Shown: positions 1-64,000 of the stretch, piece after piece | Numbering within the stretch: position 1 is the stretch's first letter | Layout of the letters: every line of letters starts with the position of its first letter | Origin: Polyangiaceae bacterium | GTDB lineage: Bacteria; Myxococcota_A; Polyangia; Polyangiales; Polyangiaceae | Direction: 5' to 3' | NCBI GenBank assembly: GCA_019637265.1 | Contig: JAHBVY010000003.1 | Coordinates: 62,001 to 126,000, forward strand | DNA length: 64,000 bases | Program-made: the position numbers and the translations under genes | The notes under the pieces: generated by a model | Databases searched by the model: none | What the model was told of the DNA's origin: nothing | The model's input: only the letters and a program-made list of their open reading frames with translations

Positions 1-1
1 C

Positions 2-846
<845 letters not shown>

Positions 847-850
<4 letters not shown>

Positions 851-2958
851 GCGCTCGAGGGACGGTGCGCGCGCGGACGCGGGCGCTCGACCAGCTGCTC
901 GAGGCGGAGCCCCTGGCAGAGGCTCAGGTGGAGCGCCTGGCCTCGGAGCTTGGCGCGCCGGGGCGCATCATGGTGGCGGTGGCTTACGCCAAGCGTGGTC
1001 GCCTCCGCTCGGCGCGCGCCGCGGTAGAGCAGGCGCTCGGCTTGGCTCCAGAGGACGCCGTGGTGATCGCCGCGGCGGGGATGGTGAGCTTCGTCACGCG
1101 CGACTACCAGCTGAGCCTCGAGCGGCTCGAGCGCGCGGTGAGCAAGCACTCAGGGCCTGCGCTTCGCTGGCTGACGATGGCGCGCGACTTCGCGGCGCGG
1201 CTCGGCTGGGATCTAGAGGAGCTCGCCGCGCTCGAGGCGCTATGCCGGGTGGAGTCGGCGGCGCCGAAGGCGCACCTGAGCACCGCCCAGCTGCACGCGC
1301 GGCGCTTGAACTGGCCGGAGGCGCTGCGCCACGTGGACGCCGCCCTCGCCGCGTTGCCTGAGGTGGCGACGCTCCACATGGAGCGCGCGCGGCTCTTGGT
1401 CGAGCTTGGCCGTCGCGATGAAGCGCTGGCGAGCGTCGCGCGAGCGTGTGTCTTTGCAGGGGAGAGCTACGCCTTCCAGATGGAAGCCGGCCTGGTGGCG
1501 CGTCGCGCGGGCGGGTTCCCGGCGGCGGAGGCTCACTTCGAGCGCGCAGAGGCCCTCGCGCTGGAGCAGCAGGGTGCGCTGGAGCAGGGCGTCCGTTTGC
1601 AGCTCGAGCCGCGCTTCGCTCGCGCCGAGATGGCCGCTTGGCGGGGGGACCTCGACCGCGCCGCGAACGAGGCCGAGGCCTGCCTCGTCAAGGATCCGTC
1701 CTTTGCCTCTGCGCTGCGGCTGCTCGGCGCGGTCGCATATTGCCGCGGGGAAATTGATGAGGCCGAGCGGCGCTTATTGCAAGCCCTGGCGCTGGACCCC
1801 AAGGAGTCCGAGGCGCGCGCTTGGCTCGCCGAGATCTACATCGGGCGCAAGGACTACGAGGCGGCGGACAAGCAGCTCTACTCGGCGGTGGCCGACGCCA
1901 CGGGCTACTCTTTTCCAGCGGCGCTCCTGCGCCTCTGGTTCTCGTTCCAGGAGCAGGGGGACAAGGTCGCGCTCGCCGCGCTGCAGGAGGTCTTGGCGCC
2001 GCTCTCGGCGATGGACCCTAGCTATGAGCCGGTGCTGCGCGCGGGTGACGCGGCGGCTTGCCTCGGGGTCACGCGAGCGGCGCTCGCGCGGCTCGGGTGC
2101 AATCGCTCCACCGTCCCCACGGAGGTGCTTGGCGGGGAGCTCAGGGCGCTGCCGCCGGTCACCGGGCTCCGCTACCGCTCGCGCGTCGCGTTGCAGCGGC
2201 TGCGAGTGGTGGGGGCGGAGGAGGTCGCGCGGACGCTGCGTGAGCTCGCGGCGGAGGAACCTGAGCTGGCGCTGGCCCTGTGCCACTTGGGGGAGCTCGA
2301 GCTTTGGATGGGCGACTACGAGGCGGCGAGGCGCACCCTTCGGGCGACGCTGGCTATCCAACGGCGCACGCGCTGGGCGTGGATCGGGCTGACGTTGATC
2401 GCGGCGCTGCTCGGCGACCCGAAGGAGGGCCTCCGGCTCTCGGCCGAGGGGATCGAGGCGATGGGCAACACCATCGGGCCCGCGGTGTACGCGCACCGCG
2501 GCGACGTCCAGCGTATGGCAGGTAATCTGACTGAAGCCGTTCGTGACCTGGAGCGGTCGCTCGAGATGCACCCGCGCCGCGTTGCCGCGCGGATAAGCTA
2601 TGGCCTGGTGCAGGTGGCGCTCGGTGACGAGCGTCGCGCGCGTGAGGCGTTCGAGCAGGTGCAGCGAGCAGCGCCTGGCTTGGTCTCGGACGCCGCGCGG
2701 GAGCTCGGCGTCGTGGTGTGGGGCGACCCGGAGGATGAGCTGGCGCTGGAGGTGGTGGCGAGCGTGCTCGAGCGGGCGCTGGTGCTGCTGCGGGGCAACC
2801 GCTCGGCGTCTTCCATCACCTATGTCACGAGCGACGGTCGGCTCCGTGGCTGCGATTTTGGTCAGGAGTCGTCCGGGCTCCACAGCGGCGACGCAGCGGC
2901 GCTGTACGAGGCGCGCCGGTTGGCCTTGGCGCTGCTCGATCGTCAGGGTGCTGCCTAG
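847..2958 (+). CDS. TPR-repeat protein, 703 aa
   Basis: This is a long, all-helical protein with many tetratricopeptide-like repeats; recurring A-x-x-x-L-x-x-A-L-x-L-x-P patterns are spread over most of its length. No signal peptide, membrane segment or enzyme motif was seen. The last 70 residues (from about 635) read as a small non-TPR domain ending in an alternating Ala/Leu helix. The GTG start overlaps the stop of the S9 peptidase in a GTGA arrangement, which implies one operon and translational coupling. A scaffold or adaptor role is likely for TPR proteins, but no partner can be named. It ends against a convergent RND gene, with a G-rich palindromic spacer between them. Confidence 0.85.
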
Positions 2959-2967
2959 TTAGGGGGT

Positions 2968-3055
2968 GGGTTTGGCATGGCGCTGCGCGCAGCGCCGCGC
3001 GGTGACTGTGGTGCCGCGAGAGGGCCTCGCGCGGCTACCAACCCCCAAACCCAAT
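2968..3055. repeat. Intergenic G-rich inverted element (copy E), bidirectional terminator candidate
   Basis: Between two convergent genes, GGGTTTGG at 2968-2975 is mirrored by CCAAACCC at 3045-3052. Inside lies a perfect 18-bp palindrome at 2979-2996 (GGCGCTGCGCGCAGCGCC). The right arm, read on the minus strand, carries the GGGTTTGGGGGTTGG core shared with other gaps in this window. The position suits a shared transcription terminator, but no U-tract is present. Confidence 0.5.
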
Positions 3056-3078
3056 GTCAGAGGTGCTGACTGGGTGAG

Positions 3079-6000
3079 TCAGCTGGGCTGGGCTTGCATG
3101 CCGTGCTCCGCCACTTCGGCTTCTGCCTCCGCCTCGTGCTGGCGTGCGATCAGCACGTAGAGCGAGGGGATGACGAACAGGGTGAACACGGTGCCGATGG
3201 CCATGCCGGAGACCAGCACCAGACCGATGCTGTTTCGCGCCGAGGCGCCTGGGCCGTCCACCAAGGTGAGCGGGAAGTGGCCCACCACGGTGGCGACGGT
3301 GGTCATCAAGATCGGCCGGAAGCGCGTGGTGGAGGCCTCGCGCACGGCGTCGAGCTTGCTCTTGCCCTTGCGCTGGAGCTCGTTGGCGAACTCGACGATC
3401 AAGATGCCGTTCTTGGCGACGAGGCCGATCAGGGTGACGAGCCCGACCTGCGAGTAGATGTTGAGCGTGGTGGTCCAGCCGTCTGTCCAGTAGGGGATGG
3501 GCGCGGGCATCTTCAAGAAGGTGAAGATCAGCGCGCCGAACATCGCGAGCGGGACGGAGCCGGCGAGGATGACCAGCGGGTCGCGGAAGCTGTTGAACTG
3601 CGCCGCGAGCACCAAGAAGATGAGCACGATGGCGAGCAAGAAGGCGGGGAGGAAGGTGTTCGCCTCCTTGCGCAGCTGCCGTGACTCCCCGGTGTAGTCC
3701 ACGCTGTAGCCCTTGGGGAGGATCTCGGCGGCCTGCGCCTCCAAGAAGCCGAGCGCCTCGTCCAGCGGGCGGATCGGCACGCCGCTCAGCTTCACGGCGT
3801 TCAGCTGCTGGAAGCGCTTGAGGGAGCGCGGCTCCACCGAGTTTTCCACGTGGGCAAAGGTGCTGAGCGCGACCAGCTCACCCCCCTTACCGGTGACGTA
3901 CAAGTCCTCCAGCTGCTCGGGGTTCAGGCGCTCGCCGCGCTTGATCTGGGGGATGACCTTGTAGCTTCGCCCGTCGATGCTGAAGCGGTTGACGAAGTTG
4001 CCGCCGAGGGAGCTCGCGACGTCGGCGCCCACCTGCTGAAGGTTCAGCCCCAGCTCGGCCACGCGATCGCGGTCGAAGACGAGGCGCGACTGGGGCTGAT
4101 CGATCTTCACGTCGATCATCGGCGGGAAGGCGAACATGCCGCTCGCCGTGGCGCGCTTCTGGATTTCGGTGACGAACTCGAGCACCTGGCGCGTGTCCGC
4201 GGTGGACGCGACCACCAGCTCCACCGGGAACTGACCGCCGCCCGGCAGCGGTGAGGGCAGCACCGAGAGCACCTTGATGCCGGGGATGGTCGCCATCTTG
4301 GCGCGCACCTCCGGGAGGATTTGGAACACCTTGCGCTCACGCTCGTTCCACGGCGCGAGCCCCATGCCGCTGAAGCCGCCTTCGGGGCGCGTGATTTGGA
4401 AGGAGTACGCCGTCTCCGGGACCTCGAAGAACAGCTCGTTCATGCGCACCGCGTAGGGCACGATCGACTCGATGGTGTTGCTGGCGGGGGCGTCGATGAT
4501 GTTGAACACCACGCCCTGATCCTCCGTGGGCGCCAGCTCCTTCGGGCTCATGGTGAAGAACACCACCGAGACCACGCTCGTCATCACCCACACCGCGTAC
4601 ACCGCGGGGCGCGCCCTGAGCGTCCCCGAGAGCAAGCGCTCGTAGCCGCGACGGAAGCGATCGAAGCCGCGGTTGATGTACTTCGCGAGGCCGCGCTCGG
4701 AGTCCCCCTCGCGCAGCAGCCGCGCGGACATGATGGGCGACAGCGTGAGCGCCACCACGCCGGAGATGGTGACGGCGCCCGCCAGGGTGAAGGCGAACTC
4801 GCGGAACAAGGCGCCGGTCAGGCCCCCTTGCAGACCGATGGGCGCGTACACCGCGGCCAAGGTCACCGTCATCGAGATGATGGGCCCGACCAGCTCGCGC
4901 GCGCCCACCTTGGCGGCCTCGAGCGGCGTCATCCCCAGGCCCAGGTTCCGCTCCACGTTCTCCACCACCACGATGGCGTCATCCACCACGAGCCCCACGG
5001 AGAGCACGATGGCGAGCAGCGTGAGCAGGTTCACCGTGAACCCGAAGATCTGCATCAAGAACACGGCGCCGATGAGCGACACTGGGATGGCTACGATGGG
5101 CACCAGCACCGAGCGCAGCGAGCCGAGGAACAGGAAGATCACCAGCACGACGAGGAACAGCGTCTCCACCAGGGTGCGGACGACGTCGTCGATGGCGCTC
5201 TGGATGTAGCGCGTGCCGTCGAACCCGATGCGCCCCGTGATCTGATCGGGCAAGTCCTTCTCGATCTCCGCCATCTCCGCGCGGACACCCCGCATCACGT
5301 CCAGCGCGTTGGCGTTGGGGAGTACGAAGATCCCCATGAACACCGCCGTTTTCCCCGAGAAGCGGACCTCCGTGTCGTAGTCCTCCGCGCCCAGCGCGAC
5401 GTCGGCGATGTCCTCCAGCCGCACCAGGGCGCCGCCCTGCTCACGCACCACCAGGCGCTTGAACTCCTCCACCGTGGACAAGTCGGTGTTGGCCGACAAG
5501 TTCACTTGGATGAGCGCGCCCTTCGTCTTCCCCACCGGCGCGAGGTAGTTGCCGGCTCCGAGCGCCTGACGCACCTGCGCCGGGCTGATGTTCAGCGCGG
5601 CCATCCGATCCGGCTTGAGCCAGATGCGCATGGCGAAGGTGCGGGCGCCGAGCACCTCCGCGCGCTGCACGCCCTCCACCGCGGTGAGCCGCGGCTGCAC
5701 CTCGCGCACCAGGTAGTCGGTGATCTCGTTTTGATCGAGGAAATCTGACGAGAAGTTCAGGTAAGCTGACGCAAAGCTGCTGTCGGAAGACTCGATGTTG
5801 ATGATGGGGACCTGAGCCTCCGGGGGTAGGTCCCCTCGGGCTTGGTCCACCTTGGAGCTGATCTCCGAGAGGGCTTTGTTGGCGTCGTAGTTCAGCTCGA
5901 GGCGCGCGGTGATGGTGGACACCCCCTGGCTGCTCGTGGACTCGACGTAGTCGATGCCGTCCGCCGCGGAGATGGCGCGCTCGAGGGGCGTCGTGATGTA

Positions 6001-6183
6001 GCCTCGGACCAGATCGGCGTTGGCGCCGACGTAGACGGTGGTCACCGTCACCGCGGCGTTCTGCGAGCGCGGGTACTGGCGCACCGTGAGGCTGCGCACG
6101 GCTTGGAGCCCCGCGATGATGATCACGAGGTTGATGACGATCGCCAGGACGGGTCGCCGGATGAACAGGTCGGTGAACTTCAC
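3079..6183 (-). CDS. RND efflux pump permease subunit (HAE1/AcrB family)
   Basis: This is an inner-membrane, proton-driven transporter subunit of an RND tripartite pump. Its 1034 residues are standard for AcrB/MexB relatives. The N-terminus is the classic first membrane helix with FIRRPVLAIVINLVIIIAG. The proton-relay pair is present in VGLVVDDAIVVVENVE near residue 400, and the partner lysine is in LVAKNGILIVEF near residue 922. Two porter-domain halves and the internal repeat are intact. The start is GTG at 6183, one base after the stop of the periplasmic adaptor gene, so the two are co-translated. No outer-membrane TolC-type channel gene is adjacent. The substrate cannot be inferred; HAE1 pumps typically export hydrophobic drugs, detergents or lipids. 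Confidence 0.96.
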   Translation of the reverse strand: MKFTDLFIRRPVLAIVINLVIIIAGLQAVRSLTVRQYPRSQNAAVTVTTVYVGANADLVRGYITTPLERAISAADGIDYVESTSSQGVSTITARLELNYDANKALSEISSKVDQARGDLPPEAQVPIINIESSDSSFASAYLNFSSDFLDQNEITDYLVREVQPRLTAVEGVQRAEVLGARTFAMRIWLKPDRMAALNISPAQVRQALGAGNYLAPVGKTKGALIQVNLSANTDLSTVEEFKRLVVREQGGALVRLEDIADVALGAEDYDTEVRFSGKTAVFMGIFVLPNANALDVMRGVRAEMAEIEKDLPDQITGRIGFDGTRYIQSAIDDVVRTLVETLFLVVLVIFLFLGSLRSVLVPIVAIPVSLIGAVFLMQIFGFTVNLLTLLAIVLSVGLVVDDAIVVVENVERNLGLGMTPLEAAKVGARELVGPIISMTVTLAAVYAPIGLQGGLTGALFREFAFTLAGAVTISGVVALTLSPIMSARLLREGDSERGLAKYINRGFDRFRRGYERLLSGTLRARPAVYAVWVMTSVVSVVFFTMSPKELAPTEDQGVVFNIIDAPASNTIESIVPYAVRMNELFFEVPETAYSFQITRPEGGFSGMGLAPWNERERKVFQILPEVRAKMATIPGIKVLSVLPSPLPGGGQFPVELVVASTADTRQVLEFVTEIQKRATASGMFAFPPMIDVKIDQPQSRLVFDRDRVAELGLNLQQVGADVASSLGGNFVNRFSIDGRSYKVIPQIKRGERLNPEQLEDLYVTGKGGELVALSTFAHVENSVEPRSLKRFQQLNAVKLSGVPIRPLDEALGFLEAQAAEILPKGYSVDYTGESRQLRKEANTFLPAFLLAIVLIFLVLAAQFNSFRDPLVILAGSVPLAMFGALIFTFLKMPAPIPYWTDGWTTTLNIYSQVGLVTLIGLVAKNGILIVEFANELQRKGKSKLDAVREASTTRFRPILMTTVATVVGHFPLTLVDGPGASARNSIGLVLVSGMAIGTVFTLFVIPSLYVLIARQHEAEAEAEVAEHGMQAQPS

Positions 6184-6184
6184 G

Positions 6185-7300
6185 TCACTTGTCCTGCGGC
6201 TTGGGGTCCACCTGGGCGTCGGGCGCGAGCTTGTTGTCGACCACGATGCGCGCGCCGTTCTTCAGCTTGAAGCCGCCGCTGGTGACGATGACCTGCCCGG
6301 CTTTGACACCTGAGCTGACCACCGCGAGATCCCCGCGCCGGGTCCCCTGACGAATGAAGGTGTGCTTCACGACGGAGCCCTCGGGGGACTCCTCCACCAC
6401 GAACACCGAGTCGCCATAGGGCGCGTACTGGATGGCGGTGACGGGGATCACCACCACGTTTTGCTTGGTGGGGAGCACCACCTCCACGTTCACGAACATC
6501 CCGGGGGCGAGCTCCTCCTTCGGGTTGTCGAACACGGCGCGCAGCCGGAGGTTCCGGCTAGCCGACTCCACCGCGGCGTCGATGGCGTCGATCTTCCCCT
6601 CCCACTGCTTGCCGGGGAAGGCGTCCGAGGTGATGCGCACCACGATGCCCTCCGCGGACACCACCGGGAGGTGTCGCTGCGGGAGCCGGAAGTCCACGTA
6701 GACGCGGCTCGTGTCGAGCAAGGTGACGATCGGCGTGCCTGGTGTGACATACTGACCATTGCTCACCTGGCGGATCCCGAGGCGCCCCGTGAACGGCGCC
6801 TTGATCGTCTTCTTCCCCAGCATCACCCCGATGTTGCTGACCTCGGCCTTGCGCTGCTTCGCCAGCGCCTCCGCGGTGTCGAGCTCCGCCTTGGCCGCCA
6901 CGCCCGCCGCTTCGAGCTTGCGTGCGCGCTCGAGGTTCACGTTCGCGAGCGCGCGCTGCGCCTCCGCCGAGGCGAGCTGAGAGGCCTCCACCCCGGTGTC
7001 CAACCTGAGCAGCGTCGCCCCCGTCTGCACCGTTTGACCCGAGTCGAAGCGCAGGTCGCGCACCACCCCAGCGAGCTCGGTGGTGACGGTGATGCCCTGG
7101 ATCGGCACGACGCTGCCGACCGCGGTGAGCGTGTCGTCCCACACCTGCTCGGTCGCCGGCGCGGTGGTCACCGTCTCGGGGGGAGGGACGGCGCTCTTCG
7201 AGGTCTTGATCAGCGCGGCGATCTGCGCGCCCTTGGCGCCGCCGATGACCGCGATCACCACGAGGAGCGCGAGGACCGTGAGTACGACTTTCTTGACCAT
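6185..7300 (-). CDS. RND efflux periplasmic adaptor subunit (membrane fusion protein)
   Basis: This is the periplasmic adaptor that links the RND permease to an outer-membrane channel. The chosen ATG at 7300 gives 371 residues with an N-terminal hydrophobic anchor (VVLTVLALLVVIAVIGG). A lipoyl/barrel-sandwich segment follows (GITVTTELAGVVRDLRF, SGQTVQTGATLLRLDT), then a coiled-coil hairpin of about 70 residues rich in Ala, Glu and Arg. The second lipoyl half (KAPFTGRLGIRQVSNGQYV) and beta-barrel domains come next. The frame stays open upstream to 7624, but that extension is Arg/Pro-rich and would overlap the end of the next gene, so it was not used. The stop lies one base before the permease start. 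The C-terminus is charged and likely flexible. Confidence 0.94.
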   Translation of the reverse strand: MVKKVVLTVLALLVVIAVIGGAKGAQIAALIKTSKSAVPPPETVTTAPATEQVWDDTLTAVGSVVPIQGITVTTELAGVVRDLRFDSGQTVQTGATLLRLDTGVEASQLASAEAQRALANVNLERARKLEAAGVAAKAELDTAEALAKQRKAEVSNIGVMLGKKTIKAPFTGRLGIRQVSNGQYVTPGTPIVTLLDTSRVYVDFRLPQRHLPVVSAEGIVVRITSDAFPGKQWEGKIDAIDAAVESASRNLRLRAVFDNPKEELAPGMFVNVEVVLPTKQNVVVIPVTAIQYAPYGDSVFVVEESPEGSVVKHTFIRQGTRRGDLAVVSSGVKAGQVIVTSGGFKLKNGARIVVDNKLAPDAQVDPKPQDK

Positions 7301-7556
7301 GGTGGTTCGTCTCGCGCGGCGGAGGCCGAGCCCGGCGAGGAGGGGCGGAGGTCGAGGAGCTGTGATCGCCCGGCGCGACCCGCCCGATGGATGGTTCGGG
7401 CTACCTGGAACCGGCGACGAGCCGATGCAAGGGGAGATCGAGGCGCTTCGCGGATCGACGGTCACAAACGGCGCGATCCTTGGCCTAGCCAGAGCGCAGG
7501 TGGATCGGCCGCGTGTTCGCTCGAGGTGGGTCGCGCGCCGTTCGGCGTGGGCCGCG

Positions 7557-9755
7557 TCAGGGCACGCGGACGCCCGCCGGGAGCGGCGGGGGGGTGCCAG
7601 CGCCCTGCCGAAGGAGCAGGTCACGCGCGATGGTCACCTCGATGAGCTCGATGGTCTCGCTCTTGGCCACCTGCTCCAAGGCGCGGGTGTCGGGCTCCGC
7701 TCGAGACAGCGCCGCGTAGAAGCTCGCCTCAGTTTTTTCCACGCGGCTTTTGGCGGCGCGCTGCAGCGCCGCGTCGTCGAGCTGCTGGGTGCCCCAGGCG
7801 CGCAGCCGGCTCGCCCAGCGACTGCTGGCGTCCGCGCGGGCGAGCGCTGCTTCACTGCTGCCGTCGCTGCTCGCCTTGACCCGCCGCTCGAGCAGCTGGG
7901 TCCACAGCGCCACGTAGACGAGATCCGCGTCGCCGATGTCCGAGTCGAGCGCCAGCTTCAGCGCCTCGCGCCCGGCGCGGAGATCACCCAGCGTGAGGGC
8001 GCGGCGCGCGGCGTCGAGCACCGTCGCCGTGATCTGCTGCGTGTCGCCGCCGGCGGCGTCGAAGGCCCTGCGCGTCGCGCGTCGCGCGGCGTCCACGTCG
8101 CCGTAGTGCTCGAGCACCCGCGCCAAGAGCCGCTCCGCTTCGCTCAGCTCCGCGTTGCTCCGCGCGAGGCGTCGCGCGTCGAGCGCAGCGCGGAGCGCTT
8201 GCTCCAGGCTGCTCCGCGCGTCCGCCTCACGGCGCGCCTCCATCAGCACCTCGAAGCGAGAGGTGAGCGCGCGCGTCAGCGCGGCGTGATCCGACGCCTG
8301 CTTCGCGAGCCGTTCGATGGCTGAGAGCTGGGTCAGCGCCTGATCGTGGCGCCCCGCTTGGCGCTCGATGGAGGCCAAGGTGCTGAGCGCCTCCACACTG
8401 GGGCTCGCCTTCACCGCGGCCTCGATGTAGCCGCGGGCCTGAGACAGCTCCCCGGCGCGGGTCTCGATCGCGCCCATGATGTACTGCACCTGCCCGGGGG
8501 TGGGCTGCACCTTGCCCTTCAGCGCCGGGGACGCGGCGAGCTTCAGCAGGCGATCCGCCGAGTGGAAGGTGCGCCGCGCGGCGGCCAAATCGTGGATTCC
8601 ATCGAGATCGATGATCGCGCGCAGCAGCATGCCGAGCGCGGTGCTCACGTGCCTCGCGTCCGGCTCCTGCTCCAGCGCGCCCGCGAGCACGAGCGGCGCC
8701 GCCTCGCTCAGGCCGTAGCGCAGGAGCAAGGTGCTCAGCGTGCCCGCGCCGCGCAGGCTGGTCGGCTCGGCGCGGTACAGCTGCACCGCGCAGCCGAACG
8801 CGGCGCCGCGGGCGAGCTCCGGGCTCATCGACGTCTCGGGGCGATCCGGCGACTCGGCGCGGGCGAACACCTCGAGCAGCGCCGCCCAAGCGTCAGGGTT
8901 CTTGTCTTTATCCGCGGCCTCCAGGGCCTCGATGAGCGGCGGCGGCGCGACCTTGGCGGCGTCGCTCTCGGCGATGGCGCGCAGCGCGCCCGCGGCGTCC
9001 CCGTGGCGGAGGTAGATGGCCGCCATCGCGAAGCCCCCGGTGCGCACCGCCTGGAACACGCTGATCGCCTCGTCGCGATCGGCGTTGTCTTCCATCGGCA
9101 TGTCCTCGATGTCCTTCTGGATCGAGGCGCCAATCCAGCGCGCGGTCTGCTCCTCCGCGGCGCGGAGCGCTTGCTCCGAGGGCTCGAGCAGCGAGCGGTT
9201 CGCGGCGCTGATGTGATCGCTCTTCAGCGAGTGCATGCTGCCGGTGCGCTGGATGGAGCCGGTCCAGCTGGACAGCGCCTTCAGGTGCTCGTCCACTTGC
9301 GTGCGGGCCTCACCGGGCGGCAGCGCTTCGCGCAGCAGGCCATACAGGGCGCGCGCGCGCCCCTCGTCCCCCACTCGCGCCGCCGAGTCGGCGCTGTAGC
9401 GCAGCGCGTCCTCGCCGCCGCGGAACATCTCACCGTGGAGCTCGCCGACGCGCACCAGGTACAGCGCGCCCGTCAGCGCCGCGACGCCCTCATCCGTGTG
9501 CCCCGCTTCGAAGCGCAGCTTCGCGTGGCTGAGCTGCTTCTTCACCACCCCCACGAGCAAGTCGTAGCGCTCCTGGCTATGCTCCCCGCGGAGCAGCAGG
9601 CGGTGGACGGCCGGGCCAAAGTCAGCATCCTTGACCAATACGGGGTTGACCGGACCCTGATTGGCCGGGTGCGCGGGCTTGCTTTGGCTCGCCCCGCAGC
9701 CGATAGTCTGGAGCCCGCCCAAAGCGAGCAGGGCCACGAGCACGAGCTGACGCAT
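7557..9755 (-). CDS. TPR-repeat lipoprotein, 732 aa
   Basis: The N-terminus is a lipoprotein signal: MRQLV, a hydrophobic core, then the lipobox TIGC with Cys at residue 20, followed by SQSKPAHP. The mature protein is all-helical with numerous TPR-like units, including clear pairs around residues 415-500 and 540-620. It is probably anchored in the periplasm; Asp is not at position +2, so sorting to the outer membrane is plausible by general rules. No catalytic motif was seen. It lies upstream of the RND adaptor in the same direction, 256 bp away, so a functional link is possible but unsupported. I do not recognise a named family beyond TPR. Confidence 0.85.
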   Translation of the reverse strand: MRQLVLVALLALGGLQTIGCGASQSKPAHPANQGPVNPVLVKDADFGPAVHRLLLRGEHSQERYDLLVGVVKKQLSHAKLRFEAGHTDEGVAALTGALYLVRVGELHGEMFRGGEDALRYSADSAARVGDEGRARALYGLLREALPPGEARTQVDEHLKALSSWTGSIQRTGSMHSLKSDHISAANRSLLEPSEQALRAAEEQTARWIGASIQKDIEDMPMEDNADRDEAISVFQAVRTGGFAMAAIYLRHGDAAGALRAIAESDAAKVAPPPLIEALEAADKDKNPDAWAALLEVFARAESPDRPETSMSPELARGAAFGCAVQLYRAEPTSLRGAGTLSTLLLRYGLSEAAPLVLAGALEQEPDARHVSTALGMLLRAIIDLDGIHDLAAARRTFHSADRLLKLAASPALKGKVQPTPGQVQYIMGAIETRAGELSQARGYIEAAVKASPSVEALSTLASIERQAGRHDQALTQLSAIERLAKQASDHAALTRALTSRFEVLMEARREADARSSLEQALRAALDARRLARSNAELSEAERLLARVLEHYGDVDAARRATRRAFDAAGGDTQQITATVLDAARRALTLGDLRAGREALKLALDSDIGDADLVYVALWTQLLERRVKASSDGSSEAALARADASSRWASRLRAWGTQQLDDAALQRAAKSRVEKTEASFYAALSRAEPDTRALEQVAKSETIELIEVTIARDLLLRQGAGTPPPLPAGVRVP

Positions 9756-9821
9756 CGCGGCAGTCTACACCGCGCCGTGACGCACGCTAGAGCTGGCTGA
9801 GCCGGCTAAAGCAGCATCGTC

Positions 9822-11021
9822 CTAAAACTGCGCTTCGGCGGCGAGGCGGAGCCCGGAGATGCCAGCGTCGCCCAGCTGACCACCGAGCGGCACCAGGTAG
9901 CCCAGCTGGAGCGTCACCGGATCGAGGCGCCCGCGCAGCCGCGGCTCGATCACGAACTGGGTCGGCGAGGGCTGGGTGACATCGCGGTCTGGCTCATACT
10001 TCACCGCGGTGATCGCGTCGTACACGAACCACAGGTGGAGCCCCGCGGCGAGCTGCTCGATGAACCAGAAGTCGAACGCCGCCTCGGTCACGCTGCGCAG
10101 CGCCATGGACGAGAGCTCCGCGGTGCCCGGGCCGAGCCCCCCGGGGTTGCTGATGTCACCGCTCAGCTTCGGCATCACCAGCACGGTCTGGCGCGCGCCC
10201 AGCTCATAGCTCGCCTCGCGGCGCTCGATGCCCGCTCCCAGGCTGACCGGCATGCGCCCGACGGCATAGTATTCACCCTCACGCAGGCCACGCGCGGAGT
10301 CGGTGACCAAGTGCAGCTGCGACTGCGCGACGCGCGCTGTGTCGCTGCTCGTCAGGTCCGGCTCGCCCTGACCCACCGGGATGCCGACGCCGAAGCGAAG
10401 CGGGATCAGCCAGCGCCCCGCGGTGAGTCGGTAAGTGAAGCGCAGCATCGGGTTACCGAGCGCGTTCGATGACTCGTCGAGCGCGCTGGGGGTGTCCTCG
10501 TAGCTGGCGGTGGCCCAAGGCAGGTCGAGGCCCAGGCTGATCTCGGGGGACACCGCGTAGCTCAGGCCGGCGCGGAAGCTGATGACGGTGGCGCTGGGGG
10601 TGCGCGCCTCGGTGGGCCCTGGTACGGGGGACTCACCAAACCCGAACAGGACGTCGAGCTCCAAGCGGAGCGGCTTGGTCAGCTCAGCGTTCAAATCGAG
10701 CCCCGCGTCGCCCTCGACCTCCTCTTCGCGTTGGCTGCGCGGGACGAAGCGCGCGTCTTTGTCGAAGCCCTCGGTGGCGACCGGGTCATCACCCTCACTG
10801 TCCATCGACGCGCCGGGCTGCGCGGGGGGCGCTTCTTCGTCCCCCGGTTCGGCGACTTCTTCTTCGTCGTCTTGCGCCAGCGCGGCGCCGCTGTACAGGG
10901 CCGCGCCGAAGAAGGCGCAGGCGCTGACCATCAGGGTGGACATCAGGCGACGCCCTGGTTTAGGAATTGAAGCTGACTTGAGCGTGGCGAGGGCGGGGAG
11001 GACGTCTGAGGCGGATGACAT
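9822..11021 (-). CDS. Predicted outer-membrane beta-barrel protein with acidic N-terminal region
   Basis: An export signal is present. From Met27 (alternative start at 10943) MSTLMVSACAFFGAALYSGAALAQ is a good signal peptide with AxA-type cleavage; the 26 residues before it look like an over-long N-region. The mature N-terminus is very acidic (Asp/Glu/Pro-rich, residues 50-110). The rest alternates polar and aromatic/hydrophobic residues in beta-strand fashion (for example LRLELDVLFGFGESPV and YAVSPEISLGLDLPWATASY), and the chain ends in AEAQF with a terminal Phe, typical of outer-membrane barrels. The family is not recognised; it resembles transporter-like barrel proteins often annotated as hypothetical. 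It is divergent from kinase 1. Confidence 0.75.
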   Translation of the reverse strand: MSSASDVLPALATLKSASIPKPGRRLMSTLMVSACAFFGAALYSGAALAQDDEEEVAEPGDEEAPPAQPGASMDSEGDDPVATEGFDKDARFVPRSQREEEVEGDAGLDLNAELTKPLRLELDVLFGFGESPVPGPTEARTPSATVISFRAGLSYAVSPEISLGLDLPWATASYEDTPSALDESSNALGNPMLRFTYRLTAGRWLIPLRFGVGIPVGQGEPDLTSSDTARVAQSQLHLVTDSARGLREGEYYAVGRMPVSLGAGIERREASYELGARQTVLVMPKLSGDISNPGGLGPGTAELSSMALRSVTEAAFDFWFIEQLAAGLHLWFVYDAITAVKYEPDRDVTQPSPTQFVIEPRLRGRLDPVTLQLGYLVPLGGQLGDAGISGLRLAAEAQF

Positions 11022-11413
11022 CGAAGGGCTCCTGTGCGGCGGTTCGAGCGGCTCTGGGCGCTCGGGTGACTTGCGGTTCGGACTTGCGGTTCGGGCGGTC
11101 CTGCTGCCGCGTCCTCGGCGCGCGAAGGTTGGCGGCGTGGGCGCGATGACGCGTGACGGGCGGCCCTGCCGGGGGGTATCGTCGGGGCCGCGGGCGCTCG
11201 AGGCGCCCCGTGGGCGGTCGAGCTGGGGGGGAGTGATGATTCAGCGAGGAGGCGTGCGGGGGGATCGGGGGGTTTGCCTGGACGTCGCTGCCCGAGCTGG
11301 GCAGCGAGCCGAGAGGTGCACCGGAAGCAGCCGGGGCGCGCGAGCGCCGTGGGCACCCTGGGAGGCCAGCGGGCCGGACGTTACCACGGCGCGCCGCGCT
11401 GAGGTGGGGTAAC
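11022..11413. promoter_or_regulatory. Divergent intergenic region with a 13-bp tandem duplication
   Basis: This 392-bp gap separates the divergent barrel-protein and kinase 1 genes and must hold both promoters. The one clear structure is a perfect head-to-tail 13-bp repeat, ACTTGCGGTTCGG, at 11069-11081 and 11082-11094. The position, about 48 bp before the ATG-proximal side of the barrel gene, suits a regulator site, but no regulator is known. No convincing -35/-10 pair was found. Confidence 0.4.
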
Positions 11414-14400
11414 GTGGCAGAGCAAGCGCCGATGGAAGCCCCCACTCGCCTCGCAGATTTCGAGATCATCCGTCGGCTCGGCACCGGGGGGATGGCGGAG
11501 GTGTTCCTGGCCAAGCGGCGCGGCGCCGAGGGCACCTTCAAGCTGCTCGTGGTCAAGCGGATCTTGCCGCAGCACATCGAGTCCGCGCGTTTCCGCACGA
11601 TGTTTGCCGAGGAGGCGCAGCTCGCCACCCGCCTCAATCACCCGAACATCGTCCAGGTCTACGATTTTCAGGACTACGGCGACGAGGGTCAGCTCCTCAG
11701 CATGGAGTACGTGGAGGGGCCCGACTTACGGAAGCTCCAGCGCGCGGCGAAGGCGCAGCAGATGCGCATCCCGCCGTACATCGCGGCGTACATCGTGGGG
11801 GAGATCGCCAAGGGGCTGCACTACGCGCACATGCGCAAAGACGAGCGCGGGGAGCCGCTCGACATCGTGCATCGAGACGTGTCTCCGCAGAATGTTCTGC
11901 TGAGCTTCGAAGGCGCCGTGAAGATAGCCGATTTCGGCATCGCGACGGCCAACGTGTTCCGCGACGAGCCCGGCGTCTTGATGGGCAAGACGAGCTACAT
12001 GAGCCCCGAGCAAGCGCGGGCGGAGCGGGTAGACCGTCGCACTGACATTTACTCGCTCGGGGTGGTGTTCCACGAGCTGCTCACGGGGCGGCCGCTGCAC
12101 GGCGCGGCCGAGGGGCACGAGCTGCTCGAGCTGGTGCGGAGCGGCCACGTGGAGCCGCCGAGCACCTACGCGCGCGGGGTGCCCTCGGAGCTGGAGGCCA
12201 TCACCATGCGCGCGCTGTCGCGCGAGCCGTCGGACCGCTTCCAAACCGCGCGTGACCTGGCGGGCGCCATCACCCGCGCGCTGTTCGCCAAACAAGAGGT
12301 GGTGGACTCGCACTCGCTGGAGGGGGTGATCGAGCAGCTGGTGGGGCGCGAGCACACGTCGCCCGGCGTGGAGGCGCCCGCCGCCTCCAGCAGCGTGAGC
12401 GAGCTGCCGCCCAGCGTGAGCATGGTGGAGGGCTCGCGCCCGCGCTTCGATGAGCCCACCGGACCGGGCGTGCCCAAGCGGGAGGCTCAGGATCGCGTGG
12501 GGCGCGAGGTGCGCCACGTGGCGATCGTCACCTTGAAGCTCCACGGCGGCCCAGAGCTCGCGGAGGCGATCGGGATGGACGCCGCGCGCCGCTTCGGTGA
12601 GCAGCTGCGGGGCACGCTGGACGAGATGGCGTTCAAGCGGGGCGCGCGCTGGTCGTGGAGCGCGATCGTGGGGGACGGCGTCGATCCGCTGCAGTCGAGC
12701 ACGGCGCGCGCGGTGGTGGGCTTGATGGCGAACCCGGCGCGCGCGGCGGCGGACGCCGGGATGCTCGCGGCGGATCTCCATGAGTTCTTGGAGGGGGCGT
12801 GCGACGACTTGCCGGTGGGGATCCGGGCGAGCCTCGGCATCGTGCGGGGGATCGCCGCTGGGCGTCGTGACGCCGCGGGTCACCTCATCCAGCACGAGCT
12901 CCAGAAGAACGCCGATTACCTCGCGCGGCTGCTGGTGGAGCAGGCGCCCCCCGGCGCCACGTGGGTCGCGGGCGGGCTGTACCGCTTGGTGCGGCGCGAT
13001 TTCATTTGGGGCGATGCCCCGACGATTCAGCTGGATGACGCCGATCAGCGCCAGCTCCCGCGCAACATGCGCATCTACGCGCTGGAGCGGCCGCTCACCC
13101 ACGAGGAGCGCCAGCAGGCCAACCAGCACGCCCCGCGCGATCTGGTGGGGCGTGACTCGGAGCTCGCCGATCTCCACGCGGCTTACCACCGCGCGGCCAG
13201 CCCCGGGCCCGCGGGTCAGCTCGGGAAGGTGACCGCTCGCGTGGTGGTGGGCGAGTTGGGGATCGGCAAGACGGCGCTGGTCTCGAGCTTCCTCGGTGGC
13301 TTGCCGCCGGACGCTCGGGTGCTGCGGGTGGAGTGCACCCCAGCGCGCACGGAGCTGCCCTTCGCCAGCACCGGCGACTGGCTGCGGGAGATGACCGGCG
13401 CCCGCCCTGACCAAACCGTGGACGAGGCGGTGCTGCTGGTCGAGGAGCTGCTCGGGGAGTTCGCGCATGGCCCCCACGGCGCCGAGATCGTCCGGCGCCT
13501 GGCGGAGGTGATCACCGGTAACCTCGCCGACGCCGACGACGAGGCGGAGGTGGCGCACAACCGCCGCTTGATCAGCTCAGGCTTGCGGCGCTTCTTCGCG
13601 CGCTCGGCGGTGGAGGCGCCGTTCGTGGTGGTGGTGGAGGGGCTGCAGTGGTGCGATAGGCCGAGCCTGGAGCTCTTGACGCACCTCATCCGTCGGGAAG
13701 ATCCGCTCCCCATCTTGGCGCTCCTGGTGACGCGGCCGAGCGATCGAGTGACGCCCTTCATCAACGGCATCGTGCGGATCGATCTGCACGGGCTCAGCAC
13801 CGACAACCAGGTGCGGCTGCTCCAAACGCACCTCGGCTGTGAGCACGGGGTGCGGACGGCGTGCGCCGAGCTGTTCCCGCGCGCGGCGGGCAATCCATTT
13901 TTCCTTTTGGAAATGGTCGACGCCTTCTTGGAGAAGGGGGTGTTCGAGCTCCGAGAGCGTGAAGACCAGCAGCACGAGCTGGCGCTGGTGGAGGGGCGCC
14001 ACGGGGAGTTCAGCCTCAAGGTGCCGAGCACGCTCGAGCAGCTGATCGCCGATCGGCTGGGGGAGCTGCCGCCGGAGGAGCACCGCGTGGTGGAGTGGCT
14101 CGGGGTGGCGGGGGGGCCGCTCCGGGTGGGCGATCTCATCGAGCTCGCCGGGGCGGGCGCGGAGGACTCCATCACGCGGCTGTGCGCGCGTGGGATGTGC
14201 GACGAGCGCGAGGGGGTGGTGGACGTGCGGCACCCCCTGGCGCGCGACGTGGCGTACCTCGGGATCGAGCCGAGCGACTCCTCACGGATGCACCTGGCGC
14301 TGGCGGAGCACCTGGTGGCGCGCGGCGCCGCGCGCGGGCTCTCGGCGGCGATCGTCGCGCGGCATTTCAGCCGCGGGAAGCAGCGCTCGCGCGCCAGCGA

Positions 14401-15922
14401 CTTCTACCTCGAGGCGGCCACCGCGGCGCGCGCGAGCTACCAGCTGAAGCTCTCCGCGCGCTACCTCCGGCGCGCGCTGGATGGCCTGCCGGAGGGCGAC
14501 GCGCGGCGACTGCGCGCGCTGGAGATGCTCGAGGCCATCTGTCGCATCCGCGGCTCCTGGCGCGAGCGCCGAAAGTACCTGTCGGCGCTGCGCGCGCTCG
14601 CCAAGGAGAGCGGCAGCGCGCACTGGGTGGCGCTGGCGCTGATCCGCACCGCGCGCCTCGACCTCGACGACGGGCGGCTCCAGCGCGGGCTCTCGGCGGT
14701 GCAACAAGCCGAGCGCGTCGCCGAGGTGGCTGGGTCACCGGTGCTCCAGGTGCAGGCGCAGGCGCTCACCGCGGAGATCTTGCGCGACCTGGGCGACATG
14801 CAGGGCGCGCTGGGCGCCTGCGATCGCGCGATCCGTTCGGCGCAGAGCAGCGAGGTGCCGCCGCGCCGCCGCGCGGACGTGCTGCGCACCCGGGGCACGC
14901 TGCTCCGGCGCGTGGGGCGCGTCCACGAGGCGGTGGAGGCGCACGCCGAGGCGATCGCCGTGTTTCGTCAGGCAGGCGCACGACGCCAGGAGGCGCGCAC
15001 CAAGAACGCCCTGGCTTACGCGATGTTCGTGCTGGGCCGCTTCGAGGACGCCATCGCCCTGGCCATGGACTCCATGCGCATCGACACGGCGATCGGCGGG
15101 CTCTTCCAGATGGCCAAGACGATGAGCAACATTGGTCAGTCTTACGCGCGGCTCGGCGACATCCCGCGCGCCCTGGCGTATTTGAAGCGCGCTCGGGAGG
15201 CGCACGAGCGCTATGGCGATCAAGATGGGCGGGCGGACACGCTGCTCTCGAGCGCCTTCGTGCTGCTCGAGGCGGGCGACGTGGACGCCGCGCAGAACCT
15301 GGTGGGCGACGCGGGCGCGCTGATCGCCGTCACCAGCAGCACTTACGACTCGGTGCACGAGCGCATCTTGCGCGCGCTGCTCGCGCGCCACGCGGGGGAC
15401 TCGGGCACCGCGGTGATGCACGCCTTCGACGCGCGTCAGGCGGCGGAGCCACAGGCGTACGTGGCCTTCCACTTCTTCGCCATGGCCATCGAGGCGGCGG
15501 CGCGCGCCGACATCGGGGAGCACCACATGGCCATCTTGCTCGCCACCACCGCCATGGGCGCCATCGGCACGGTGCAGGGCAGCGAGTACGGCCTCGAGAC
15601 GCGCGCGCTCTGCTGTGAGGCGGTGGAGAAGGCGGGCTCGCCGCAGGCGGCGGAGTTCTTGGCGCGCGCGCGAGAGCACGCTCAGGAGCTGCTCGACGCG
15701 ATCCGCGACAAGCACGCTCGCAAGAGCTTCCGTCGCCGCAAGCTGGTTGCGGCGCTGCTCGGCGCCGAGTCGGAGGAGCCCGCCTCGGAGGCGCGTGAGG
15801 ACGCGCTGCTCGACTTGCTGGACAAGGGCTCGTCAGCGTCTGTCGCCGAGCCTCCCCTCGCCGCTGAAGATCCACTGGATGAGCTGCTGGCGCTCCCGCG
15901 CGGCGCGGGCGACGCTAGCTAG
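11414..15922 (+). CDS. Ser/Thr protein kinase with pseudo-cyclase, AAA ATPase and TPR regions (kinase 1)
   Basis: This is a 1502-residue signalling protein. Residues 16-290 are a Hanks-type kinase with a G-loop (GTGGMAEV, about 23-30), Lys48, Glu67, HRD at 153-155, Asn160 and DFG at 173-175, so it should be active. Residues about 365-560 resemble a class III nucleotide cyclase, but the metal-binding Asp positions are not evident, so this part is probably inactive. A PknK/STAND-like ATPase follows, with Walker A GELGIGKT at 613-620. From about 990 to 1450 there are TPR-like helices. The start is GTG at 11414; an in-frame ATG at 11432 is possible. It is monocistronic. By family precedent the ATPase/TPR part acts as a switch or sensor controlling the kinase; the signal and target are unknown. 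Kinase 2 has the same order of domains. Confidence 0.93.
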   Translation: MAEQAPMEAPTRLADFEIIRRLGTGGMAEVFLAKRRGAEGTFKLLVVKRILPQHIESARFRTMFAEEAQLATRLNHPNIVQVYDFQDYGDEGQLLSMEYVEGPDLRKLQRAAKAQQMRIPPYIAAYIVGEIAKGLHYAHMRKDERGEPLDIVHRDVSPQNVLLSFEGAVKIADFGIATANVFRDEPGVLMGKTSYMSPEQARAERVDRRTDIYSLGVVFHELLTGRPLHGAAEGHELLELVRSGHVEPPSTYARGVPSELEAITMRALSREPSDRFQTARDLAGAITRALFAKQEVVDSHSLEGVIEQLVGREHTSPGVEAPAASSSVSELPPSVSMVEGSRPRFDEPTGPGVPKREAQDRVGREVRHVAIVTLKLHGGPELAEAIGMDAARRFGEQLRGTLDEMAFKRGARWSWSAIVGDGVDPLQSSTARAVVGLMANPARAAADAGMLAADLHEFLEGACDDLPVGIRASLGIVRGIAAGRRDAAGHLIQHELQKNADYLARLLVEQAPPGATWVAGGLYRLVRRDFIWGDAPTIQLDDADQRQLPRNMRIYALERPLTHEERQQANQHAPRDLVGRDSELADLHAAYHRAASPGPAGQLGKVTARVVVGELGIGKTALVSSFLGGLPPDARVLRVECTPARTELPFASTGDWLREMTGARPDQTVDEAVLLVEELLGEFAHGPHGAEIVRRLAEVITGNLADADDEAEVAHNRRLISSGLRRFFARSAVEAPFVVVVEGLQWCDRPSLELLTHLIRREDPLPILALLVTRPSDRVTPFINGIVRIDLHGLSTDNQVRLLQTHLGCEHGVRTACAELFPRAAGNPFFLLEMVDAFLEKGVFELREREDQQHELALVEGRHGEFSLKVPSTLEQLIADRLGELPPEEHRVVEWLGVAGGPLRVGDLIELAGAGAEDSITRLCARGMCDEREGVVDVRHPLARDVAYLGIEPSDSSRMHLALAEHLVARGAARGLSAAIVARHFSRGKQRSRASDFYLEAATAARASYQLKLSARYLRRALDGLPEGDARRLRALEMLEAICRIRGSWRERRKYLSALRALAKESGSAHWVALALIRTARLDLDDGRLQRGLSAVQQAERVAEVAGSPVLQVQAQALTAEILRDLGDMQGALGACDRAIRSAQSSEVPPRRRADVLRTRGTLLRRVGRVHEAVEAHAEAIAVFRQAGARRQEARTKNALAYAMFVLGRFEDAIALAMDSMRIDTAIGGLFQMAKTMSNIGQSYARLGDIPRALAYLKRAREAHERYGDQDGRADTLLSSAFVLLEAGDVDAAQNLVGDAGALIAVTSSTYDSVHERILRALLARHAGDSGTAVMHAFDARQAAEPQAYVAFHFFAMAIEAAARADIGEHHMAILLATTAMGAIGTVQGSEYGLETRALCCEAVEKAGSPQAAEFLARAREHAQELLDAIRDKHARKSFRRRKLVAALLGAESEEPASEAREDALLDLLDKGSSASVAEPPLAAEDPLDELLALPRGAGDAS

Positions 15923-15931
15923 CGGCTCGAA

Positions 15932-15967
15932 GCACCGCGCAGCGCTACGAACCCCAAAAAAAAATCC
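15932..15967 (-). repeat. T-run/GGGG-TT intergenic element (copy D)
   Basis: On the minus strand this reads as nine T, GGGGTTCG, then TAGCGCTGCGCGGTGC. The G-run core is shared with other gaps of this window; the GC block is the reverse complement of the GCACCGCGC block seen in copies A and B. It lies 10 bases after the kinase 1 stop. Confidence 0.5.
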
Positions 15968-16037
15968 GAAACCCACGCCGGCCGATCTCGCGCGCTGCTG
16001 GCGAGCAAAACGAGGGCAAGCCGAAACCCACGTCGGC
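15966..16037. repeat. Pair of 17-bp direct repeats upstream of the patatin gene
   Basis: CCGAAACCCACGCCGGC at 15966-15982 and CCGAAACCCACGTCGGC at 16021-16037 differ at one base and are 55 bp apart start to start. The second ends 26 bp before the ATG of the lipase gene. Spacing close to five helical turns would place both on one DNA face, which fits an operator pair; this is inference. Confidence 0.45.
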
Positions 16038-16063
16038 TGGTCGCGTGCTAGCTTGCCGGCCCC

Positions 16064-17326
16064 ATGAGTCGTTCTCCGCGTCGCCTCGCCATCATCCTCT
16101 CGGGGGGCGGTGCGCGCGGCGCTTATGAGGCGGGGGTGCTCTGGTACGTGTTCGATGAGCTGACGCGGCTCCGCGGCGCGGCGCCGAAGGTCGACATCCT
16201 GTGCGGCACCAGCGTCGGCGCCATCAACAGCGCGTTCGTCGCGGCGCATTTGTCGGACCCGGTGCTCGGGGTGCGTCGGCTGGTGGACGTGTGGAGCAGC
16301 CTGCGGCTCGACCAGGTGGTGGGCTTCGGCGTGCGTCAGCTGGTGAGCTTGCCGCGGGTGCTCATGGGGGGCGGCAGCGGGCAGGGGGTGTTCGACGTCG
16401 TGCCGATGTCGCAGCTCGTCCACAAAGAGATCCCGTGGCGCGCGGTGTCGCGCAGCCTCCGGAAGGGGCAGCTCAAGGCGCTGAGTGTTTCCACGACGGA
16501 AGTCAGCACGGGGCGCACCGTGATCTTCATGCAGACGGGGCCCACCACCGCGCTGCCCACGCGCGCGCCGCCGCGCACCTTGATCCGCGCGGATCGAATC
16601 GGGCCGCAGCACGCGCTGGCCTCGGCGGCGATCCCGCTCCTGTTTCCACCCGTGAAGATCGGCGGGCAGATGTACGTGGACGGCGGGGTGCGGCAGAACA
16701 CGCCCATCGCCCCGGCCATCCGCTTGGGCGCCACCCACGTGCTGGTGATCGGCACCTCCAAGCTGGTGCGCGGCGTGGTGCAGCCGGAGCTGGGTGAGGG
16801 GGCGCCGGGCGCGACGTTCCTGCTTGGAAAAATCCTGAACGCGCTGCTCTTGGATCACCTGGACAACGACCTCGGCACCGTCAACCTCCTGAACGACATC
16901 GTGGAGAGCGGGCGCGCGGCGTTCGGCCCCGACTACGTGCAGCAGCTCAACGCCGCGGCGGCGCTGCGCGGCGGGCACGCCCTGACGGAGATCGAGACCC
17001 TGGTGGTGCGGCCCACGGAGCGGGTGGGGCGGCTCGCCGCCGAGTACCTCAGGCAGGGCAAGCTGCGCTCGGGCGCGCTGGTCACCAAGCAGCTGCTCAA
17101 GCTGCTCGACGTCGGGGTAGCTGACGACGCGGATCTCGCGAGCTACCTGCTCTTCGACGGCGGCTTCGCGCGCAGCCTGATCGAGCTGGGGCGCGCCGAT
17201 GCGCACGCTAGGCGCACGGAACTATTGGACTTTTTCGGGTCCCTCGAAGAGTCCAGCCCACCTGACGAGGAGCCCTCGGCGCGCGACAGCTCCAAGTGGA
17301 GCTTGCCGCCGCCCGCGGTCGGCTGA
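16064..17326 (+). CDS. Patatin-like phospholipase
   Basis: This is a predicted acyl hydrolase of phospholipids, 420 residues. The patatin signature is complete: oxyanion loop GGGARGAYEAG near the N-terminus, nucleophile Ser50 in GTSVG, and the second dyad member Asp206 in DGGVRQNTPI. No signal peptide is present, so it acts in the cytoplasm or is exported by another route. After the catalytic domain (about 1-300) there is a helical C-terminal part of unknown function ending in an acidic, Ser/Pro-rich tail. The ATG at 16064 directly precedes the family core. It is 141 bp from kinase 1, with a pair of direct repeats in the gap, so it is probably transcribed separately. It is convergent with the next small gene, with only four bases between stops. 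Confidence 0.92.
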   Translation: MSRSPRRLAIILSGGGARGAYEAGVLWYVFDELTRLRGAAPKVDILCGTSVGAINSAFVAAHLSDPVLGVRRLVDVWSSLRLDQVVGFGVRQLVSLPRVLMGGGSGQGVFDVVPMSQLVHKEIPWRAVSRSLRKGQLKALSVSTTEVSTGRTVIFMQTGPTTALPTRAPPRTLIRADRIGPQHALASAAIPLLFPPVKIGGQMYVDGGVRQNTPIAPAIRLGATHVLVIGTSKLVRGVVQPELGEGAPGATFLLGKILNALLLDHLDNDLGTVNLLNDIVESGRAAFGPDYVQQLNAAAALRGGHALTEIETLVVRPTERVGRLAAEYLRQGKLRSGALVTKQLLKLLDVGVADDADLASYLLFDGGFARSLIELGRADAHARRTELLDFFGSLEESSPPDEEPSARDSSKWSLPPPAVG

Positions 17327-17330
17327 GGGC

Positions 17331-17639
17331 TCAGCAGTCTTCCAGGGCGTCGGTGAGCTCGCCGAGCGCCTGTTCATTGCCGACCCGCTTGGCCAGCTCG
17401 ACGCCCTGCTCGAGCCACGGCCGCGCCTCCGCCGGGCGCTGCGCCTCGATCAACAGCTGGCCTGCCATCAGGTACATCGCGAGGTAGCTCGGATCCGCCG
17501 CGCGCAGCGCTTCGAAGGCGCTGAGCGCCTCCTCCACCCGCCCCAGCTTTCGGTACTCCATCGCGAGGCCGTAGCGGGCGAAGGAGTCCGCGCGGCCCTC
17601 GCTCGTCAGCTGCTCCAGGAACGCCAGGCGCTTGCTCAT
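17331..17639 (-). CDS. Small TPR-type protein, 102 aa
   Basis: The protein consists of about two and a half TPR-like helix pairs (GLAMEYRKLGRVEEALSAFE, then AADPSYLAMYLMAGQLLIEA, then RPAEARPWLEQGVELAKR). It has no signal peptide or enzyme motif. The ATG at 17639 gives MSKRLAFLEQL, which begins at a natural helix; the longer open frame upstream has Arg/Pro-rich, out-of-character sequence and was dropped. A perfect 6-bp inverted repeat (ACCCCA, six-base loop, TGGGGT; 17652-17669) lies just upstream and could be an operator. It is probably a small adaptor; its partner is unknown. Confidence 0.7.
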   Translation of the reverse strand: MSKRLAFLEQLTSEGRADSFARYGLAMEYRKLGRVEEALSAFEALRAADPSYLAMYLMAGQLLIEAQRPAEARPWLEQGVELAKRVGNEQALGELTDALEDC

Positions 17640-17763
17640 GCTGCGCGATCTACCCCAAGTTTCTGGGGTCAGGGTCACCTTCTGCGGTGGCGCTTGGGGA
17701 AGCTGTGCTAGAAGATCCGCACGTGGGTCCCCCTCAGGCGCCCCGCCCCATCCGCCCGACCCC

Positions 17764-18072
17764 ATGGAAACGAAGCGCGCTTCGGCCCTGAACAGCTCCC
17801 TCCGGGAGCTCGCCCAGCAGGATGGGCAGGCTTGGGCAGCGGCGCTCCGGGCGTCGATCGTGGCGGAGCAGCGGCCGGCGGCAGGCGGCTGGCCTGGCAC
17901 GCTCTCGGAGGCGCGGGCTCGGGTGCAGGGGGTGGTGCGGGCGTGGACGCTCTCGAACCACAACCGCCGGGTCAACGCCGAGCAGCTGGATGAGGTGACG
18001 CACGCGCTCTACGCGAGCGCTCGGGATCGCTGGCTCGCGAGTCGCGAGCCCGAAGAAGAAGACGACGACTGA
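17764..18072 (+). CDS. Hypothetical protein, 102 aa
   Basis: This is a mostly helical small protein (for example SSLRELAQQDGQAWAAALRA) ending in a strongly acidic tail of Glu and Asp residues. No membrane segment, signal or known motif was seen. The ATG at 17764 was chosen over an earlier frame start at 17632 that would run across the divergent neighbour's start and promoter. It is divergent from the small TPR gene, 124 bp away. Function unknown; existence is supported by the local GC3-rich codon pattern. Confidence 0.6.
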   Translation: METKRASALNSSLRELAQQDGQAWAAALRASIVAEQRPAAGGWPGTLSEARARVQGVVRAWTLSNHNRRVNAEQLDEVTHALYASARDRWLASREPEEEDDD

Positions 18073-18163
18073 CCGCTGGGGGGCGTTGCCCCGCCGTCGC
18101 CTGCGGCTCGGCATCTCGCCTAGCTGCGGCGGGCAGGCGCGGGCGGGGGAGGCACGGCGGGGG

Positions 18164-18214
18164 CAGGGTAGGCACGGGGACAGGGTAGGCACGGGGACAG
18201 GGTAGGCACGGGGG
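18164..18214. repeat. Three tandem copies of a 17-bp repeat
   Basis: CAGGGTAGGCACGGGGA at 18164-18180 is repeated exactly at 18181-18197 and with one change (last A to G) at 18198-18214. A degenerate unit precedes it. The array runs straight into GGCCTGCCCCTAC at 18214-18226. On the minus strand this is a GTAGGGGCAGGCCCCCGTG element like the hairpin at 43155-43179. Confidence 0.85.
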
Positions 18215-18275
18215 CCTGCCCCTACGGTTCACGCGGCCGTTGGCGCCGGTTGGGGAAGCTGCGAGGCTCGGCCGC

Positions 18276-19910
18276 ATGTCCGCCATCCCGACCATCGACG
18301 GAGCCCGCGTCTATCAGAACTACTCCCCTGAAGCGGCGGAGGGCTCGTTCGACGTCATCGTGATCGGGAGCGGCATGGGGGGCATGACCTGCGCCGCGGC
18401 GCTCGCGCATTATGACCGCAAGGTGCTGCTCCTCGAGCAGCACTACGTGCCGGGCGGCTTCACCCACAGCTTCGCGCGCAAGGGCTTCGTGTGGGACGCG
18501 GGGGTGCACGCTATCGGTGAGATGTTGCCGCACGAGCTGCCCGCCAAGATCCTCGCGTGGCTCACCCGGGGCCAGGTGGAGATGGTGCCGCTCGGCGATC
18601 CTTACGATCGCTTCTCGTTTCATGACGGCTTCGATTGGGGCCTGCCCGCGAATCGCGAGCGCTGGGTGCAGGCGCTCTACAAGGCGTTCCCCGATCAGCG
18701 CGCGGCGATCGACAAGTACCTCCAGGCGGTGAAGGAGGCGACCCAGGCGGCGGTGGTGTTCTTCGGGATGAAGAGCCTGCCAGCGGGGGTGGAGCAGGTG
18801 GGCTCTCGCGCGCTCGACGCGCTCCATCGTTGGGAGCTGCTGCGTGGTCAGGAGAGCCCGCTCGCGTGGTGGCGGTTCACCACCAAGCAGGTGCTGGATC
18901 GGGCGGGGGTTCGGGGGAAGCTCCGCACGCTCCTCACGCTGCACTGGGGCTACTACGGGAGCACTCCAAGTCAGTCAGCCTTCCCGATTCACGCGCTCAC
19001 GCACAGCCACTTCTGGAACGGCGCCTACTACCCGAAGGGCGGCTCGAAGGAGCTGGCCGCGCAGCTGCTCGACGTGGTGCGCGGCGCGGGCGGCAAGGCC
19101 TTGGTGCGCGCCCGCGTGAAGGAGATCTTGGTGGAGGACGGGCGCGCCCAAGGCGTGGTGATGGAAGACGGCCACACGATCCGCGCGCGCCGCGTGGTGT
19201 CGGCGGTGGGCGCCAAGAGCACCGTGCGGAGCTTGGTGCCGGCGGCGCTCCGGCGCAGCGCCTGGGGCGACGCCATCCTCGCGCTGCCCGACTCACCGCC
19301 CTACATCTGCCTGAACCTCGGCTTCGAGGGCGACATCCAGGGCGCTGGCGCCGCCGCCTCCAACCAGTGGTTCTTCGAGACCTGGGACACGGAGGCGGCG
19401 CTGTGGGACGTCAAGGATCCTAACAGTAAGGCGCCCATCCTTTACTGCTCCTTCCCCTCCTTGAAAGATCCGCTCCACGACCCCGGGCGGCGCCAGCGTC
19501 ACACGGGGGAGTGCGTCACCTTCGTGGATTGGGCGCTGTTCGAGCCGTTCAAGGACAGCGCCCACAAAGAGCGCCCGGAGGACTACGAGGCGCTCAAGCG
19601 CGACATCGAGGCGCGCCTGCTCGCGCACTTGAAGGAGCGCCTGCCGGAGCTGATGAAGCTGATGGTGCACTACGAGCTCAGCACGCCGCTCACCACCACG
19701 CACTTCGCCGAGGCGAGCCACGGCGCCATCTACGGCCTGGCGGCGACGCCGAAGCGCTTCACCACCCGCGCGCTCCGCACCCGTACGCCGCTGCCCGGCT
19801 TCTACCTCTCGGGGGTGGACGTGGCGGCGATTGGCGTCGTGGGCGCGATGACCTCCGGCATGCTCACCGCCGCGGCGCTGGAGCCGCGGGTGTACCGGCA
19901 CCTCCTGTAG
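18276..19910 (+). CDS. FAD-dependent oxidoreductase, retinol saturase/CrtI-CrtISO-like
   Basis: This is a 544-residue flavoprotein of the phytoene desaturase/carotene isomerase/all-trans-retinol 13,14-reductase superfamily. The FAD Rossmann motif is DVIVIGSGMGGMTCAAALA at about 28-46, followed by the second signature LLLEQHYVPGGFTHSF. The mid-region YYPKGGSKELAAQLLDVV and the C-terminal GFYLSGVDVAAIGVVGAM (flavin-binding end) are also family-like. It probably acts on polyunsaturated isoprenoid or lipid substrates at the membrane; the exact substrate cannot be read from sequence. No carotenoid genes are nearby. The ATG at 18276 is 35 bases inside a longer open frame and best fits the family N-terminus. 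It is monocistronic and convergent with the helicase gene. Confidence 0.85.
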   Translation: MSAIPTIDGARVYQNYSPEAAEGSFDVIVIGSGMGGMTCAAALAHYDRKVLLLEQHYVPGGFTHSFARKGFVWDAGVHAIGEMLPHELPAKILAWLTRGQVEMVPLGDPYDRFSFHDGFDWGLPANRERWVQALYKAFPDQRAAIDKYLQAVKEATQAAVVFFGMKSLPAGVEQVGSRALDALHRWELLRGQESPLAWWRFTTKQVLDRAGVRGKLRTLLTLHWGYYGSTPSQSAFPIHALTHSHFWNGAYYPKGGSKELAAQLLDVVRGAGGKALVRARVKEILVEDGRAQGVVMEDGHTIRARRVVSAVGAKSTVRSLVPAALRRSAWGDAILALPDSPPYICLNLGFEGDIQGAGAAASNQWFFETWDTEAALWDVKDPNSKAPILYCSFPSLKDPLHDPGRRQRHTGECVTFVDWALFEPFKDSAHKERPEDYEALKRDIEARLLAHLKERLPELMKLMVHYELSTPLTTTHFAEASHGAIYGLAATPKRFTTRALRTRTPLPGFYLSGVDVAAIGVVGAMTSGMLTAAALEPRVYRHLL

Positions 19911-20011
19911 CGCTCGGTCGTATCCGCCGCGTGCCGCGTGCCGCGCGCCTACGCTGCGTGCCCACGCTGTGCGTCAGCCTGATTGGCTCGATGGACAGCA
20001 TGGCTGTCGAC

Positions 20012-20050
20012 CGTGAGCAAGCTCACGCTGTCAGCGTCACTGACAGTGAC
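20012..20050. repeat. Two adjacent perfect inverted repeats between convergent genes
   Basis: CGTGAGC, AA, GCTCACG occupies 20012-20027. GTCACTG, A, CAGTGAC occupies 20036-20050. Both are perfect 7-bp arms. They sit 11-50 bp from the helicase stop, between convergent genes. No U-tract follows, so these may be a rho-independent-like stop without one, or protein sites. Confidence 0.5.
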
Positions 20051-20061
20051 TCGCTGAGAGC

Positions 20062-22542
20062 CTAGCTCCGCTCGAGGAAGTTCGCGGTGACCACCCGCAC
20101 GCCGTAGCCGCCCCCGAAGTCGACCCGCACCTTCGGCGGGCTCCCGGGCGTGACCTGCTCCACCACGCCCTGGCCAAACCGTCGGTGCGACACGCGGCGC
20201 CCTTCTCGCAGCCAAGCGGCCACCGCCTCATCCTCCGGGAGGTCGCTGAAGGCCTCGCGATCCACGAAGCGGCCCTCCTCGGGCTCTTCGTGACCTTGGC
20301 GGGTACGCGGCGTGTCCATCGACGGTCGCGCTGACGTGCCCGACGACGCGCGCGCCGCACCCGGTGACCCTGAGGGCATAGCCCAGCTCGGCGTGCGCTG
20401 GGGGTGCATGCGCGCCCGGAGCGCGTTCAGGTTGCCGCGGCGCGGCCAGCTGGGCGCGCTCGCGCCGTAGTCGTCGTCGCCCGAGCCGCCGTCATAGTCA
20501 GAATAGTTGTCTGATGCGTGGCCGCCGTAGCCGTCCCCCCCGTAGCGCGCCATGGCGCGCCCGCTGCCGCGCTCCTTGATCGCCTCGCTAGGCATATCCG
20601 TGAGGAATTGACTCGGGGGGCGCGCCTGGGTGCGCCCGAACAGCATCCGGGTGGAGGCGTGGGTCACCGTGAGCCGCTGCCGCGCGCGGGTGAGGGCGAC
20701 GTAGGCCAGGCGCCGCTCCTCCTCCAAGTCGTCGCGATCGCCGTCGAGGCCGGCGTAGGGGAAGATGCCCTCCTCCATTCCCGTCAGGAAAACCGCGTCG
20801 AACTCCAGGCCCTTGGCGGCGTGCACGGTCATCATCACCACGCTCGGCGCCTCTGCCGCCAGGCCGTCCACGTCCGCGATGAGCGCCACGCGCTCGAGGT
20901 AGGCGGCGAGCGTCGGCTCTTCTCCCAGGCGCTCGGACTCCATCAAATACTCACGGATGGAGCCCACGGTCTCCCGCAGGTTCTCGAGGCGCGCGTCGGC
21001 CTCTGGTGTGTCGAGCCGCGTGAGCGCCTCCACGTAGCCGCTCTGCTCCAGCACGCGCTCCGCCAGCTCATCCGGGGGGAGGCGCGCGCTCTCGCTCCGG
21101 AGCTTCGCGATCAGCTCATGGAAGCCGGTCAGCGCCGTGTGGGCGCGCGCCGTGAGCGCCGCCTTGGCGCGCGGGCTACCGATGGCGTCATACAGGCTGA
21201 CGCTGTCCTCCCGCGCCAGCTGCATCAAAGCATCCAGCGTCTTGGCGCCGATGCTGCGCGCCGGGGTGTTCACGACGCGCAGCAGATCCGCGTCGCTCCG
21301 CGGGTTGAAGATGAGCCGCAGGTAGGCGAGCAGGTCCTTCACCTCGGCGCGGTCGAAGAACTTGGTGCCGCCCACCATCTGGTAGTTGATGTTGCGAGCG
21401 CGGAGCGCGTTCTCCAGCACGCGGGACTGCGCGTGGGTGCGGTAGAGGATCGCGATTTGATTCGCGGGGGTGCCGCGGGCGAGCTCATCGGCGACGCCGA
21501 GGGTGACGAGCCGCGCCTCCTCCGTCTCGTCGGTGGTGCCGTGGATCACCACCGGGTCCCCGGCCTGAGCCTCGGTGAACAGCCGCTTGGGCTCGCGCTG
21601 CGCGGCTCGCTCGATCACGCCGAGCGCCACCGCCACGATGTTGGCGCTGGAGCGGTAGTTCTGCTCCAGCTTGACCACCGTGGTGTCCTTGAAATCCTTG
21701 CGGAAACGTCGAATGTGGGCGACGTCCGCGCCGCGCCAGCTGTAGATCGACTGGTCGTCGTCCCCCACCACGCACAGGTTCTGGGTGCGCGCCGCGAGCG
21801 CCCGCACCAGGCGATATTGGATGTGGTTCGTGTCCTGGAACTCGTCCACCAGCACGTGATCGAAGCGCGCGCGGAGCTCCTCCCCAGCGAGGCCCTTGGA
21901 CTCGGCGAGCCGCGTGCCCAGCACCAACAGATCTTCGAAGTCCACGGCGTCGGCGGCGCGCAGCGCGCCCTGGTAGCCGGCGTAGAGCTCGATCATCGTC
22001 TCGTCGAAAGCGTCCGTCGGGGTCAGCTCGTGCGGCTCCAGTCCGCCCTGCTTCTTCCTCTGGATGCGCGTCAGCACCAGGCGCGGCGTGTACTCCCGAT
22101 CTGGCAGCCCAGCTGCCTTGATCAAGCGATTCAGCAGCGCGCGCTGATCGGCGTCGTCGTAGATGACGAAGTGCGACGAGAGCCCCGCGGCCTCGTGGTA
22201 GCGCCTGAGCAGCCGCACGCAGGTGGAGTGGAAGGTGCCCACCCACAGGTCGCGCGCGATGGCCTCCCCCGCCAAGGCGGTGAGCCGCTCCTTCAGCTCC
22301 CGCGCGGCTTTGTTCGTGAAGGTGACCGTCAGGATCCGATACGGAGGCACGCCCTGCGCCAGCAGGTTCGCCACCCGGTAGGTGATGACGCGCGTCTTCC
22401 CGCTGCCCGCCCCCGCGAACACGAGCAGCGGACCCGCGTCGTGGAGGACGGCGTCTCTCTGCGGCGCGTTGAGCTCACTCACGACGCGGTGCGATACCAC
22501 TTTCTGCCGCCGCACCGAAACGCCTCCAGTCGTTCCGTCCAT
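20062..22542 (-). CDS. pcrA: UvrD/PcrA-type DNA helicase
   Basis: This is a superfamily 1A 3'-5' helicase used in repair and replication restart. All motifs are present: Walker A FAGAGSGKTRVITYR, Walker B VDEFQDTNHIQYRLV, motif III VGDDDQSIYSWRGAD, motif IV LEQNYRSS, motif V MMTVHAAKGLEFDAVFLTGM and motif VI YVALTRARQRL. The C-terminal RFGQGVVEQVTPGSPPKVRVDF matches the RNA-polymerase-binding Tudor-like tail of PcrA/UvrD. A Gly/Asp/Tyr-rich linker (about residues 660-720) is unusually long. The ATG at 22542 gives 826 residues; a few residues around the start are uncertain because the frame is open further upstream. UvrD and PcrA cannot be told apart by eye. Confidence 0.95.
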   Translation of the reverse strand: MDGTTGGVSVRRQKVVSHRVVSELNAPQRDAVLHDAGPLLVFAGAGSGKTRVITYRVANLLAQGVPPYRILTVTFTNKAARELKERLTALAGEAIARDLWVGTFHSTCVRLLRRYHEAAGLSSHFVIYDDADQRALLNRLIKAAGLPDREYTPRLVLTRIQRKKQGGLEPHELTPTDAFDETMIELYAGYQGALRAADAVDFEDLLVLGTRLAESKGLAGEELRARFDHVLVDEFQDTNHIQYRLVRALAARTQNLCVVGDDDQSIYSWRGADVAHIRRFRKDFKDTTVVKLEQNYRSSANIVAVALGVIERAAQREPKRLFTEAQAGDPVVIHGTTDETEEARLVTLGVADELARGTPANQIAILYRTHAQSRVLENALRARNINYQMVGGTKFFDRAEVKDLLAYLRLIFNPRSDADLLRVVNTPARSIGAKTLDALMQLAREDSVSLYDAIGSPRAKAALTARAHTALTGFHELIAKLRSESARLPPDELAERVLEQSGYVEALTRLDTPEADARLENLRETVGSIREYLMESERLGEEPTLAAYLERVALIADVDGLAAEAPSVVMMTVHAAKGLEFDAVFLTGMEEGIFPYAGLDGDRDDLEEERRLAYVALTRARQRLTVTHASTRMLFGRTQARPPSQFLTDMPSEAIKERGSGRAMARYGGDGYGGHASDNYSDYDGGSGDDDYGASAPSWPRRGNLNALRARMHPQRTPSWAMPSGSPGAARASSGTSARPSMDTPRTRQGHEEPEEGRFVDREAFSDLPEDEAVAAWLREGRRVSHRRFGQGVVEQVTPGSPPKVRVDFGGGYGVRVVTANFLERS

Positions 22543-22636
22543 CGTCCTGTCGCATACGGATTTTCTGGGGGTGCACTCCCTCCTGAATGCCATACACGTC
22601 TCAATTGAAGCTGTTGGTGCAGCGGGCGGCGCTGGG

Positions 22637-22716
22637 GTCACGGTCCTCGACCTGATTCGAGGATCCGTGCGTCCTTGAAGAGCGCATCAAGCTCATGGGA
22701 GCCTTGAAGAGCCGGT
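22637..22716 (+). other. Conserved intergenic element, copy X (candidate small RNA or binding-site cluster)
   Basis: This is an 80-bp stretch matching 43225-43306 (inverted). Four blocks are identical: GTCACGGTCCTCGACCT, TCCGTGCG, CTTGAAGAGC and GCCTTGAAGAGCCGGT. Spacers of 10, 2 and 17-19 bp have diverged. CACGG and CCGTG can pair in both copies; in this copy the stem extends through TCCTCGA/TCGAGGA to about 12 pairs with one bulge. It lies between divergent genes, 91 bp before the ATG at 22807. Confidence 0.75.
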
Positions 22717-22806
22717 TGGACGGCACCTCGCTGCGCGAGACTTGCCGTGTGCGCTCGGCGTGCTTCATCGTGAGGCGTCGCGGTGGGCGTCCCCGCGGGA
22801 GCGCGC

Positions 22807-24000
22807 ATGGAGCCAACCGACCCACAGCAAGCGGCGCCCGTTTCACCCGAGCGCGAGGCGGACGCCTCGGGCCGCGTGTGGGTCCTGCTGTCGGGCCCGG
22901 CGTCGTCCCTCGCGCCGCCGACGTGCTGCGGCTGCTGTGGTGACCCACGGGCGGCTTGTCACCGCGTGGAGGCGCCGCGCGGCAGTAAAAGCCACGCGGA
23001 AACGATCACGGTGCCGCTGTGCGAGGCTTGCCTGGAGCACACCTCGGCCTCCGCGACGCGCGCGCTCAGCTTGGGTCTGGCGACGGCGCTGGTGGGGCTG
23101 GGGCTCGGCGCCGGGCTGCCGCTCGCGCTGGAGCAGGCGGCGGACGGGGGCTTCGTGCGACTCTCGGCGATCGGCTGGTTCTCGCGCTGGGGCCTGTTCT
23201 TGGTGCCGAGCCTCGTCACGCTCCTGATCGGGGCGCTCGGGCTGTGGCGCGAGGCGCGCCGCGTGGGGCGGCCGCCGACGCCGACCTGCGCGCGCTCCGT
23301 GTTGCTCGGGGAGCCGCTCATCGCTTGGCGCGGGGCGCGGGCGCTCTCCGTCGCCAGTCGACGCCTGGCGGAGGAGCTCGTCAGGTTGAGCCCCGGGCTA
23401 GCGCGGATCGAGGCGACCGAGCGCCGTCACGGCGCGCGGCGCTTGGCTACCTGGGCGTTCGGGGTCGCCTGGGTGCTCACGGCGCTCGTGAGCTTGGGGT
23501 CGTTCTACGCGCACCGGCCGCGGCTCCAGATCTTGAACTTGAGCGGTGAGTCGTTGGTGGTCGAGGTGGACGGCGAGCTGCTGCCGCCCATCATCCCCAC
23601 CAGCCAGGAGTCGCCGCACGCCGGGCTCGAGCTGCGGCTCGCCGCCGGGCGCCGGCAGCTCCGGGTGCTGCGGAGCGGGGAGGAGCTGGCGGCGCTCGAG
23701 GTCACCTTGCTCGGCGGCGCGCGGCACCTGTACGCGCCGCTCAGCGACGACCACTGCCTGTGGCTCGAGCGCGTGAGCTACGGCGGGGGGCGCGGGGCGA
23801 CGCCGCCGGGCATCGTGCGCACGCCGCTCTGGAACAGCCTCCAGTTTTGGACCTTCGTCGAGCCCATCGACGTGTGGCTGGCGCCGCCCCCCACCCCCAC
23901 GGAGACGCGCGCCGCGAGCAGCGGTGGCCAGGTGGTGGCGCTCCGTCAGGCGCGTTGTCAGGACGCGCCCGCCGCCGCTCGCCGCGAAGCGGCCGATTGA
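22807..24000 (+). CDS. Membrane protein with N-terminal double CxxC region
   Basis: I do not recognise a family. The 397-residue protein starts with a Pro/Glu-rich stretch. It then has a Cys-rich zinc-ribbon-like region (PTCCGCCGDPRAACH, then CEACLEH, residues about 40-85). Two close membrane helices follow (LSLGLATALVGLGLGAGLPL and WGLFLVPSLVTLLIGALGLW), and a third is near residue 215 (TWAFGVAWVLTALVSLGSFY). The C-terminal domain is probably outside the cytoplasm and beta-rich, with one Cys in DDHCLWLE. The ATG at 22807 is preferred over the GTG at 22783. The layout suggests a cytoplasmic metal-binding head and an extracytoplasmic sensor-like domain, but that is inference only. Confidence 0.75.
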   Translation: MEPTDPQQAAPVSPEREADASGRVWVLLSGPASSLAPPTCCGCCGDPRAACHRVEAPRGSKSHAETITVPLCEACLEHTSASATRALSLGLATALVGLGLGAGLPLALEQAADGGFVRLSAIGWFSRWGLFLVPSLVTLLIGALGLWREARRVGRPPTPTCARSVLLGEPLIAWRGARALSVASRRLAEELVRLSPGLARIEATERRHGARRLATWAFGVAWVLTALVSLGSFYAHRPRLQILNLSGESLVVEVDGELLPPIIPTSQESPHAGLELRLAAGRRQLRVLRSGEELAALEVTLLGGARHLYAPLSDDHCLWLERVSYGGGRGATPPGIVRTPLWNSLQFWTFVEPIDVWLAPPPTPTETRAASSGGQVVALRQARCQDAPAAARREAAD

Positions 24001-24015
24001 TTGCGGGTGCCGCGG

Positions 24016-24042
24016 TTGCAAAGCAAAATGGTTGGCTATATT
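24016..24042 (+). promoter_or_regulatory. Possible promoter of grpE
   Basis: TTGCAA (24016-24021) and TATATT (24037-24042) are separated by 15 bp in an AT-rich island. The -10-like box ends only 8 bases before the GTG start, so a transcript would begin at or near the start codon (leaderless). The spacer is shorter than the optimum. Confidence 0.35.
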
Positions 24043-24050
24043 AGCGCCCC

Positions 24051-24629
24051 GTGAGTGACGACCAGCCAGAGGCCCAGGTGACCGACTCTGTGACCGACCC
24101 TGAACCCGACGGGGCCGCCCCTGAGGACGCCCCTCGAGATCCACCGGAGCCCGTCGATCCGCTGGAGCAAGCGCGGGCGGAGGCGGCGCGCCTCAAGGAT
24201 CAGCTGCTCAGGACGGCGGCGGATTTCGACAACTTCCGCAAGCGCACCCGAAAGGAGCTGGTGGACGCCGAGCAGCGCGGCACCGACGCGCTCTTGAAGG
24301 AGCTGTTGCCGGTGTTCGACAACTTGGAGCGCGCGACCCAGCACGCGGAGTCGACCACCACCGTCAGCTCCCTCGCGGAGGGCATCGCGATGGTGCTCCG
24401 GCAGTTCAGCGACACCCTGGGCCGGCTGAGCATCGAGCGCGTGGCGGGCGTGGGCACCCCGTTCGATCCGGTGGTGCACGAGGCCATTCAACACCTGGCC
24501 ACGGCGGAGCACCCGCCCGGCACCATCGCTCACGAGGTGCAAGCCGGCTATCGTCAGGGTGACCGACTGATCCGCCCGGCGCTGGTGGTGGTCGCGAAGG
24601 CGCCGGAGCCCCCGGCCGACGCTTCGTAG
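24051..24629 (+). CDS. grpE: Nucleotide exchange factor GrpE
   Basis: This is the cochaperone that releases ADP from DnaK, 192 residues. An acidic, disordered N-terminus (about 1-38) leads into the long dimerisation helix ([32 protein letters not shown]). The C-terminal beta domain follows with [14 protein letters not shown] and [18 protein letters not shown], the GrpE signature region. The start is GTG at 24051; there is no good ribosome-binding site and a -10-like TATATT lies just upstream. It is followed after 347 bp by dnaK in the same direction, a typical heat-shock pairing, but dnaJ is not here. Confidence 0.95.
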
Positions 24630-24976
24630 CTCGCGGCGCGCTCAGCGCTGCGGCGCGGTGACATTGGCGCTCAGTGGCTCCGCGTTCGGCGACTTCGGCG
24701 CTTGGTGAGTTAGGCGTTCAGTGGCTTCGGCGCTCGGCGCCTCGCGGCGTCTTGGTGCTCACGCGTCGTGACGCGGTGCGCGAATCGGTGCCTCCGGGTG
24801 GGCTGACGTCCAGCGGCTCGCGGCGCGCCCTGCGATCGCCGCGGAGCGCCGCCCGGGGCTAGCCAACCCCCGACCCATCATCCGGCGGCTCGCGGCTCCT
24901 CAGCCCATGATTTTGGGTGATTTGAGGTGAGATAAGGCGCCGTCCTCGCTCCCTGCCAGGTATGCTCCCGCGCGCC
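24630..24976. promoter_or_regulatory. grpE-dnaK intergenic region
   Basis: This 347-bp gap has no credible gene. It holds an imperfect direct repeat (GCGCTCAGTGGCTCCG near 24668 and GCGTTCAGTGGCTTCGGCGC near 24713). A copy (J) of the GGGGG-TTGGCTAG intergenic element lies at 24859-24876 on the minus strand. A lower-GC stretch at 24907-24936, just before dnaK, is where a promoter would be expected. No CIRCE inverted repeat and no clear sigma-32 box was seen. Confidence 0.5.
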
Positions 24977-26812
24977 ATGGGGAAGATCATCGGCATCGAT
25001 TTGGGTACGACCAACTCCTGCGTGGCCGTGCTGGAGGGGACCAGCGCGAGTGGGCAGCCGGAGGTTCGGGTGATCCCGAACCCAGACGGGGCGCGCACCA
25101 CACCGTCCATCGTGGGCTTCGCGGCGAGCGGCGAGCGGCTGGTGGGGCAGGTGGCCAAGCGCCAAGCCACCACCAACCCGGAGAACACGGTGTACGCCGT
25201 GAAGCGCTTGATGGGGCAAGGGTACGACGCGCCGGACACCCTGCGGCACCGTGACATGGTGCCTTACGAGGTGGTGCGTCACGAGAACGGCGACGCGTGG
25301 GTGCGGGTGCAGGGGCGCAGCATGTCGCCGCCCGAGATCTCGAGCTTCATCTTGGCGACCGCCAAGGAGATGGCGGAGTCCTTCATCGGTGAGTCGGTGA
25401 GCGAGGCGGTGATCACGGTGCCCGCTTACTTCGACGACGCGCAGCGCCAGGCCACGAAGGACGCGGGGCGCATCGCGGGCCTCGACGTGAAGCGCATCAT
25501 CAACGAGCCCACCGCGGCGGCCTTGGCTTACGGCCTGGATCAGAGCGGCTCCGAGCGGATCGCGGTGTACGACTTGGGCGGCGGCACCTTCGACATCTCG
25601 ATCCTCGAGATTTCTCAGGGGGTGTTCAACGTCAAGGCGACGGGCGGCGACACCCACCTGGGCGGTGAGGACTTCGACTCCCGCTTGATAGACAAGCTGG
25701 CTGACGAGTTCCAAGCGGCCCACGGCCAGGACCTCCGAAAAGACAGGATGGCGCTCCAGCGCCTGAAGGAGGCGGCGGAGAAGGCCAAGCACGAGCTCTC
25801 GTCGTCGCTCTCCACCGAGATCAACATCCCGTTCATCGCCTCGGGCAGCGCTGGGCCGCTCCACCTCGAGCGCAGCATGAAGCGCAGCGAGCTGGAGATC
25901 CTCACCTCGGATCTGATCGACCGCACGATCAGCGCTTGCACCCGGGTGCTCTCGGACGCGCGCCTGACGGCCAAGGAGGTCGATCAGGTGGTGCTCGTCG
26001 GCGGCATGACGCGGATGCCGGCGGTGCAGCGGGCGGTGAAGGAGCTGTTCGGGCGTGACCCGCACAAGGGCGTGAACCCGGACGAGGTGGTGGCGGTGGG
26101 CGCGGCGGTGCAAGGCGCGGCGCTTGGCGGCGCCATCGACGAGGTGCTGCTGCTCGACGTGACGCCGCTCTCCATCGGCGTGGAGACGGGCGGCGGCGTG
26201 TTCACCAAGCTCATCACCCGCAACACCACGGTGCCCACGGAGAAGAGCGAGATCTTCACCACCAGCATGGACAACCAGCCGTTCGTGCCCATCCACGTGC
26301 TGCAAGGTGAGCGCGACATGGCGGCGGACAACCGGAGCCTCGCGCGCTTCGAGCTGACCGGTATTCCACCAGCGCCGCGCGGGGTCCCGAAGATTCAGGT
26401 GACCTTCGCGGTGGACGCCAACGGCATCTTGAGCGTGGAGGCGAAGGACCTTGGCACCGGGCGCCTCCAGTCGGTCAACATCACGCCCGCCAGCGGGCTC
26501 AGCCAGGCCGAGGTGGATCGTCTGGTGAGCGACGGCGAGCGCTTCAAAGAGACGGATCAGCTGCGGCGTGAGCTGGCGGAGCTGAAGAACCAGTCAGAGA
26601 CCCTGATCTACACCACGGAGCAGGCGATCGAGGGCTACGCGGATTTGATCGACGCCGAGAAGATCGAGCAGATGAAGCAAGACCTGCAGGCGCTGAAAGA
26701 CAGCCTGGCTGGTGGTGACGACCTCCAGACGATCCGTGAGGCTTACGCGCGGCTCGAGAACGCCACCTTCGACATCGCCGAGGCGATGTACAGCAGCGAA
26801 GAAGGCCAGTGA
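24977..26812 (+). CDS. dnaK: Molecular chaperone DnaK (Hsp70)
   Basis: This is the ATP-dependent Hsp70 chaperone, 611 residues. The nucleotide-binding domain starts at once with KIIGIDLGTTNSCVAVLEG and includes VPAYFDDAQRQATKDAG, NEPTAAALAYG, YDLGGGTFDISILEI and VGGMTRMPAVQ, all canonical. The linker (VLLLDVTPLSIG) and substrate-binding domain follow; the C-terminal lid ends rather short, without the usual Gly-rich acidic tail, finishing AEAMYSSEEGQ. The ATG at 24977 is preferred; an in-frame ATG 15 bases earlier adds five residues. Its TGA overlaps the GTG of kinase 2 by four bases. It is one of possibly several DnaK paralogues in such genomes; the specialised role suggested by the kinase partner is inference. 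Confidence 0.96.
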   Translation: MGKIIGIDLGTTNSCVAVLEGTSASGQPEVRVIPNPDGARTTPSIVGFAASGERLVGQVAKRQATTNPENTVYAVKRLMGQGYDAPDTLRHRDMVPYEVVRHENGDAWVRVQGRSMSPPEISSFILATAKEMAESFIGESVSEAVITVPAYFDDAQRQATKDAGRIAGLDVKRIINEPTAAALAYGLDQSGSERIAVYDLGGGTFDISILEISQGVFNVKATGGDTHLGGEDFDSRLIDKLADEFQAAHGQDLRKDRMALQRLKEAAEKAKHELSSSLSTEINIPFIASGSAGPLHLERSMKRSELEILTSDLIDRTISACTRVLSDARLTAKEVDQVVLVGGMTRMPAVQRAVKELFGRDPHKGVNPDEVVAVGAAVQGAALGGAIDEVLLLDVTPLSIGVETGGGVFTKLITRNTTVPTEKSEIFTTSMDNQPFVPIHVLQGERDMAADNRSLARFELTGIPPAPRGVPKIQVTFAVDANGILSVEAKDLGTGRLQSVNITPASGLSQAEVDRLVSDGERFKETDQLRRELAELKNQSETLIYTTEQAIEGYADLIDAEKIEQMKQDLQALKDSLAGGDDLQTIREAYARLENATFDIAEAMYSSEEGQ

Positions 26813-29800
26813 CCCAGAGCCTCGGACCTTACGGTCGTTATCAGCTGCTCGATCTCCTGGGTCGCGGTAGCGTCACCGAGGTGTTCAAGGCCAAGAGCTT
26901 TGGCGTGGAGGGCTTCGAGAAGACACTGGTGGTGAAGCGCGTGCTCCCGGAGCTCTCGGCGGAGGCGGACTTCGTCTCGGTGCTGGTGCGTGAGGCGCAG
27001 CTCTCGGTGCGGCTCAGCCACTCCGGTGTGGTGCAGGTGTTCGATTTGGGGCGGGTGGATGAGGCGGTCGGCACCAGCTTCTTCATGGCCACCGAGCTGG
27101 TCCAGGGGCTCAGCTTGGAGCGGCTCCTCGCGCGGCTCCAGCGCACCAAGACCGAGCTGCCCTTGGGGCTCGCGCTGTACATCGCGAGCGAGGTGGCCAA
27201 GGCGCTCGACCACGCGCACCGGCGCCGCGACGAGCGGCAGGAGCTGCTCCACATCGTCCACGGTGACTTGAGCCCGAGCAACGTGCTCATCAGCTGGGAG
27301 GGCGAGGTCAAGGTGAGCGACTTCGGCATCGGTCGCGCCTTCTACGCCCTGCGTGATCGCGCCCCGAAGGAGGCGCAGAACCGCAAGCTCCAGTACGCGA
27401 GCCCAGAGCAAGTGCGGGGTGAGCCGCTCACCGCCGCCTCCGATCTATTCTCGCTCGGCGCGCTCACCTACACGCTCTTGAGCGGTGGGTCGCCGTTCCT
27501 GAGATCGTCAGTCACCGAGACGGCTACCGCGATCGTCCAGGAGCCGCCGCCTGCGCTCCCTGGGCTGTCTCCGTCGCTCTCGGAGCTGATGCTGCGGCTC
27601 TTGGCGAAGGAGCCCGCGGCGCGTGGGGAGAGCGCGGGGCACGTGTACGAGCTCTTGCTCGGGGAGCTGTACGCGCTGGGGCGGGTCGGGGCGCACGAGC
27701 TGTCGGAGCTGGTGGAGCAGCTGGGGGACGCGGCCACGCTGGAGCCCCCCGTGGAGCCCACCTTGGCGCTCACCTCCGAGGTGTCGGGGCCGATTGGGCT
27801 CGCGGTTCGGGGCGCCGCAATGGCTCAAGGCGGCTCGGTGACGGATCGGGTTGGTTTGAATGACAGTGAGGATCGGCCGTCAGGGCCCTATTCTTCCGGG
27901 CGCTTCGGTGGGGTGGCGCGGGTGCTCGAGCCGACCCCCGACGTGCCGTCCGCGGTGGCCGCGGCTTCGTCGGGCGCGCTCGCGGCGAGCGGGGAGTCGC
28001 GGGGGACGGCCTCGGCGCTCGATGGTCAGGAAGTTTCACTATTGGTACTGGAGCTGCCCGCAGCGGGCGCGGAGCTGAGCGCCGCGCGGGCGTGCGAGGT
28101 GGTGGAGCGCTACGGAGCCCGGGTGCTCTCGGGGGAGGCGCGCGAGCTGGTCTCGGTGTTCGGTCTCGGTGAGGCGGATGGTCGTGACACGGAGCTCGCG
28201 GTGCGGGCCGGGCTGGTGCTGCGGCGGAGCCTCGGGGAGGAGCAGGCGCTCGGGCTGGGGGTCGCGGCAGGACGGCTCTCGTCAGCAGCGCTGTCGGTGT
28301 CGGGTGCCTCGGCGTCAGGTGCCTCCGCGTCGATGTCGGGCGCCTCGGTGGCGTCGACGTCAGGTGCGCTGTCGACGCGAGTGAGCGAGGTGCCCGAGCT
28401 CGCCGAGCTGCTCGAGGGCGCGCGCACCTTGGCGCGGGCGTCGCGCGCGTCTCAGGGCGCCTTGGTGCTGAGTCAGGTGGCCGCGAGCCACGTGGGGCGC
28501 TTGTTCGAGCTCCAAGCGATCCCGGGTGAGCCGGGTGGCTTCGCGGTGGGTGAGCCGCGCGCGCCGCGCGAGGCCTATGGGCGCTTCATCGGTCGTCAGG
28601 AGGAGCTGAGGCGCCTCGGCGGGGTGCTCGCGAAGGCGTCGCGCCGGAGCCTCCAGGTGGTGGGGCTGGTGGGGGAGCACGGCATCGGTAAGACGCGGCT
28701 CCTGTACGAGATGGAGCGCCGCATCGAGCGCGGTGACTTCAACATCCGTTGCCACGTCGCCGAGTGTGTGCCGAGCGGGCGCAGCCTGCCTTACTCCGCC
28801 GTGGTGGCGATGCTGCGGGCGCTGTGCGGCGTGCGCGAGGGGGACGCGCCGGAGCGGGTCGCGGCGGTGGAGCCGCGGCTTCGCGCGGCGGGGCTGCAAG
28901 ATCAAGAGGTAGCGGTGGTGCTCACCGAGCTCGGCCTGAGCCGCGGCGAGCGGGTGGCCACGGGCGGGGTGCTGACCAGCGCGCTCGCGCGCATGTTGGG
29001 CGCGCTGTCGAAGGATCAGCTCCACGTGTTCTCGTGGGACAACGCGCAAGACATCGACGCCGCCAGCGTGGAGCTGCTCGCCCGCGTCGCGGAGCGCCTC
29101 GCGCGCGCTCGGCTCATCCTGCTGTTCTCCGCGCGGCCTCGCGAGGGCGCGGCGTATCGTGAGCTGCCGGGCTACCAGGAGATCGCGCTGGTCAGGTTGG
29201 ATGATGACGACGTCTACCGCCTGATCTGCGTGCGCCTCGGGGTGCGTGAGGTGCCGGAGGCGCTGTTCGAGTTCATCCAAGAGCGCTGCTCGGGGCACCC
29301 GATGTTCGTGGAGGAGGTGCTGCGCGAGGCGGTGTCGGCGGGCGCGGTGGTGGTGGAAGATCGCCAGGTGGTGCGGCTCGACTTGAGCGGGGCGCTCAGC
29401 GTGCCGCGGCCGCTCCGCTCGCTGGTCGGCGATCGGATCCGGCGCCTGGACGACCCTGAGCGGCGGCTCATCATCGCCACCGCCATCCTGGGCTCACCGG
29501 CGGACACCTCGGTGCTGAGCGCGATGCTCGACGTGAGCCCAGGCTCGCTCAATCGCTCCGCGTCGCTGCTCACGGCGGAGAAGTTGATGCTGCGTGACGG
29601 CCCCGTCTCGCTCTCCTTCCCGTCGCCGCTGATAGGCGAGGTGGTGCTCGCGAGCATCAGCGTCGATCAAGCGGCGGAGCTCCACAGCGCCGCGGCCGAC
29701 GCTTACCGGTTGGTGCTGGGGGAGCGCACGGAGCAGGAGGCGTCGCGCGTCGCGTACCACCTGGCGCGCGCGGGCGCGCGGGATCGCGCAGCGGGCTTCT

Positions 29801-30915
29801 ACGCGACCAGCGGCATGTACCAGCTCACCGCGCGGCGCTTGGAGCACGCCGCCTCCGACCTGACCCAAGCGCTCAGCCTGGCTGACTGGGACGCGCGCGG
29901 CAGCGATCAGCTCGCGGAGTGGGTGCACGCGCTGGTCGGCGCCATCCGTCACGTGCGGAGCGGTGAGGGGCTCGCGGAGCTGGTGCGGCGGCTGGCGGCG
30001 CGGGTGGAGCAAGATCCGAACATCGACCCCACGCTGCGCCTCAGGGTGAGCGTGGATTTGGCGCTCAGCTTGGGGGCGCTCCACCGCTACAAGGAGGCGC
30101 GCCAGCTGCTCTCGAACGACAAGCTCGAGCGGAGCGTGACGGAGAGCGGCTCTCAGGAGGCGCGCCGCGCCTTCCACGCGGCGCTCGGCGAGATCTGCTT
30201 CCACCAGGGTGATTTCCGTGCGGCATTGGACGCCGTGGGTCGCGCGCAGGCGCTGGGCCCGAGCGATGGCGTGGAGCAGCACCGGCTCTTGCTGTCGTCA
30301 GCCCAGGCGCTGGCCGGCGCCGGGGAGCTCCAGGCGGCGACCGACGCGCTGAGCGCCGCGTCGGCGCTGTTGCCCGCGGAGGATGACGCCGTGCTGCACA
30401 CCGAGCGCGCCAAGGTGCGCGCGCTGATCCGCGCGTTCCAGCGCGACTGGGGCGGCGCCGCCTTGGCGGCGGAGCAGGCGGCGGAGCTCGGGCGTGAGGC
30501 AGGGCTCAACCACGAGGTGGCGGTCAACCTGCATAATCAGGGTGACTCACTGATGCGCCTGGGCGAGTTGCCGCGCGCCTACGCGGCCTTGCAGAAGTCG
30601 CTCGAGGTGGCGGAGACGATCGGCTCCGAGCGGATGGTGAACCTGAACCGCATGATGCTGGCGTACTTGGACGCGCTGGGTGGCTCCACGGTGGCGCGCC
30701 GCGTGCTCGGTGAGCGACTCGCCACCGCCGAGGCGCAGCGCTGGACCTGGGACGTCATCACGGGGCGCTACCTGCTCGGGAAGCTGCTCGCGGCGCAGGG
30801 TGATTCGGCTGGCGGGCGGCGTGAGCTCACGCTGGCGCACCGGCTGGCGGAGGACTCGAAGAACCGCCTGCTCGCCGAGGATTGCCGCGAGGAGCTCGCG
30901 GCGCTCGGGTCTTGA
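26809..30915 (+). CDS. Ser/Thr protein kinase with pseudo-cyclase, AAA ATPase and TPR regions (kinase 2)
   Basis: This 1368-residue protein has the same domain order as kinase 1. The kinase domain (about 8-285) has G-loop GRGSVTEV, Lys43, Glu62, a catalytic loop HGDLSPSN (151-158) and DFG at 171-173. The HRD arginine is replaced by Gly, so it is a non-RD kinase, but Lys, Asp and Asn are kept and activity is likely. Residues about 407-575 form a cyclase-like fold without the metal Asp residues, interrupted by a Ser/Ala/Gly-rich insert (about 493-524). Walker A GEHGIGKT lies at 622-629. TPR-like helices fill about 960-1368. The GTG start overlaps the dnaK stop (GTGA), so expression is coupled to the chaperone. 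Confidence 0.93.
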   Translation: MTQSLGPYGRYQLLDLLGRGSVTEVFKAKSFGVEGFEKTLVVKRVLPELSAEADFVSVLVREAQLSVRLSHSGVVQVFDLGRVDEAVGTSFFMATELVQGLSLERLLARLQRTKTELPLGLALYIASEVAKALDHAHRRRDERQELLHIVHGDLSPSNVLISWEGEVKVSDFGIGRAFYALRDRAPKEAQNRKLQYASPEQVRGEPLTAASDLFSLGALTYTLLSGGSPFLRSSVTETATAIVQEPPPALPGLSPSLSELMLRLLAKEPAARGESAGHVYELLLGELYALGRVGAHELSELVEQLGDAATLEPPVEPTLALTSEVSGPIGLAVRGAAMAQGGSVTDRVGLNDSEDRPSGPYSSGRFGGVARVLEPTPDVPSAVAAASSGALAASGESRGTASALDGQEVSLLVLELPAAGAELSAARACEVVERYGARVLSGEARELVSVFGLGEADGRDTELAVRAGLVLRRSLGEEQALGLGVAAGRLSSAALSVSGASASGASASMSGASVASTSGALSTRVSEVPELAELLEGARTLARASRASQGALVLSQVAASHVGRLFELQAIPGEPGGFAVGEPRAPREAYGRFIGRQEELRRLGGVLAKASRRSLQVVGLVGEHGIGKTRLLYEMERRIERGDFNIRCHVAECVPSGRSLPYSAVVAMLRALCGVREGDAPERVAAVEPRLRAAGLQDQEVAVVLTELGLSRGERVATGGVLTSALARMLGALSKDQLHVFSWDNAQDIDAASVELLARVAERLARARLILLFSARPREGAAYRELPGYQEIALVRLDDDDVYRLICVRLGVREVPEALFEFIQERCSGHPMFVEEVLREAVSAGAVVVEDRQVVRLDLSGALSVPRPLRSLVGDRIRRLDDPERRLIIATAILGSPADTSVLSAMLDVSPGSLNRSASLLTAEKLMLRDGPVSLSFPSPLIGEVVLASISVDQAAELHSAAADAYRLVLGERTEQEASRVAYHLARAGARDRAAGFYATSGMYQLTARRLEHAASDLTQALSLADWDARGSDQLAEWVHALVGAIRHVRSGEGLAELVRRLAARVEQDPNIDPTLRLRVSVDLALSLGALHRYKEARQLLSNDKLERSVTESGSQEARRAFHAALGEICFHQGDFRAALDAVGRAQALGPSDGVEQHRLLLSSAQALAGAGELQAATDALSAASALLPAEDDAVLHTERAKVRALIRAFQRDWGGAALAAEQAAELGREAGLNHEVAVNLHNQGDSLMRLGELPRAYAALQKSLEVAETIGSERMVNLNRMMLAYLDALGGSTVARRVLGERLATAEAQRWTWDVITGRYLLGKLLAAQGDSAGGRRELTLAHRLAEDSKNRLLAEDCREELAALGS

Positions 30916-31094
30916 GCGGGTAGGCCGCAGGAACACGAGCGCTCGAGATCGACCCGTGGCAAGCTCACGGCGACGCTGAATTGATCAATGATTTCGAGCA
31001 TTTACATGGATGGTGCGGTGGGCCGCTGCGCTCCTGTTGCGCCTTCGTGGCACACACTTCACGGCCGGAAACTAGCCGTTTTGCGATCGGTCCT

Positions 31095-31100
31095 TATATT
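31095..31100 (+). promoter_or_regulatory. -10-like TATATT before the 69-aa gene
   Basis: TATATT lies 8 bases before the ATG at 31109, in the same relation as the box before grpE. No good -35 element was found at 16-18 bp. A low-GC stretch continues upstream to about 30975. Confidence 0.3.
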
Positions 31101-31108
31101 GAAGGGCT

Positions 31109-31318
31109 ATGGCAAACCTACGGCACATCCATCGATACATGACGGACCGCCGCCGGGTGCTGCTGGACGATGGGCGCACCGGGAAGATCGTGCGGGTGGA
31201 CACGACCTATCCCAGTGGAAACACCCAAGTCTCGATCTGGACCGAGGACAAGCAAGGTCCCTCCGTCGCCAAGGTGGACTTGGCGCGGGTGGTCGGGCCG
31301 GTGACGGTCGCCTCCTGA
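31109..31318 (+). CDS. Small hypothetical protein, 69 aa
   Basis: This small, basic-to-neutral protein has alternating beta-strand pattern (RRRVLLDDGRTGKIVRVDTT, TQVSIWTEDK, AKVDLARVVG), suggesting a compact SH3-like or KOW-like barrel of about 60 residues; this is a guess from pattern only. It has no Cys, signal or membrane segment. It sits alone between kinase 2 and dnaA, convergent with dnaA, behind its own AT-rich promoter-like region. Confidence 0.6.
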   Translation: MANLRHIHRYMTDRRRVLLDDGRTGKIVRVDTTYPSGNTQVSIWTEDKQGPSVAKVDLARVVGPVTVAS

Positions 31319-31450
31319 CAGCAGTGACTCCGCGCTCTGCACCGGCGAGTCAGCCTCGAGGTGCCGAGCGCGGAGCCGGCGCCACGGTGCGTGTGCGCCA
31401 TGGGTTCGTCGTCAGTTTAGCTGTCGATGGGGTTGCGCGCCCTGCGCCCG

Positions 31451-31484
31451 CAGCGCGGTGCCGTCCGACCCCCAAACCCTAAAC
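31451..31484 (-). repeat. GGGTTTGGGGG intergenic element (copy C)
   Basis: On the minus strand this reads GGTTTAGGGTTTGGGGGTC followed directly by GGACGGCACCGCGCTG. It shares the G-run core and the GACGGCACCGCGC block with copies A (34931) and B (55620). It lies between the convergent 69-aa gene and dnaA, 53 bp from the dnaA stop. Confidence 0.6.
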
Positions 31485-31536
31485 CATCAGTGTGCCTGAC
31501 AGGTGCCTAGCCAAGCACACAGGCGCCGCATGAGCG

Positions 31537-33021
31537 TCAGTCGGAGGAGGAGGCGAGCTCTTGCTCGATGGCCTCGAGGTGGGCGTTCACCTGAGGATCC
31601 GTCTGACGCAGGGCCTCCACCCGGCGCACGGCGCTCATCACCGTGGTGTGATCGCGGTTGCCGAAGGAGCGGCCGAGCTCCGGGTAGCTGCAGCGCAGGC
31701 GCTGGCGGCAGAGGTACATCGCGACCTGGCGCGCGAAGGCGACGCTCTTGTGGCGATCCTTGCTGAGCAGCTCGGCGTTCGTCAGGCTGAAGCGGTTGCA
31801 CACCGCGCGCTGGATGTCCTGTACGCTGACTTGATCTTGCCGGCGCGGCGCGACGGCGGCCAGCTCCTGGCTGGCGAACTTGAGGTCGATGCCGTGCCCG
31901 GTGAGTGAGCTCTTGGCCGCGAGGCGGATCAAGGCGCCCTCCAGCTCGCGCACGTTGCTGTGCACGTGTTGAGCGAGCAGCTCCGCCACCTCGTCGCTCA
32001 GCGGGATCCCCTCGAGCTCCGCCTTCTTGCGGACGATGGCGACGCGCGTCTCCAGGCGCGGCACCTGCACGTCGGCGACGAGCCCCGAGGTGAAGCGCGA
32101 CACCAAGCGCTCCGGCATGCGCTGCAGCTTCTGCGGGTAGGTGTCGCTGGTGACGACGATGGGGCGGTCCGCCTCGTGGAGCGCGTTGAAGACGTGGAAG
32201 AACTCCTCCTGCGTCTGATCTTTACCCGCCAAGAACTGGATGTCGTCGAGCAGCAGCAGATCGCACTGGCGCCGGTAGCGACCCCGGAAGTCATCCATCT
32301 TGCCGCTCTTGAGCGCCTCGATGAACTCGTTCGTGAAGTGCTCCGCGGAGACGTAGATCACCCGCGCGTCGGGTCGCTGATCGAGGAACCGATGCGCGAT
32401 GGCGTGCACCAAGTGCGTCTTGCCGAGGCCGGTGCCGCCGCAGATGAAGAGCGGGTTGTAGCGCGGGCCATCGCCGCCCGCCGACGACATGGCCGCCGCG
32501 AAGGCGAGCTCGTTCGACGGGCCGACCACGAAGTGCTCGAAGGTGTACTTGGGGTTCAGCACCTCCTTGAGCGGTGGGGTGCGGCGCACGGCTTGAAGCC
32601 GCGTTGACGCCCCGCGCGAGCTGGGCGCGGCTTCCAGCTCGTTGCCGCGCCGATCAGCCGCGGGCGACGGCGGGCGGATGGACGGTCGCGAGCTGGACGG
32701 CTCTCGGGAGTGCGGGGGAGGGGGCGGCTGCGTGGGGCGCGCGGACTTGGGCTCGCACACCGGCGTGTCGAGCTCACTCGAGATGCGCCAGCTGATCTTG
32801 GTGGGGCCCCCAGCGAGACCCTCGATCGCACCCACCAGGGTGGAGAGGTAGTGGTCCCTCACCCAGTCGCGCACGAACTCGTCACGCGCCGCGAGCTCGA
32901 GCCGGCCCGGGGCGATGTGGTCCAGCTGGATCGAGCAGAACCACTGCTCGAACGTGCCAGGACACGCCTTGCGCGTGCGCTCGATGGCGGCGGCCCAGAT
33001 GTCGAGGGATTCGCTAGTCAT
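31537..33021 (-). CDS. dnaA: Chromosomal replication initiator DnaA
   Basis: This is the replication initiator ATPase, 494 residues. Domain I (about 1-85) carries LDIWAAAIERTRKACPGTFEQWF and a WVRDHYLSTL segment. A Pro/Ser/Arg-rich domain II linker spans about 90-155. Domain III begins at KYTFEHFVVGPSNELAFAAA with Walker A GGTGLGKTHLVHAIA and Walker B LLLLDDIQFLAGK. Domain IV has the DnaA signature FGNRDHTTVMSAVRRVE, which binds DnaA boxes. The ATG at 33021 matches the family start. It stands alone: dnaN, recF, gyrB and rpmH, which often flank it elsewhere, are not in the window. The region upstream holds DnaA-box-like sites, implying autoregulation and a nearby origin. Confidence 0.97.
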   Translation of the reverse strand: MTSESLDIWAAAIERTRKACPGTFEQWFCSIQLDHIAPGRLELAARDEFVRDWVRDHYLSTLVGAIEGLAGGPTKISWRISSELDTPVCEPKSARPTQPPPPPHSREPSSSRPSIRPPSPAADRRGNELEAAPSSRGASTRLQAVRRTPPLKEVLNPKYTFEHFVVGPSNELAFAAAMSSAGGDGPRYNPLFICGGTGLGKTHLVHAIAHRFLDQRPDARVIYVSAEHFTNEFIEALKSGKMDDFRGRYRRQCDLLLLDDIQFLAGKDQTQEEFFHVFNALHEADRPIVVTSDTYPQKLQRMPERLVSRFTSGLVADVQVPRLETRVAIVRKKAELEGIPLSDEVAELLAQHVHSNVRELEGALIRLAAKSSLTGHGIDLKFASQELAAVAPRRQDQVSVQDIQRAVCNRFSLTNAELLSKDRHKSVAFARQVAMYLCRQRLRCSYPELGRSFGNRDHTTVMSAVRRVEALRQTDPQVNAHLEAIEQELASSSD

Positions 33022-33207
33022 CTACTTCGAGGCTGGGGGTTCAGGCTGGAGGGGGAAGGTGGGGGCAGCGCCGCACAACTTGTCCACACCCTGTGGAAAG
33101 CTTCGGCTTGGAGCGAAGTCAGTGCCCGCCGTCCTCCTGTACAAGGTGGGGGGCCGTTCAAGGTGAAGCCAGGAGCGGCCTGACTCACGTGGGCGTAGGC
33201 GCTCTGT

Positions 33208-33255
33208 CTCTGAGCGACGAGCCCTCTGAGTGACGAACCCTCTGAGCGACGAGTC
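33208..33255. repeat. Three 16-bp iteron-like tandem repeats
   Basis: Units are CTCTGAGCGACGAGCC (33208-33223), CTCTGAGTGACGAACC (33224-33239) and CTCTGAGCGACGAGTC (33240-33255), in perfect phase with no spacer. They are about 190 bp upstream of the dnaA start codon and inside the candidate origin. Confidence 0.85.
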
Positions 33256-33676
33256 CCCTGGTTCGACCATTCGCTTCCTCTTGGTTGGGAGCGCCGCCAG
33301 TCACCCGAGCGCCGCACCCAACGGAGCCCAGCTAGCACCGGCTCGCGCGCGAGTTCAATGGCGGATTGTTCGATCGTGACGATCCTGCATCAAAGTCCAT
33401 GGAAGAAAAATCACGCGCGCCGTGCGGCGCGCTTCGTGCGCGCGACGAGGCCTCCGCGCGTCGAGAATGAGCCTACAAAAATAGGTGTTTCGTGTCGCTG
33501 CGCGCGCGCTGCAGCACGCGCCGCGCAACAACTTTCGGTGTTCTCGAGATCAAGCGTGAAGCGTCGCAGGGTGCACTTTTCATGGAGCGTCCCGACGCGA
33601 GCCAACGCGCGCACGGTGCGCTCGGTGCACCTGTGTGACGCGCTCATCCACAGGTCCTCGGCGTCGCTTCCAGCGG

Positions 33677-33693
33677 TGAAGCGAGTCGCTTCA
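33677..33693. repeat. Perfect 17-bp palindrome in the candidate origin
   Basis: TGAAGCGA, G, TCGCTTCA. The half-site GAAGCG also occurs at 33557-33562, and its complement at 33663-33670. It lies between two DnaA-box-like sites, so a regulator or origin-binding protein site is plausible. Confidence 0.55.
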
Positions 33694-33924
33694 TCGCCAC
33701 GCCTCGCGCTGCTCCACACCTCGTGAACGAGCTGTCCACAGCTCACCCACAGCGCGCTTCGTTCGGGCGCGTCGTCGCGTCGGCTTGACAGTGCGCCGTG
33801 ATGGAGCTCGGCGCGTCCATTCGCGTCTCACGCGCGCAGCCTCAGGCGCCGTGCGCGCATCGCGACCCAAAACTTGGCCACCGCTCACGGCTCCCGGTAC
33901 CAGGGCGCGACCCTCGAGCGCGCG

Positions 33925-34911
33925 ATGCACCACTCCTCCCCCAAGCGTCCCTCCCCGGCCTGGTGTGCGTTGCTCTTCATGAGCTCGGCCCTCCTCGCGA
34001 GTGAGGCGCGCGCCGAGCCCTCCGATCTGCCGCCCGAGGTGGGCTACGACTACGGCGACACCAACACCCCGCGGAGCGCGGCGATGGGCGGCGCCCTGCG
34101 CGCCTTCAGCAGCTCCACCGAGGCGCTGTACCTGAACCCCGCGAACATGGCGGCGAGCCGCGTCTATCACATCGGCGCCTTCGCGGCGCTGTGGCCCGAG
34201 GCGCGGCGTCAGACCTACGGCGCGGCGGCGGTCGACTCCGTGGGGAGCCGCACGCAGCTGGCGGGCGGGATCGGCTTCACCTTCAATCGTCAGGACCCCG
34301 ACGGTGTCGATCGTCAGTGGCAAGATCTACGCCTGGCGCTGGCCTTCCCCTTCTCGCCGCAGTTTCAGCTGGGGCTCGGCGGGCGCATTTTGTGGTTGAA
34401 GCAGGATGGCCGCGGGCCGCTCGGCAGCGACGCGGTGGCCACGGGGCTCTCGGATGAGAACATCGTCCGCGATTTCACCTTCGACGCTGGGATGGCGTTC
34501 CGGCCCACGCCCGAGCTCTCCATCGCCATCGTCGGCAACAGCATCACCGACCCGGGGCACGGCTACTTGCCGTCACGGGTGGGCGGCGGCATCGGCTACG
34601 GCACGCGGGACTTCACCGTGGAGGTGGACGTGCTGAGTGATTTTACCACGTGGGATAGGACCACCCTGCTGGCGATGGGCGGCTTCGAGTTCCTCGCGGC
34701 GGACGCGTTCCCGCTGCGCGCCGGGTACCGCTACGACGAGGGCGCCGAGCTCCACTGGCTCAGCGCCGGGCTCGGCTACATCGATCGTCAGGTGTCCGCC
34801 GAATTGTCAGCGAGGCGCACCGTCTCCGGCGAGGCCGCGACGGAGGTGCTGATCGGCTTCAAGTACCACCTCGACGTCGGCGGAGCGGGGATCCAAGGCG
34901 GGTTCGACTGA
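33925..34911 (+). CDS. PorV/FadL-like outer-membrane beta-barrel protein
   Basis: This is a secreted barrel protein, 328 residues. The ATG at 33925 gives a basic N-region then CALLFMSSALLASEARA as signal peptide. The mature start has the motif NTPRSAAMGGALRAFSSSTE followed by ALYLNPANMA, characteristic of the PorV/UPF0164/FadL-like barrel group, whose conserved N-terminal hatch uses an MGGA-x-A and NPA pattern. Strand-like amphipathic segments continue to the end, but the last residue is Asp rather than Phe. The role is unknown: members transport hydrophobic compounds or serve in secretion. It is divergent from dnaA across the candidate origin. Confidence 0.8.
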   Translation: MHHSSPKRPSPAWCALLFMSSALLASEARAEPSDLPPEVGYDYGDTNTPRSAAMGGALRAFSSSTEALYLNPANMAASRVYHIGAFAALWPEARRQTYGAAAVDSVGSRTQLAGGIGFTFNRQDPDGVDRQWQDLRLALAFPFSPQFQLGLGGRILWLKQDGRGPLGSDAVATGLSDENIVRDFTFDAGMAFRPTPELSIAIVGNSITDPGHGYLPSRVGGGIGYGTRDFTVEVDVLSDFTTWDRTTLLAMGGFEFLAADAFPLRAGYRYDEGAELHWLSAGLGYIDRQVSAELSARRTVSGEAATEVLIGFKYHLDVGGAGIQGGFD

Positions 34912-34930
34912 ACGCCGAGCGCGCGGGATC

Positions 34931-34959
34931 GGGTTTTGGGGGTTAGACGGCACCGCGCT
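34931..34959 (+). repeat. TTTTGGGGGTT intergenic element (copy A)
   Basis: TTTTGGGGGTTAGACGGC followed by ACCGCGCT. It matches copy B (55620-55648) over at least 22 bases with one G fewer there. It lies between convergent genes, 20 bp after one stop and touching the other. Confidence 0.65.
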
Positions 34960-36324
34960 CTACAGCGCCGCGAGCAGCTCATCACGTAAGCTGACGAGGC
35001 CGCGCCGAGCGCGCTCTAGCTCCGTGGGGCTCAGCGCCGAGGGCGCTTCGCCCATGTGGAGCGGCGGAGGCAAGCCGAGCTCGGCGCGCAGCTGCTCGAC
35101 GCCGCGCGGGTTACGGAACCAGTCTTCGTCGTGGGCCTCACGCAGGCTCGCCTCACGTTCGGCGCCGAGCAGCATGCCCGCGAAGCGAGCTGGCGTTTGG
35201 GTCCCGTAGCGTGGGGTGAGCGGCAGAAGCCGTGGATCGAGCGGCCGCAGGAAGGCGCGCGCCGTCAGCTCCTCGAACGAGGCATCGTTCGGTAGCCCGC
35301 GCTGGCCGGCCTCCTGATGGAGCAGCACGCGGAGCGCTTCGGTGCGCGAGGCGATGAGCCAGGTGATGGCGCTGGCGCGCCGGCTCCCCGCCTGGCGCGC
35401 GCCGGAGAGCCCCAGGCGCTGGCGCAAATACACGGGGCGGAGCGGCAGCGCTGCCAGCAGCGCACCCACCTCCCACCGCCGCGCCCCGTAAGGGTCATGG
35501 GCGACGACGAACGGCTGACTTTGCGGCGCCGCGGCGTCGCTCAGCGCCGCGCCGAGGCGCGCCAGGGCGCGCAGGTAACTGGCGCCGCCGAGCGCCTCGG
35601 GCAGCGGACCCGGGTCGAGCCGCAGCCCGCGGGTGAGCTCCGCGTCCGGCGCCAGGCTGAGCAAGCTGCTCGGGGTGAGCCGCGCGGGCCAAGGGTGATC
35701 TTCACGGCGATCGAGCGCTGCTTCGATCAGCGCGCTCAGGCGCCCCACACCGAGGCTCTCGAGCGCGCCGGCGCTGACGTCGAGCCACTCGCGAGCGAGC
35801 GCAGGAAGTTCTGGGAGCTGTCCTTCTGCCTCAGCCAAGGACGCGTGCCCCATGCGTGAGGCGACCTCACGGCGCCGCTCCCACAGCAGGCGCTCCGCGT
35901 CTCGGAGCGCCGACGTGTGCCGCGCGAGCTCCGCCAGTCGCCGCTCGCGGTAGAGGACGCGCTGCTCGGCGCCGCCCTCGGGTGCCAGCGTGAGCCGCCA
36001 CAGCGCCGCGAGCGAGAGCTCGGCGCCTTCGCTCGTCATCGGGTGCAGCGCGCTCCGGCGCGCCGCTTCGCGCGCGAGCAGCGCGCCCTGGTTGATGCGC
36101 TGCTCGGCGAGCCGGTACACCCAGCGGAGGAGCGGCGCGCGCAGGGGATCCTCCGGGTGCAGCGCTTGCACCTCATGGTATGTTTGCCTGCCTACGGCGC
36201 GGCGGTGGATCTCGAAGGCGAACAGCGGGCTCAGCTCGCCGCGCCGCAGGGCGCGCCGCCAGCCCTGCCAGGCGTGGGCCAGGGTGGCGAGGGTGCGGCT
36301 CAGCTCGATCGGGTTCAGGGACAT
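34960..36324 (-). CDS. Hypothetical protein, 454 aa
   Basis: I do not recognise this protein. It is helix-rich and high in Ala, Leu and Arg, without signal peptide or membrane helices, so it is probably cytoplasmic. It contains many conserved-looking aromatic and charged clusters (LRWVYRLAEQRINQGALLAREAA cut here to LRWVYRLAEQRINQG, then REAHDEDWFRNPRGVEQLR near the C-terminus). No metal-binding HExxH, P-loop or Rossmann motif is evident. The ATG at 36324 is supported by the helical start SLNPIELSRTLATLAHAW. It is convergent with the PorV-like gene and 69 bp downstream of the next gene's stop, in the same direction, so a two-gene operon with 36394-37428 is possible. Confidence 0.7.
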   Translation of the reverse strand: MSLNPIELSRTLATLAHAWQGWRRALRRGELSPLFAFEIHRRAVGRQTYHEVQALHPEDPLRAPLLRWVYRLAEQRINQGALLAREAARRSALHPMTSEGAELSLAALWRLTLAPEGGAEQRVLYRERRLAELARHTSALRDAERLLWERRREVASRMGHASLAEAEGQLPELPALAREWLDVSAGALESLGVGRLSALIEAALDRREDHPWPARLTPSSLLSLAPDAELTRGLRLDPGPLPEALGGASYLRALARLGAALSDAAAPQSQPFVVAHDPYGARRWEVGALLAALPLRPVYLRQRLGLSGARQAGSRRASAITWLIASRTEALRVLLHQEAGQRGLPNDASFEELTARAFLRPLDPRLLPLTPRYGTQTPARFAGMLLGAEREASLREAHDEDWFRNPRGVEQLRAELGLPPPLHMGEAPSALSPTELERARRGLVSLRDELLAAL

Positions 36325-36393
36325 GGATATTCGTCGGTTAGGCTGACTGTGCGGCCTGGACGGGACCGCGCAGAGCGCGCCCTCGAGCGACGC

Positions 36394-37428
36394 TCAGTGC
36401 TCGCTGCCGAGCTGGATGGTGAGGTTGGCGCCCAGCTCGAGGTAGCTGTCCAGGTGACCGCGCTGGCTGGTGGTGTGATCGTGACAGTGGCCGCCACCTC
36501 CGCGGCAGCGCCGCACTTTGTCCACGAACACCCGAGTGACGCCCAGGCTCGGCCCTACCCGCAGCGCGCGCGTGAGGTGGATGTCCAAGCCCAGCGCGGC
36601 GCGCACCGCGGGCCCGGCGCTGGTCTCGTCGTAGCGCGCGCGTCCTCCCGCTAGCTCCGGCTCCTCTTGCTGCGTCCCCAGCGCAGCCCCCCCAACCCCC
36701 AACTCCAAGTAGGGATCGAGGCGCCCTTCATCCATGAAGTACACGCGCCCCACCAGCGCGAGCAGCGCGGCGCCCGCCTGCGCGTCGCGATACTCCGCCT
36801 GCTCTGGCTCGTTCTCGAAGCCGACCACCGACAGCGCGCCGCCCCACGCGAACCACGGCGTCACCCGCCACAGCGCGGTGAGCGTGAGCCCCATGCCCCC
36901 GCCCACCCCGGAGCAGCGATCCGACGAGGCCTCCCCCGCTTCGCAGTGAGGGAGGCTCAGCGCGAGCCGCGGGATCAGCTCCACCGCGCGGCGCGGGAGC
37001 TCCACGCGCTCGGCGAGCGGCGCGGGGCGCTCGTCCACCGCGAGCGGCGGGGGCGGCGCGAACGACGAGCCCTCGTAAGGAGGTGGTTCGTCAGGCTGTT
37101 TAAGTGACTCCTCCGCCGCGCGTGTCCCCGACACGCTGATATCTGACGGGTCGCCCGCTTCTGGAGGCTCCTCGGCGAGCAGCACTCGAGTGTCGTCGTC
37201 GCCTGGCGCTGCCGCCGCCGAGCGCAGCCCGAGGCTGCTCGTCACCACGGCCACACCGAGCCAGCTGAGCGCTTTGAGCGCCGTCGCGCGGTGATGCGAC
37301 CGAATGCCGCGCTGAGCGGGCGGGTGCTCCACCGGACGCCGCTCCAAGTCGCGCCGCCGTGAGACCTGCGGCGCCGGCGCGTTGGGGCGAGCTGCTGGCT
37401 GGCTGCTTGGAGGAGGTGTTCCGCTCAT
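36394..37428 (-). CDS. Predicted outer-membrane barrel protein with long N-region
   Basis: This is a 344-residue protein. The N-terminus is Pro/Arg-rich for about 48 residues, then comes a hydrophobic segment (LSWLGVAVVTSSLGLRSAAAA) that reads as a signal peptide, which suggests an over-long N-region or a start further in. After a Pro/Glu/Asp-rich linker (about 75-135) the sequence has beta-strand alternation (MGLTLTALWRVTPWFAWGGA, DPYLELGVGGAALG, LDSYLELGANLTIQLG), as in small OmpW/OprF-like barrels. A Cys/His-rich turn (RRCRGGGGHCHDH) near the end is odd and could bind a metal. The family is not recognised. Confidence 0.68.
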   Translation of the reverse strand: MSGTPPPSSQPAARPNAPAPQVSRRRDLERRPVEHPPAQRGIRSHHRATALKALSWLGVAVVTSSLGLRSAAAAPGDDDTRVLLAEEPPEAGDPSDISVSGTRAAEESLKQPDEPPPYEGSSFAPPPPLAVDERPAPLAERVELPRRAVELIPRLALSLPHCEAGEASSDRCSGVGGGMGLTLTALWRVTPWFAWGGALSVVGFENEPEQAEYRDAQAGAALLALVGRVYFMDEGRLDPYLELGVGGAALGTQQEEPELAGGRARYDETSAGPAVRAALGLDIHLTRALRVGPSLGVTRVFVDKVRRCRGGGGHCHDHTTSQRGHLDSYLELGANLTIQLGSEH

Positions 37429-37598
37429 GCGTCGCGTCCCGAGGTAGAGGGTAGTATGGAAGCCGCTTCGCGTTCCGAGGGATTGCGCCTTCGGGGTGAC
37501 CGCTCGGGGATTGCGCCCAGCGCGGTCTAGCTGCAGACAGTCCTGCTGTAGAGGCTCGCGAGGGGCGCGTTCGGCGCGAAGACGAGGGAAGTTGCGTG

Positions 37599-38075
37599 AT
37601 GGTGCGTCGGCTCACCGTGTTGCAGAACCCCGATCCAGAGGATCAGGAGGCGGCGGAGCGCTCACCGCGGGCGTGGGTGGGGGTGGGGGCGATCCTCGGC
37701 TTCACCTGCTGGCTGCCGCTGGTGATCGTGGCGCAGTGGTTGAGCGGGCGCCTGGTGCTGTGGGTGTCGAATGACCCCGAGGCGGGCGCGCTGGCGTTGC
37801 TCGCGGCGCACCTCGGTCCGCTCTTGATCAGCCTGGTGCTCGCTACGGGCTTCGCGGGCGCGCTGGTGGGCCGCTTCGGGGGGCGCGCGCGCGCGCTGCA
37901 CGCGGGGGGCTCGGGGCTCTTGATGGCGGCGGCGGTCGCGCTGTTCACGCTGTGGGCGGGCTCGTTCCCGTCGCTCGCGGTGGCCTTGGGGGGGATCGCG
38001 GTGCTGCTCGCCGTCTCGACCCTGAGCGCCTGGCTAGGTGGGCTGATCGGGGTGCGCCGCCGCCCGCGGGGTTGA
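37599..38075 (+). CDS. Four-helix membrane protein, 158 aa
   Basis: This is a small integral membrane protein. About 25 cytoplasmic residues precede four hydrophobic helices (VGAILGFTCWLPLVIVAQW; LLAAHLGPLLISLVLATGF; GSGLLMAAAVALFTLW; VALGGIAVLLAVSTLSAWL). The C-terminus is basic (GVRRRPRG), consistent with a cytoplasmic end. It has a GA-rich purine stretch ahead of the start; GTG at 37596 and ATG at 37599 are adjacent and the ATG was taken. It is followed in the same direction by ccmE after 77 bp, so a role linked to cytochrome c maturation is possible but only by position. No known family recognised. Confidence 0.72.
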   Translation: MVRRLTVLQNPDPEDQEAAERSPRAWVGVGAILGFTCWLPLVIVAQWLSGRLVLWVSNDPEAGALALLAAHLGPLLISLVLATGFAGALVGRFGGRARALHAGGSGLLMAAAVALFTLWAGSFPSLAVALGGIAVLLAVSTLSAWLGGLIGVRRRPRG

Positions 38076-38152
38076 TCGAATGAGCGCCCTGTGGCGGTGG
38101 GTCGCAGGGCGTCGCCTGGATCTCCGTGCTGAGGGGCTCTAGGCTTCGGGGG

Positions 38153-38782
38153 ATGGCGAAGCTGGATGACGAGCTCGAAGCGGCGCTGGCTGACGCCGAG
38201 GCGCGTGCGCCCAAGTCCTCGGACGCGGAGCCCGTCGCGCGCGATGTCCAGGCGCCCAAGCAGGGTCAGCGCAGCCTGGGGCTCTTGGTCGCGCTGCTCG
38301 TCATCGGCGGGGGGCTGCTCGTGCTGGTGTTCACCGGCTTCTCGGACGACGCGGTGTACTCGCGCGGGGTGGACGAGCTCCTGTCCGAGAAGGACGCGAT
38401 CGAGCGGCGCGTCGCCCAAGGTGGCGATCCGGACGCCGAGCGTGAGCGCGAGCGGCTGTTGAAGCGCAACACGCGGGTGACGGGGCACCTCCAGAAGGGG
38501 TCGCTGCGGCACCGCGAGCAGCCCTGTGAGTACCGTTTCAATGTGGAAAAAGGCGGCCAGGCGCTGGCCGTGCGCTACGCCCAGTGCGTGGTGCCGGACA
38601 CCTTCCGCGATGTGCCCGACATGGACGTCGAGGTCACGGTGACAGGCAAGCTGACCGAAGAGGGTCACTTCGCCGCCGACCACATCATGGCCAAGTGCCC
38701 GTCCAAGTACGAGATGCAGGAGCGCGCCGCCAAGGGTGAGGCGGCGCCCCACGGTGACCTCGGCTCACAGCGCGTCAACTGA
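38153..38782 (+). CDS. ccmE: Cytochrome c maturation protein CcmE, CxxxY type
   Basis: This is the heme chaperone of cytochrome c maturation System I, 209 residues. A membrane anchor (LGLLVALLVIGGGLLVLVF, about 43-61) is followed by a periplasmic OB-fold domain (RVTGHLQKGSLRHREQPCEY, DVPDMDVEVTVTGKL). The heme-attachment motif is at the end: Cys182-Pro-Ser-Lys-Tyr186 in MAKCPSKYEM, where the textbook protein has HxxxY. CxxxY variants are known from some deltaproteobacteria and archaea. Two more Cys residues occur in the OB domain, and about 30 charged residues are inserted between the anchor and the barrel. The ATG at 38153 starts a natural cytoplasmic helix. No other ccm gene is adjacent; hemE follows after 213 bp. 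Confidence 0.88.
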   Translation: MAKLDDELEAALADAEARAPKSSDAEPVARDVQAPKQGQRSLGLLVALLVIGGGLLVLVFTGFSDDAVYSRGVDELLSEKDAIERRVAQGGDPDAERERERLLKRNTRVTGHLQKGSLRHREQPCEYRFNVEKGGQALAVRYAQCVVPDTFRDVPDMDVEVTVTGKLTEEGHFAADHIMAKCPSKYEMQERAAKGEAAPHGDLGSQRVN

Positions 38783-38814
38783 GCCGGGGCACCAAGCCCT
38801 CGCCGCACAGCGGC

Positions 38815-38858
38815 GCGACGCGAGTCGCGTTATCAACCGAACGGCGCCGTCACGGCGC
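38815..38858 (+). terminator. Two tandem hairpins after ccmE
   Basis: GCGAC-GCGA-GTCGC at 38815-38828 is a 5-bp stem with a GNRA loop, followed by GTTATC. GCGCCG-TCA-CGGCGC at 38844-38858 is a 6-bp stem. They lie 33-76 bp after the ccmE stop; a terminator or attenuator is possible, but no U-tract follows. Confidence 0.3.
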
Positions 38859-38995
38859 GCAGCGGCGCGCGATCTACGAGCAGGGACACTGCCCATTGCG
38901 CGCGTCGCGAAGGCGTCCCATGAGCGAAGCGCGGTGGTCTCGTCGGCGCGGCGGTTCCGGTGGCTGTCCTGGGGGAGTCATGATAGCCGGGGGCG

Positions 38996-40024
38996 ATGTG
39001 GGATCGTTTCCTCAGGGCCTGTCGTGGTGAGCCGGTGGACGTCACGCCGGTGTGGTTCATGCGTCAGGCGGGGCGCTACATGCCGGAGTACCGCGCGATC
39101 CGGGCGCGGCGCACGCTGCTCGAGATCTGCAAGGAGCCGGAGCTCGCCACGGAGGTGACGCTGCAGCCGGTGAACGCCTTCGCGGTGGACGCCGCGATTC
39201 TGTTCGCGGACATCCTGCTCCCGCTGGAGCCGATGGGCGCGCCGTTCGAGTTCGCCGCCGGCGAGGGGCCGCGCGTGTTCGACCCGGTGCGTGACCGCGC
39301 GGGCGTCGAGCGCCTCCGCCTGTTCGAGCCGGAGGAGGGCCTGGGCTACGTGCTCACGGCCATCAAGAATATCCGCAAGGAATTGGACGGGCGGGTGCCG
39401 CTGATCGGCTTCGCCGGCGCGCCCTTCACCTTGGCGAGCTACCTGGTGGAGGGTGGCAAGAGCGCCCACTACGGGCTCACCAAGCGCATGATGTACGCCG
39501 AGCCCGAGCTGTGGGCGGAGCTGATGGGCAAGCTGAGCGAGGTGGTGCGGCGCTACCTCCGCGCGCAGGTTCAGGCGGGCGCGCAGGCGGTGCAGCTGTT
39601 CGATAGCTGGGTGGGCGCGCTGTCGCCCGCCGACTACGTGGCCTTCGTGCAGCCCCACGTGGCGCACATCCTGAAAGATCTCGAGACCACCGGGGTGCCC
39701 GTGCTGCACTTCGGCACCGGCACCGCGATGCTGCTCGAGCACCAGCGCACGGCGGGCGGGCACGTGCTGGGGGTGGATTGGCGCACGCCGCTCGGCTTCG
39801 CGCGCCGGGTGGTGGGCGAAGGCGTGCCGCTGCAGGGCAACTTGGATCCGCTCTTGCTCCAAGCGCCGCGTGAGCTCTTGGCGACGCGCGTCCGTGAGGT
39901 GCTCGAGGCGGCGAAGGGCGGGCCCCACATCTTCAACTTGGGTCACGGCATCCTCCCGGAGACGGACCCCGAGCAGGTGAAGTTCGTGGCGGATTTCGTG
40001 CACGAGCAGAGCGCCCGCTCATGA
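38996..40024 (+). CDS. hemE: Uroporphyrinogen decarboxylase HemE
   Basis: This enzyme decarboxylates uroporphyrinogen III to coproporphyrinogen III in heme synthesis; it is cytoplasmic. The 342 residues match the family length. Signature 1, PVWFMRQAGRYMPEYRAIR, is complete at about 17-35. The substrate-handling ILFADILLPLEPMG and signature 2 region GFAGAPFTLASYLVEGG are also present. The C-terminus has FNLGHGILPETDPEQV, the expected conserved His/Gly motif. The ATG at 38996 was chosen from the family start. hemG follows in the same direction after 149 bp, so the two probably form a heme operon. Confidence 0.97.
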   Translation: MWDRFLRACRGEPVDVTPVWFMRQAGRYMPEYRAIRARRTLLEICKEPELATEVTLQPVNAFAVDAAILFADILLPLEPMGAPFEFAAGEGPRVFDPVRDRAGVERLRLFEPEEGLGYVLTAIKNIRKELDGRVPLIGFAGAPFTLASYLVEGGKSAHYGLTKRMMYAEPELWAELMGKLSEVVRRYLRAQVQAGAQAVQLFDSWVGALSPADYVAFVQPHVAHILKDLETTGVPVLHFGTGTAMLLEHQRTAGGHVLGVDWRTPLGFARRVVGEGVPLQGNLDPLLLQAPRELLATRVREVLEAAKGGPHIFNLGHGILPETDPEQVKFVADFVHEQSARS

Positions 40025-40173
40025 GCCCGAAGGTGCGCCGAGTGATAGCGACGAACGACAGCGACGGGCGACAGCGATGAGCGATGTCCCACGGCGACCA
40101 AGGTCAGTGTGGTTGACTGAAGCGCAGGAGCCTGGCGTCTTCATACGCGCGGTGAGCAGATCAGTGAGGTCCC

Positions 40174-41631
40174 TTGACTGAATCGGCAGGGCCCGCGAAG
40201 GAGCGCCACGTGGTGGTGGTGGGCGGCGGCGTCACGGGGCTCACCGCGGCCTACCGCATCCACACCGCGCGCCCCGAGTGGCGCATCAGCTTGCTCGAGG
40301 CGGACGCGCGCCTCGGCGGCAACATCCAGACGCTGCGCACAGGTGGCTGCGTCATCGACGGCGGCCCGGACTCCTTCGTGAAGGCCAAGCCCGCGGCGCA
40401 TCGCTTGGCGCTCGAGCTCGGGCTCGAGTCTCAGCTCATCAGCACCGAGCCCTCCGCGCGGCGCGTGCTCTTCGCGCACGCGGGGCGCCTCACCCCGATG
40501 CCGGAGGGCATGGCGCTCGGGATCCCGACGCGCGCGCTCCCGATGTTGCGCTCCCCGCTGCTCAGCTGGCGGGGCAAGGCGCAGCTGTTGATGGAGCCCT
40601 TCCGCCCGGCGCGCCGCGCGCGGGGCGAGGAGTCGATTCACGATTTCCTGAGCCGTCGCTTGGGTGAAGAAGCGGCCTCGCGGCTCGCGGCGCCGCTGCT
40701 CGGCGGGATCTACGCGGGGGACCCCAAGGCGCTCAGCCTGGCCGCCACCTTCCCGCAGCTCTCGGAGCTCGAGCGCCAGCACGGCAGCTTGGTGCTCGGC
40801 AGCTTGGCGCAGCGCGCGTCGATGATGCGGCGCGCGGAGGGCGCTCCGCCGGGGCGGCTCCGCAGCCTCTCGAACCTGGTGCGCGCCTCGCGCATGGCGC
40901 CTCACAGCCCGTTCGTGTCGTTCCGCGACGGCATGAGCACCCTGGTATACAGCTTGGCTGACCGCTTGCCGACGGGCGCGGTGCGCCGCGGCGCGGCGGT
41001 GCGGCGCTTGACGGCGGAGGGCGCGCGCTGGCGCGTGGCGCACGCTGGGGGAGAGCTGACGGCGGACGCCGTGGTGCTCGCTTGCCCGGCGCGCGCCGCG
41101 GCGGAGGCGCTGGCGGAGCCGGGCGTCTCCTCGCTGCTGATGGGCATCGACTACCTCTCCACCGCGACGGTGTTCTTCAGCTTCGATCGCAGTGAGGTGG
41201 CGCACCCGCTGGACAGCACCGGGTTCATCGCGCCGGAGGGGGAGGGCGAGCTGTTGGCCGCCACCTTCGTCGACTCCAAGTGGGCGGGGCGCGCCCCGTC
41301 AGGGCAGGTGTTGATTCGCGGCTTCTTGGGTGGGGCGCGCGGGGGCGAGCGCTTGGCGTCGCGGTCGGACGCCGAGCTCGGCCGGGTGGTGCTGGGGGAG
41401 CTGCGGCGGCTGATGGGGCCGCTCGGTGAGCCGCGGGGCAGCTGGGTGTTCCGCTTCGCGGGGAAGAACCCGCAGCCGCACCTGGGTCACAGCGAGCGAG
41501 TCGCGGCGGTCCGGCGCCTGTCCCCGCCCGGGGTGTGGCTCGCCGGCGCCGCTTACGACGGCGTGGGGATCCCTGACTGCGTGGCCCAAGCGGAGCGCGC
41601 CGCGCGCGAGCTGCTGGCGTACCTGGGCTGA
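40174..41631 (+). CDS. hemG: Protoporphyrinogen oxidase, HemY/HemG FAD type
   Basis: This FAD enzyme oxidises protoporphyrinogen IX (or coproporphyrinogen III) late in heme synthesis, 485 residues. The dinucleotide-binding N-terminus is VVVVGGGVTGLTAAYRIH, followed by LGGNIQTLRTGGCVIDGGPD, the typical second motif. Family features include LLGGIYAGDPKALSLAATFP in the middle and the C-terminal VWLAGAAYDGVGIPDCVAQA, the FAD-binding end. The start is TTG at 40174, supported by a GTGAGG purine run about six bases upstream; no ATG or GTG gives a better N-terminus. Whether it works on proto- or coproporphyrinogen cannot be decided by eye. It lies downstream of hemE in the same direction. Confidence 0.94.
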   Translation: MTESAGPAKERHVVVVGGGVTGLTAAYRIHTARPEWRISLLEADARLGGNIQTLRTGGCVIDGGPDSFVKAKPAAHRLALELGLESQLISTEPSARRVLFAHAGRLTPMPEGMALGIPTRALPMLRSPLLSWRGKAQLLMEPFRPARRARGEESIHDFLSRRLGEEAASRLAAPLLGGIYAGDPKALSLAATFPQLSELERQHGSLVLGSLAQRASMMRRAEGAPPGRLRSLSNLVRASRMAPHSPFVSFRDGMSTLVYSLADRLPTGAVRRGAAVRRLTAEGARWRVAHAGGELTADAVVLACPARAAAEALAEPGVSSLLMGIDYLSTATVFFSFDRSEVAHPLDSTGFIAPEGEGELLAATFVDSKWAGRAPSGQVLIRGFLGGARGGERLASRSDAELGRVVLGELRRLMGPLGEPRGSWVFRFAGKNPQPHLGHSERVAAVRRLSPPGVWLAGAAYDGVGIPDCVAQAERAARELLAYLG

Positions 41632-41660
41632 ATCGTCAGGCAGCCTGCTGAGCCGCGGCT

Positions 41661-41734
41661 TGGTTCTGGCGCTAGGACTCGAACCTAGATTCAGGGATTC
41701 AAAGTCCCTTGTCCTGCCTTTAGACGACGCCAGA
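41661..41734 (-). tRNA. tRNA-Gln (anticodon TTG)
   Basis: Read on the minus strand, it has a perfect 7-bp acceptor stem (TCTGGCG with CGCCAGA), a GTCT/GGAC D-stem and anticodon arm AGGGA-CTTTGAA-TCCCT giving TTG. A four-base variable loop and T-arm CTAGG-TTCGAGT-CCTAG follow, then discriminator A and an encoded CCA (41663-41661). It lies between hemG and the sigma-factor gene. Confidence 0.96.
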
Positions 41735-42108
41735 TCGAGGGGGGAGCTTAGTCGGAGCGTGCCTCGCTTCAAGCTCCTCGCGACGGGTTTTTTGGGGGTT
41801 TGGCAGCGCGCTCTGAGCAGCCGGGCCAGGCGCTGCCCCCGTGGAAGGTCGCCGTGAGGCCTTGCGCGGCGCTTCGCTCGGCGAAGCGCCACCTTGCTCG
41901 TCGCTGGGGCGCCATGAAAAAGCGCCGTCCGGTTTCCCCTGGTCCGGCCGGCGGCAAACTGAGCGCCGCTCTAGGGCGGAACCTGCTCGCTTCGTGGGTG
42001 TCTGAGCCGGGATGCCCGCGCTGCGCCCGAGCTCATCGTCCCACCGGTGCGGCGGGCCCCTCTTCGGCGGGTTTCCGCGATAGGCTCGACGCTGAGGCTT
42101 GGTGGAGC
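41735..42108. promoter_or_regulatory. tRNA-Gln/sigma-factor intergenic region with copy F of the G-run element
   Basis: The 374-bp gap has no credible gene. At 41786-41807 it carries GGGTTTTTTGGGGGTTTGG followed by CAGCGCGCTC, close to copy A. The frame of the sigma gene is open through this region from 41800, but the encoded residues are Arg/Pro-rich and unlike the family. No clear promoter was found. Confidence 0.5.
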
Positions 42109-42717
42109 GTGCCCAACTCGGATGAGGCCAGCGAGCGCAGGTTCATCGAGCGCCTGCGCGCCCGAGACGAACGGGCGTTCAACGAGCTGGTGCAGCTGTA
42201 CCAGCGGCGCGTGTACGCGCTGGTGCTGCGCATGGTGGGGCGCCGCGACGAGGCGGACGACATGACCCAAGAGGTCTTCGTCCAGGTGTTCAAGGCGATC
42301 GGGCAGTTTCGCGGTGACTCGAAGATCAGCACCTGGATTTACCGCATCGCGGTCAACCTCTGTAAGAACCGCGTGATGTACCTGGCGCGTCGCAAGAGCG
42401 ACCGCCAGGCGGAGTACGAGCCGATGGCGGAGCGCTCACAGCTGGGCGGCGCCAAGGGCGTCACCGCGGGGGACGTCGCCCGACCTGACCACATGGTGGA
42501 GGGCCTCCAGATGGAGTACCTGGTCAAGCGCTCAATCGCTGAGATAGACGAGGACTTCCGTCAGGTGCTCGTCCTACGTGACGTGGAGGATCTCAGCTAC
42601 GAGGAGATCGCCGAGATCACCGGGCTGCCCCAAGGCACGGTGAAGAGCCGCATCCACCGCGCCCGCGCGATGCTGAAGGCGAAGGTGGAGGCGCGGCTAG
42701 GGGAGAAGATCCAATGA
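42109..42717 (+). CDS. ECF-type RNA polymerase sigma factor
   Basis: This is an alternative sigma factor of the RpoE/ECF group, 202 residues. Region 2 (about 25-95) holds FNELVQLYQRRVYALVLRMV, DEADDMTQEVFVQVFKAI and STWIYRIAVNLCKNRVMY. Region 4 (about 140-195) holds VLVLRDVEDLSYEEIAEITG and GTVKSRIHRARAMLKAKV, a helix-turn-helix. The start chosen is GTG at 42109, preceded by GGTGGAG at a good distance; it gives a normal ECF length. Its stop overlaps the ATG of the next gene (ATGA), a hallmark of sigma/anti-sigma pairs. The regulon and signal are unknown. Confidence 0.93.
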   Translation: MPNSDEASERRFIERLRARDERAFNELVQLYQRRVYALVLRMVGRRDEADDMTQEVFVQVFKAIGQFRGDSKISTWIYRIAVNLCKNRVMYLARRKSDRQAEYEPMAERSQLGGAKGVTAGDVARPDHMVEGLQMEYLVKRSIAEIDEDFRQVLVLRDVEDLSYEEIAEITGLPQGTVKSRIHRARAMLKAKVEARLGEKIQ

Positions 42718-43130
42718 GCGACGACAAGCGCGAGCCAGGCTCGCCCCAGGGCGCCGAGGAAGCTGACGAAGAGCGAGGGTCTGATAACCTGACGGATCGC
42801 GGCTCGGTCAGCTCACTGCCGGAGCTGAGCGACGAAGAGGAGGAGGAGCTCCGCCACTGGCTCCGCGATGCGCTCGATGACGAGGAGGGCGGCGCGGAGC
42901 TCGACGTGCTCGCGGGGGTGCAGCAGAAGCTCCGTGAGCGCAGCGGCGGGAAGTTCTACGCCGACGGCTGGAGCACCGCGAATGAGCAGCCCGTCGCCAC
43001 CTACCTCGTCACCAGCACCCTGATGCTGGTGGTGCTGTTGGTGATCTACGTGGTGTTGGGCCCCATCTCCGGCGTCGCCACCGAGGTGCCGCTGACCCCA
43101 GCGCCCGTCCACGTGGTCCCGGCGCCGTGA
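42714..43130 (+). CDS. Acidic single-pass membrane protein, putative anti-sigma partner
   Basis: This is a 138-residue protein. The N-terminal 75 residues are highly acidic and helical (ELSDEEEEELRHWLRDALDD). A single membrane helix (TYLVTSTLMLVVLLVIYVVL, about 96-115) follows, then a short Pro-rich outer tail. The start codon overlaps the sigma-factor stop, so synthesis is coupled. Position and topology suit an anti-sigma factor, but the zinc motif HxxxCxxC of common ZAS anti-sigmas is absent; there is no Cys at all. Function is therefore inferred from context only. Confidence 0.8.
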   Translation: MSDDKREPGSPQGAEEADEERGSDNLTDRGSVSSLPELSDEEEEELRHWLRDALDDEEGGAELDVLAGVQQKLRERSGGKFYADGWSTANEQPVATYLVTSTLMLVVLLVIYVVLGPISGVATEVPLTPAPVHVVPAP

Positions 43131-43154
43131 CATCCAGCCCGGCGGTGGCTGCTG

Positions 43155-43179
43155 TAGGGGCGGCCCCCTGTGGCCGCCC
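43155..43179 (+). terminator. GTAGGGGC-type hairpin after the sigma operon
   Basis: GGGCGGCC (43158-43165), loop CCCTGT, GGCCGCCC (43172-43179) is a perfect 8-bp GC stem 27 bp after the stop codon. The leading TGTAGGGGCGGCCCCCTGTG resembles the minus strand of 18205-18230. It is a likely terminator or a member of a dispersed repeat family; there is no U-tract. Confidence 0.5.
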
Positions 43180-43224
43180 ACTTCCAGTGACTGCAGCGAC
43201 GGATGGCGCCGCGTGGCGCTACCC

Positions 43225-43306
43225 ACCGGCTCTTCAAGGCTTCAAAAACAACGACCAGTGCTCTTCAAGACCGCACGGAGACGCGCGTGAGGTCGAGGAC
43301 CGTGAC
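43225..43306 (-). other. Conserved intergenic element, copy Y
   Basis: On the minus strand this gives the same four blocks, in the same order, as 22637-22716, with identical first and second spacer lengths (10 and 2) and a third of 19 instead of 17. CACGG/CCGTG pairing is kept. In this orientation it lies downstream of the PP2C gene, whereas copy X precedes a gene, so it does not look like a fixed promoter element. Confidence 0.75.
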
Positions 43307-43370
43307 TCAGAGACGCACGGCGCGTGAGCGACGCCTGCTGTGCCTTACGTAGGGCTATCAGAGGGAGTCG

Positions 43371-43385
43371 AACCCCCAAAAAACC
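43371..43385 (-). repeat. TTTTTTGGGGGTT intergenic element (copy G)
   Basis: On the minus strand it reads GGTTTTTTGGGGGTT. A GCACCAGCGCGCTAC string, like the GC block of copy D, follows about 20 bp away on the plus strand. It lies between convergent genes. Confidence 0.45.
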
Positions 43386-43498
43386 TGGAGCTACGCAGGA
43401 CAGCACCAGCGCGCTACGCGCAGGAGGGCTGACTAGCGTGCCCGTCGCTGCGCGCGACTCGCCGCCGCGCCCTCTTCAAGCTCGAGCGAAGGAACGCG

Positions 43499-44272
43499 CT
43501 ACTGGATCCAGCGGGCGAGGACGCAGGTGATGTTGTCGGGGCCGCCGTTCTCGTTGGCGGCTTCGATGAGGCGGTGGGTGGCGGTGGGGAGGTCCGGCGC
43601 CGACTCCACGATCTCGAGGATTTGTTCGTCGGTGATGGGGCCGCACAGGCCGTCGCTGCAGAGCAGCATGGTGTCCCCCGCCTGGGGGCGCTCGAAGCGG
43701 GTGTCCACCTTGACGGTGTCCTTCATCCCCAGCGCGCGCACGATCACGTTCTTGTGTGGAAAATTCGCGATCTCTTCGGGGGTGAGCTGCTTCATCTTCT
43801 TGTAGTCGTTCAGCAGCGAGTGATCTTCCGTCAGCTGCTCGATCTTCCCGTCGCGGATGCGGTAGCAGCGGCTGTCCCCCACGTGCGCCACGTAGACGCC
43901 ATCTTCCACGGCGAACAGCGTGGCCAGCGTGGTGCCCATGCCGCGCTGCTTGGCGTTGCGGTGCGAGTTCTCGAAGATGCGGAGGTTCGAGAGCTTGATG
44001 CCGGTGATCAGCCGGTTCTCCTCGTAGCCCTTGGTGCGATCCATTTTGTAGGGCCAGGTGCGCTCCGGGTCGTCCGCGGTGGCGGCGAAGAACTCCGCCA
44101 TGGTGTCCACCGCCATCTTGGAGGCGACCTCACCCGACGCGTGACCACCCATCCCATCCGCGACGATGTAGAGGCCGTACTCCGCGAAGATGGCGAAGTT
44201 GTCCTCGTTGTGGGCGCGCTTGCGCCCCACGTCCGTTTCGCCGGCGACCTCGATGCGTAAGGGCTGTGACAC
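43499..44272 (-). CDS. PP2C-family protein Ser/Thr phosphatase
   Basis: This is a Stp/PrpC-type metal-dependent phosphatase, 257 residues, that removes phosphate from Ser/Thr and so opposes Hanks-type kinases. All motifs are present: KRAHNEDNFAIF, VADGMGGHASGEVAS, GMGTTLATLFA, VAHVGDSRCYRI, LLCSDGLCGPI and the final GGPDNITCVLARW, providing the metal-binding Asp residues. It is soluble, with no extra domain. The ATG at 44272 starts a natural N-terminus. It is the only phosphatase seen next to a window with two large kinases, so it could act on either, but no operon link exists. It is convergent with the ECF sigma operon. Confidence 0.95.
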   Translation of the reverse strand: MSQPLRIEVAGETDVGRKRAHNEDNFAIFAEYGLYIVADGMGGHASGEVASKMAVDTMAEFFAATADDPERTWPYKMDRTKGYEENRLITGIKLSNLRIFENSHRNAKQRGMGTTLATLFAVEDGVYVAHVGDSRCYRIRDGKIEQLTEDHSLLNDYKKMKQLTPEEIANFPHKNVIVRALGMKDTVKVDTRFERPQAGDTMLLCSDGLCGPITDEQILEIVESAPDLPTATHRLIEAANENGGPDNITCVLARWIQ

Positions 44273-44468
44273 GGTCCTCTTCTAGCGGTCTTCGTAGCAG
44301 GCTGGGTCGAACGCCGACGCGCGGCGGGGGAAGCCGATGGTGGCCGAGGTGCGCCGAGCCTGTCAATCGACCGCCGTGGCGTTTTGAAAGACCCCTCCGC
44401 CGCGCCGGAACACCGAGGGCGCTGGGAGGGGTGCTGGGCGCTGGAAGGCGCCAGCGCGGGGGGGGACG

Positions 44469-45722
44469 CTAGCGCGGCCTGGGGGCTGGCGGCGCGCGCC
44501 GGAGCGGCCGCACCTGGGGCGGCTTCGCGAGCTGTTTGTCGCCCTGAGCCTTGCCACCCTGGCTCTTGGAGCCGGCGGGCTGCTTGGCGCCGGGCTCGGG
44601 TGGAGCCGCGGTGAGCGCCAGCGACACTTGGCGGAACTTGCCCCCGCCGAACAGCAGCAGCTCCACGCTGTCCCCCACCGCGCGCTCGTTGACGGCGCTG
44701 GCGAGCGCCTCTGGCGTCATCACGGGCGAGCCGTCCACCGCGACGATCACGTCGCTCAGCTCACCGCTGCCTGCCCGCAGCCCCGCCGCCGCCGCCGCGC
44801 TCCGGGGGTGCAGCTTGAGCACCCGCACGCCGCGCACCGGGCCAGCGTCCGCCGCCACCCCTTGGAGCCCGAGCCACGGCGCTGGCGGCACCGCGCTGCG
44901 CGGCACCGTGCGCAAGAAGGCCTTGACCGCGGTGACCGGCACCCCGAACGGCACCGTCTGACAATCCTGACCGGGCACCGGCGCACAGGCGCGCGCCACC
45001 ATCCCCACCACGCGCCCGCCATCATCGATGATGGGGCTGCCGACGTCCGTCGCCTTCAAGCGGCTCCCGAGCTCGATCGCGTCGCGGAGCAGCTCACTGT
45101 CCGCGCCCTGCATGGTGCGCAGGCCCCGCACGATGAGCCGCGACGGCGCGAGCTCCCCCTTGGCCACCGGCGTGAAGGTGCGCAGCGAAGCGCCGCTCTT
45201 GCGCGCGTCCGTGCTCCCGGCGCGGAGGCCCTGCGTCCAGCGCCCGCTCTGCGGCACCAAGAGCGCCAAGTCCCACGCGCGATCCGAGTGACCCATGCGG
45301 AGCGGCATCAGCGAACCGTCAGGCAACCTGGCGTCGATGCCGTTGCCGTGCCCCACGTTGGAGAGCGCCGTGAGGATGCGCCCATCGCCCTGCAGCACGG
45401 TGCCGAGCCCAATCGGCTTGCCCTTGCGCTCCAGCGTGACGACGCCATTGCGCGCGTTCTCCACGGGTGCTTCGGCTGAGTCGGCGCGCTCGATCTCGCT
45501 GTCCGCCACTTCGTCAGCCATGCTGGCTGCGGCGCGCGCGGCCTGACCCGCGGCGCGGGCGGCCTCCGCAGACTCTTTGGGTGGTGGCTTCGCTTGCGCG
45601 AAGGCGCTCGGCGCCAAGAACAAGGTCAACGCCAGGCCCGCGACAGTCACGCCGCGCGGCACCGGCGGCGAAGAAGCTGTCCCCAAGAGTCGCCGCGTGT
45701 TCACGGCCGGAGTGTAGCCCAT
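44469..45722 (-). CDS. HtrA-like trypsin-fold protein with PDZ domain, catalytic residues lost
   Basis: This is an exported protein of 417 residues. The signal is VTVAGLALTLFLAPSAFAQ after a short N-region. A trypsin-like domain (about 95-270) keeps the HtrA scaffold: ILTALSNVGHGNG sits where ILTNNHVV is expected, AWDLALLVP keeps the Asp, and ATDVGSPIIDDGGRVVGM sits where GNSGGPL is expected. The catalytic His and Ser are thus replaced, so proteolysis is unlikely. A PDZ domain (about 290-375) follows with LKLHPRSAAAAAGLRAG. The C-terminus is Lys/Pro/Arg-rich. The ATG at 45722 is used; a GTG at 45704 is possible. It may bind misfolded or specific envelope proteins. It is upstream of the PP2C gene in the same direction, 196 bp away. 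Confidence 0.85.
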   Translation of the reverse strand: MGYTPAVNTRRLLGTASSPPVPRGVTVAGLALTLFLAPSAFAQAKPPPKESAEAARAAGQAARAAASMADEVADSEIERADSAEAPVENARNGVVTLERKGKPIGLGTVLQGDGRILTALSNVGHGNGIDARLPDGSLMPLRMGHSDRAWDLALLVPQSGRWTQGLRAGSTDARKSGASLRTFTPVAKGELAPSRLIVRGLRTMQGADSELLRDAIELGSRLKATDVGSPIIDDGGRVVGMVARACAPVPGQDCQTVPFGVPVTAVKAFLRTVPRSAVPPAPWLGLQGVAADAGPVRGVRVLKLHPRSAAAAAGLRAGSGELSDVIVAVDGSPVMTPEALASAVNERAVGDSVELLLFGGGKFRQVSLALTAAPPEPGAKQPAGSKSQGGKAQGDKQLAKPPQVRPLRRAPPAPRPR

Positions 45723-45869
45723 CCGCGACGCTTCACCCACCGCCGCAGGGACGGGAGGTGACGAGGGGTGGCGATGACGGGCGCGAGACGAGGGAAACGG
45801 CATGATCAGCTCCTCGCCCGGGTGAGGCGGGCGTCGACGGACGCGGCCTGGAGAGCCGGGCGGGAGGCT

Positions 45870-45879
45870 GTTTGCAAAC
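45870..45879. promoter_or_regulatory. 10-bp palindrome GTTTGCAAAC upstream of the pseudoprotease gene
   Basis: A perfect palindrome about 150 bp before the pseudoprotease start codon and 86 bp after the rpiA stop. It is AT-richer than its surroundings and could be an operator; no regulator can be assigned. Confidence 0.25.
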
Positions 45880-45964
45880 CGCGGGCCTACTTGGCGCGGC
45901 GCCGCAGCGGAAGCCCATTGCGCCGTGAATCGCGGCGTGGCGAACGTCCGCAGGCGGCAGCGCT

Positions 45965-46642
45965 TCAGGGGCGCTGGAGCTGCCGCACGCCGCCGATGCC
46001 CGCCACGATCACCCGCTGCACGCGGTCGATGAAGAGCCCCGTCTCCACCACCCCGGGGATCTGCCGCAAGGCGCGATCGAGATCGCTCGGGCTCTCGATG
46101 GGACCCACCGCCACATCGTAGATCAAGTGGCCGCTGTCGGTGCGGACGGGCGCGCCGTCACGCTGGCGGAGGGTGGCTTGGCCGATGGCCGCCAGGTGCC
46201 TGGCAGTCGTCAGGTGACCGAACTGGACCACCTCCACCGGCACCGGCCAGCGCTCACCGAGCCGCTGCGAGAGCTTGCTCTCGTCGACGATGATCAGGTT
46301 CCGGCGGCTGGCCTGGTTGACGATCTTCTCGCGCAGGTGGCAGGCGCCGCCGCCCTTGATGACTTGCAGATCGGCGCTCACCTCGTCGGCGCCGTCCACC
46401 GTGACATCGATGTCCCAGGGGCCGTCATCGCCCAAGAGCGGGATCCCGAGGGAGCTCGCCAGCGCCTGGCTCTGCGCGCTGGTGGGCACCCCCACCAGCT
46501 GCCTGCCCGCTTTCACCAGGCGCGCCACGCCTTCGATGAACGGCTTCGCGGTGGAGCCGGTGCCGAGCCCGATGACGCCCGACTCCGGCAGCAGGGTGAG
46601 CGCCGCCTCGGCGGCCTCTCGCTTGCGTTCTTCCGCGCTCAT
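45965..46642 (-). CDS. rpiA: Ribose-5-phosphate isomerase A
   Basis: This enzyme interconverts ribose 5-phosphate and ribulose 5-phosphate in the pentose phosphate pathway; it is cytoplasmic. Its 225 residues are normal for the family. Motifs are the phosphate-binding GVIGLGTGSTAKPFIEGVA, catalytic VTVDGADEVSADLQVIKGGG, CHLREKIVNQASRRNLIIVD and the C-terminal PGVVETGLFIDRVQRVIVAG. The ATG at 46642 is preferred; an upstream in-frame start at 46663 would add seven residues. The gene stands in the same direction as its neighbours, with gaps of about 100 and 240 bp, so probably its own transcript. Confidence 0.96.
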   Translation of the reverse strand: MSAEERKREAAEAALTLLPESGVIGLGTGSTAKPFIEGVARLVKAGRQLVGVPTSAQSQALASSLGIPLLGDDGPWDIDVTVDGADEVSADLQVIKGGGACHLREKIVNQASRRNLIIVDESKLSQRLGERWPVPVEVVQFGHLTTARHLAAIGQATLRQRDGAPVRTDSGHLIYDVAVGPIESPSDLDRALRQIPGVVETGLFIDRVQRVIVAGIGGVRQLQRP

Positions 46643-46711
46643 GGCGGCGCTAAGCACCACCACTTTCTCGGGGAGTCAAGCGGCGCGCGAGCGCTTCGCC
46701 GTTCGGTGAGA

Positions 46712-46730
46712 TGCCAAACCCCCCAACCCC
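46712..46730 (-). repeat. GGGGTTGGGGGGTTTGGCA intergenic element (copy H)
   Basis: Minus-strand reading of the rpiA/glycosidase gap. The GGGGGTTTGGCA core is shared with copies F and I. Confidence 0.45.
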
Positions 46731-46742
46731 GATCCGTGAAGA

Positions 46743-48194
46743 TCAGGGGCGGAGCTCTTCGGGGCTCTTCCGGGTGAGGTAGAAGAAGTCGCGCATCGCG
46801 AGCTTGCCGACGTACTCGTCCTCCCCGTGCTCGAAGCCTTTGGCCAGGGGAACTGCCTTGAGGCCGCCTTCGGGCCTGGGCTCGTAGAGCACGAACTTGG
46901 GGTAAGACCAGTTGACGTCCATCTGCGCCACGGTGCTGGCGCCCGCGTGCTTCACGCCGTCGGCGAGGGCGCGCGCGGTGGTGTCGTTGGTGATGGCGAC
47001 GAACAGCGTCTCGCCGCTCGCGTCGATGCCGATCGCGCTGCGGCGGATCACCGTCTCACCGTCGAGCGTCGCGCCCCAAGCGCGGCTCGAAGGATCGCGC
47101 AGGCCGGGGTGCATCTCGCCGCCTTCGTACATGCAGCCGGGCGCCTGACGGAACCACGCCATGCGATCTTCGATGCCCTCCACGGATTGCCACGTGGCAA
47201 TCTTCACGGAGCCGTCCTTCATCATGGCGAGGGTGCAGGCGTTCTTGCGCGGCTTCACCAAGGTGACGTCGTCGATCTTCATGCCGTACCAGCCGTGCTC
47301 CGTCTTGAAGCCGCCGTTGAAGGCGCCGAGCAGCACCGGGTGGTGCGCCTCGGGGATCTTGGCGGTGCGCTTGTAGGCCTTGCCCGCCGTCTCGAAGCTC
47401 TTGGGTTCTTGCCAGCCGGCGACCGCGTGCAAGGTCACGCGCTTCAAGTCCACCGCGACCACGAACACCTCCGCCCAGGAGCGGTTGCGATCGGGGTGGA
47501 GCAGCGTCTTGTACATCACGACCTCGGCGTCCGGGTGCTGCGCGTCGGGCACCGGCACCCACTCACCGTCGCCCGGCGCCGACCACGAGGTGTGCACCGG
47601 GCCGACGTTCTGAGGGCGGAACGGCGGCACCTGGGGCGCCGCGTCTTCACCCGCGTCGGCTACTTCGTCAGTTTTGCTGGTGTCGACGGTGGCGGGCACC
47701 TCCCAATAGGCCTTGGGCGCCTCGTCCTTCCGCCACCAACGGTTGAATCTGTCTTGAATGCCGTAGGCGGTGTCCTGAATCGCGGTCACCGCTTCGGCGC
47801 CGATCACCGCGCGCAGGCCATCGGCGAGCATCGGCCCGAGCCAGGGCAAGCGATGCGCCGCGATCCACAGCGCGGCGCCGAGGACGACCATCACGACCGG
47901 GGACCACTTGATCACCCGCACCAGGCGCTGCTTCCACCGTTTGTTTTTTTGGGGGGGGTTGGGAGGCGCCCCCTGCGAAGCGCCTGGAGGCGAGCTCTCG
48001 GGTCCTTCGGCAGTGCGCTTCGATGCGCCTTCAGGCGCGCTCTCGGGCGCGCTCGTCGATGCGGTCTCGGAAGCACTTTCGGGAGCGCTCACGCGCGCGC
48101 TCTCGGGAGCGCTGAGACGTGTGCTCTCGGGCTCGTTGGGCTCGCCTTCAGCGGCGCCTTCGGGCGTGCTCTTCGGTGGCTCGGACGTGGCCAT
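46743..48194 (-). CDS. Membrane-anchored phosphodiester glycosidase-like (NAGPA domain) protein
   Basis: This is a 483-residue protein. The N-terminal 75 residues are low complexity, built from SAPES/SAPEG-type repeats. A Pro/Lys stretch precedes one membrane helix (SPVVMVVLGAALWIAA, about 95-110). The outer domain (about 190-470) resembles the NAGPA/phosphodiester glycosidase fold, with LLGAFNGGFKTEHGWYGM and RRSAIGIDASGETLFVAIT matching its NGGFF and RTAIGID motifs. Such enzymes hydrolyse sugar phosphodiesters in cell envelopes; the target here is unknown. It is divergent from the BamA-like gene, with 59 bp between starts. The DNA at 47940-47968 within the Pro/Lys stretch looks like the dispersed T-run/G-run element. 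Confidence 0.8.
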   Translation of the reverse strand: MATSEPPKSTPEGAAEGEPNEPESTRLSAPESARVSAPESASETASTSAPESAPEGASKRTAEGPESSPPGASQGAPPNPPQKNKRWKQRLVRVIKWSPVVMVVLGAALWIAAHRLPWLGPMLADGLRAVIGAEAVTAIQDTAYGIQDRFNRWWRKDEAPKAYWEVPATVDTSKTDEVADAGEDAAPQVPPFRPQNVGPVHTSWSAPGDGEWVPVPDAQHPDAEVVMYKTLLHPDRNRSWAEVFVVAVDLKRVTLHAVAGWQEPKSFETAGKAYKRTAKIPEAHHPVLLGAFNGGFKTEHGWYGMKIDDVTLVKPRKNACTLAMMKDGSVKIATWQSVEGIEDRMAWFRQAPGCMYEGGEMHPGLRDPSSRAWGATLDGETVIRRSAIGIDASGETLFVAITNDTTARALADGVKHAGASTVAQMDVNWSYPKFVLYEPRPEGGLKAVPLAKGFEHGEDEYVGKLAMRDFFYLTRKSPEELRP

Positions 48195-48253
48195 GGCTGA
48201 CTGTAGCCTCGTTTGTGGGTTTGTCTGGCGCCTATCCGGGTATACAGGCCGAG

Positions 48254-51200
48254 ATGAAGGCGCGGGTCGCTGCTGCTGTGCGCTGCACGGTGCTCACCGC
48301 GCTCTGCCTCGCACACGCTGCAGTCGCGCTGCTCGGGGCATCGCCGCTGGGCGCTCAGGAGCCGGACGCGGACGAGCCGGCGGCGCTCGAGGCGATCCCG
48401 ACGCTCCGGCCACGCGCGCCGAGCCCGCTCGCGGGGCGTCCGCTGACGGCGATCGACGTCGTCACGCGCGGTGGGCGGTGGGCGGCTCCGATCACGCTCC
48501 GCAACACGCGGGTGGGTGAGCTGTTCTCGGAGCCGCTGGCGCGGCGCGCGGCGCGTGAGCTGGTGGACAGCGGACGGTTCGCGGAGGTGGACGTCGCCGC
48601 CGCGGCGGAGGGAGAGGGCGTGCGGCTCACGCTCACGGTGTTGCCACGGCGGGTGGTGGCGGCGATCCGCGTGGCCGGGGGCACCCTGGATGAGCCAGAG
48701 ATGCTGACGGATGCGCGGCTCGCGGTGGGCGGTGAGCTGACGGCGCCGGAGCTGCCGAAGCTCGCCGAGCGGATCCGCGCCTTCTACGCGCGGCGCGGCT
48801 TCCTGAAGGCGAAGGCCAGCGTGGAGGCGGTGGACACCGACGAGCCGATGGCGGTGCTGGTGCGCGTGGAGGTGACGGAGGGCGCGCCGACGGCGCTCGC
48901 GCGGCGGCGCTTCTTGGTGGACGGCGCCTCGCCCGAGCTCCGCGCCGAGCTGGATGAGTATGAGCTCGAGGCGGGGGACCGCGCGGATCAAGAGCTGCTC
49001 GCGGCGGCGGATCAGGCGTTCATCAAGCACCTCCAGCGCCGCGGCTGGCACCGCGCGGAGGTGAAGAGCCGCCTGGTGCAGCGCGGTCAGCACACCGAGC
49101 TTTACGTCGCGGTGGACGCGGGGCCGCTCATCCGCTTGCGCTTCGAGGGCAACCGCGCCTTCGACGCGCAGCAGCTGACGGACGCGCTGGATCTCGAGGC
49201 GACGGAAGATCGTACGGTCATGACCCTCGCGAAGCGCGCGCGCGCCTTCTACGTGGAGCGCGGCTTCCTGGACGTGCAGGTGGACGGCAGCATGCGCGGT
49301 GGGCCGCGCGATCGGGTGCATCACCTGGTGCTGTCGGTGCGCGAAGGCGCGCGCGTGCGGGTGGTGGCGCGCGAGTACCCGTGCCTCACCGGGAGCCGCA
49401 GCGCCGATCAGGTGGGCAGCGAGATAGACAGCTTCTTGTCCGAGGAGCTGCCGGGCGGCGGCCTGTTCGGCAGCGTGGATCCAGCGCGCGTCGATGAGGG
49501 CCTCGGCCCTACGAGCGGCACTGGCAGCCGCCCCGCGCCGATGGAGCTGAACCCTTGGCAGACCTACGCGCCCGACGTCTACGAGCGCGCCATCAAGCAC
49601 CTCCAAGATCTGTATCGTTCGGAGGGCTACCTATCGGCCACGGTTGGCCCCGCCGTGCTGCTCCGGCGCCGCTGCGCCATCGGCTCACCGCCGGGCGGCT
49701 GTCACCCCATCGGCGCGCGGCCCCGCGTCAGCACCCAGTGCGCGCACGACGAGCGCGGCCTCCCGCGTGAGGAGCCGCCGCCACCGCCCGGCTCCTCCTG
49801 CGTCCCCGACCCGAAGCGCGGCATCGACTGTGAGCCTGACGTGGTGCTCCACATCCCGATCAAGCTCGGCCCGCGCACTCAGCTGTACGACGTGGCGTTC
49901 GAGGGCAACCAGCGCATCGTGGAGCGCGTGCTGGCGGACGCGCTGGAGCTCGAGCTGGGTGAGCCGCTCAGTCAGGTCGCGCTGGAGCAGGCGCGGCGGC
50001 GGCTCCTCGACGTGTACGCGGAGGAGGGCTTCGCCTTCGCCGAGGTGGAGACGCACTTGGACCTGAGCCCTGACCGCTCCCGAGGCCGCGCGCGCTTCGT
50101 GATCAGCGAGCGCGAGCAGGTGATCGTCTCCGGCATCACCGTGCGCGGCGCCCGGCGCACCAGCGAGTCCCTCATCACGAGCCGCGTGGCGCTCACCAAG
50201 GGGCGCCCGTATCGGCGCAGCTGGATCCGCCAGACGGAGGAGCGCCTGGCGACGCTCGGGGTGTTCGGCAGCGTCAACGTCTCGCTGGAGGATCCGTACG
50301 TGCCCGCGCGGCACAAGCGGGTGGTGGTGAGCGTGCAAGAGCGCGCTCCACAGTACCTCGAGGTGCGCCCAGGGTTCGGCACCGGGGAGGGGTTCCGCGT
50401 CACCTTCGAGTACGGGCATCGGAACCTCGGCGGGCGCGCGATCCAGCTCAGGCTCCGCACCCAGCTCAGCTTGCTCCCGAGCACGCTCATCTTCGATGAC
50501 GAGGTGCGGGAGAAGGTCGATCAGCTGCCGCTCGGCAAGCGCCTCGAGCGCCGCAACACGGCCTCGGTGGAGTTCCCCGACGTGGGGCTCGGGCCGCTGT
50601 TTCGCCTCGGCATCGACGGGGTCGAGGTGAACGACCTGGCGCGCGAGTTCTTGATCACCAAGCGCGCCGGCATCGTCACCTTGATTTACCGCCCCACGCG
50701 CGCCTTCTCGGCGCAGCTCGGCGGCTCGGTGGAGCTGAACGACGCCGAGATCTTGGGCTTCGACAGCGACGCGCGCGACGCCTTCCGCGCCTTCTTGCGG
50801 AAGAACCCGATCCCCGAAGGGGAGAGCCTGGTGGTGGCGCAGCGCGTGGGCGTCACTTGGGATCGGCGTGACGTGCCGTTCGGCGCCACGTCCGGCACCC
50901 TGCTCGCCGCGTCCGTCGAGCACGCGCGCGCCTTCCCCCTGGGCGACACGGAGGAGCGGATCGCTGACTTCCTCCGCCTGTCCAGCCGGGTGGCGGGCTA
51001 CGTCCGCCTGAACAGCGCGGGGCTCGCCCTCGCGACCAGCTTCGCCTGGGGCTACAACCACCACCTGATCCCCAATCGTCAGACCTACCCCGATCGCCTG
51101 TTCTTCTTCGGCGGCATCGATAGCGTCCGCGGCTTCCTTCAGGACTCGGTCATCCCGCAAGACATCACCGACGAGCTGCTCGCCATCTCGGACCCTCAAG

Positions 51201-51496
51201 AGCGGGATCGGCTGCTGCGCGACGTGGTGTTGCGAGGTGGAAATGTGATGGTGAACCCGCGGGTGGAGCTCCGGGTGCCGCTCGGCGGCGTGCTCGCCAC
51301 GGCGCTGTTCATCGACACCGGCAACCTGTGGCTCGATCCGGACAGCGTGCGCCCGTTCGACTTGCGCTACTCGGCGGGCAGCGGCCTGCGCGCCGAGACG
51401 CCGGTGGGGCCGCTGGCGTTCGACTACGGTATCAACTTGGATCGGCGCGCCTGGGAGGACTTCGGAGCGTTCCACTTCAGCATCGGGCTGTTCTGA
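48254..51496 (+). CDS. BamA/TamA-family outer-membrane assembly protein with Cys-rich insert
   Basis: This is an Omp85-superfamily protein, 1080 residues. The signal peptide runs from the ATG at 48254 (VLTALCLAHAAVALLGASPL, cleavage near GAQ). POTRA-type repeats occupy about 50-370 and about 535-700, recognisable by FYARRGFLKAKASVE, FYVERGFLDVQVDG and VYAEEGFAFAEVETHL. Between them, residues about 374-532 hold a Cys-containing segment with Pro-rich stretches not usual in the family. The barrel (about 715-1080) has GGRAIQLRLRTQ, FFGGIDSVRGF (the family's RG-Y/F lid motif) and a C-terminal Phe. It probably inserts outer-membrane proteins. A cleaner, shorter main BamA may be elsewhere; this could be a specialised paralogue. 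Confidence 0.9.
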   Translation: MKARVAAAVRCTVLTALCLAHAAVALLGASPLGAQEPDADEPAALEAIPTLRPRAPSPLAGRPLTAIDVVTRGGRWAAPITLRNTRVGELFSEPLARRAARELVDSGRFAEVDVAAAAEGEGVRLTLTVLPRRVVAAIRVAGGTLDEPEMLTDARLAVGGELTAPELPKLAERIRAFYARRGFLKAKASVEAVDTDEPMAVLVRVEVTEGAPTALARRRFLVDGASPELRAELDEYELEAGDRADQELLAAADQAFIKHLQRRGWHRAEVKSRLVQRGQHTELYVAVDAGPLIRLRFEGNRAFDAQQLTDALDLEATEDRTVMTLAKRARAFYVERGFLDVQVDGSMRGGPRDRVHHLVLSVREGARVRVVAREYPCLTGSRSADQVGSEIDSFLSEELPGGGLFGSVDPARVDEGLGPTSGTGSRPAPMELNPWQTYAPDVYERAIKHLQDLYRSEGYLSATVGPAVLLRRRCAIGSPPGGCHPIGARPRVSTQCAHDERGLPREEPPPPPGSSCVPDPKRGIDCEPDVVLHIPIKLGPRTQLYDVAFEGNQRIVERVLADALELELGEPLSQVALEQARRRLLDVYAEEGFAFAEVETHLDLSPDRSRGRARFVISEREQVIVSGITVRGARRTSESLITSRVALTKGRPYRRSWIRQTEERLATLGVFGSVNVSLEDPYVPARHKRVVVSVQERAPQYLEVRPGFGTGEGFRVTFEYGHRNLGGRAIQLRLRTQLSLLPSTLIFDDEVREKVDQLPLGKRLERRNTASVEFPDVGLGPLFRLGIDGVEVNDLAREFLITKRAGIVTLIYRPTRAFSAQLGGSVELNDAEILGFDSDARDAFRAFLRKNPIPEGESLVVAQRVGVTWDRRDVPFGATSGTLLAASVEHARAFPLGDTEERIADFLRLSSRVAGYVRLNSAGLALATSFAWGYNHHLIPNRQTYPDRLFFFGGIDSVRGFLQDSVIPQDITDELLAISDPQERDRLLRDVVLRGGNVMVNPRVELRVPLGGVLATALFIDTGNLWLDPDSVRPFDLRYSAGSGLRAETPVGPLAFDYGINLDRRAWEDFGAFHFSIGLF

Positions 51497-51688
51497 CCTG
51501 TGGGGCCGCTCGGGGGTGTCGCGGAGGCGCGCTGCACGAGGGTTTCCCGCTAGAAAAGGGCGCGCGGGGGGTGCGCCGCCGAGCGCCGCTTCGCCCTGCC
51601 TTGCGGCTCGGCGACTCGCGCTCTAGATCGCCGCTCCTCCTTCGACTATGGCTCCGGCGCTCGTTCGCCTGGCGCGCGGTGCCCGCAC

Positions 51689-53503
51689 GTGATCTCCTCG
51701 CCTCCTAGCTCCAGCGTCCCCGTCGGCCTGTGGGACCAGTTCCAACGCCACGGTCAGCGCTTCGGCGTGGGGCTGGTGCTGCTCGCGGTCTATCAGTACC
51801 TCCAGTATTGGATCGACACGCGCATCGCGCTGGCCATCAACTCGGCGACCTCCACGGCGCTCGCCGTGACCCAGTCGAAGCTCGCGCTCCAGCTCGCGGT
51901 GGGGATCATCATCGTGGCCTTGCTCGCCTTCGTGGTGCGGGTGCTGAGCCGCGTGGTGGTGTTCAACGCGGGGCGCATCGCCGAGTACGAGCTGCGTGCG
52001 GGCTTGCTCACGCGCCTCTCGACGCTGTCCCCGTCGTTCTACCGCCGGATGAGCACCGGGGAGATCATGAGCCGCGCCACCAACGACCTGGCGCAGGTGC
52101 GGCTGATGCTCGGCTTCGGGGTGCTGAACGCCATCAACACCCTGTTCGCGCTGGTGAGCGCGCTGTGGGTGATGCTCCCGCTCTCGGTGCCGCTCACCTT
52201 CGCGGCGCTCGCGCCGCTGCCGGTGCTCATGCTGGTGACCCGCTCCTTCTCCAAGCGGATGTACACCTACACCCGCGAGAACCAAGACGCGATCGGCGCC
52301 TTGAGTGAGCAGGTGCAGACGAGCATCGCCGGGGTGCGCGTGGTGCGGAGCTTCGCGCTGGAGGACGCGGAGCTCACGCGCTTCGACGAGAAGAACCAGG
52401 TCTACCTCGACAAGAGCCTGAAGCTCGCGCGCCTCCGCGGCTCCTTCGGGCCCATCATGCAGTCCATCACCGCGCTCGGCAGCGTCATCGTGTTCTGGTA
52501 CGGCGGCTACCTGATGCTCGGGGGCGGGCTCGCGGCGGGCGACTTCCTCGCCTTCTCACGCGCGCTCAGCCGCCTCACCTGGCCGCTCATCTCCCTCGGC
52601 TTCTTGGTGGCGATGGTGCAGCGCGGTCGCGCCTCGTACTCGCGCCTCGCGGAGGTGTACCAGGCGGAGCCGGAGATCACGAGCGGCCCGCGCTCGCTGC
52701 CGGAGCCGGTGCGCGGCAATCTCCGCGTGGAAAATCTCAGCTTCGGCTTCGGTGATCAGCCCATCTTGAGCCAGGTGTCGTTCACCCTCGAACCGGGGCG
52801 CTCGCTTGCGGTGGTGGGGAAGACCGGCAGCGGCAAGAGCACCCTGGGGGCGCTGCTCGCGCGCCTCTACCCCACGCCTCAGGGCGCGGTGTTCCTGGAC
52901 GACGTGGACATCTGCGAGCTGCCGCTCGCGCAGGTGCGCGGCTGGGTGGCTTACGCCCAGCAGGACGCCTTCCTGTTCTCCACCACCGCGCGGCGCAACA
53001 TCGGCTTCGTGCTCGACGAGCCAGACAGCAAGCCTGCCTTGTTGTCGATCCGTCAGGCCGCCGCCGAGGCCCAGGTGCTGGACGAGCTGCTCGGCTTGCC
53101 CGACGGCCTCGACACCGTGGTGGGGGAGCGCGGGGTGCAGCTCTCCGGTGGTCAGAAGCAGCGCGTCGCCCTGGCGCGCGCGCTGATTTCGTCACCCAAG
53201 CTGCTCATATTGGATGATCCGCTGAGCGCCGTGGACGGTCGCACGGAGAAGCTCATCTTGGAGGCGATCGATCGCCAACGGAGCCAGCGCGGCGTCGTCT
53301 TGATCACGCACCGCGTGGCCGCCGCCGCTCGCTGTGACCAGATCTTGGTGCTCGACGGCGGGCGCGTGGTGGAGCAAGGCACCCACGAGGAGCTGAGCCA
53401 CGCAGGCGGTCTCTACGCGAGCTTCGTCGAGGAGCAGCGGGTGGAGTCGGAGCTCGCGGCGATCGCCCGGGCGGAGCTCGAGCTGGCGGAGGCGCAGGCG
53501 TGA
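51689..53503 (+). CDS. ABC exporter half-transporter, degenerate ATP site subunit
   Basis: This 604-residue protein has an N-terminal six-helix exporter domain (about 1-330) fused to an ATPase domain. Walker A is GKTGSGKST near 376-384, the signature is LSGGQ near 485 and the D-loop SAVD is intact. The Walker B ends LLILDDP: the catalytic Glu is Asp. With its partner, encoded next and overlapping by four bases (GTGA), it should form a heterodimeric exporter with one active and one degenerate ATP site. The start is GTG at 51689. The substrate is unknown; lipids, drugs or peptides are typical for this MdlAB/TM287-288 type. Confidence 0.93.
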   Translation: MISSPPSSSVPVGLWDQFQRHGQRFGVGLVLLAVYQYLQYWIDTRIALAINSATSTALAVTQSKLALQLAVGIIIVALLAFVVRVLSRVVVFNAGRIAEYELRAGLLTRLSTLSPSFYRRMSTGEIMSRATNDLAQVRLMLGFGVLNAINTLFALVSALWVMLPLSVPLTFAALAPLPVLMLVTRSFSKRMYTYTRENQDAIGALSEQVQTSIAGVRVVRSFALEDAELTRFDEKNQVYLDKSLKLARLRGSFGPIMQSITALGSVIVFWYGGYLMLGGGLAAGDFLAFSRALSRLTWPLISLGFLVAMVQRGRASYSRLAEVYQAEPEITSGPRSLPEPVRGNLRVENLSFGFGDQPILSQVSFTLEPGRSLAVVGKTGSGKSTLGALLARLYPTPQGAVFLDDVDICELPLAQVRGWVAYAQQDAFLFSTTARRNIGFVLDEPDSKPALLSIRQAAAEAQVLDELLGLPDGLDTVVGERGVQLSGGQKQRVALARALISSPKLLILDDPLSAVDGRTEKLILEAIDRQRSQRGVVLITHRVAAAARCDQILVLDGGRVVEQGTHEELSHAGGLYASFVEEQRVESELAAIARAELELAEAQA

Positions 53504-55581
53504 GCGGCCGAACGCGCGAAGCGGGCGGGGCGCCCCCTGAGGCGGAGGCTGAGGCCAACGGCGCTGAGGCGGCCTGTCGGGCCGAGGCAGACTCGTCAGG
53601 TGGCTTGACGGTATCGGGTGCCCCCGTCGAGGTGGCGGATTCGTCAGCCAACAGGATGGTGTCGGGAGCCGCCGCTGAGCCTGCGGATTCGTCAGCCGAT
53701 GGGACGTCAGGGGGAGCCGAGAAGGGCCTCACCCGTCAGGAGACGGAGGCCATCCTCAACGCGTTCCACGAGGAGGCCAGCTTCGGCAAGGCCTACGACT
53801 GGGAGCTGACCAAGCGCCTGTGGCCGTTCCTGCGGCCCTATCGCATGCTGTTCTGGCTCACGGTGGTCGTCGTGGTCGTCACCGCCGTGGGCGCGCTGGC
53901 GCAGCCGCTCATCATGCGCTGGACCATCGATCGCGGCGTGGCCACGCGTGACCTCTCGGTGCTGACGCGCGGCGGCCTCGGCGTGGCGGCCATCGTCATC
54001 ATCTCCCAGCTGCTCAGCTTCGTGCAGATCTACACGATTCAGGTGGTGGGGGCGCGGGCGATGACCGACCTGCGCCGCGCGGTGTTCCAGCACCTGCACC
54101 GGCTGAAGGTCAGCTTTTTTGACGTTCAGCCGGTGGGGCGCCTGGTGACGCGCGTCACCAACGACGTGGACGCCATCTTGGAGTTGTTCGCGTCCGGCGC
54201 CATCGGCGCCGTGGGTGACCTCGTGCGCCTGGTCGGCATCGTAGTAGCGATGCTCCTGCTCGACGCCAAGCTCAGCCTGGTGGCGTTCGCCGCGGTGCCG
54301 GTGGTGATGCTCCTGGTGCAGGCGGTGCGGCGGCGCTCCCGCGAAGCTTACCGCGACATCCGCGCCAAGACGGCGCGCATGAACGCGACCATGAACGAGC
54401 AGGTGAGCGGCATGTTGGTCGTGCAGGCTTACCGTCGTGAGCACGCGGCGCTGTCGGAGTTCGACGTCATCAATCGCGACTACCGCGACGCCAACATCCG
54501 CTCGGTGAAGTACGAGGCGATCCAGGACGCCGCCATCGAGATGGTCAGCGCCGTGTGCCTGGCGAGCGTGATCTTGGCGCTGGGGTACGAGGGCGCGAGC
54601 TTCGGCACGCTGGTGGCGTTCAACGCCTACCTCGTGATGTTCTTCGAGCCAGTGAGCGCGTTGGCGCAGCGCTACACTTTGCTCCAGAGCGCGATGGCGG
54701 GCGCCGAGCGCGTGTTCGGCCTGCTCGACTTGAAGCAGCTCGACGCCCCGCGTGAGCCCGATCCGAAGGATGGCGACGCGAGCCTCGCGTTCGAGCTCGA
54801 TCGAGTGGACTTCGAGTACAAGCCCGGCGTGCCGGTGCTGCACGGCGTGAGCTTCAGCGCTGAGCCGGGCCAGAAAATAGCCCTGGTGGGGCCGACGGGC
54901 GCGGGCAAGACCACCATCGCGGGGCTGCTGCTCCGCTTGTACGACGTGCGTGGCGGCGTGGTGCGGGTGCAGGGCCGCGACGTGCGCGGCCTCGAGCGGG
55001 AGGACTTGCGGCGGCGCTTCGCGGTGGTGCCGCAAGACGTGTTCCTGTTCCAGGGCACCGTCGCCTCCAACATCGCCGCGGGGGAGGAGCCCGATCTCGA
55101 GCGGGTGCGCGCGAGCCTCACGCAGATCGCCGCGCTCGAGCTGTTCGAGCGGCGCCCGGGTGGGCTGCTGGCGCCCGTGGATGAGCACGGCGCCAATTTT
55201 TCCGCGGGGGAACGCCAGCTGATCGCCTTCGCCCGCGCGCTGTACCGCGACGCGCGGCTGCTCATCTTGGATGAGGCCACGGCCTCCGTGGACAGCGACA
55301 CCGAGGCGCAGCTCCAGCACGCGCTCACGCAGCTGCTCGTCGGGCGCACCGCGCTGATCATCGCGCACCGGCTCTCCACGGTGCGCGCCGCCGATCGCAT
55401 CGTGGTGTTCCAGCAGGGCCGCGTGGTGGAGCAAGGCCGCCACGAGGAGCTGCTCGCAGAGGGGGGCCTCTACGCCAAGCTCCACCAGCTCCACTTCGCG
55501 CGCCAGGCTGACGGTGCGGAGGCCAGCGACGCGGGCCAGAGTGACGCCCCTCTAGGGCAGGCGCTCGAAGTAGGCGAGTGA
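53500..55581 (+). CDS. ABC exporter half-transporter, catalytic subunit
   Basis: This 693-residue partner of the preceding subunit has an exporter membrane domain at about 105-400. The ATPase domain follows with Walker A GPTGAGKTT near 464, signature FSAGE (not LSGGQ) and Walker B LLILDEATASVD with the catalytic Glu. Paired with the other subunit, its Walker motifs face LSGGQ (active site), while its FSAGE faces the LDD site (degenerate), as in known heterodimeric exporters. The N-terminus has about 90 extra disordered residues containing three copies of a DSS-A/G-rich unit (53590-53710), encoded by lower-GC DNA. The start is GTG at 53500, overlapping the previous stop. Confidence 0.93.
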   Translation: MSGRTREAGGAPPEAEAEANGAEAACRAEADSSGGLTVSGAPVEVADSSANRMVSGAAAEPADSSADGTSGGAEKGLTRQETEAILNAFHEEASFGKAYDWELTKRLWPFLRPYRMLFWLTVVVVVVTAVGALAQPLIMRWTIDRGVATRDLSVLTRGGLGVAAIVIISQLLSFVQIYTIQVVGARAMTDLRRAVFQHLHRLKVSFFDVQPVGRLVTRVTNDVDAILELFASGAIGAVGDLVRLVGIVVAMLLLDAKLSLVAFAAVPVVMLLVQAVRRRSREAYRDIRAKTARMNATMNEQVSGMLVVQAYRREHAALSEFDVINRDYRDANIRSVKYEAIQDAAIEMVSAVCLASVILALGYEGASFGTLVAFNAYLVMFFEPVSALAQRYTLLQSAMAGAERVFGLLDLKQLDAPREPDPKDGDASLAFELDRVDFEYKPGVPVLHGVSFSAEPGQKIALVGPTGAGKTTIAGLLLRLYDVRGGVVRVQGRDVRGLEREDLRRRFAVVPQDVFLFQGTVASNIAAGEEPDLERVRASLTQIAALELFERRPGGLLAPVDEHGANFSAGERQLIAFARALYRDARLLILDEATASVDSDTEAQLQHALTQLLVGRTALIIAHRLSTVRAADRIVVFQQGRVVEQGRHEELLAEGGLYAKLHQLHFARQADGAEASDAGQSDAPLGQALEVGE

Positions 55582-55619
55582 AGAGCTGGAGTCCGACGAA
55601 GCGCGGATCCAGGAGGGTC

Positions 55620-55648
55620 TCGTTTTGGGGTTAGACGGCACCGCGGTG
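55620..55648 (+). repeat. TTTTGGGGTTAGACGGCACC intergenic element (copy B)
   Basis: Nearly identical to copy A (34931-34959) with one G fewer; the GGCACCGCG block is kept. It lies 39 bp after the exporter operon. Confidence 0.65.
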
Positions 55649-55771
55649 AGTGGCTCTGCCCGTGAAGCGCTGCGGAGCCCTCTGCGCGGGTCGCGAGCGT
55701 GTCACTCGGGGGTTGGGTCGCGACGGAAGGTAGCTAGCGGTGGGGCACCGGTTCCGCTAGACCAGGGGGCC

Positions 55772-56194
55772 ATGACGCGGCGGTGGTCGTTCTCGCGGGC
55801 GCTCGGGGCGCTGTGCTTCACGGCGGGGGTGGTCTTTTGCACCGCGAGCGCCGTGAGCTGCTCCTCACCCTGCGACACGGGCTACGACGAGGCGCGCGTC
55901 GTGGAGGTGCGGGACATAGCGCCTCAGGGCAACACCTACGCGAGCAGCGACTGGGAGGGGCCCTACTTCCCGTTCCCAGCTGGTCAGCGCTACGAATTTT
56001 ATCACGGCCTCGGCCGCGCGCCGACGGTGGTGGTGGTGAACGTCTCCTTCGAGGAGTACCCGCTGCCCGGCGCCAACGTGAGCCAAGCCTCCGGTGATGC
56101 TTCACTCATCGAGGCGGTGGACGCCGAGAAGATCCAGGTGCGCAACGACACCTGCTCCGAGCTCTGGGTGCGCGTCTCCGCCGTGGCACCTTAG
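55772..56194 (+). CDS. Small lipoprotein, 140 aa
   Basis: The ATG at 55772 gives MTRRWSF, a hydrophobic stretch (ALGALCFTAGVVFCTASA) and lipobox AVSC, with SSPCDTG after the lipidated Cys. The mature part has about 105 residues with a beta-sandwich-like pattern (EVRDIAPQGNTY, YEFYHGLGRAPTVVVVNVSF, IQVRNDTCSELWVRVSA). Two further Cys residues could pair. Family not recognised. It is followed in the same direction by the cobA-hemD fusion after 41 bp, so it may share a transcript, though no functional link is clear. The open frame extends upstream, but through the intergenic repeat region. Confidence 0.72.
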   Translation: MTRRWSFSRALGALCFTAGVVFCTASAVSCSSPCDTGYDEARVVEVRDIAPQGNTYASSDWEGPYFPFPAGQRYEFYHGLGRAPTVVVVNVSFEEYPLPGANVSQASGDASLIEAVDAEKIQVRNDTCSELWVRVSAVAP

Positions 56195-56235
56195 GAAGCG
56201 TCGCTCCTCTTTGCGCGGCGAGCTACAGTCGGCGC

Positions 56236-58038
56236 GTGACGGACGGAGCGGACTCGCGTGGCGTGGTGTGGCTCATCGGCGCTGGCCCGGGGGACCCGTG
56301 GCTGATCACGGTGCGGGGGCGCGAGCTGCTCGAGCGGGCGGACGTGGTGCTGTACGACGCGCTCTCGCACCCGGCGCTGCTCGAGTGGTGTCGCCCGGGC
56401 GCCGAGCTTCGCTGTGTGGGGAAACGATACGGCGAGCGCAGCCCGGATCAGGCTTGGATCACCGCGCAGCTGATCGAGGAGGCCCGGGCGGGGCGGAAGG
56501 TGGCGCGGCTCAAGGGAGGCGATCCGCTTTTGTTCGCGCGCGGCGCGGAGGAGGCTCAGGCGTTGGCGCAGGCGGGGGTGCGCTTCGAGATCGTCCCCGG
56601 CATCGCGTCGCCGGTCGCGGCGACCGCCTACGCGGGGATCTCGATGACGCACCGCGAGCTGTCGTCGAGCGTCACCTTCATCACCGGGAGCGATCGGGCG
56701 GGCAAGGAGTGGTCGCCGGAGGCGTGGCGGAAGCTCGCCACCGCGACGGACACCATCTGCGTGCTGATGGGGATGCGGCGCATCGAGGCCATTTGCGACG
56801 CGATCTTGGCGGGAGGGCGCGCGCCGAGCACGCCGGCTGCCGTCATCCACTGGGGCGCTCAGGCGGCGCAGCGGGTGGTCACAGGAACGCTCGCCGACAT
56901 CGCCTCACGCTCGAAGGCTGCGAAGCTGACTAACCCTGCGTTGATCCTGGTGGGCGAGGTGGTGAGCCTGCGTGACGAGCTCGCCTGGTACGACAACGCG
57001 CCGCTGTTCGGGCTGCGGGTGCTGGTGCCGCGCCCCGTCGAGCAGGCCCGCGAGACGGCCTCCCTGATCCGTGAGCGCGCGGCGGAGCCCTTCGTGCGCC
57101 CGACGATCCGCGTGGAGGCGCCGCCGGAGCCCGCGCGCTTGACGGCGGCGCTCGAGCGGCTAGCTAACTACGACTGGGTGCTGTTCACGAGCGCCAACGG
57201 CGTGACGGCGAGCTTCGCCGAGCTCACTCGCCAGGAGCGCGACGGTCGCGCCTTCGGGCGCGCGAAGATCGCGTGCATTGGCCCCAAGACGGCGGCGGCG
57301 CTCGGGCGCTATGGAATCCGCGCGGATTTGATCGCGCGTGAGTACGTGGCGGAGGCCTTGGTCGCGGCGCTCAGGGAGCGCGGCGTGGGGGAGGGGAGCC
57401 GCGTGCTCCTGCTGCGCGCGCTGGTGGCGCGCGAAGTGTTGCCCGAGGCGCTCCGCGCAGCGGGCGCGGAGGTGGACGTGGTGCCGGCCTACCAGACGCT
57501 GCCGCTCTCCGCTGAGGCGGCGGATGAGCTGAGGGGCGCGTTCCGCGCGGCGGCGGAGGCCCTGGGGAGGGCCGCCGAACCGCGAGCTGCTGCCGGTGGC
57601 TCAGCGGCTATGGGGCGTGTGACTGATGGAAAGGGCGCATCGCGAAGTGCTGCTGAATCGCGAGGCACTTTGGCCAAGGATCTTGAGGCTGACGAATCAG
57701 GAAGTGCGCTGCGAGGTGACGTGGCGATTATAGATCGTGTGACTGACGAAATGGACAAGGCGCCGCGAGGTGAGATGGGCGTGCGGCCCCACAGCGCAGG
57801 AGTGGACGTGGCGCTGTTCACCTCGAGCTCCACCGTCCACAGCTTGGTGGACGCGCTCGGCACGGACGCGCCCACGCTGTGCCGCGGCACCTTGCTCGCG
57901 AGCATCGGGCCCATCACCTCACAGGCGCTCCGCGATCGTGGCTTGTGGGTCGACGTGGAGGCCACGGAGTACACCGTGCCGGGTCTGCTCGACGCAATCG
58001 AGGCGCACCTGGTAGCACGGCGGGTGAAGGCGATGTAA
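56236..58038 (+). CDS. cobA-hemD: Uroporphyrinogen-III C-methyltransferase/uroporphyrinogen-III synthase fusion
   Basis: This is a bifunctional tetrapyrrole enzyme, 600 residues. The CobA/SUMT half (about 1-255) carries WLIGAGPGDPWLITVRG, VLYDALSHPALLEW, VARLKGGDPLLFARG, GISMTHRELSSSVTFITG and CVLMGMRRI; it methylates uroporphyrinogen III to precorrin-2. The HemD half (about 258-600) has LRVLVPRPVEQARETASLI, VLFTSANGVTASFAEL, IACIGPKTAAALGRYGIRAD and, at the end, LLASIGPITSQALRDRGLWV; it cyclises hydroxymethylbilane. About 80 extra residues (about 440-520) of low complexity and lower GC split HemD before VDVALFTSSSTVHSLVDAL. The start is GTG at 56236. It should feed both the heme and siroheme/cobalamin branches. 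Confidence 0.94.
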   Translation: MTDGADSRGVVWLIGAGPGDPWLITVRGRELLERADVVLYDALSHPALLEWCRPGAELRCVGKRYGERSPDQAWITAQLIEEARAGRKVARLKGGDPLLFARGAEEAQALAQAGVRFEIVPGIASPVAATAYAGISMTHRELSSSVTFITGSDRAGKEWSPEAWRKLATATDTICVLMGMRRIEAICDAILAGGRAPSTPAAVIHWGAQAAQRVVTGTLADIASRSKAAKLTNPALILVGEVVSLRDELAWYDNAPLFGLRVLVPRPVEQARETASLIRERAAEPFVRPTIRVEAPPEPARLTAALERLANYDWVLFTSANGVTASFAELTRQERDGRAFGRAKIACIGPKTAAALGRYGIRADLIAREYVAEALVAALRERGVGEGSRVLLLRALVAREVLPEALRAAGAEVDVVPAYQTLPLSAEAADELRGAFRAAAEALGRAAEPRAAAGGSAAMGRVTDGKGASRSAAESRGTLAKDLEADESGSALRGDVAIIDRVTDEMDKAPRGEMGVRPHSAGVDVALFTSSSTVHSLVDALGTDAPTLCRGTLLASIGPITSQALRDRGLWVDVEATEYTVPGLLDAIEAHLVARRVKAM

Positions 58039-58202
58039 CCGCGAGCGGCGCTTCGAGCTGGCCAGCCGAACGGCGCCGCGCGCGCCTGCGGGATGAGCCT
58101 GGATCCTCTCCAGCGAATTCGAGGCGATTGGAGGAGGCGTAGAGTTCAAACGTCAGATAAGCAGACCATTGCGTCGATGGCGCTGCCGCTCGAGGGGCTG
58201 AC

Positions 58203-58700
58203 GTGGTACGCTTGGTCAGGAGGATGATGAGAGGTGTGCTGGCTTGCTTGGGGTCCGTTGGGGCTGCGCTCCTGCTGGGCTGCGGTGGCTCGGCTGGCGA
58301 CGGCCCAGGCGGGAGTAACGGCGGTGAGCTGACTTGCGAGGCGTTCTGCCACGGCGTGATCGCGACGGGGTGCTCTGGAGCGGTCACCGAAGCGAACTGT
58401 CCTGCGGCGTGTAGGCAGCTCCAGCGGTGCGCTGAGTGGGAGCCCTTCGCGGAGTGCGCGGGGCCAGCGCCCCGCTTCGTGTGTGATGGTAGCCTCCCAG
58501 GCTCTGAGGCGTGTCACGCGAGCTTCCGCGCGCTGACGAAGTGCGACCCGAACGGGGCAAGTGGGGGGAGCGGGGGCTCGGCGGGCGGCGCGTGCTCCGA
58601 CGACTGCGAGGCTGTCATCAGCTCCTGTGACTGCCCCGGAGGCGGGCAGGGCTGGCAGCGCTGTGACATCAGGAGGTGTGGGCCATGCGAGGGTTGTTGA
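58203..58700 (+). CDS. Cys-rich lipoprotein, 165 aa
   Basis: A lipoprotein signal (basic N-region, VLACLGSVGAALLLGC) is followed by a Gly/Ser linker. Two Cys-rich blocks follow (TCEAFCHGVIATGCSGA onward, and ACSDDCEAVISSCDCPGGGQ to the end) with a Gly/Ser bridge, about 18 Cys in all. This indicates an extracytoplasmic, disulfide-bonded protein. The GTG at 58203 has GAGGGG five bases upstream; ATGs at 58224 and 58227 are alternatives. Its end overlaps the next lipoprotein gene by 16 bases, so the pair is co-expressed. No known domain is recognised; the style is typical of myxobacterial secreted proteins. Confidence 0.72.
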   Translation: MVRLVRRMMRGVLACLGSVGAALLLGCGGSAGDGPGGSNGGELTCEAFCHGVIATGCSGAVTEANCPAACRQLQRCAEWEPFAECAGPAPRFVCDGSLPGSEACHASFRALTKCDPNGASGGSGGSAGGACSDDCEAVISSCDCPGGGQGWQRCDIRRCGPCEGC

Positions 58701-59089
58701 GGCGCGGCGCGGCGCTCGCGCTGGTCTTGGCGAGTAGCCTGACCCTTGGGGGCGGTGTGCTCGGCGGTGGGGCGTTGGTGAGCGGCTGTGGCCCAGGCTG
58801 CACGGAAGACGCCGTGTTCGCTGGGCTCGTGCTGAAGGTGGTGGACGCCAGCACGGGTGAGGAGCTGTGCGAGTACTCCGCTTGGCTGGAGGAGGAAGGT
58901 CAGCAGGGGGGTGTTGTTTGTGACAGCTGCCCGTGCGTGGGTGAAGTGATGTTCGGGGGCGGGGAGCGGTTCACGCTGGTCGTGTCGGCGAGCGGCTACT
59001 TGAACGAGACGCGTCACGTCGAGGTGAAGGTCGACCGGTGTGACAAGCCTCACCCCGTAGACCTCACGGTAGCGCTCACGCCCCGCTGA
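58685..59089 (+). CDS. Lipoprotein with carboxypeptidase-regulatory-like domain, 134 aa
   Basis: The ATG at 58685 lies six bases after a strong AGGAGGTG site, inside the end of the previous gene. A long hydrophobic signal (ALALVLASSLTLGGGVLGGG) ends in lipobox VSGC. The mature part reads as a small beta-sandwich of the carboxypeptidase regulatory-like type: AGLVLKVVDASTGEELCEYS, then FTLVVSASGYLNETRHVEVK, then DLTVALTPR. Six Cys residues outside the lipid-modified one suggest disulfides. It is likely surface-exposed or periplasmic; binding partner unknown. Confidence 0.75.
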   Translation: MRGLLRRGAALALVLASSLTLGGGVLGGGALVSGCGPGCTEDAVFAGLVLKVVDASTGEELCEYSAWLEEEGQQGGVVCDSCPCVGEVMFGGGERFTLVVSASGYLNETRHVEVKVDRCDKPHPVDLTVALTPR

Positions 59090-59124
59090 GGAGCACTGGG
59101 CGCCGCTTCAGCGCGAGTAGCGAC

Positions 59125-59137
59125 CTGCCAAACCCCC
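59125..59137 (-). repeat. GGGGGTTTGGCAG intergenic element (copy I)
   Basis: Minus-strand core identical to that in copy F at 41795-41807. It lies between convergent lipoprotein genes, just before the hairpin at 59142. Confidence 0.45.
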
Positions 59138-59141
59138 TGAT

Positions 59142-59172
59142 CCCCTACTGTCATTGAGCTCGACGGTAGGGG
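59142..59172. terminator. Bidirectional hairpin between convergent lipoprotein genes
   Basis: CCCCTACTGTC (59142-59152), loop of nine, GACGGTAGGGG (59162-59172): an 11-bp stem with one T-G wobble, starting 53 bp after one stop. A short TTT follows. It is a likely shared terminator. Confidence 0.55.
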
Positions 59173-59341
59173 CCGGGTTTACGCCAGCTCAGGCTGTCAG
59201 GTGAACAGACGGATGGGATGAAGGCTCAGGCCATCACGTAATCGAACGGGTCGGGCGAAGGCGTTTCGCCCGCCGCGCAGCTCCGCCGTGGGCGCGGCTC
59301 CGTTGTGGGGGCAGCACCTGGCAGAGCGCGCGGTGCTTGCC

Positions 59342-59944
59342 TCAATCGTGGAGCGTAGAAAACGGGCAGTAAGCTTGGATGACCTCACGGTCGCAGGCCT
59401 CGCCGCTGCAGTCGTACTCTTCTGCGCAGCTGGGGTTCTGGAGGCAGCCGCAGCCGCAGTCGCTGACCACCCACTCCGTGTTCGGGGGACACTCCGGCGT
59501 TCGTTCGGCGCAGGCCTCGAGATCGGACTCGACCTGGTTGAAGCCGGTGAGGTCCTCACAGCCGCAGGCCATGGTGGTGCAGCCCAGCATCGGCTCCCCG
59601 GCTTGGAGCGCGCAGGTGCACGCGTTGCAGCCGTCCGTCGAAGGCGCGGCGCCGCCCGGCGCGTAGCCCCGGCCGTACACCCCGCACAGCGGTCCGGCTG
59701 CCGGCTCCGCTGACCAACAGCCACCCTGACAAACCACCGCCGTCCCATCGAGGGTGGCCTCCGCGCCCTCCGCACAAGGGAAGCAGCCCTTCGGATCCTG
59801 ACAAGGCTCACCGCAAAGCGGCGTCTGCCCGGAGGCGGCCTCCCCTGAGCTCTGCTGGCTTCCCGAGGGATCGCTCTCGGCCGACGTGCACCCGAGCGTG
59901 AGCCCCACCGCGCCCATCGCGAGCCACCACTTCATCACCTTCAT
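59342..59944 (-). CDS. Cys-rich lipoprotein, 200 aa
   Basis: The ATG at 59944 follows AGGAGG at an ideal distance. The signal is MKVMKWWLAMGAVGLTLGC with lipobox TLGC. After a Ser/Gln/Gly linker, the mature chain has over 20 Cys residues in small knots: PLCGEPCQDPKGCFPC, VVCQGGCWSAE, DGCNACTCALQAG (a pacifastin/VWC-like DGCN-x-C-x-C pattern) and CGCGCLQNPSCAEEYDC. It is an extracytoplasmic, disulfide-rich protein of unknown role. It is convergent with the two lipoprotein genes to its left and similar in style, though not clearly homologous. Confidence 0.78.
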   Translation of the reverse strand: MKVMKWWLAMGAVGLTLGCTSAESDPSGSQQSSGEAASGQTPLCGEPCQDPKGCFPCAEGAEATLDGTAVVCQGGCWSAEPAAGPLCGVYGRGYAPGGAAPSTDGCNACTCALQAGEPMLGCTTMACGCEDLTGFNQVESDLEACAERTPECPPNTEWVVSDCGCGCLQNPSCAEEYDCSGEACDREVIQAYCPFSTLHD

Positions 59945-60190
59945 CGTCGCCTCCTCACGCCGCACACCACGGCCAAACCAGCCGCGCGGCGCCCATCCTA
60001 GCACGCCACGGTTCTCGTGCGCATCCGCTCGAAGGACCTCCTTCTCTCTTCGGTGAGGTGCGCTGCCTCTCGAGCGACCGCTAGCGCTTCCTACGAGTGA
60101 CCCGCGCGTCGTCAGAGATGGCGATAGAGCAATGATTCTCTTGGGTTAGCCCGGTGGCGTAGCGCTGATCTGGGGTGCCGCCGCGGAGTT

Positions 60191-60907
60191 CTAGCCGAGC
60201 GGTAGCGGCCCTCCGGCGGCGCGCGCCAGGAGCCGCGCGAGCTGCTCCCGCTCGAGGGCTGCGGGGGCGCCGTGAGTGGGCAGCACGCGCTGCACGTCCC
60301 AGCGGAGCAGGCGCTCGAGGGAGGCGCGGTACGCTGGGCGGTCCTTCACGGCGACCTGCCAGACGCGGCTCTGAGCGAGCTTACCGTTCGCGCCCACCGC
60401 GGAGAGGAGCAGGCGTGACCACAGGCCCTCAGGATTTGCCACGTGGAATAGTAGGTCGGCGCAGAGGAGGGTGCCGGTGGGGTGGTGGAAGAGCACCACC
60501 TCATTGAGCGCCGGCGCGCCTGCCACGACGAGCACCTCGAGCTCGGCGCCGAAGGGCTGCGTGGCGCTCGAGAGCTCGCGGCTCAGCTGGAGATCACTCC
60601 GCTTGCGAGCCAGGCCAGGCGCGCCGGTGAGGGTCGCCTGGGGGTATCGCTCGGTCGTCTGCTTGACGAACAAGTGATGTAGTAGGTTGGGCGCCACCAG
60701 GTGGGTGACCTCGCCCAGCTCAGCGATGGCGGCGACCTGCGCGGCGCTCAGCGGGGCGGGCGAGTAGAGGAGCAGGGAGCTGTCAGCCAAACGAACGAGG
60801 CTGGCCGACAGCGGCAAGCGCAGGCCGCCATCGAAGCGCTGCGTGGGCGCGCTCACCTGCCAGAGGCTCTGCGCGACGGGGGTCAAGGGTTGGCTGTTCG
60901 TGGTCAT
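60191..60907 (-). CDS. DUF4336 family protein (degenerate metallo-beta-lactamase-like)
   Basis: This 238-residue soluble protein matches the pattern of DUF4336: LRLPLSASLVRLADSSLLLY, THLVAPNLLHHLFVKQ, NEVVLFHHPTGTLLCADLLF and VQRVLPTHGAP. The fold resembles metallo-beta-lactamases with HH, D and H positions kept in part, but the classical HxHxDH motif is missing. No enzyme activity is established for the family as far as I know. The ATG at 60907 fits. It is divergent from the toxin-antitoxin pair, 55 bp away. Confidence 0.75.
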   Translation of the reverse strand: MTTNSQPLTPVAQSLWQVSAPTQRFDGGLRLPLSASLVRLADSSLLLYSPAPLSAAQVAAIAELGEVTHLVAPNLLHHLFVKQTTERYPQATLTGAPGLARKRSDLQLSRELSSATQPFGAELEVLVVAGAPALNEVVLFHHPTGTLLCADLLFHVANPEGLWSRLLLSAVGANGKLAQSRVWQVAVKDRPAYRASLERLLRWDVQRVLPTHGAPAALEREQLARLLARAAGGPLPLG

Positions 60908-60962
60908 GAGGTAGCGCGCTTAGCATCCAGCAGTTGCCCCAAGAATACTACTCAGGTAGGAA

Positions 60963-61196
60963 ATGGGCATGTCCGAGCCTGCCGCGAAGCTCTCCGTGAG
61001 CATCCCTCAAGAGCTGGTGCTCGCCATGCGTCGTCGTGTGGGCCCGCGCGGGCTCTCACGCTTTGTCGCCCAGGCGATCTCCCATGAGCTGGAGCGGGAG
61101 CAGCTGGGCGGCTTCCTCGCAGAGCTGGAGGAGGCGCTCGGCCCCGTCTCGAGCAAGGAGCTCTCACGAGCTCGCCGCGCGTGGCCCAGGCGCTGA
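60963..61196 (+). CDS. Ribbon-helix-helix type antitoxin, 77 aa
   Basis: The short protein has the RHH start KLSVSIPQELVLAMRRRV followed by LSRFVAQAISHELEREQL, that is strand, helix, turn, helix, as in CopG-like antitoxins that repress their own operon. The C-terminal helix and basic end would wrap the toxin. The ATG at 60963 has a TAGGAA stretch just before it; an ATG at 60969 is an alternative. It overlaps the PIN-domain gene by 16 bp, the usual order of antitoxin then toxin. Confidence 0.8.
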   Translation: MGMSEPAAKLSVSIPQELVLAMRRRVGPRGLSRFVAQAISHELEREQLGGFLAELEEALGPVSSKELSRARRAWPRR

Positions 61197-61597
61197 TCCT
61201 TGATGCGGAGGCGCTGAACGCGCTCGCGCACCCAGGTCGTCGGGGCGTGCTCATTGAGCGCGCCAGGGCAATCCTTACCGTCGCGCGCGAACAGCGTGCA
61301 CTCGTCAGGGTACCTGCTCCAGTGCTCGCTGAGGTATGCCGCGGGCCGCGCTTCGATGCGGCAATTCACCACGTCTTGGCCGGCCGAGGGATTGGGGTAT
61401 GCGAGCTCAGTCGGGCGATGGCTGAGCGCGCGGGCGCCCTCCTGGCGAAGGCTCGTCTCTCCTCGCAGCACGCAGTGGACGCCTTCGTCGTCGCCACTGC
61501 GCTCGAGTTCGAGTCGGCCGTCATCGCGACGGGCGACCCGACCGACATCAAGCGCCTGGCTGGCGGGTATGGTAAGGTCAAGGTCCTTGCGCTGTAA
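61181..61597 (+). CDS. PIN-domain toxin (VapC-like)
   Basis: This predicted Mg-dependent ribonuclease toxin is 138 residues. The four acidic PIN residues are visible: Asp in LILDAEALNAL, Glu in VLAEVCRG, Asp in SSQHAVDAFVVATAL and Asp in VIATGDPTDIKRLA. It is soluble. The start is GTG at 61181, inside the end of the antitoxin gene, giving translational coupling. It is slightly divergent from textbook VapC, and the antitoxin is RHH-like rather than AbrB-like. The target RNA is unknown. Confidence 0.85.
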   Translation: MAQALILDAEALNALAHPGRRGVLIERARAILTVAREQRALVRVPAPVLAEVCRGPRFDAAIHHVLAGRGIGVCELSRAMAERAGALLAKARLSSQHAVDAFVVATALEFESAVIATGDPTDIKRLAGGYGKVKVLAL

Positions 61598-61675
61598 GAC
61601 AAGGGGCGCGGCGGCTTTGAAGAAGTCAGGTGTGTTGCCGGTTGCCTGACGAGCACCGAGCGCAGGGTCCGAGAG

Positions 61676-61786
61676 ATGAGGGTTGATATGAAGAGCTTGG
61701 TGAGCGTGCCGGCTTGGCTTGGCCTCGCGGGGGTCGCTGCGGTGCTGGGCGGCACCGCCCCGGTCGTCGCCGCGAGCGTGCGCTGA
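61676..61786 (+). CDS. Possible 36-aa secreted or membrane peptide
   Basis: An ATG at 61676 opens a frame encoding MRVDMKSLVSVPAWLGLAG, then VAAVLGGTAPVVAASVR and TGA: a basic start, hydrophobic core and AxA end, like a bare signal peptide. A GAGAG stretch precedes it. It ends two bases before the convergent GT39 gene. It could be a decayed gene fragment or chance. Confidence 0.3.
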   Translation: MRVDMKSLVSVPAWLGLAGVAAVLGGTAPVVAASVR

Positions 61787-61788
61787 GC

Positions 61789-64000
61789 TCAGTCGAACTC
61801 GACGCGCGCTAGGGTGAACTTGTTGTTCAGGCTGGGTGGCGTCAGCACGTCGAGCTTCTCTGGGTCTCCCAGCTCGCGCTTCAAGGCGCCGATGCGGGAG
61901 TGCTCCGTGGTGAAGTACATCACGCGCACGCCTTGGCCGCGCTGCTCGGCGATCCAGTCTTTGAACTTCTGTCCGCTGGAGACGAACGCGGGGATGCGGT
62001 TACCGACGTAGAAGTTCTCCCCCTTCCAGTTCATCTGATAAGCGATGATGGGCTCTTCAGGGCCGGCGCGATGCTTGTAATACTCGAGCATCGTCTCGCG
62101 CTGTCCCCAGTGGGGCGCCACGAAGTAGAAGTAGCTGTTCAGGCCCCACGCGGTGAAGAGCAGCGCCACCCCCAGGAGCAGCGCGGTGGCGTGCGGCCGG
62201 AGCCAGCGCGAGGCCATCCCGAAGCTCGCCACACCCGCCGCCACCGTGAACCCGGCGAGCGCGCCCCGGAAGTCCAAGCTGTCCGGCCAGGGGCGCTTGT
62301 AGTTGTAGGTGAACAGGTGCATCAGCCGCGCCTGCCCCTCGATGTCCCCCTCTTGGGTGGCGATCATGTCGCGCCCCACGAGGAGCACCACGAGCCCCGC
62401 CGCGATGGCGATGGCGCCGCCCATCGAGCTCGACAGCGCCGCGGCGCTCCCAGGGGCTGGCGGCTCCCGACGCGCTCCGAACGCGAGCACCGCGAGGGTG
62501 AACACCGCGGCCGCCGTGAGCGCGACCGCCACGGCGCCGACCGGGTTCGCTGCGACGACCTCACCGTTGACCACCTGCCCCGTGATTCCGCCCGGAAACA
62601 GCAAGATCCCAGCGTAACAGGCGAGCAGCGCCGCCGCGCCCATGGTGACGAAGTAGGGCCCCGCGGCGCGCGCCTTGAGCGGCCCAGCTGGCCGCCCCCC
62701 TGGCGAGGCCACGTCACCTGACCAAAGCCGCGCCACCACCACCCCCGTGAGCATCGCGATGGGAGGCACCACCGGCAGGATGTAGTGGTGAAACTTGGTG
62801 AGGGTGATGTTGAACATCCCGAACCCGGCGATGAACCACATCGCGAGCAGCACCAGCCCGTCGTTCTTCAGGCGTGCGTCGTGGTCAGGGCGCCTGGCCC
62901 ACCACACCAGCCCCGCCGCCGCGAGCCCCGTCCAGGGGAAGAGGCCATAGCCTAGCTGCCAAATATAGTAGCGGAAGGAGACGTCATCCCCCGAGTTCGT
63001 GTCGTGCACGTGCACGAACGCCCGCTTGAACATGTCGTGGAAAATCAGGCGATCCGTGAACGGGGCGCCGTGACGCAGGTACATCTGCACGTACCAGGGC
63101 ATCGCCACCACGAGCGTCAGGACAACGAACCAGGGTAGCCCCATGTGGCGCAGCAAGGACCAGCGCCGTGTGACCACGATGTAAGCCGCGATGGTGGCGA
63201 GCGGCAGCACCAACCCCGGCGCGCCCTTGGCCATGGCGCTGAGCGCCGTCATCAGCCACGCCGCGAGGAAATACAGGCGCACCAGCCGGCGCTCCTTGCG
63301 GAGCCACACCAGCATCACCATCAGGCAGACAGCCCACGCCAGCGCCAGCACGGCGGGCTGCAGCCACGGCTGACCGTACACCGGCAGCGCCTTGTGACAG
63401 CCCTGGTTACCTGGCAGCCCACAATTGCCTCCGCCCGAGCCCGCGCTGAAGTGGTCGAGGTGCGCGACGAAGCCAGCGCCCGGCCCCTCCGTGATCAACG
63501 TGAGGTTGCGGCTCACCAAGTAGAGGATCTGCGGGAGCGCCAGCATCAGCACCGCGCCGAACAAGAGGTGCCAGGCGTTCAGCGTGATGCGGGCGCTCCC
63601 CAGGCGGAGCGTGTAGTCCTGCGCGAGCTGGTCTTCCTTCGCGTGCACCGCGAGCAGCAAGAAGCCCATCGCCGCCGCCAGGGGACCGACATACGGCATG
63701 TCGGTCATCGTCTGGTGGCTGAGGAAGAACCAGTAAGGGGTGCTGATGAGTATCAGCGCCCCGAACAGCGCCGCGCGCCGCCCCGCGGCCGCCACCATCC
63801 CGCGGTACAGCACGTACACGCCGAGCAGCGACACCAAGAACACCGGCATCCGCGCGGCCCACTCCGGCTGAGGGAAGCGGCCGCTCGCGATGGAGGCGAT
63901 CATGCGGTCGGGCTCCACCTGCACGCCGAGCGCGCTGAAGCTCAGGCCCTGGAGCCAAAAATCGAAGATGGGCTTGGACCAGAACCAGCCATCTTGCGCC
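61789..64000 (-). CDS. GT39-like membrane glycosyltransferase (ArnT/PMT family), 5' end missing
   Basis: The gene runs off the right edge; 736 residues are visible. It is a polytopic membrane protein with at least ten hydrophobic helices (for example MPVFLVSLLGVYVLYRGMVA, ALFGALILISTPYWFF, TALSAMAKGAPGLVLPLATI). The pattern GRRAALFGALILISTP then SHQTMTDMPYVGPLAAAMGF is typical of dolichyl-phosphate-mannose mannosyltransferase/ArnT proteins, which move a sugar from a polyprenyl phosphate to lipid A or proteins. The catalytic first-loop Asp/Glu lies before the visible part. A large soluble C-terminal domain of about 110 residues ends the protein. Homologues often carry similar insertions. Acceptor unknown. 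Confidence 0.85.
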   Translation of the reverse strand, partial: AQDGWFWSKPIFDFWLQGLSFSALGVQVEPDRMIASIASGRFPQPEWAARMPVFLVSLLGVYVLYRGMVAAAGRRAALFGALILISTPYWFFLSHQTMTDMPYVGPLAAAMGFLLLAVHAKEDQLAQDYTLRLGSARITLNAWHLLFGAVLMLALPQILYLVSRNLTLITEGPGAGFVAHLDHFSAGSGGGNCGLPGNQGCHKALPVYGQPWLQPAVLALAWAVCLMVMLVWLRKERRLVRLYFLAAWLMTALSAMAKGAPGLVLPLATIAAYIVVTRRWSLLRHMGLPWFVVLTLVVAMPWYVQMYLRHGAPFTDRLIFHDMFKRAFVHVHDTNSGDDVSFRYYIWQLGYGLFPWTGLAAAGLVWWARRPDHDARLKNDGLVLLAMWFIAGFGMFNITLTKFHHYILPVVPPIAMLTGVVVARLWSGDVASPGGRPAGPLKARAAGPYFVTMGAAALLACYAGILLFPGGITGQVVNGEVVAANPVGAVAVALTAAAVFTLAVLAFGARREPPAPGSAAALSSSMGGAIAIAAGLVVLLVGRDMIATQEGDIEGQARLMHLFTYNYKRPWPDSLDFRGALAGFTVAAGVASFGMASRWLRPHATALLLGVALLFTAWGLNSYFYFVAPHWGQRETMLEYYKHRAGPEEPIIAYQMNWKGENFYVGNRIPAFVSSGQKFKDWIAEQRGQGVRVMYFTTEHSRIGALKRELGDPEKLDVLTPPSLNNKFTLARVEFD

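Follow-up and report, generated by a model that had tools for sequence, protein, structure and literature searches.

Two stretches of the 64,000-nucleotide window, that is, of the whole stretch of DNA that was analysed, share four blocks of identical sequence, which raises the question of what these stretches are and how they came to resemble each other. The preliminary description had reported identical blocks of 17, 8, 10 and 16 bp, separated by spacers of 10/10, 2/2 and 17/19 bp, and this pattern was confirmed at both positions. A BLAST comparison of the second stretch (copy 2) with the genome detected the first (copy 1) at E = 8e-9, with 75% over 83 bp, as well as 42 more matches elsewhere, and the likeness of the two copies is therefore not random. 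Within the window the exact sequence GTCACGGTCCTCGACCT occurs at the two block sites only. As the analysis presented below indicates, both stretches are copies of a dispersed, parasitic, non-coding insert family with a unit length of about 150 bp. The boundaries given previously were too narrow and enclose only the right half of the element: an alignment of the first 30 genomic matches revealed a common left end, GGGGGT(T/G)CACTCCCTCC or GGGGGTTCGACTCCCTC, approximately 65 bp upstream of the earlier start. This left end, of the type GGGGGT(T/G)CACTCCC, starts at position 22572 in copy 1 and at position 43372 on the minus strand in copy 2.

Copy 1 is located on the plus strand and comprises an insert at 22572..22713 (C15:84566-84725, 104 bits), which extends from TGCACTCCCTCC to GAAGAGCC with a GG^TT junction at its end. 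It is preceded by the G/T-rich head of a target short repeat (ATTTTCTGGGGG, 22560..22571), which belongs to a head class common to the short repeats, and followed by the corresponding tail of type A (GGTTGGACGGCACCTCG, 22714..22730). The insert harbors the central invariant block GTCACGGTCCTCGACCT with the dyad GGTC-N3-GACC at 22637..22653 and the direct repeat CTTGAAGAGC, first at 22674..22683 and for the second time at the right end at 22703..22712. Copy 2, on the minus strand, consists of the G/T-rich head GGTTTTTTGGGGG (43373..43385), an insert at 43228..43372 (C15:105221-105377, 90 bits) that extends from TTCGACTCCCTC to GAAGAGCC and carries the left end of the TTCGACTCC subfamily, and a tail (GGTGGGTAGCGCC, 43213..43227) that is E-like by comparison with the E consensus. 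In line with the earlier description, copy 1 lies in a divergent gap, between a gene for a UvrD-type helicase (20062-22515, minus) and an ORF (22807-24000, plus), and copy 2 in a convergent gap, between an ORF (42714-43130, plus) and a gene for a PP2C phosphatase (43499-44272, minus). The element is thus not tied to one gene side, and the view that a plain promoter is unlikely was upheld. The region adjoining copy 2 (42109-43130) encodes a sigma-70-family (ECF-like) factor. The ORF after it, which overlaps its gene, has 138 aa and no Pfam match and is possibly the anti-sigma partner of this factor.

A sequence-only model built from 51 copies identified 62 near-full-length copies scoring 62-128 bits in the 5.7-Mb genome, the next match reaching 42 bits. 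The underlying assembly is a single one, in 21 contigs and 98.5% complete. Likewise, a profile derived from 30 copies yielded 29 full copies in the 1.97-Mb contig C1, the weakest of which scores 76 bits and the next match 34 bits. All 29 are intergenic, compared with 14.5% of random points, as judged by a home-made simple gene finder based on codon usage. Throughout the family the blocks are 90-95% identical and the adjoining spacers 50-65%, so that the claim of conserved blocks between variable spacers holds across further copies. Internally, the blocks comprise the GGTC-N3-GACC dyad and two TTGAAGAGC direct repeats about 30 bp apart; that these are protein-binding sites is inferred and uncertain. 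Moreover, some clades consist of inserts that occupy unrelated loci and yet are nearly identical over their whole length, including the spacers.

These features bear on the possibility that the blocks form a host regulatory or chromosome-structure module under selection, the copies being old and their likeness due to protein binding and not to recent copying. The contrast between blocks and spacers, the dyad and direct-repeat anatomy, and the exclusively intergenic position of the C1 copies are in favor of such a module. However, the near-identity of whole inserts at unrelated loci indicates recent copying, and the orientation of neighboring genes and the type of gap around the C1 copies follow no consistent rule; we consider this reading improbable. 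The orientation of the insert with respect to replication does not switch where the GC skew changes sign.

A small-RNA family, one of the three candidates named in the preliminary description, would likewise be compatible with conserved intergenic blocks in two or more copies. However, the 51-copy alignment folds to only -3.2 kcal/mol with a two-sided change in 1 of 11 pairs and offers no consensus structure, and no covariation was found. In addition, the window sites give no Rfam match, and the occurrence of the element is bound to one point of another repeat, as described below. A structured small-RNA gene family is hence largely refuted. The proposed CACGG/CCGTG helix fared no better, since its positions pair in 81.5% of cells as compared with 81.1% after shuffling and two of its five pairs are broken in about half of the copies; the GGTC-N3-GACC dyad is nearly invariant and uninformative on pairing. 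A protein-coding remnant was rejected as well: any one reading frame is fully open in only 5-20 of the 51 copies, and indels between the blocks shift the frame. Among the three earlier candidates, the non-autonomous element comes closest.

The repeat in which the inserts occupy one point is a G-rich intergenic short repeat of about 27 bp. It consists of a head, G3-N2..4-G5, followed by TT and a family-specific tail, and a list of intergenic GGGGGTT sites shows GGG-TTT-GGGGG, GGG-TT-GGGGG and GGG-ATC-GGGGG to be common heads. The tails fall into the types A (TTGGACGGCACCGC), A2 (TTAGACGGCACC), B (TTGGACGGGTAGTC, with GATC heads), C (TTTGGCAGCGC), Cp (TTTGCCTG), D (TTCGCCCCCGC) and E (TTGGTAGCGCC), with others besides. 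In A and C, which are the two large classes, the information content is at background within about 27 bp. Contig C1 alone (1.97 Mb) contains 351 head sites of all types, and the sequence GGTTGGACGG, which forms the right end of many copies, occurs there more than 100 times without an insert; before it stands a G/T-rich head with GGGGG at its end. Uninterrupted short repeats are also present in the window, namely type A2 at 34935..34960 (GGGGGTTAGACGGCACCGCG) and 55623..55648 (GGGGTTAGACGGCACCGCGG) and type C at 41790..41815 (TTTTTTGGGGGTTTGGCAGCGCGCT), all on the plus strand, and type C at 46697..46727 (GGTTGGGGGGTTTGGCATCTC) and 59112..59140 (GATCAGGGGGTTTGGCAGGTCGCT) and type E at 3022..3050 (GGGTTTGGGGGTTGGTAGCCG), all on the minus strand. 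Judged by their sequence, the heads (window 22560-22571 and others; GG-TTT-GG-G-GG-TT(T)-GG and similar) have a pattern that could form two-tier G-quadruplexes with variable loops.

The short repeats are lineage-specific. A 17-mer representing one subtype, GGGTTGGACGGCACCGC, has 233 exact occurrences in the genome and none in 144 relatives. The sole other genome of the genus carries a version of its own, TTTGGGGGTT with AGGC, AGGA or GGGA after it, with 22 repeats of this type as compared with 184 here by the same counting. In that genome (G001, L180-L199) we also observed GGGTTTGGGGGTTAGGCGC about 20 times, several occurrences lying apparently within lipoprotein-like signal peptides, where the translation reads ..VWGLGAL..C and the codon TTA is used; this gives the impression that a related short repeat has moved into coding sequence. 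Contig C1 furthermore contains a separate palindromic family, GTAGGGGCGGGTTTGAAACCCGCCC, in about 40 gaps (L061-L159), which has a classical REP look, yet the genome has no Y1 transposase domain.

The insert splits the short repeat at GGGGG^TT, with the head on its left and the tail on its right, after GAAGAGC(C/T). Its orientation relative to the short repeat is fixed, and all full copies share one exact insertion point. The only exceptions to the arrangement of head and tail are internal units of one tandem array (C1:948168-948659, L049), which consists of about three head-to-tail units and one partial unit without a head or tail between them and whose unit junction reads GAAGAGCCGG^TGCACTCCC. 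At filled sites, the tails are A, A2, B, D, E-like, C-like or unclassified. Head and tail correspond to each other across the insert: GATC heads were paired with B tails six times and with an A tail once, and other heads with B tails never and with A tails 31 times (p = 2.5e-6). The same pairing of GATC head and B tail is found in uninterrupted sites (p = 2e-5). The flank statistics cover contig C1 and the loci retrieved through matches to the element. Taken alone, this pairing could also result from co-amplification of head, insert and tail, because the insert lineages also follow the tail type.

Two further observations argue against such a joint movement. The heads differ within a clade of seven near-identical inserts. 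Moreover, three 5′-truncated inserts adjoin an intact empty site and are accompanied by target duplications of 51 bp with 49 identical positions (C1:1666822), 59 bp with 55 identical positions (C16:273952) and 56 bp aligned (C1:929563). In these cases the insert is preceded on its left by the head, the tail and about 40 bp of unique flank, and the tail and flank follow again to its right, starting from GG^TT. Conversely, the 3′-truncated insert at C12:173213 lies between two copies of the left flank and head of about 66 bp, and another one, upstream of C12:214184, is associated with a 25-bp duplication of left flank and head, so that the duplications at truncated inserts span 25-66 bp. Since near-identical inserts have differing heads and truncated inserts adjoin intact empty sites, we are confident that the inserts entered pre-existing short repeats, a conclusion that is well supported.

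Not all short repeats serve equally as targets. In C1, 22 sites of the types A, A2 and B are filled and 108 are empty, as compared with 0 filled and about 129 empty sites of the types C, Cp and G (p = 2e-7 for the contrast). In addition, inserts with the left end TTCGACTCC are followed by D, E-like or other tails, and those with T(T/G)CACTCC mostly by A and B (p = 1.5e-5). On a tree of the inserts, four tail labels require 10 changes as compared with 21.9 after shuffling, and insert lineages thus mostly keep to one tail type. Among the 62 rows of this tree, one locus appears twice and one near-duplicate pair appears once.

By which mechanism do new copies arise? We tentatively prefer, at somewhat below an even chance, replicative copying via template switching, guided by the shared head and by GGTT. 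In this process, which we infer from the observed insertion point, empty sites and truncations, synthesis at an empty site would switch its template to a filled site, either in the shared G-rich head or in GGTT and the tail, would copy the insert and would then return at GGTT. A full return would result in a clean insertion, and an early return through microhomology in a truncated insert with a target duplication. Template switching accounts for the position of the junction at the exact point where empty and filled sites diverge, as well as for the truncated copies with target duplications, for copy L031 with its imprecise return inside the head, and for the lineages that are faithful to their tail. 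It also fits the microhomology GCCGTTCA(C/T)GCG, which was found at the inner junction of C1:1666822 when read against the 51-copy alignment. Guidance by homology is further in keeping with the target choice in C1, where sites of the types A, A2 and B are partly filled and those of the types C, Cp and G are not. Against it stands the observation that the homology between donor and recipient amounts to only 10-27 bp at many sites, which is short for RecA-type conversion, and that, apart from GGTT, inserts in C-like, D and E-like tails have little in common with the A type. Furthermore, template switching does not explain the conservation of the internal blocks. When the inserts were examined for mosaic structure, the outcome varied with the window size (p from 1.0 to 0.006), and no consistent signal emerged. 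The truncated copies, for their part, could have arisen secondarily, through unequal recombination in which one sister chromosome carried a filled and the other an empty site, and not through the insertion itself.

The truncated copies also bear on an RNA-mediated process, in which an RNA copy would be reverse-transcribed into a nick at GG^TT by target-primed synthesis, giving rise to 5′-truncated copies with target duplications. Three such copies with duplications of 51-59 bp are indeed present, two of which begin exactly at GG^TT by local alignment. However, the two 3′-truncated copies with left-side duplications are unexpected if synthesis starts at the 3′-end, and a Pfam search of the 98.5%-complete genome revealed no reverse transcriptase domain (PF00078). 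We therefore rate this reading as very improbable. As regards group II introns, an Rfam search likewise revealed no intron in the window.

A further alternative, which we regard as possible though rather unlikely, invokes a site-specific recombinase, most plausibly one of the RNA-guided IS110/IS1111 type, that would recognize GGGGG^TT and mobilize the insert in trans as a mini-element. Elements of this group integrate from a circular form into repeats in a site- and orientation-specific manner and without added bases (PMC11208160, PMC11187229, PMC1525189). Correspondingly, a circle with joined ends would recombine at a short core (GG/GT/TT) into the repeat, always in the same direction and with no additional bases, and the expected circle junction would be GCCGG^TTCACTCCC, i.e. 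GCCGG^T(T/G)CACTCCC. This alternative explains the precision of insertion and the conserved ends, and it is in line with the fixed orientation, the absence of terminal inverted repeats and the lack of duplications at full-length copies. An indirect sign of a circular form is the junction GAAGAGCCGG^TGCACTCCC of the tandem array at C1:948168-948659, which resembles a circle junction. In addition, the genome encodes one IS110 gene (C15:10-258, NF033542 at 169 bits). However, this locus lies at the edge of contig C15 and no end there resembles the insert, the insert has no structured guide RNA, and neither an enzyme nor a guide could be tied to it. Moreover, an enzyme acting in trans would by itself fail to explain the tail-faithful lineages or the truncated copies with target duplications, for which template switching accounts.

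Other sources of mobility were sought in the genome by Pfam searches. The Y1 (RAYT-type) transposase domain PF01797 is absent, with positive controls, and no serine recombinase domain was found. There is no IntI integrase; PF00589 occurs in two genes only, which match best as XerD and XerC types and far below the IntI cut-off. These negative results cover the transposase and recombinase families searched, and a transposase of another family could be at work instead of replicative copying. With respect to an autonomous parent, C1 has no unpaired left or right end that would border a larger element, and the left-end-only matches at C16:219718 and C12:173213, as well as matches to the interior or the right part only, look like truncations and not like a larger element. 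The IS110 locus was rejected as a parent since its surroundings bear no resemblance to the insert ends. In that region (L200:1-1060) the IS110-family transposase gene runs off the end of contig C15, and a GC-rich palindrome (GGGCGCAGCATGCTGCGCCC) lies a short way upstream.

Outside this genome, no copies were found on plasmids and phages, and exact scans of genomic and viral contig collections returned isolated single matches or none. A BLAST search with the consensus in 58 relatives produced two short matches only. The possibility raised previously that there are no further copies does not apply to the genome, which has 62, and stands for the relatives, where none exceeds the background (115 searched with the model, 22-26 bits).

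The best model match in the same-genus genome (25.7 bits, hardly above chance matches in other relatives) begins in the T-arm of tRNA-Leu(UAG), and the left end of the insert resembles the T-arm and acceptor end of a tRNA. At this locus (L258:1444-1830), the tRNA-Leu(UAG) gene is followed by two tandem units of 150 bp, each starting with T-arm/acceptor sequence, and parts of the match are found again at a distance of 150 bp downstream, one of 65 bp (92%) and one of 43 bp (79%). The second unit is preceded by the junction AGCCGG, which is similar to the right end of the inserts. Left ends of the D lineage agree with the same-genus tRNA-Leu(UAG) end at up to 23 of 26 positions (two copies), the mean over all copies being 16.5 of 26. 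When the left end was removed, the similarity to the tRNA locus dropped to 4.4 bits, though at the expected place. A second match in the same-genus genome lies in a sensor-kinase-like coding region and is apparently due to chance. These similarities are suggestive only, and the idea that the ancestor of the insert may have been the 3′-end of a tRNA-Leu(UAG) gene with downstream DNA is a lead and not a result. The most far-reaching reading, which we rate as rather unlikely, is that the family represents a class of bacterial DNA parasite without genes, inverted ends or an enzyme of its own, derived from a tRNA 3′-end and spread by template switching of host replication between G-rich short repeats, or else a set of natural mini-elements moved by an RNA-guided IS110-type recombinase, with lineages that were retargeted to other types of repeat.

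How do the two kinds of repeat compare with known systems? The REP-targeting IS110/IS1111 elements (IS621, ISPa11, ISPpu9/10) similarly occupy one point of an abundant intergenic repeat in one orientation, without terminal inverted repeats or added bases and with a circle-like tandem junction. Unlike them, the insert is 150 bp long, no DEDD recombinase gene of its own, structured guide RNA or related autonomous element was found, and its target is G-rich and not a GTAG-type palindrome. With MITEs and further small mobile repeats of bacteria that are non-autonomous, such as RU-1/2/3, BOX and RUP, it shares the short, non-coding nature, the tens of copies, the intergenic location and the restriction to a species, whereas it is confined to a single point in another repeat. 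Unlike in MITEs, its ends, TTCACTCCCTCC on the left and GTTGAAGAGCC on the right, are not inverted copies of each other, and full-length inserts lack a duplication, only GGT(T) being common to target and insert; longer direct repeats occur only at truncated or tandem copies and in one minisatellite-like flank. Elements derived from tRNA 3′-ends are comparable in view of the left end, which is up to 23/26 identical to the same-genus tRNA-Leu(UAG) end. They differ in that the copies studied here are dispersed in G-rich repeats, that the similarity past the left end is weak, and that no copy was found at tRNA-Leu(UAG) here, a gene that lies outside the sequence recovered.

The short repeats, in turn, resemble REP/REPIN sequences in being intergenic, lineage-specific and present in hundreds of copies and several subfamilies, whereas they lack a conserved hairpin with a GTAG foot and the genome lacks a Y1 (RAYT-type) transposase domain. 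With the quadruplex-forming GGGNATC repeats of Xanthomonas and Nostoc (PMC4692102) they have in common the G-runs a few bases apart, the dispersed distribution and the over-representation in non-coding DNA, and some heads here contain GATCGGGG repeats; however, the short repeats are not tandem heptamers and have a specific tail after one GGGGGTT boundary, which is the boundary that the insert targets.

Many dispersed short repeats of bacteria spread by unexplained means, and the two nested layers described here, a G-rich repeat of about 27 bp in many hundreds of copies and an insert of about 150 bp at an exact point in 62 of them, bear on this question. The usual suspects, i.e. the domains of RAYT-type Y1 transposases, serine recombinases and reverse transcriptases, were not found in the genome that carries both layers. 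Since the genome contains empty forms next to filled ones, the origin of such repeats becomes open to testing.
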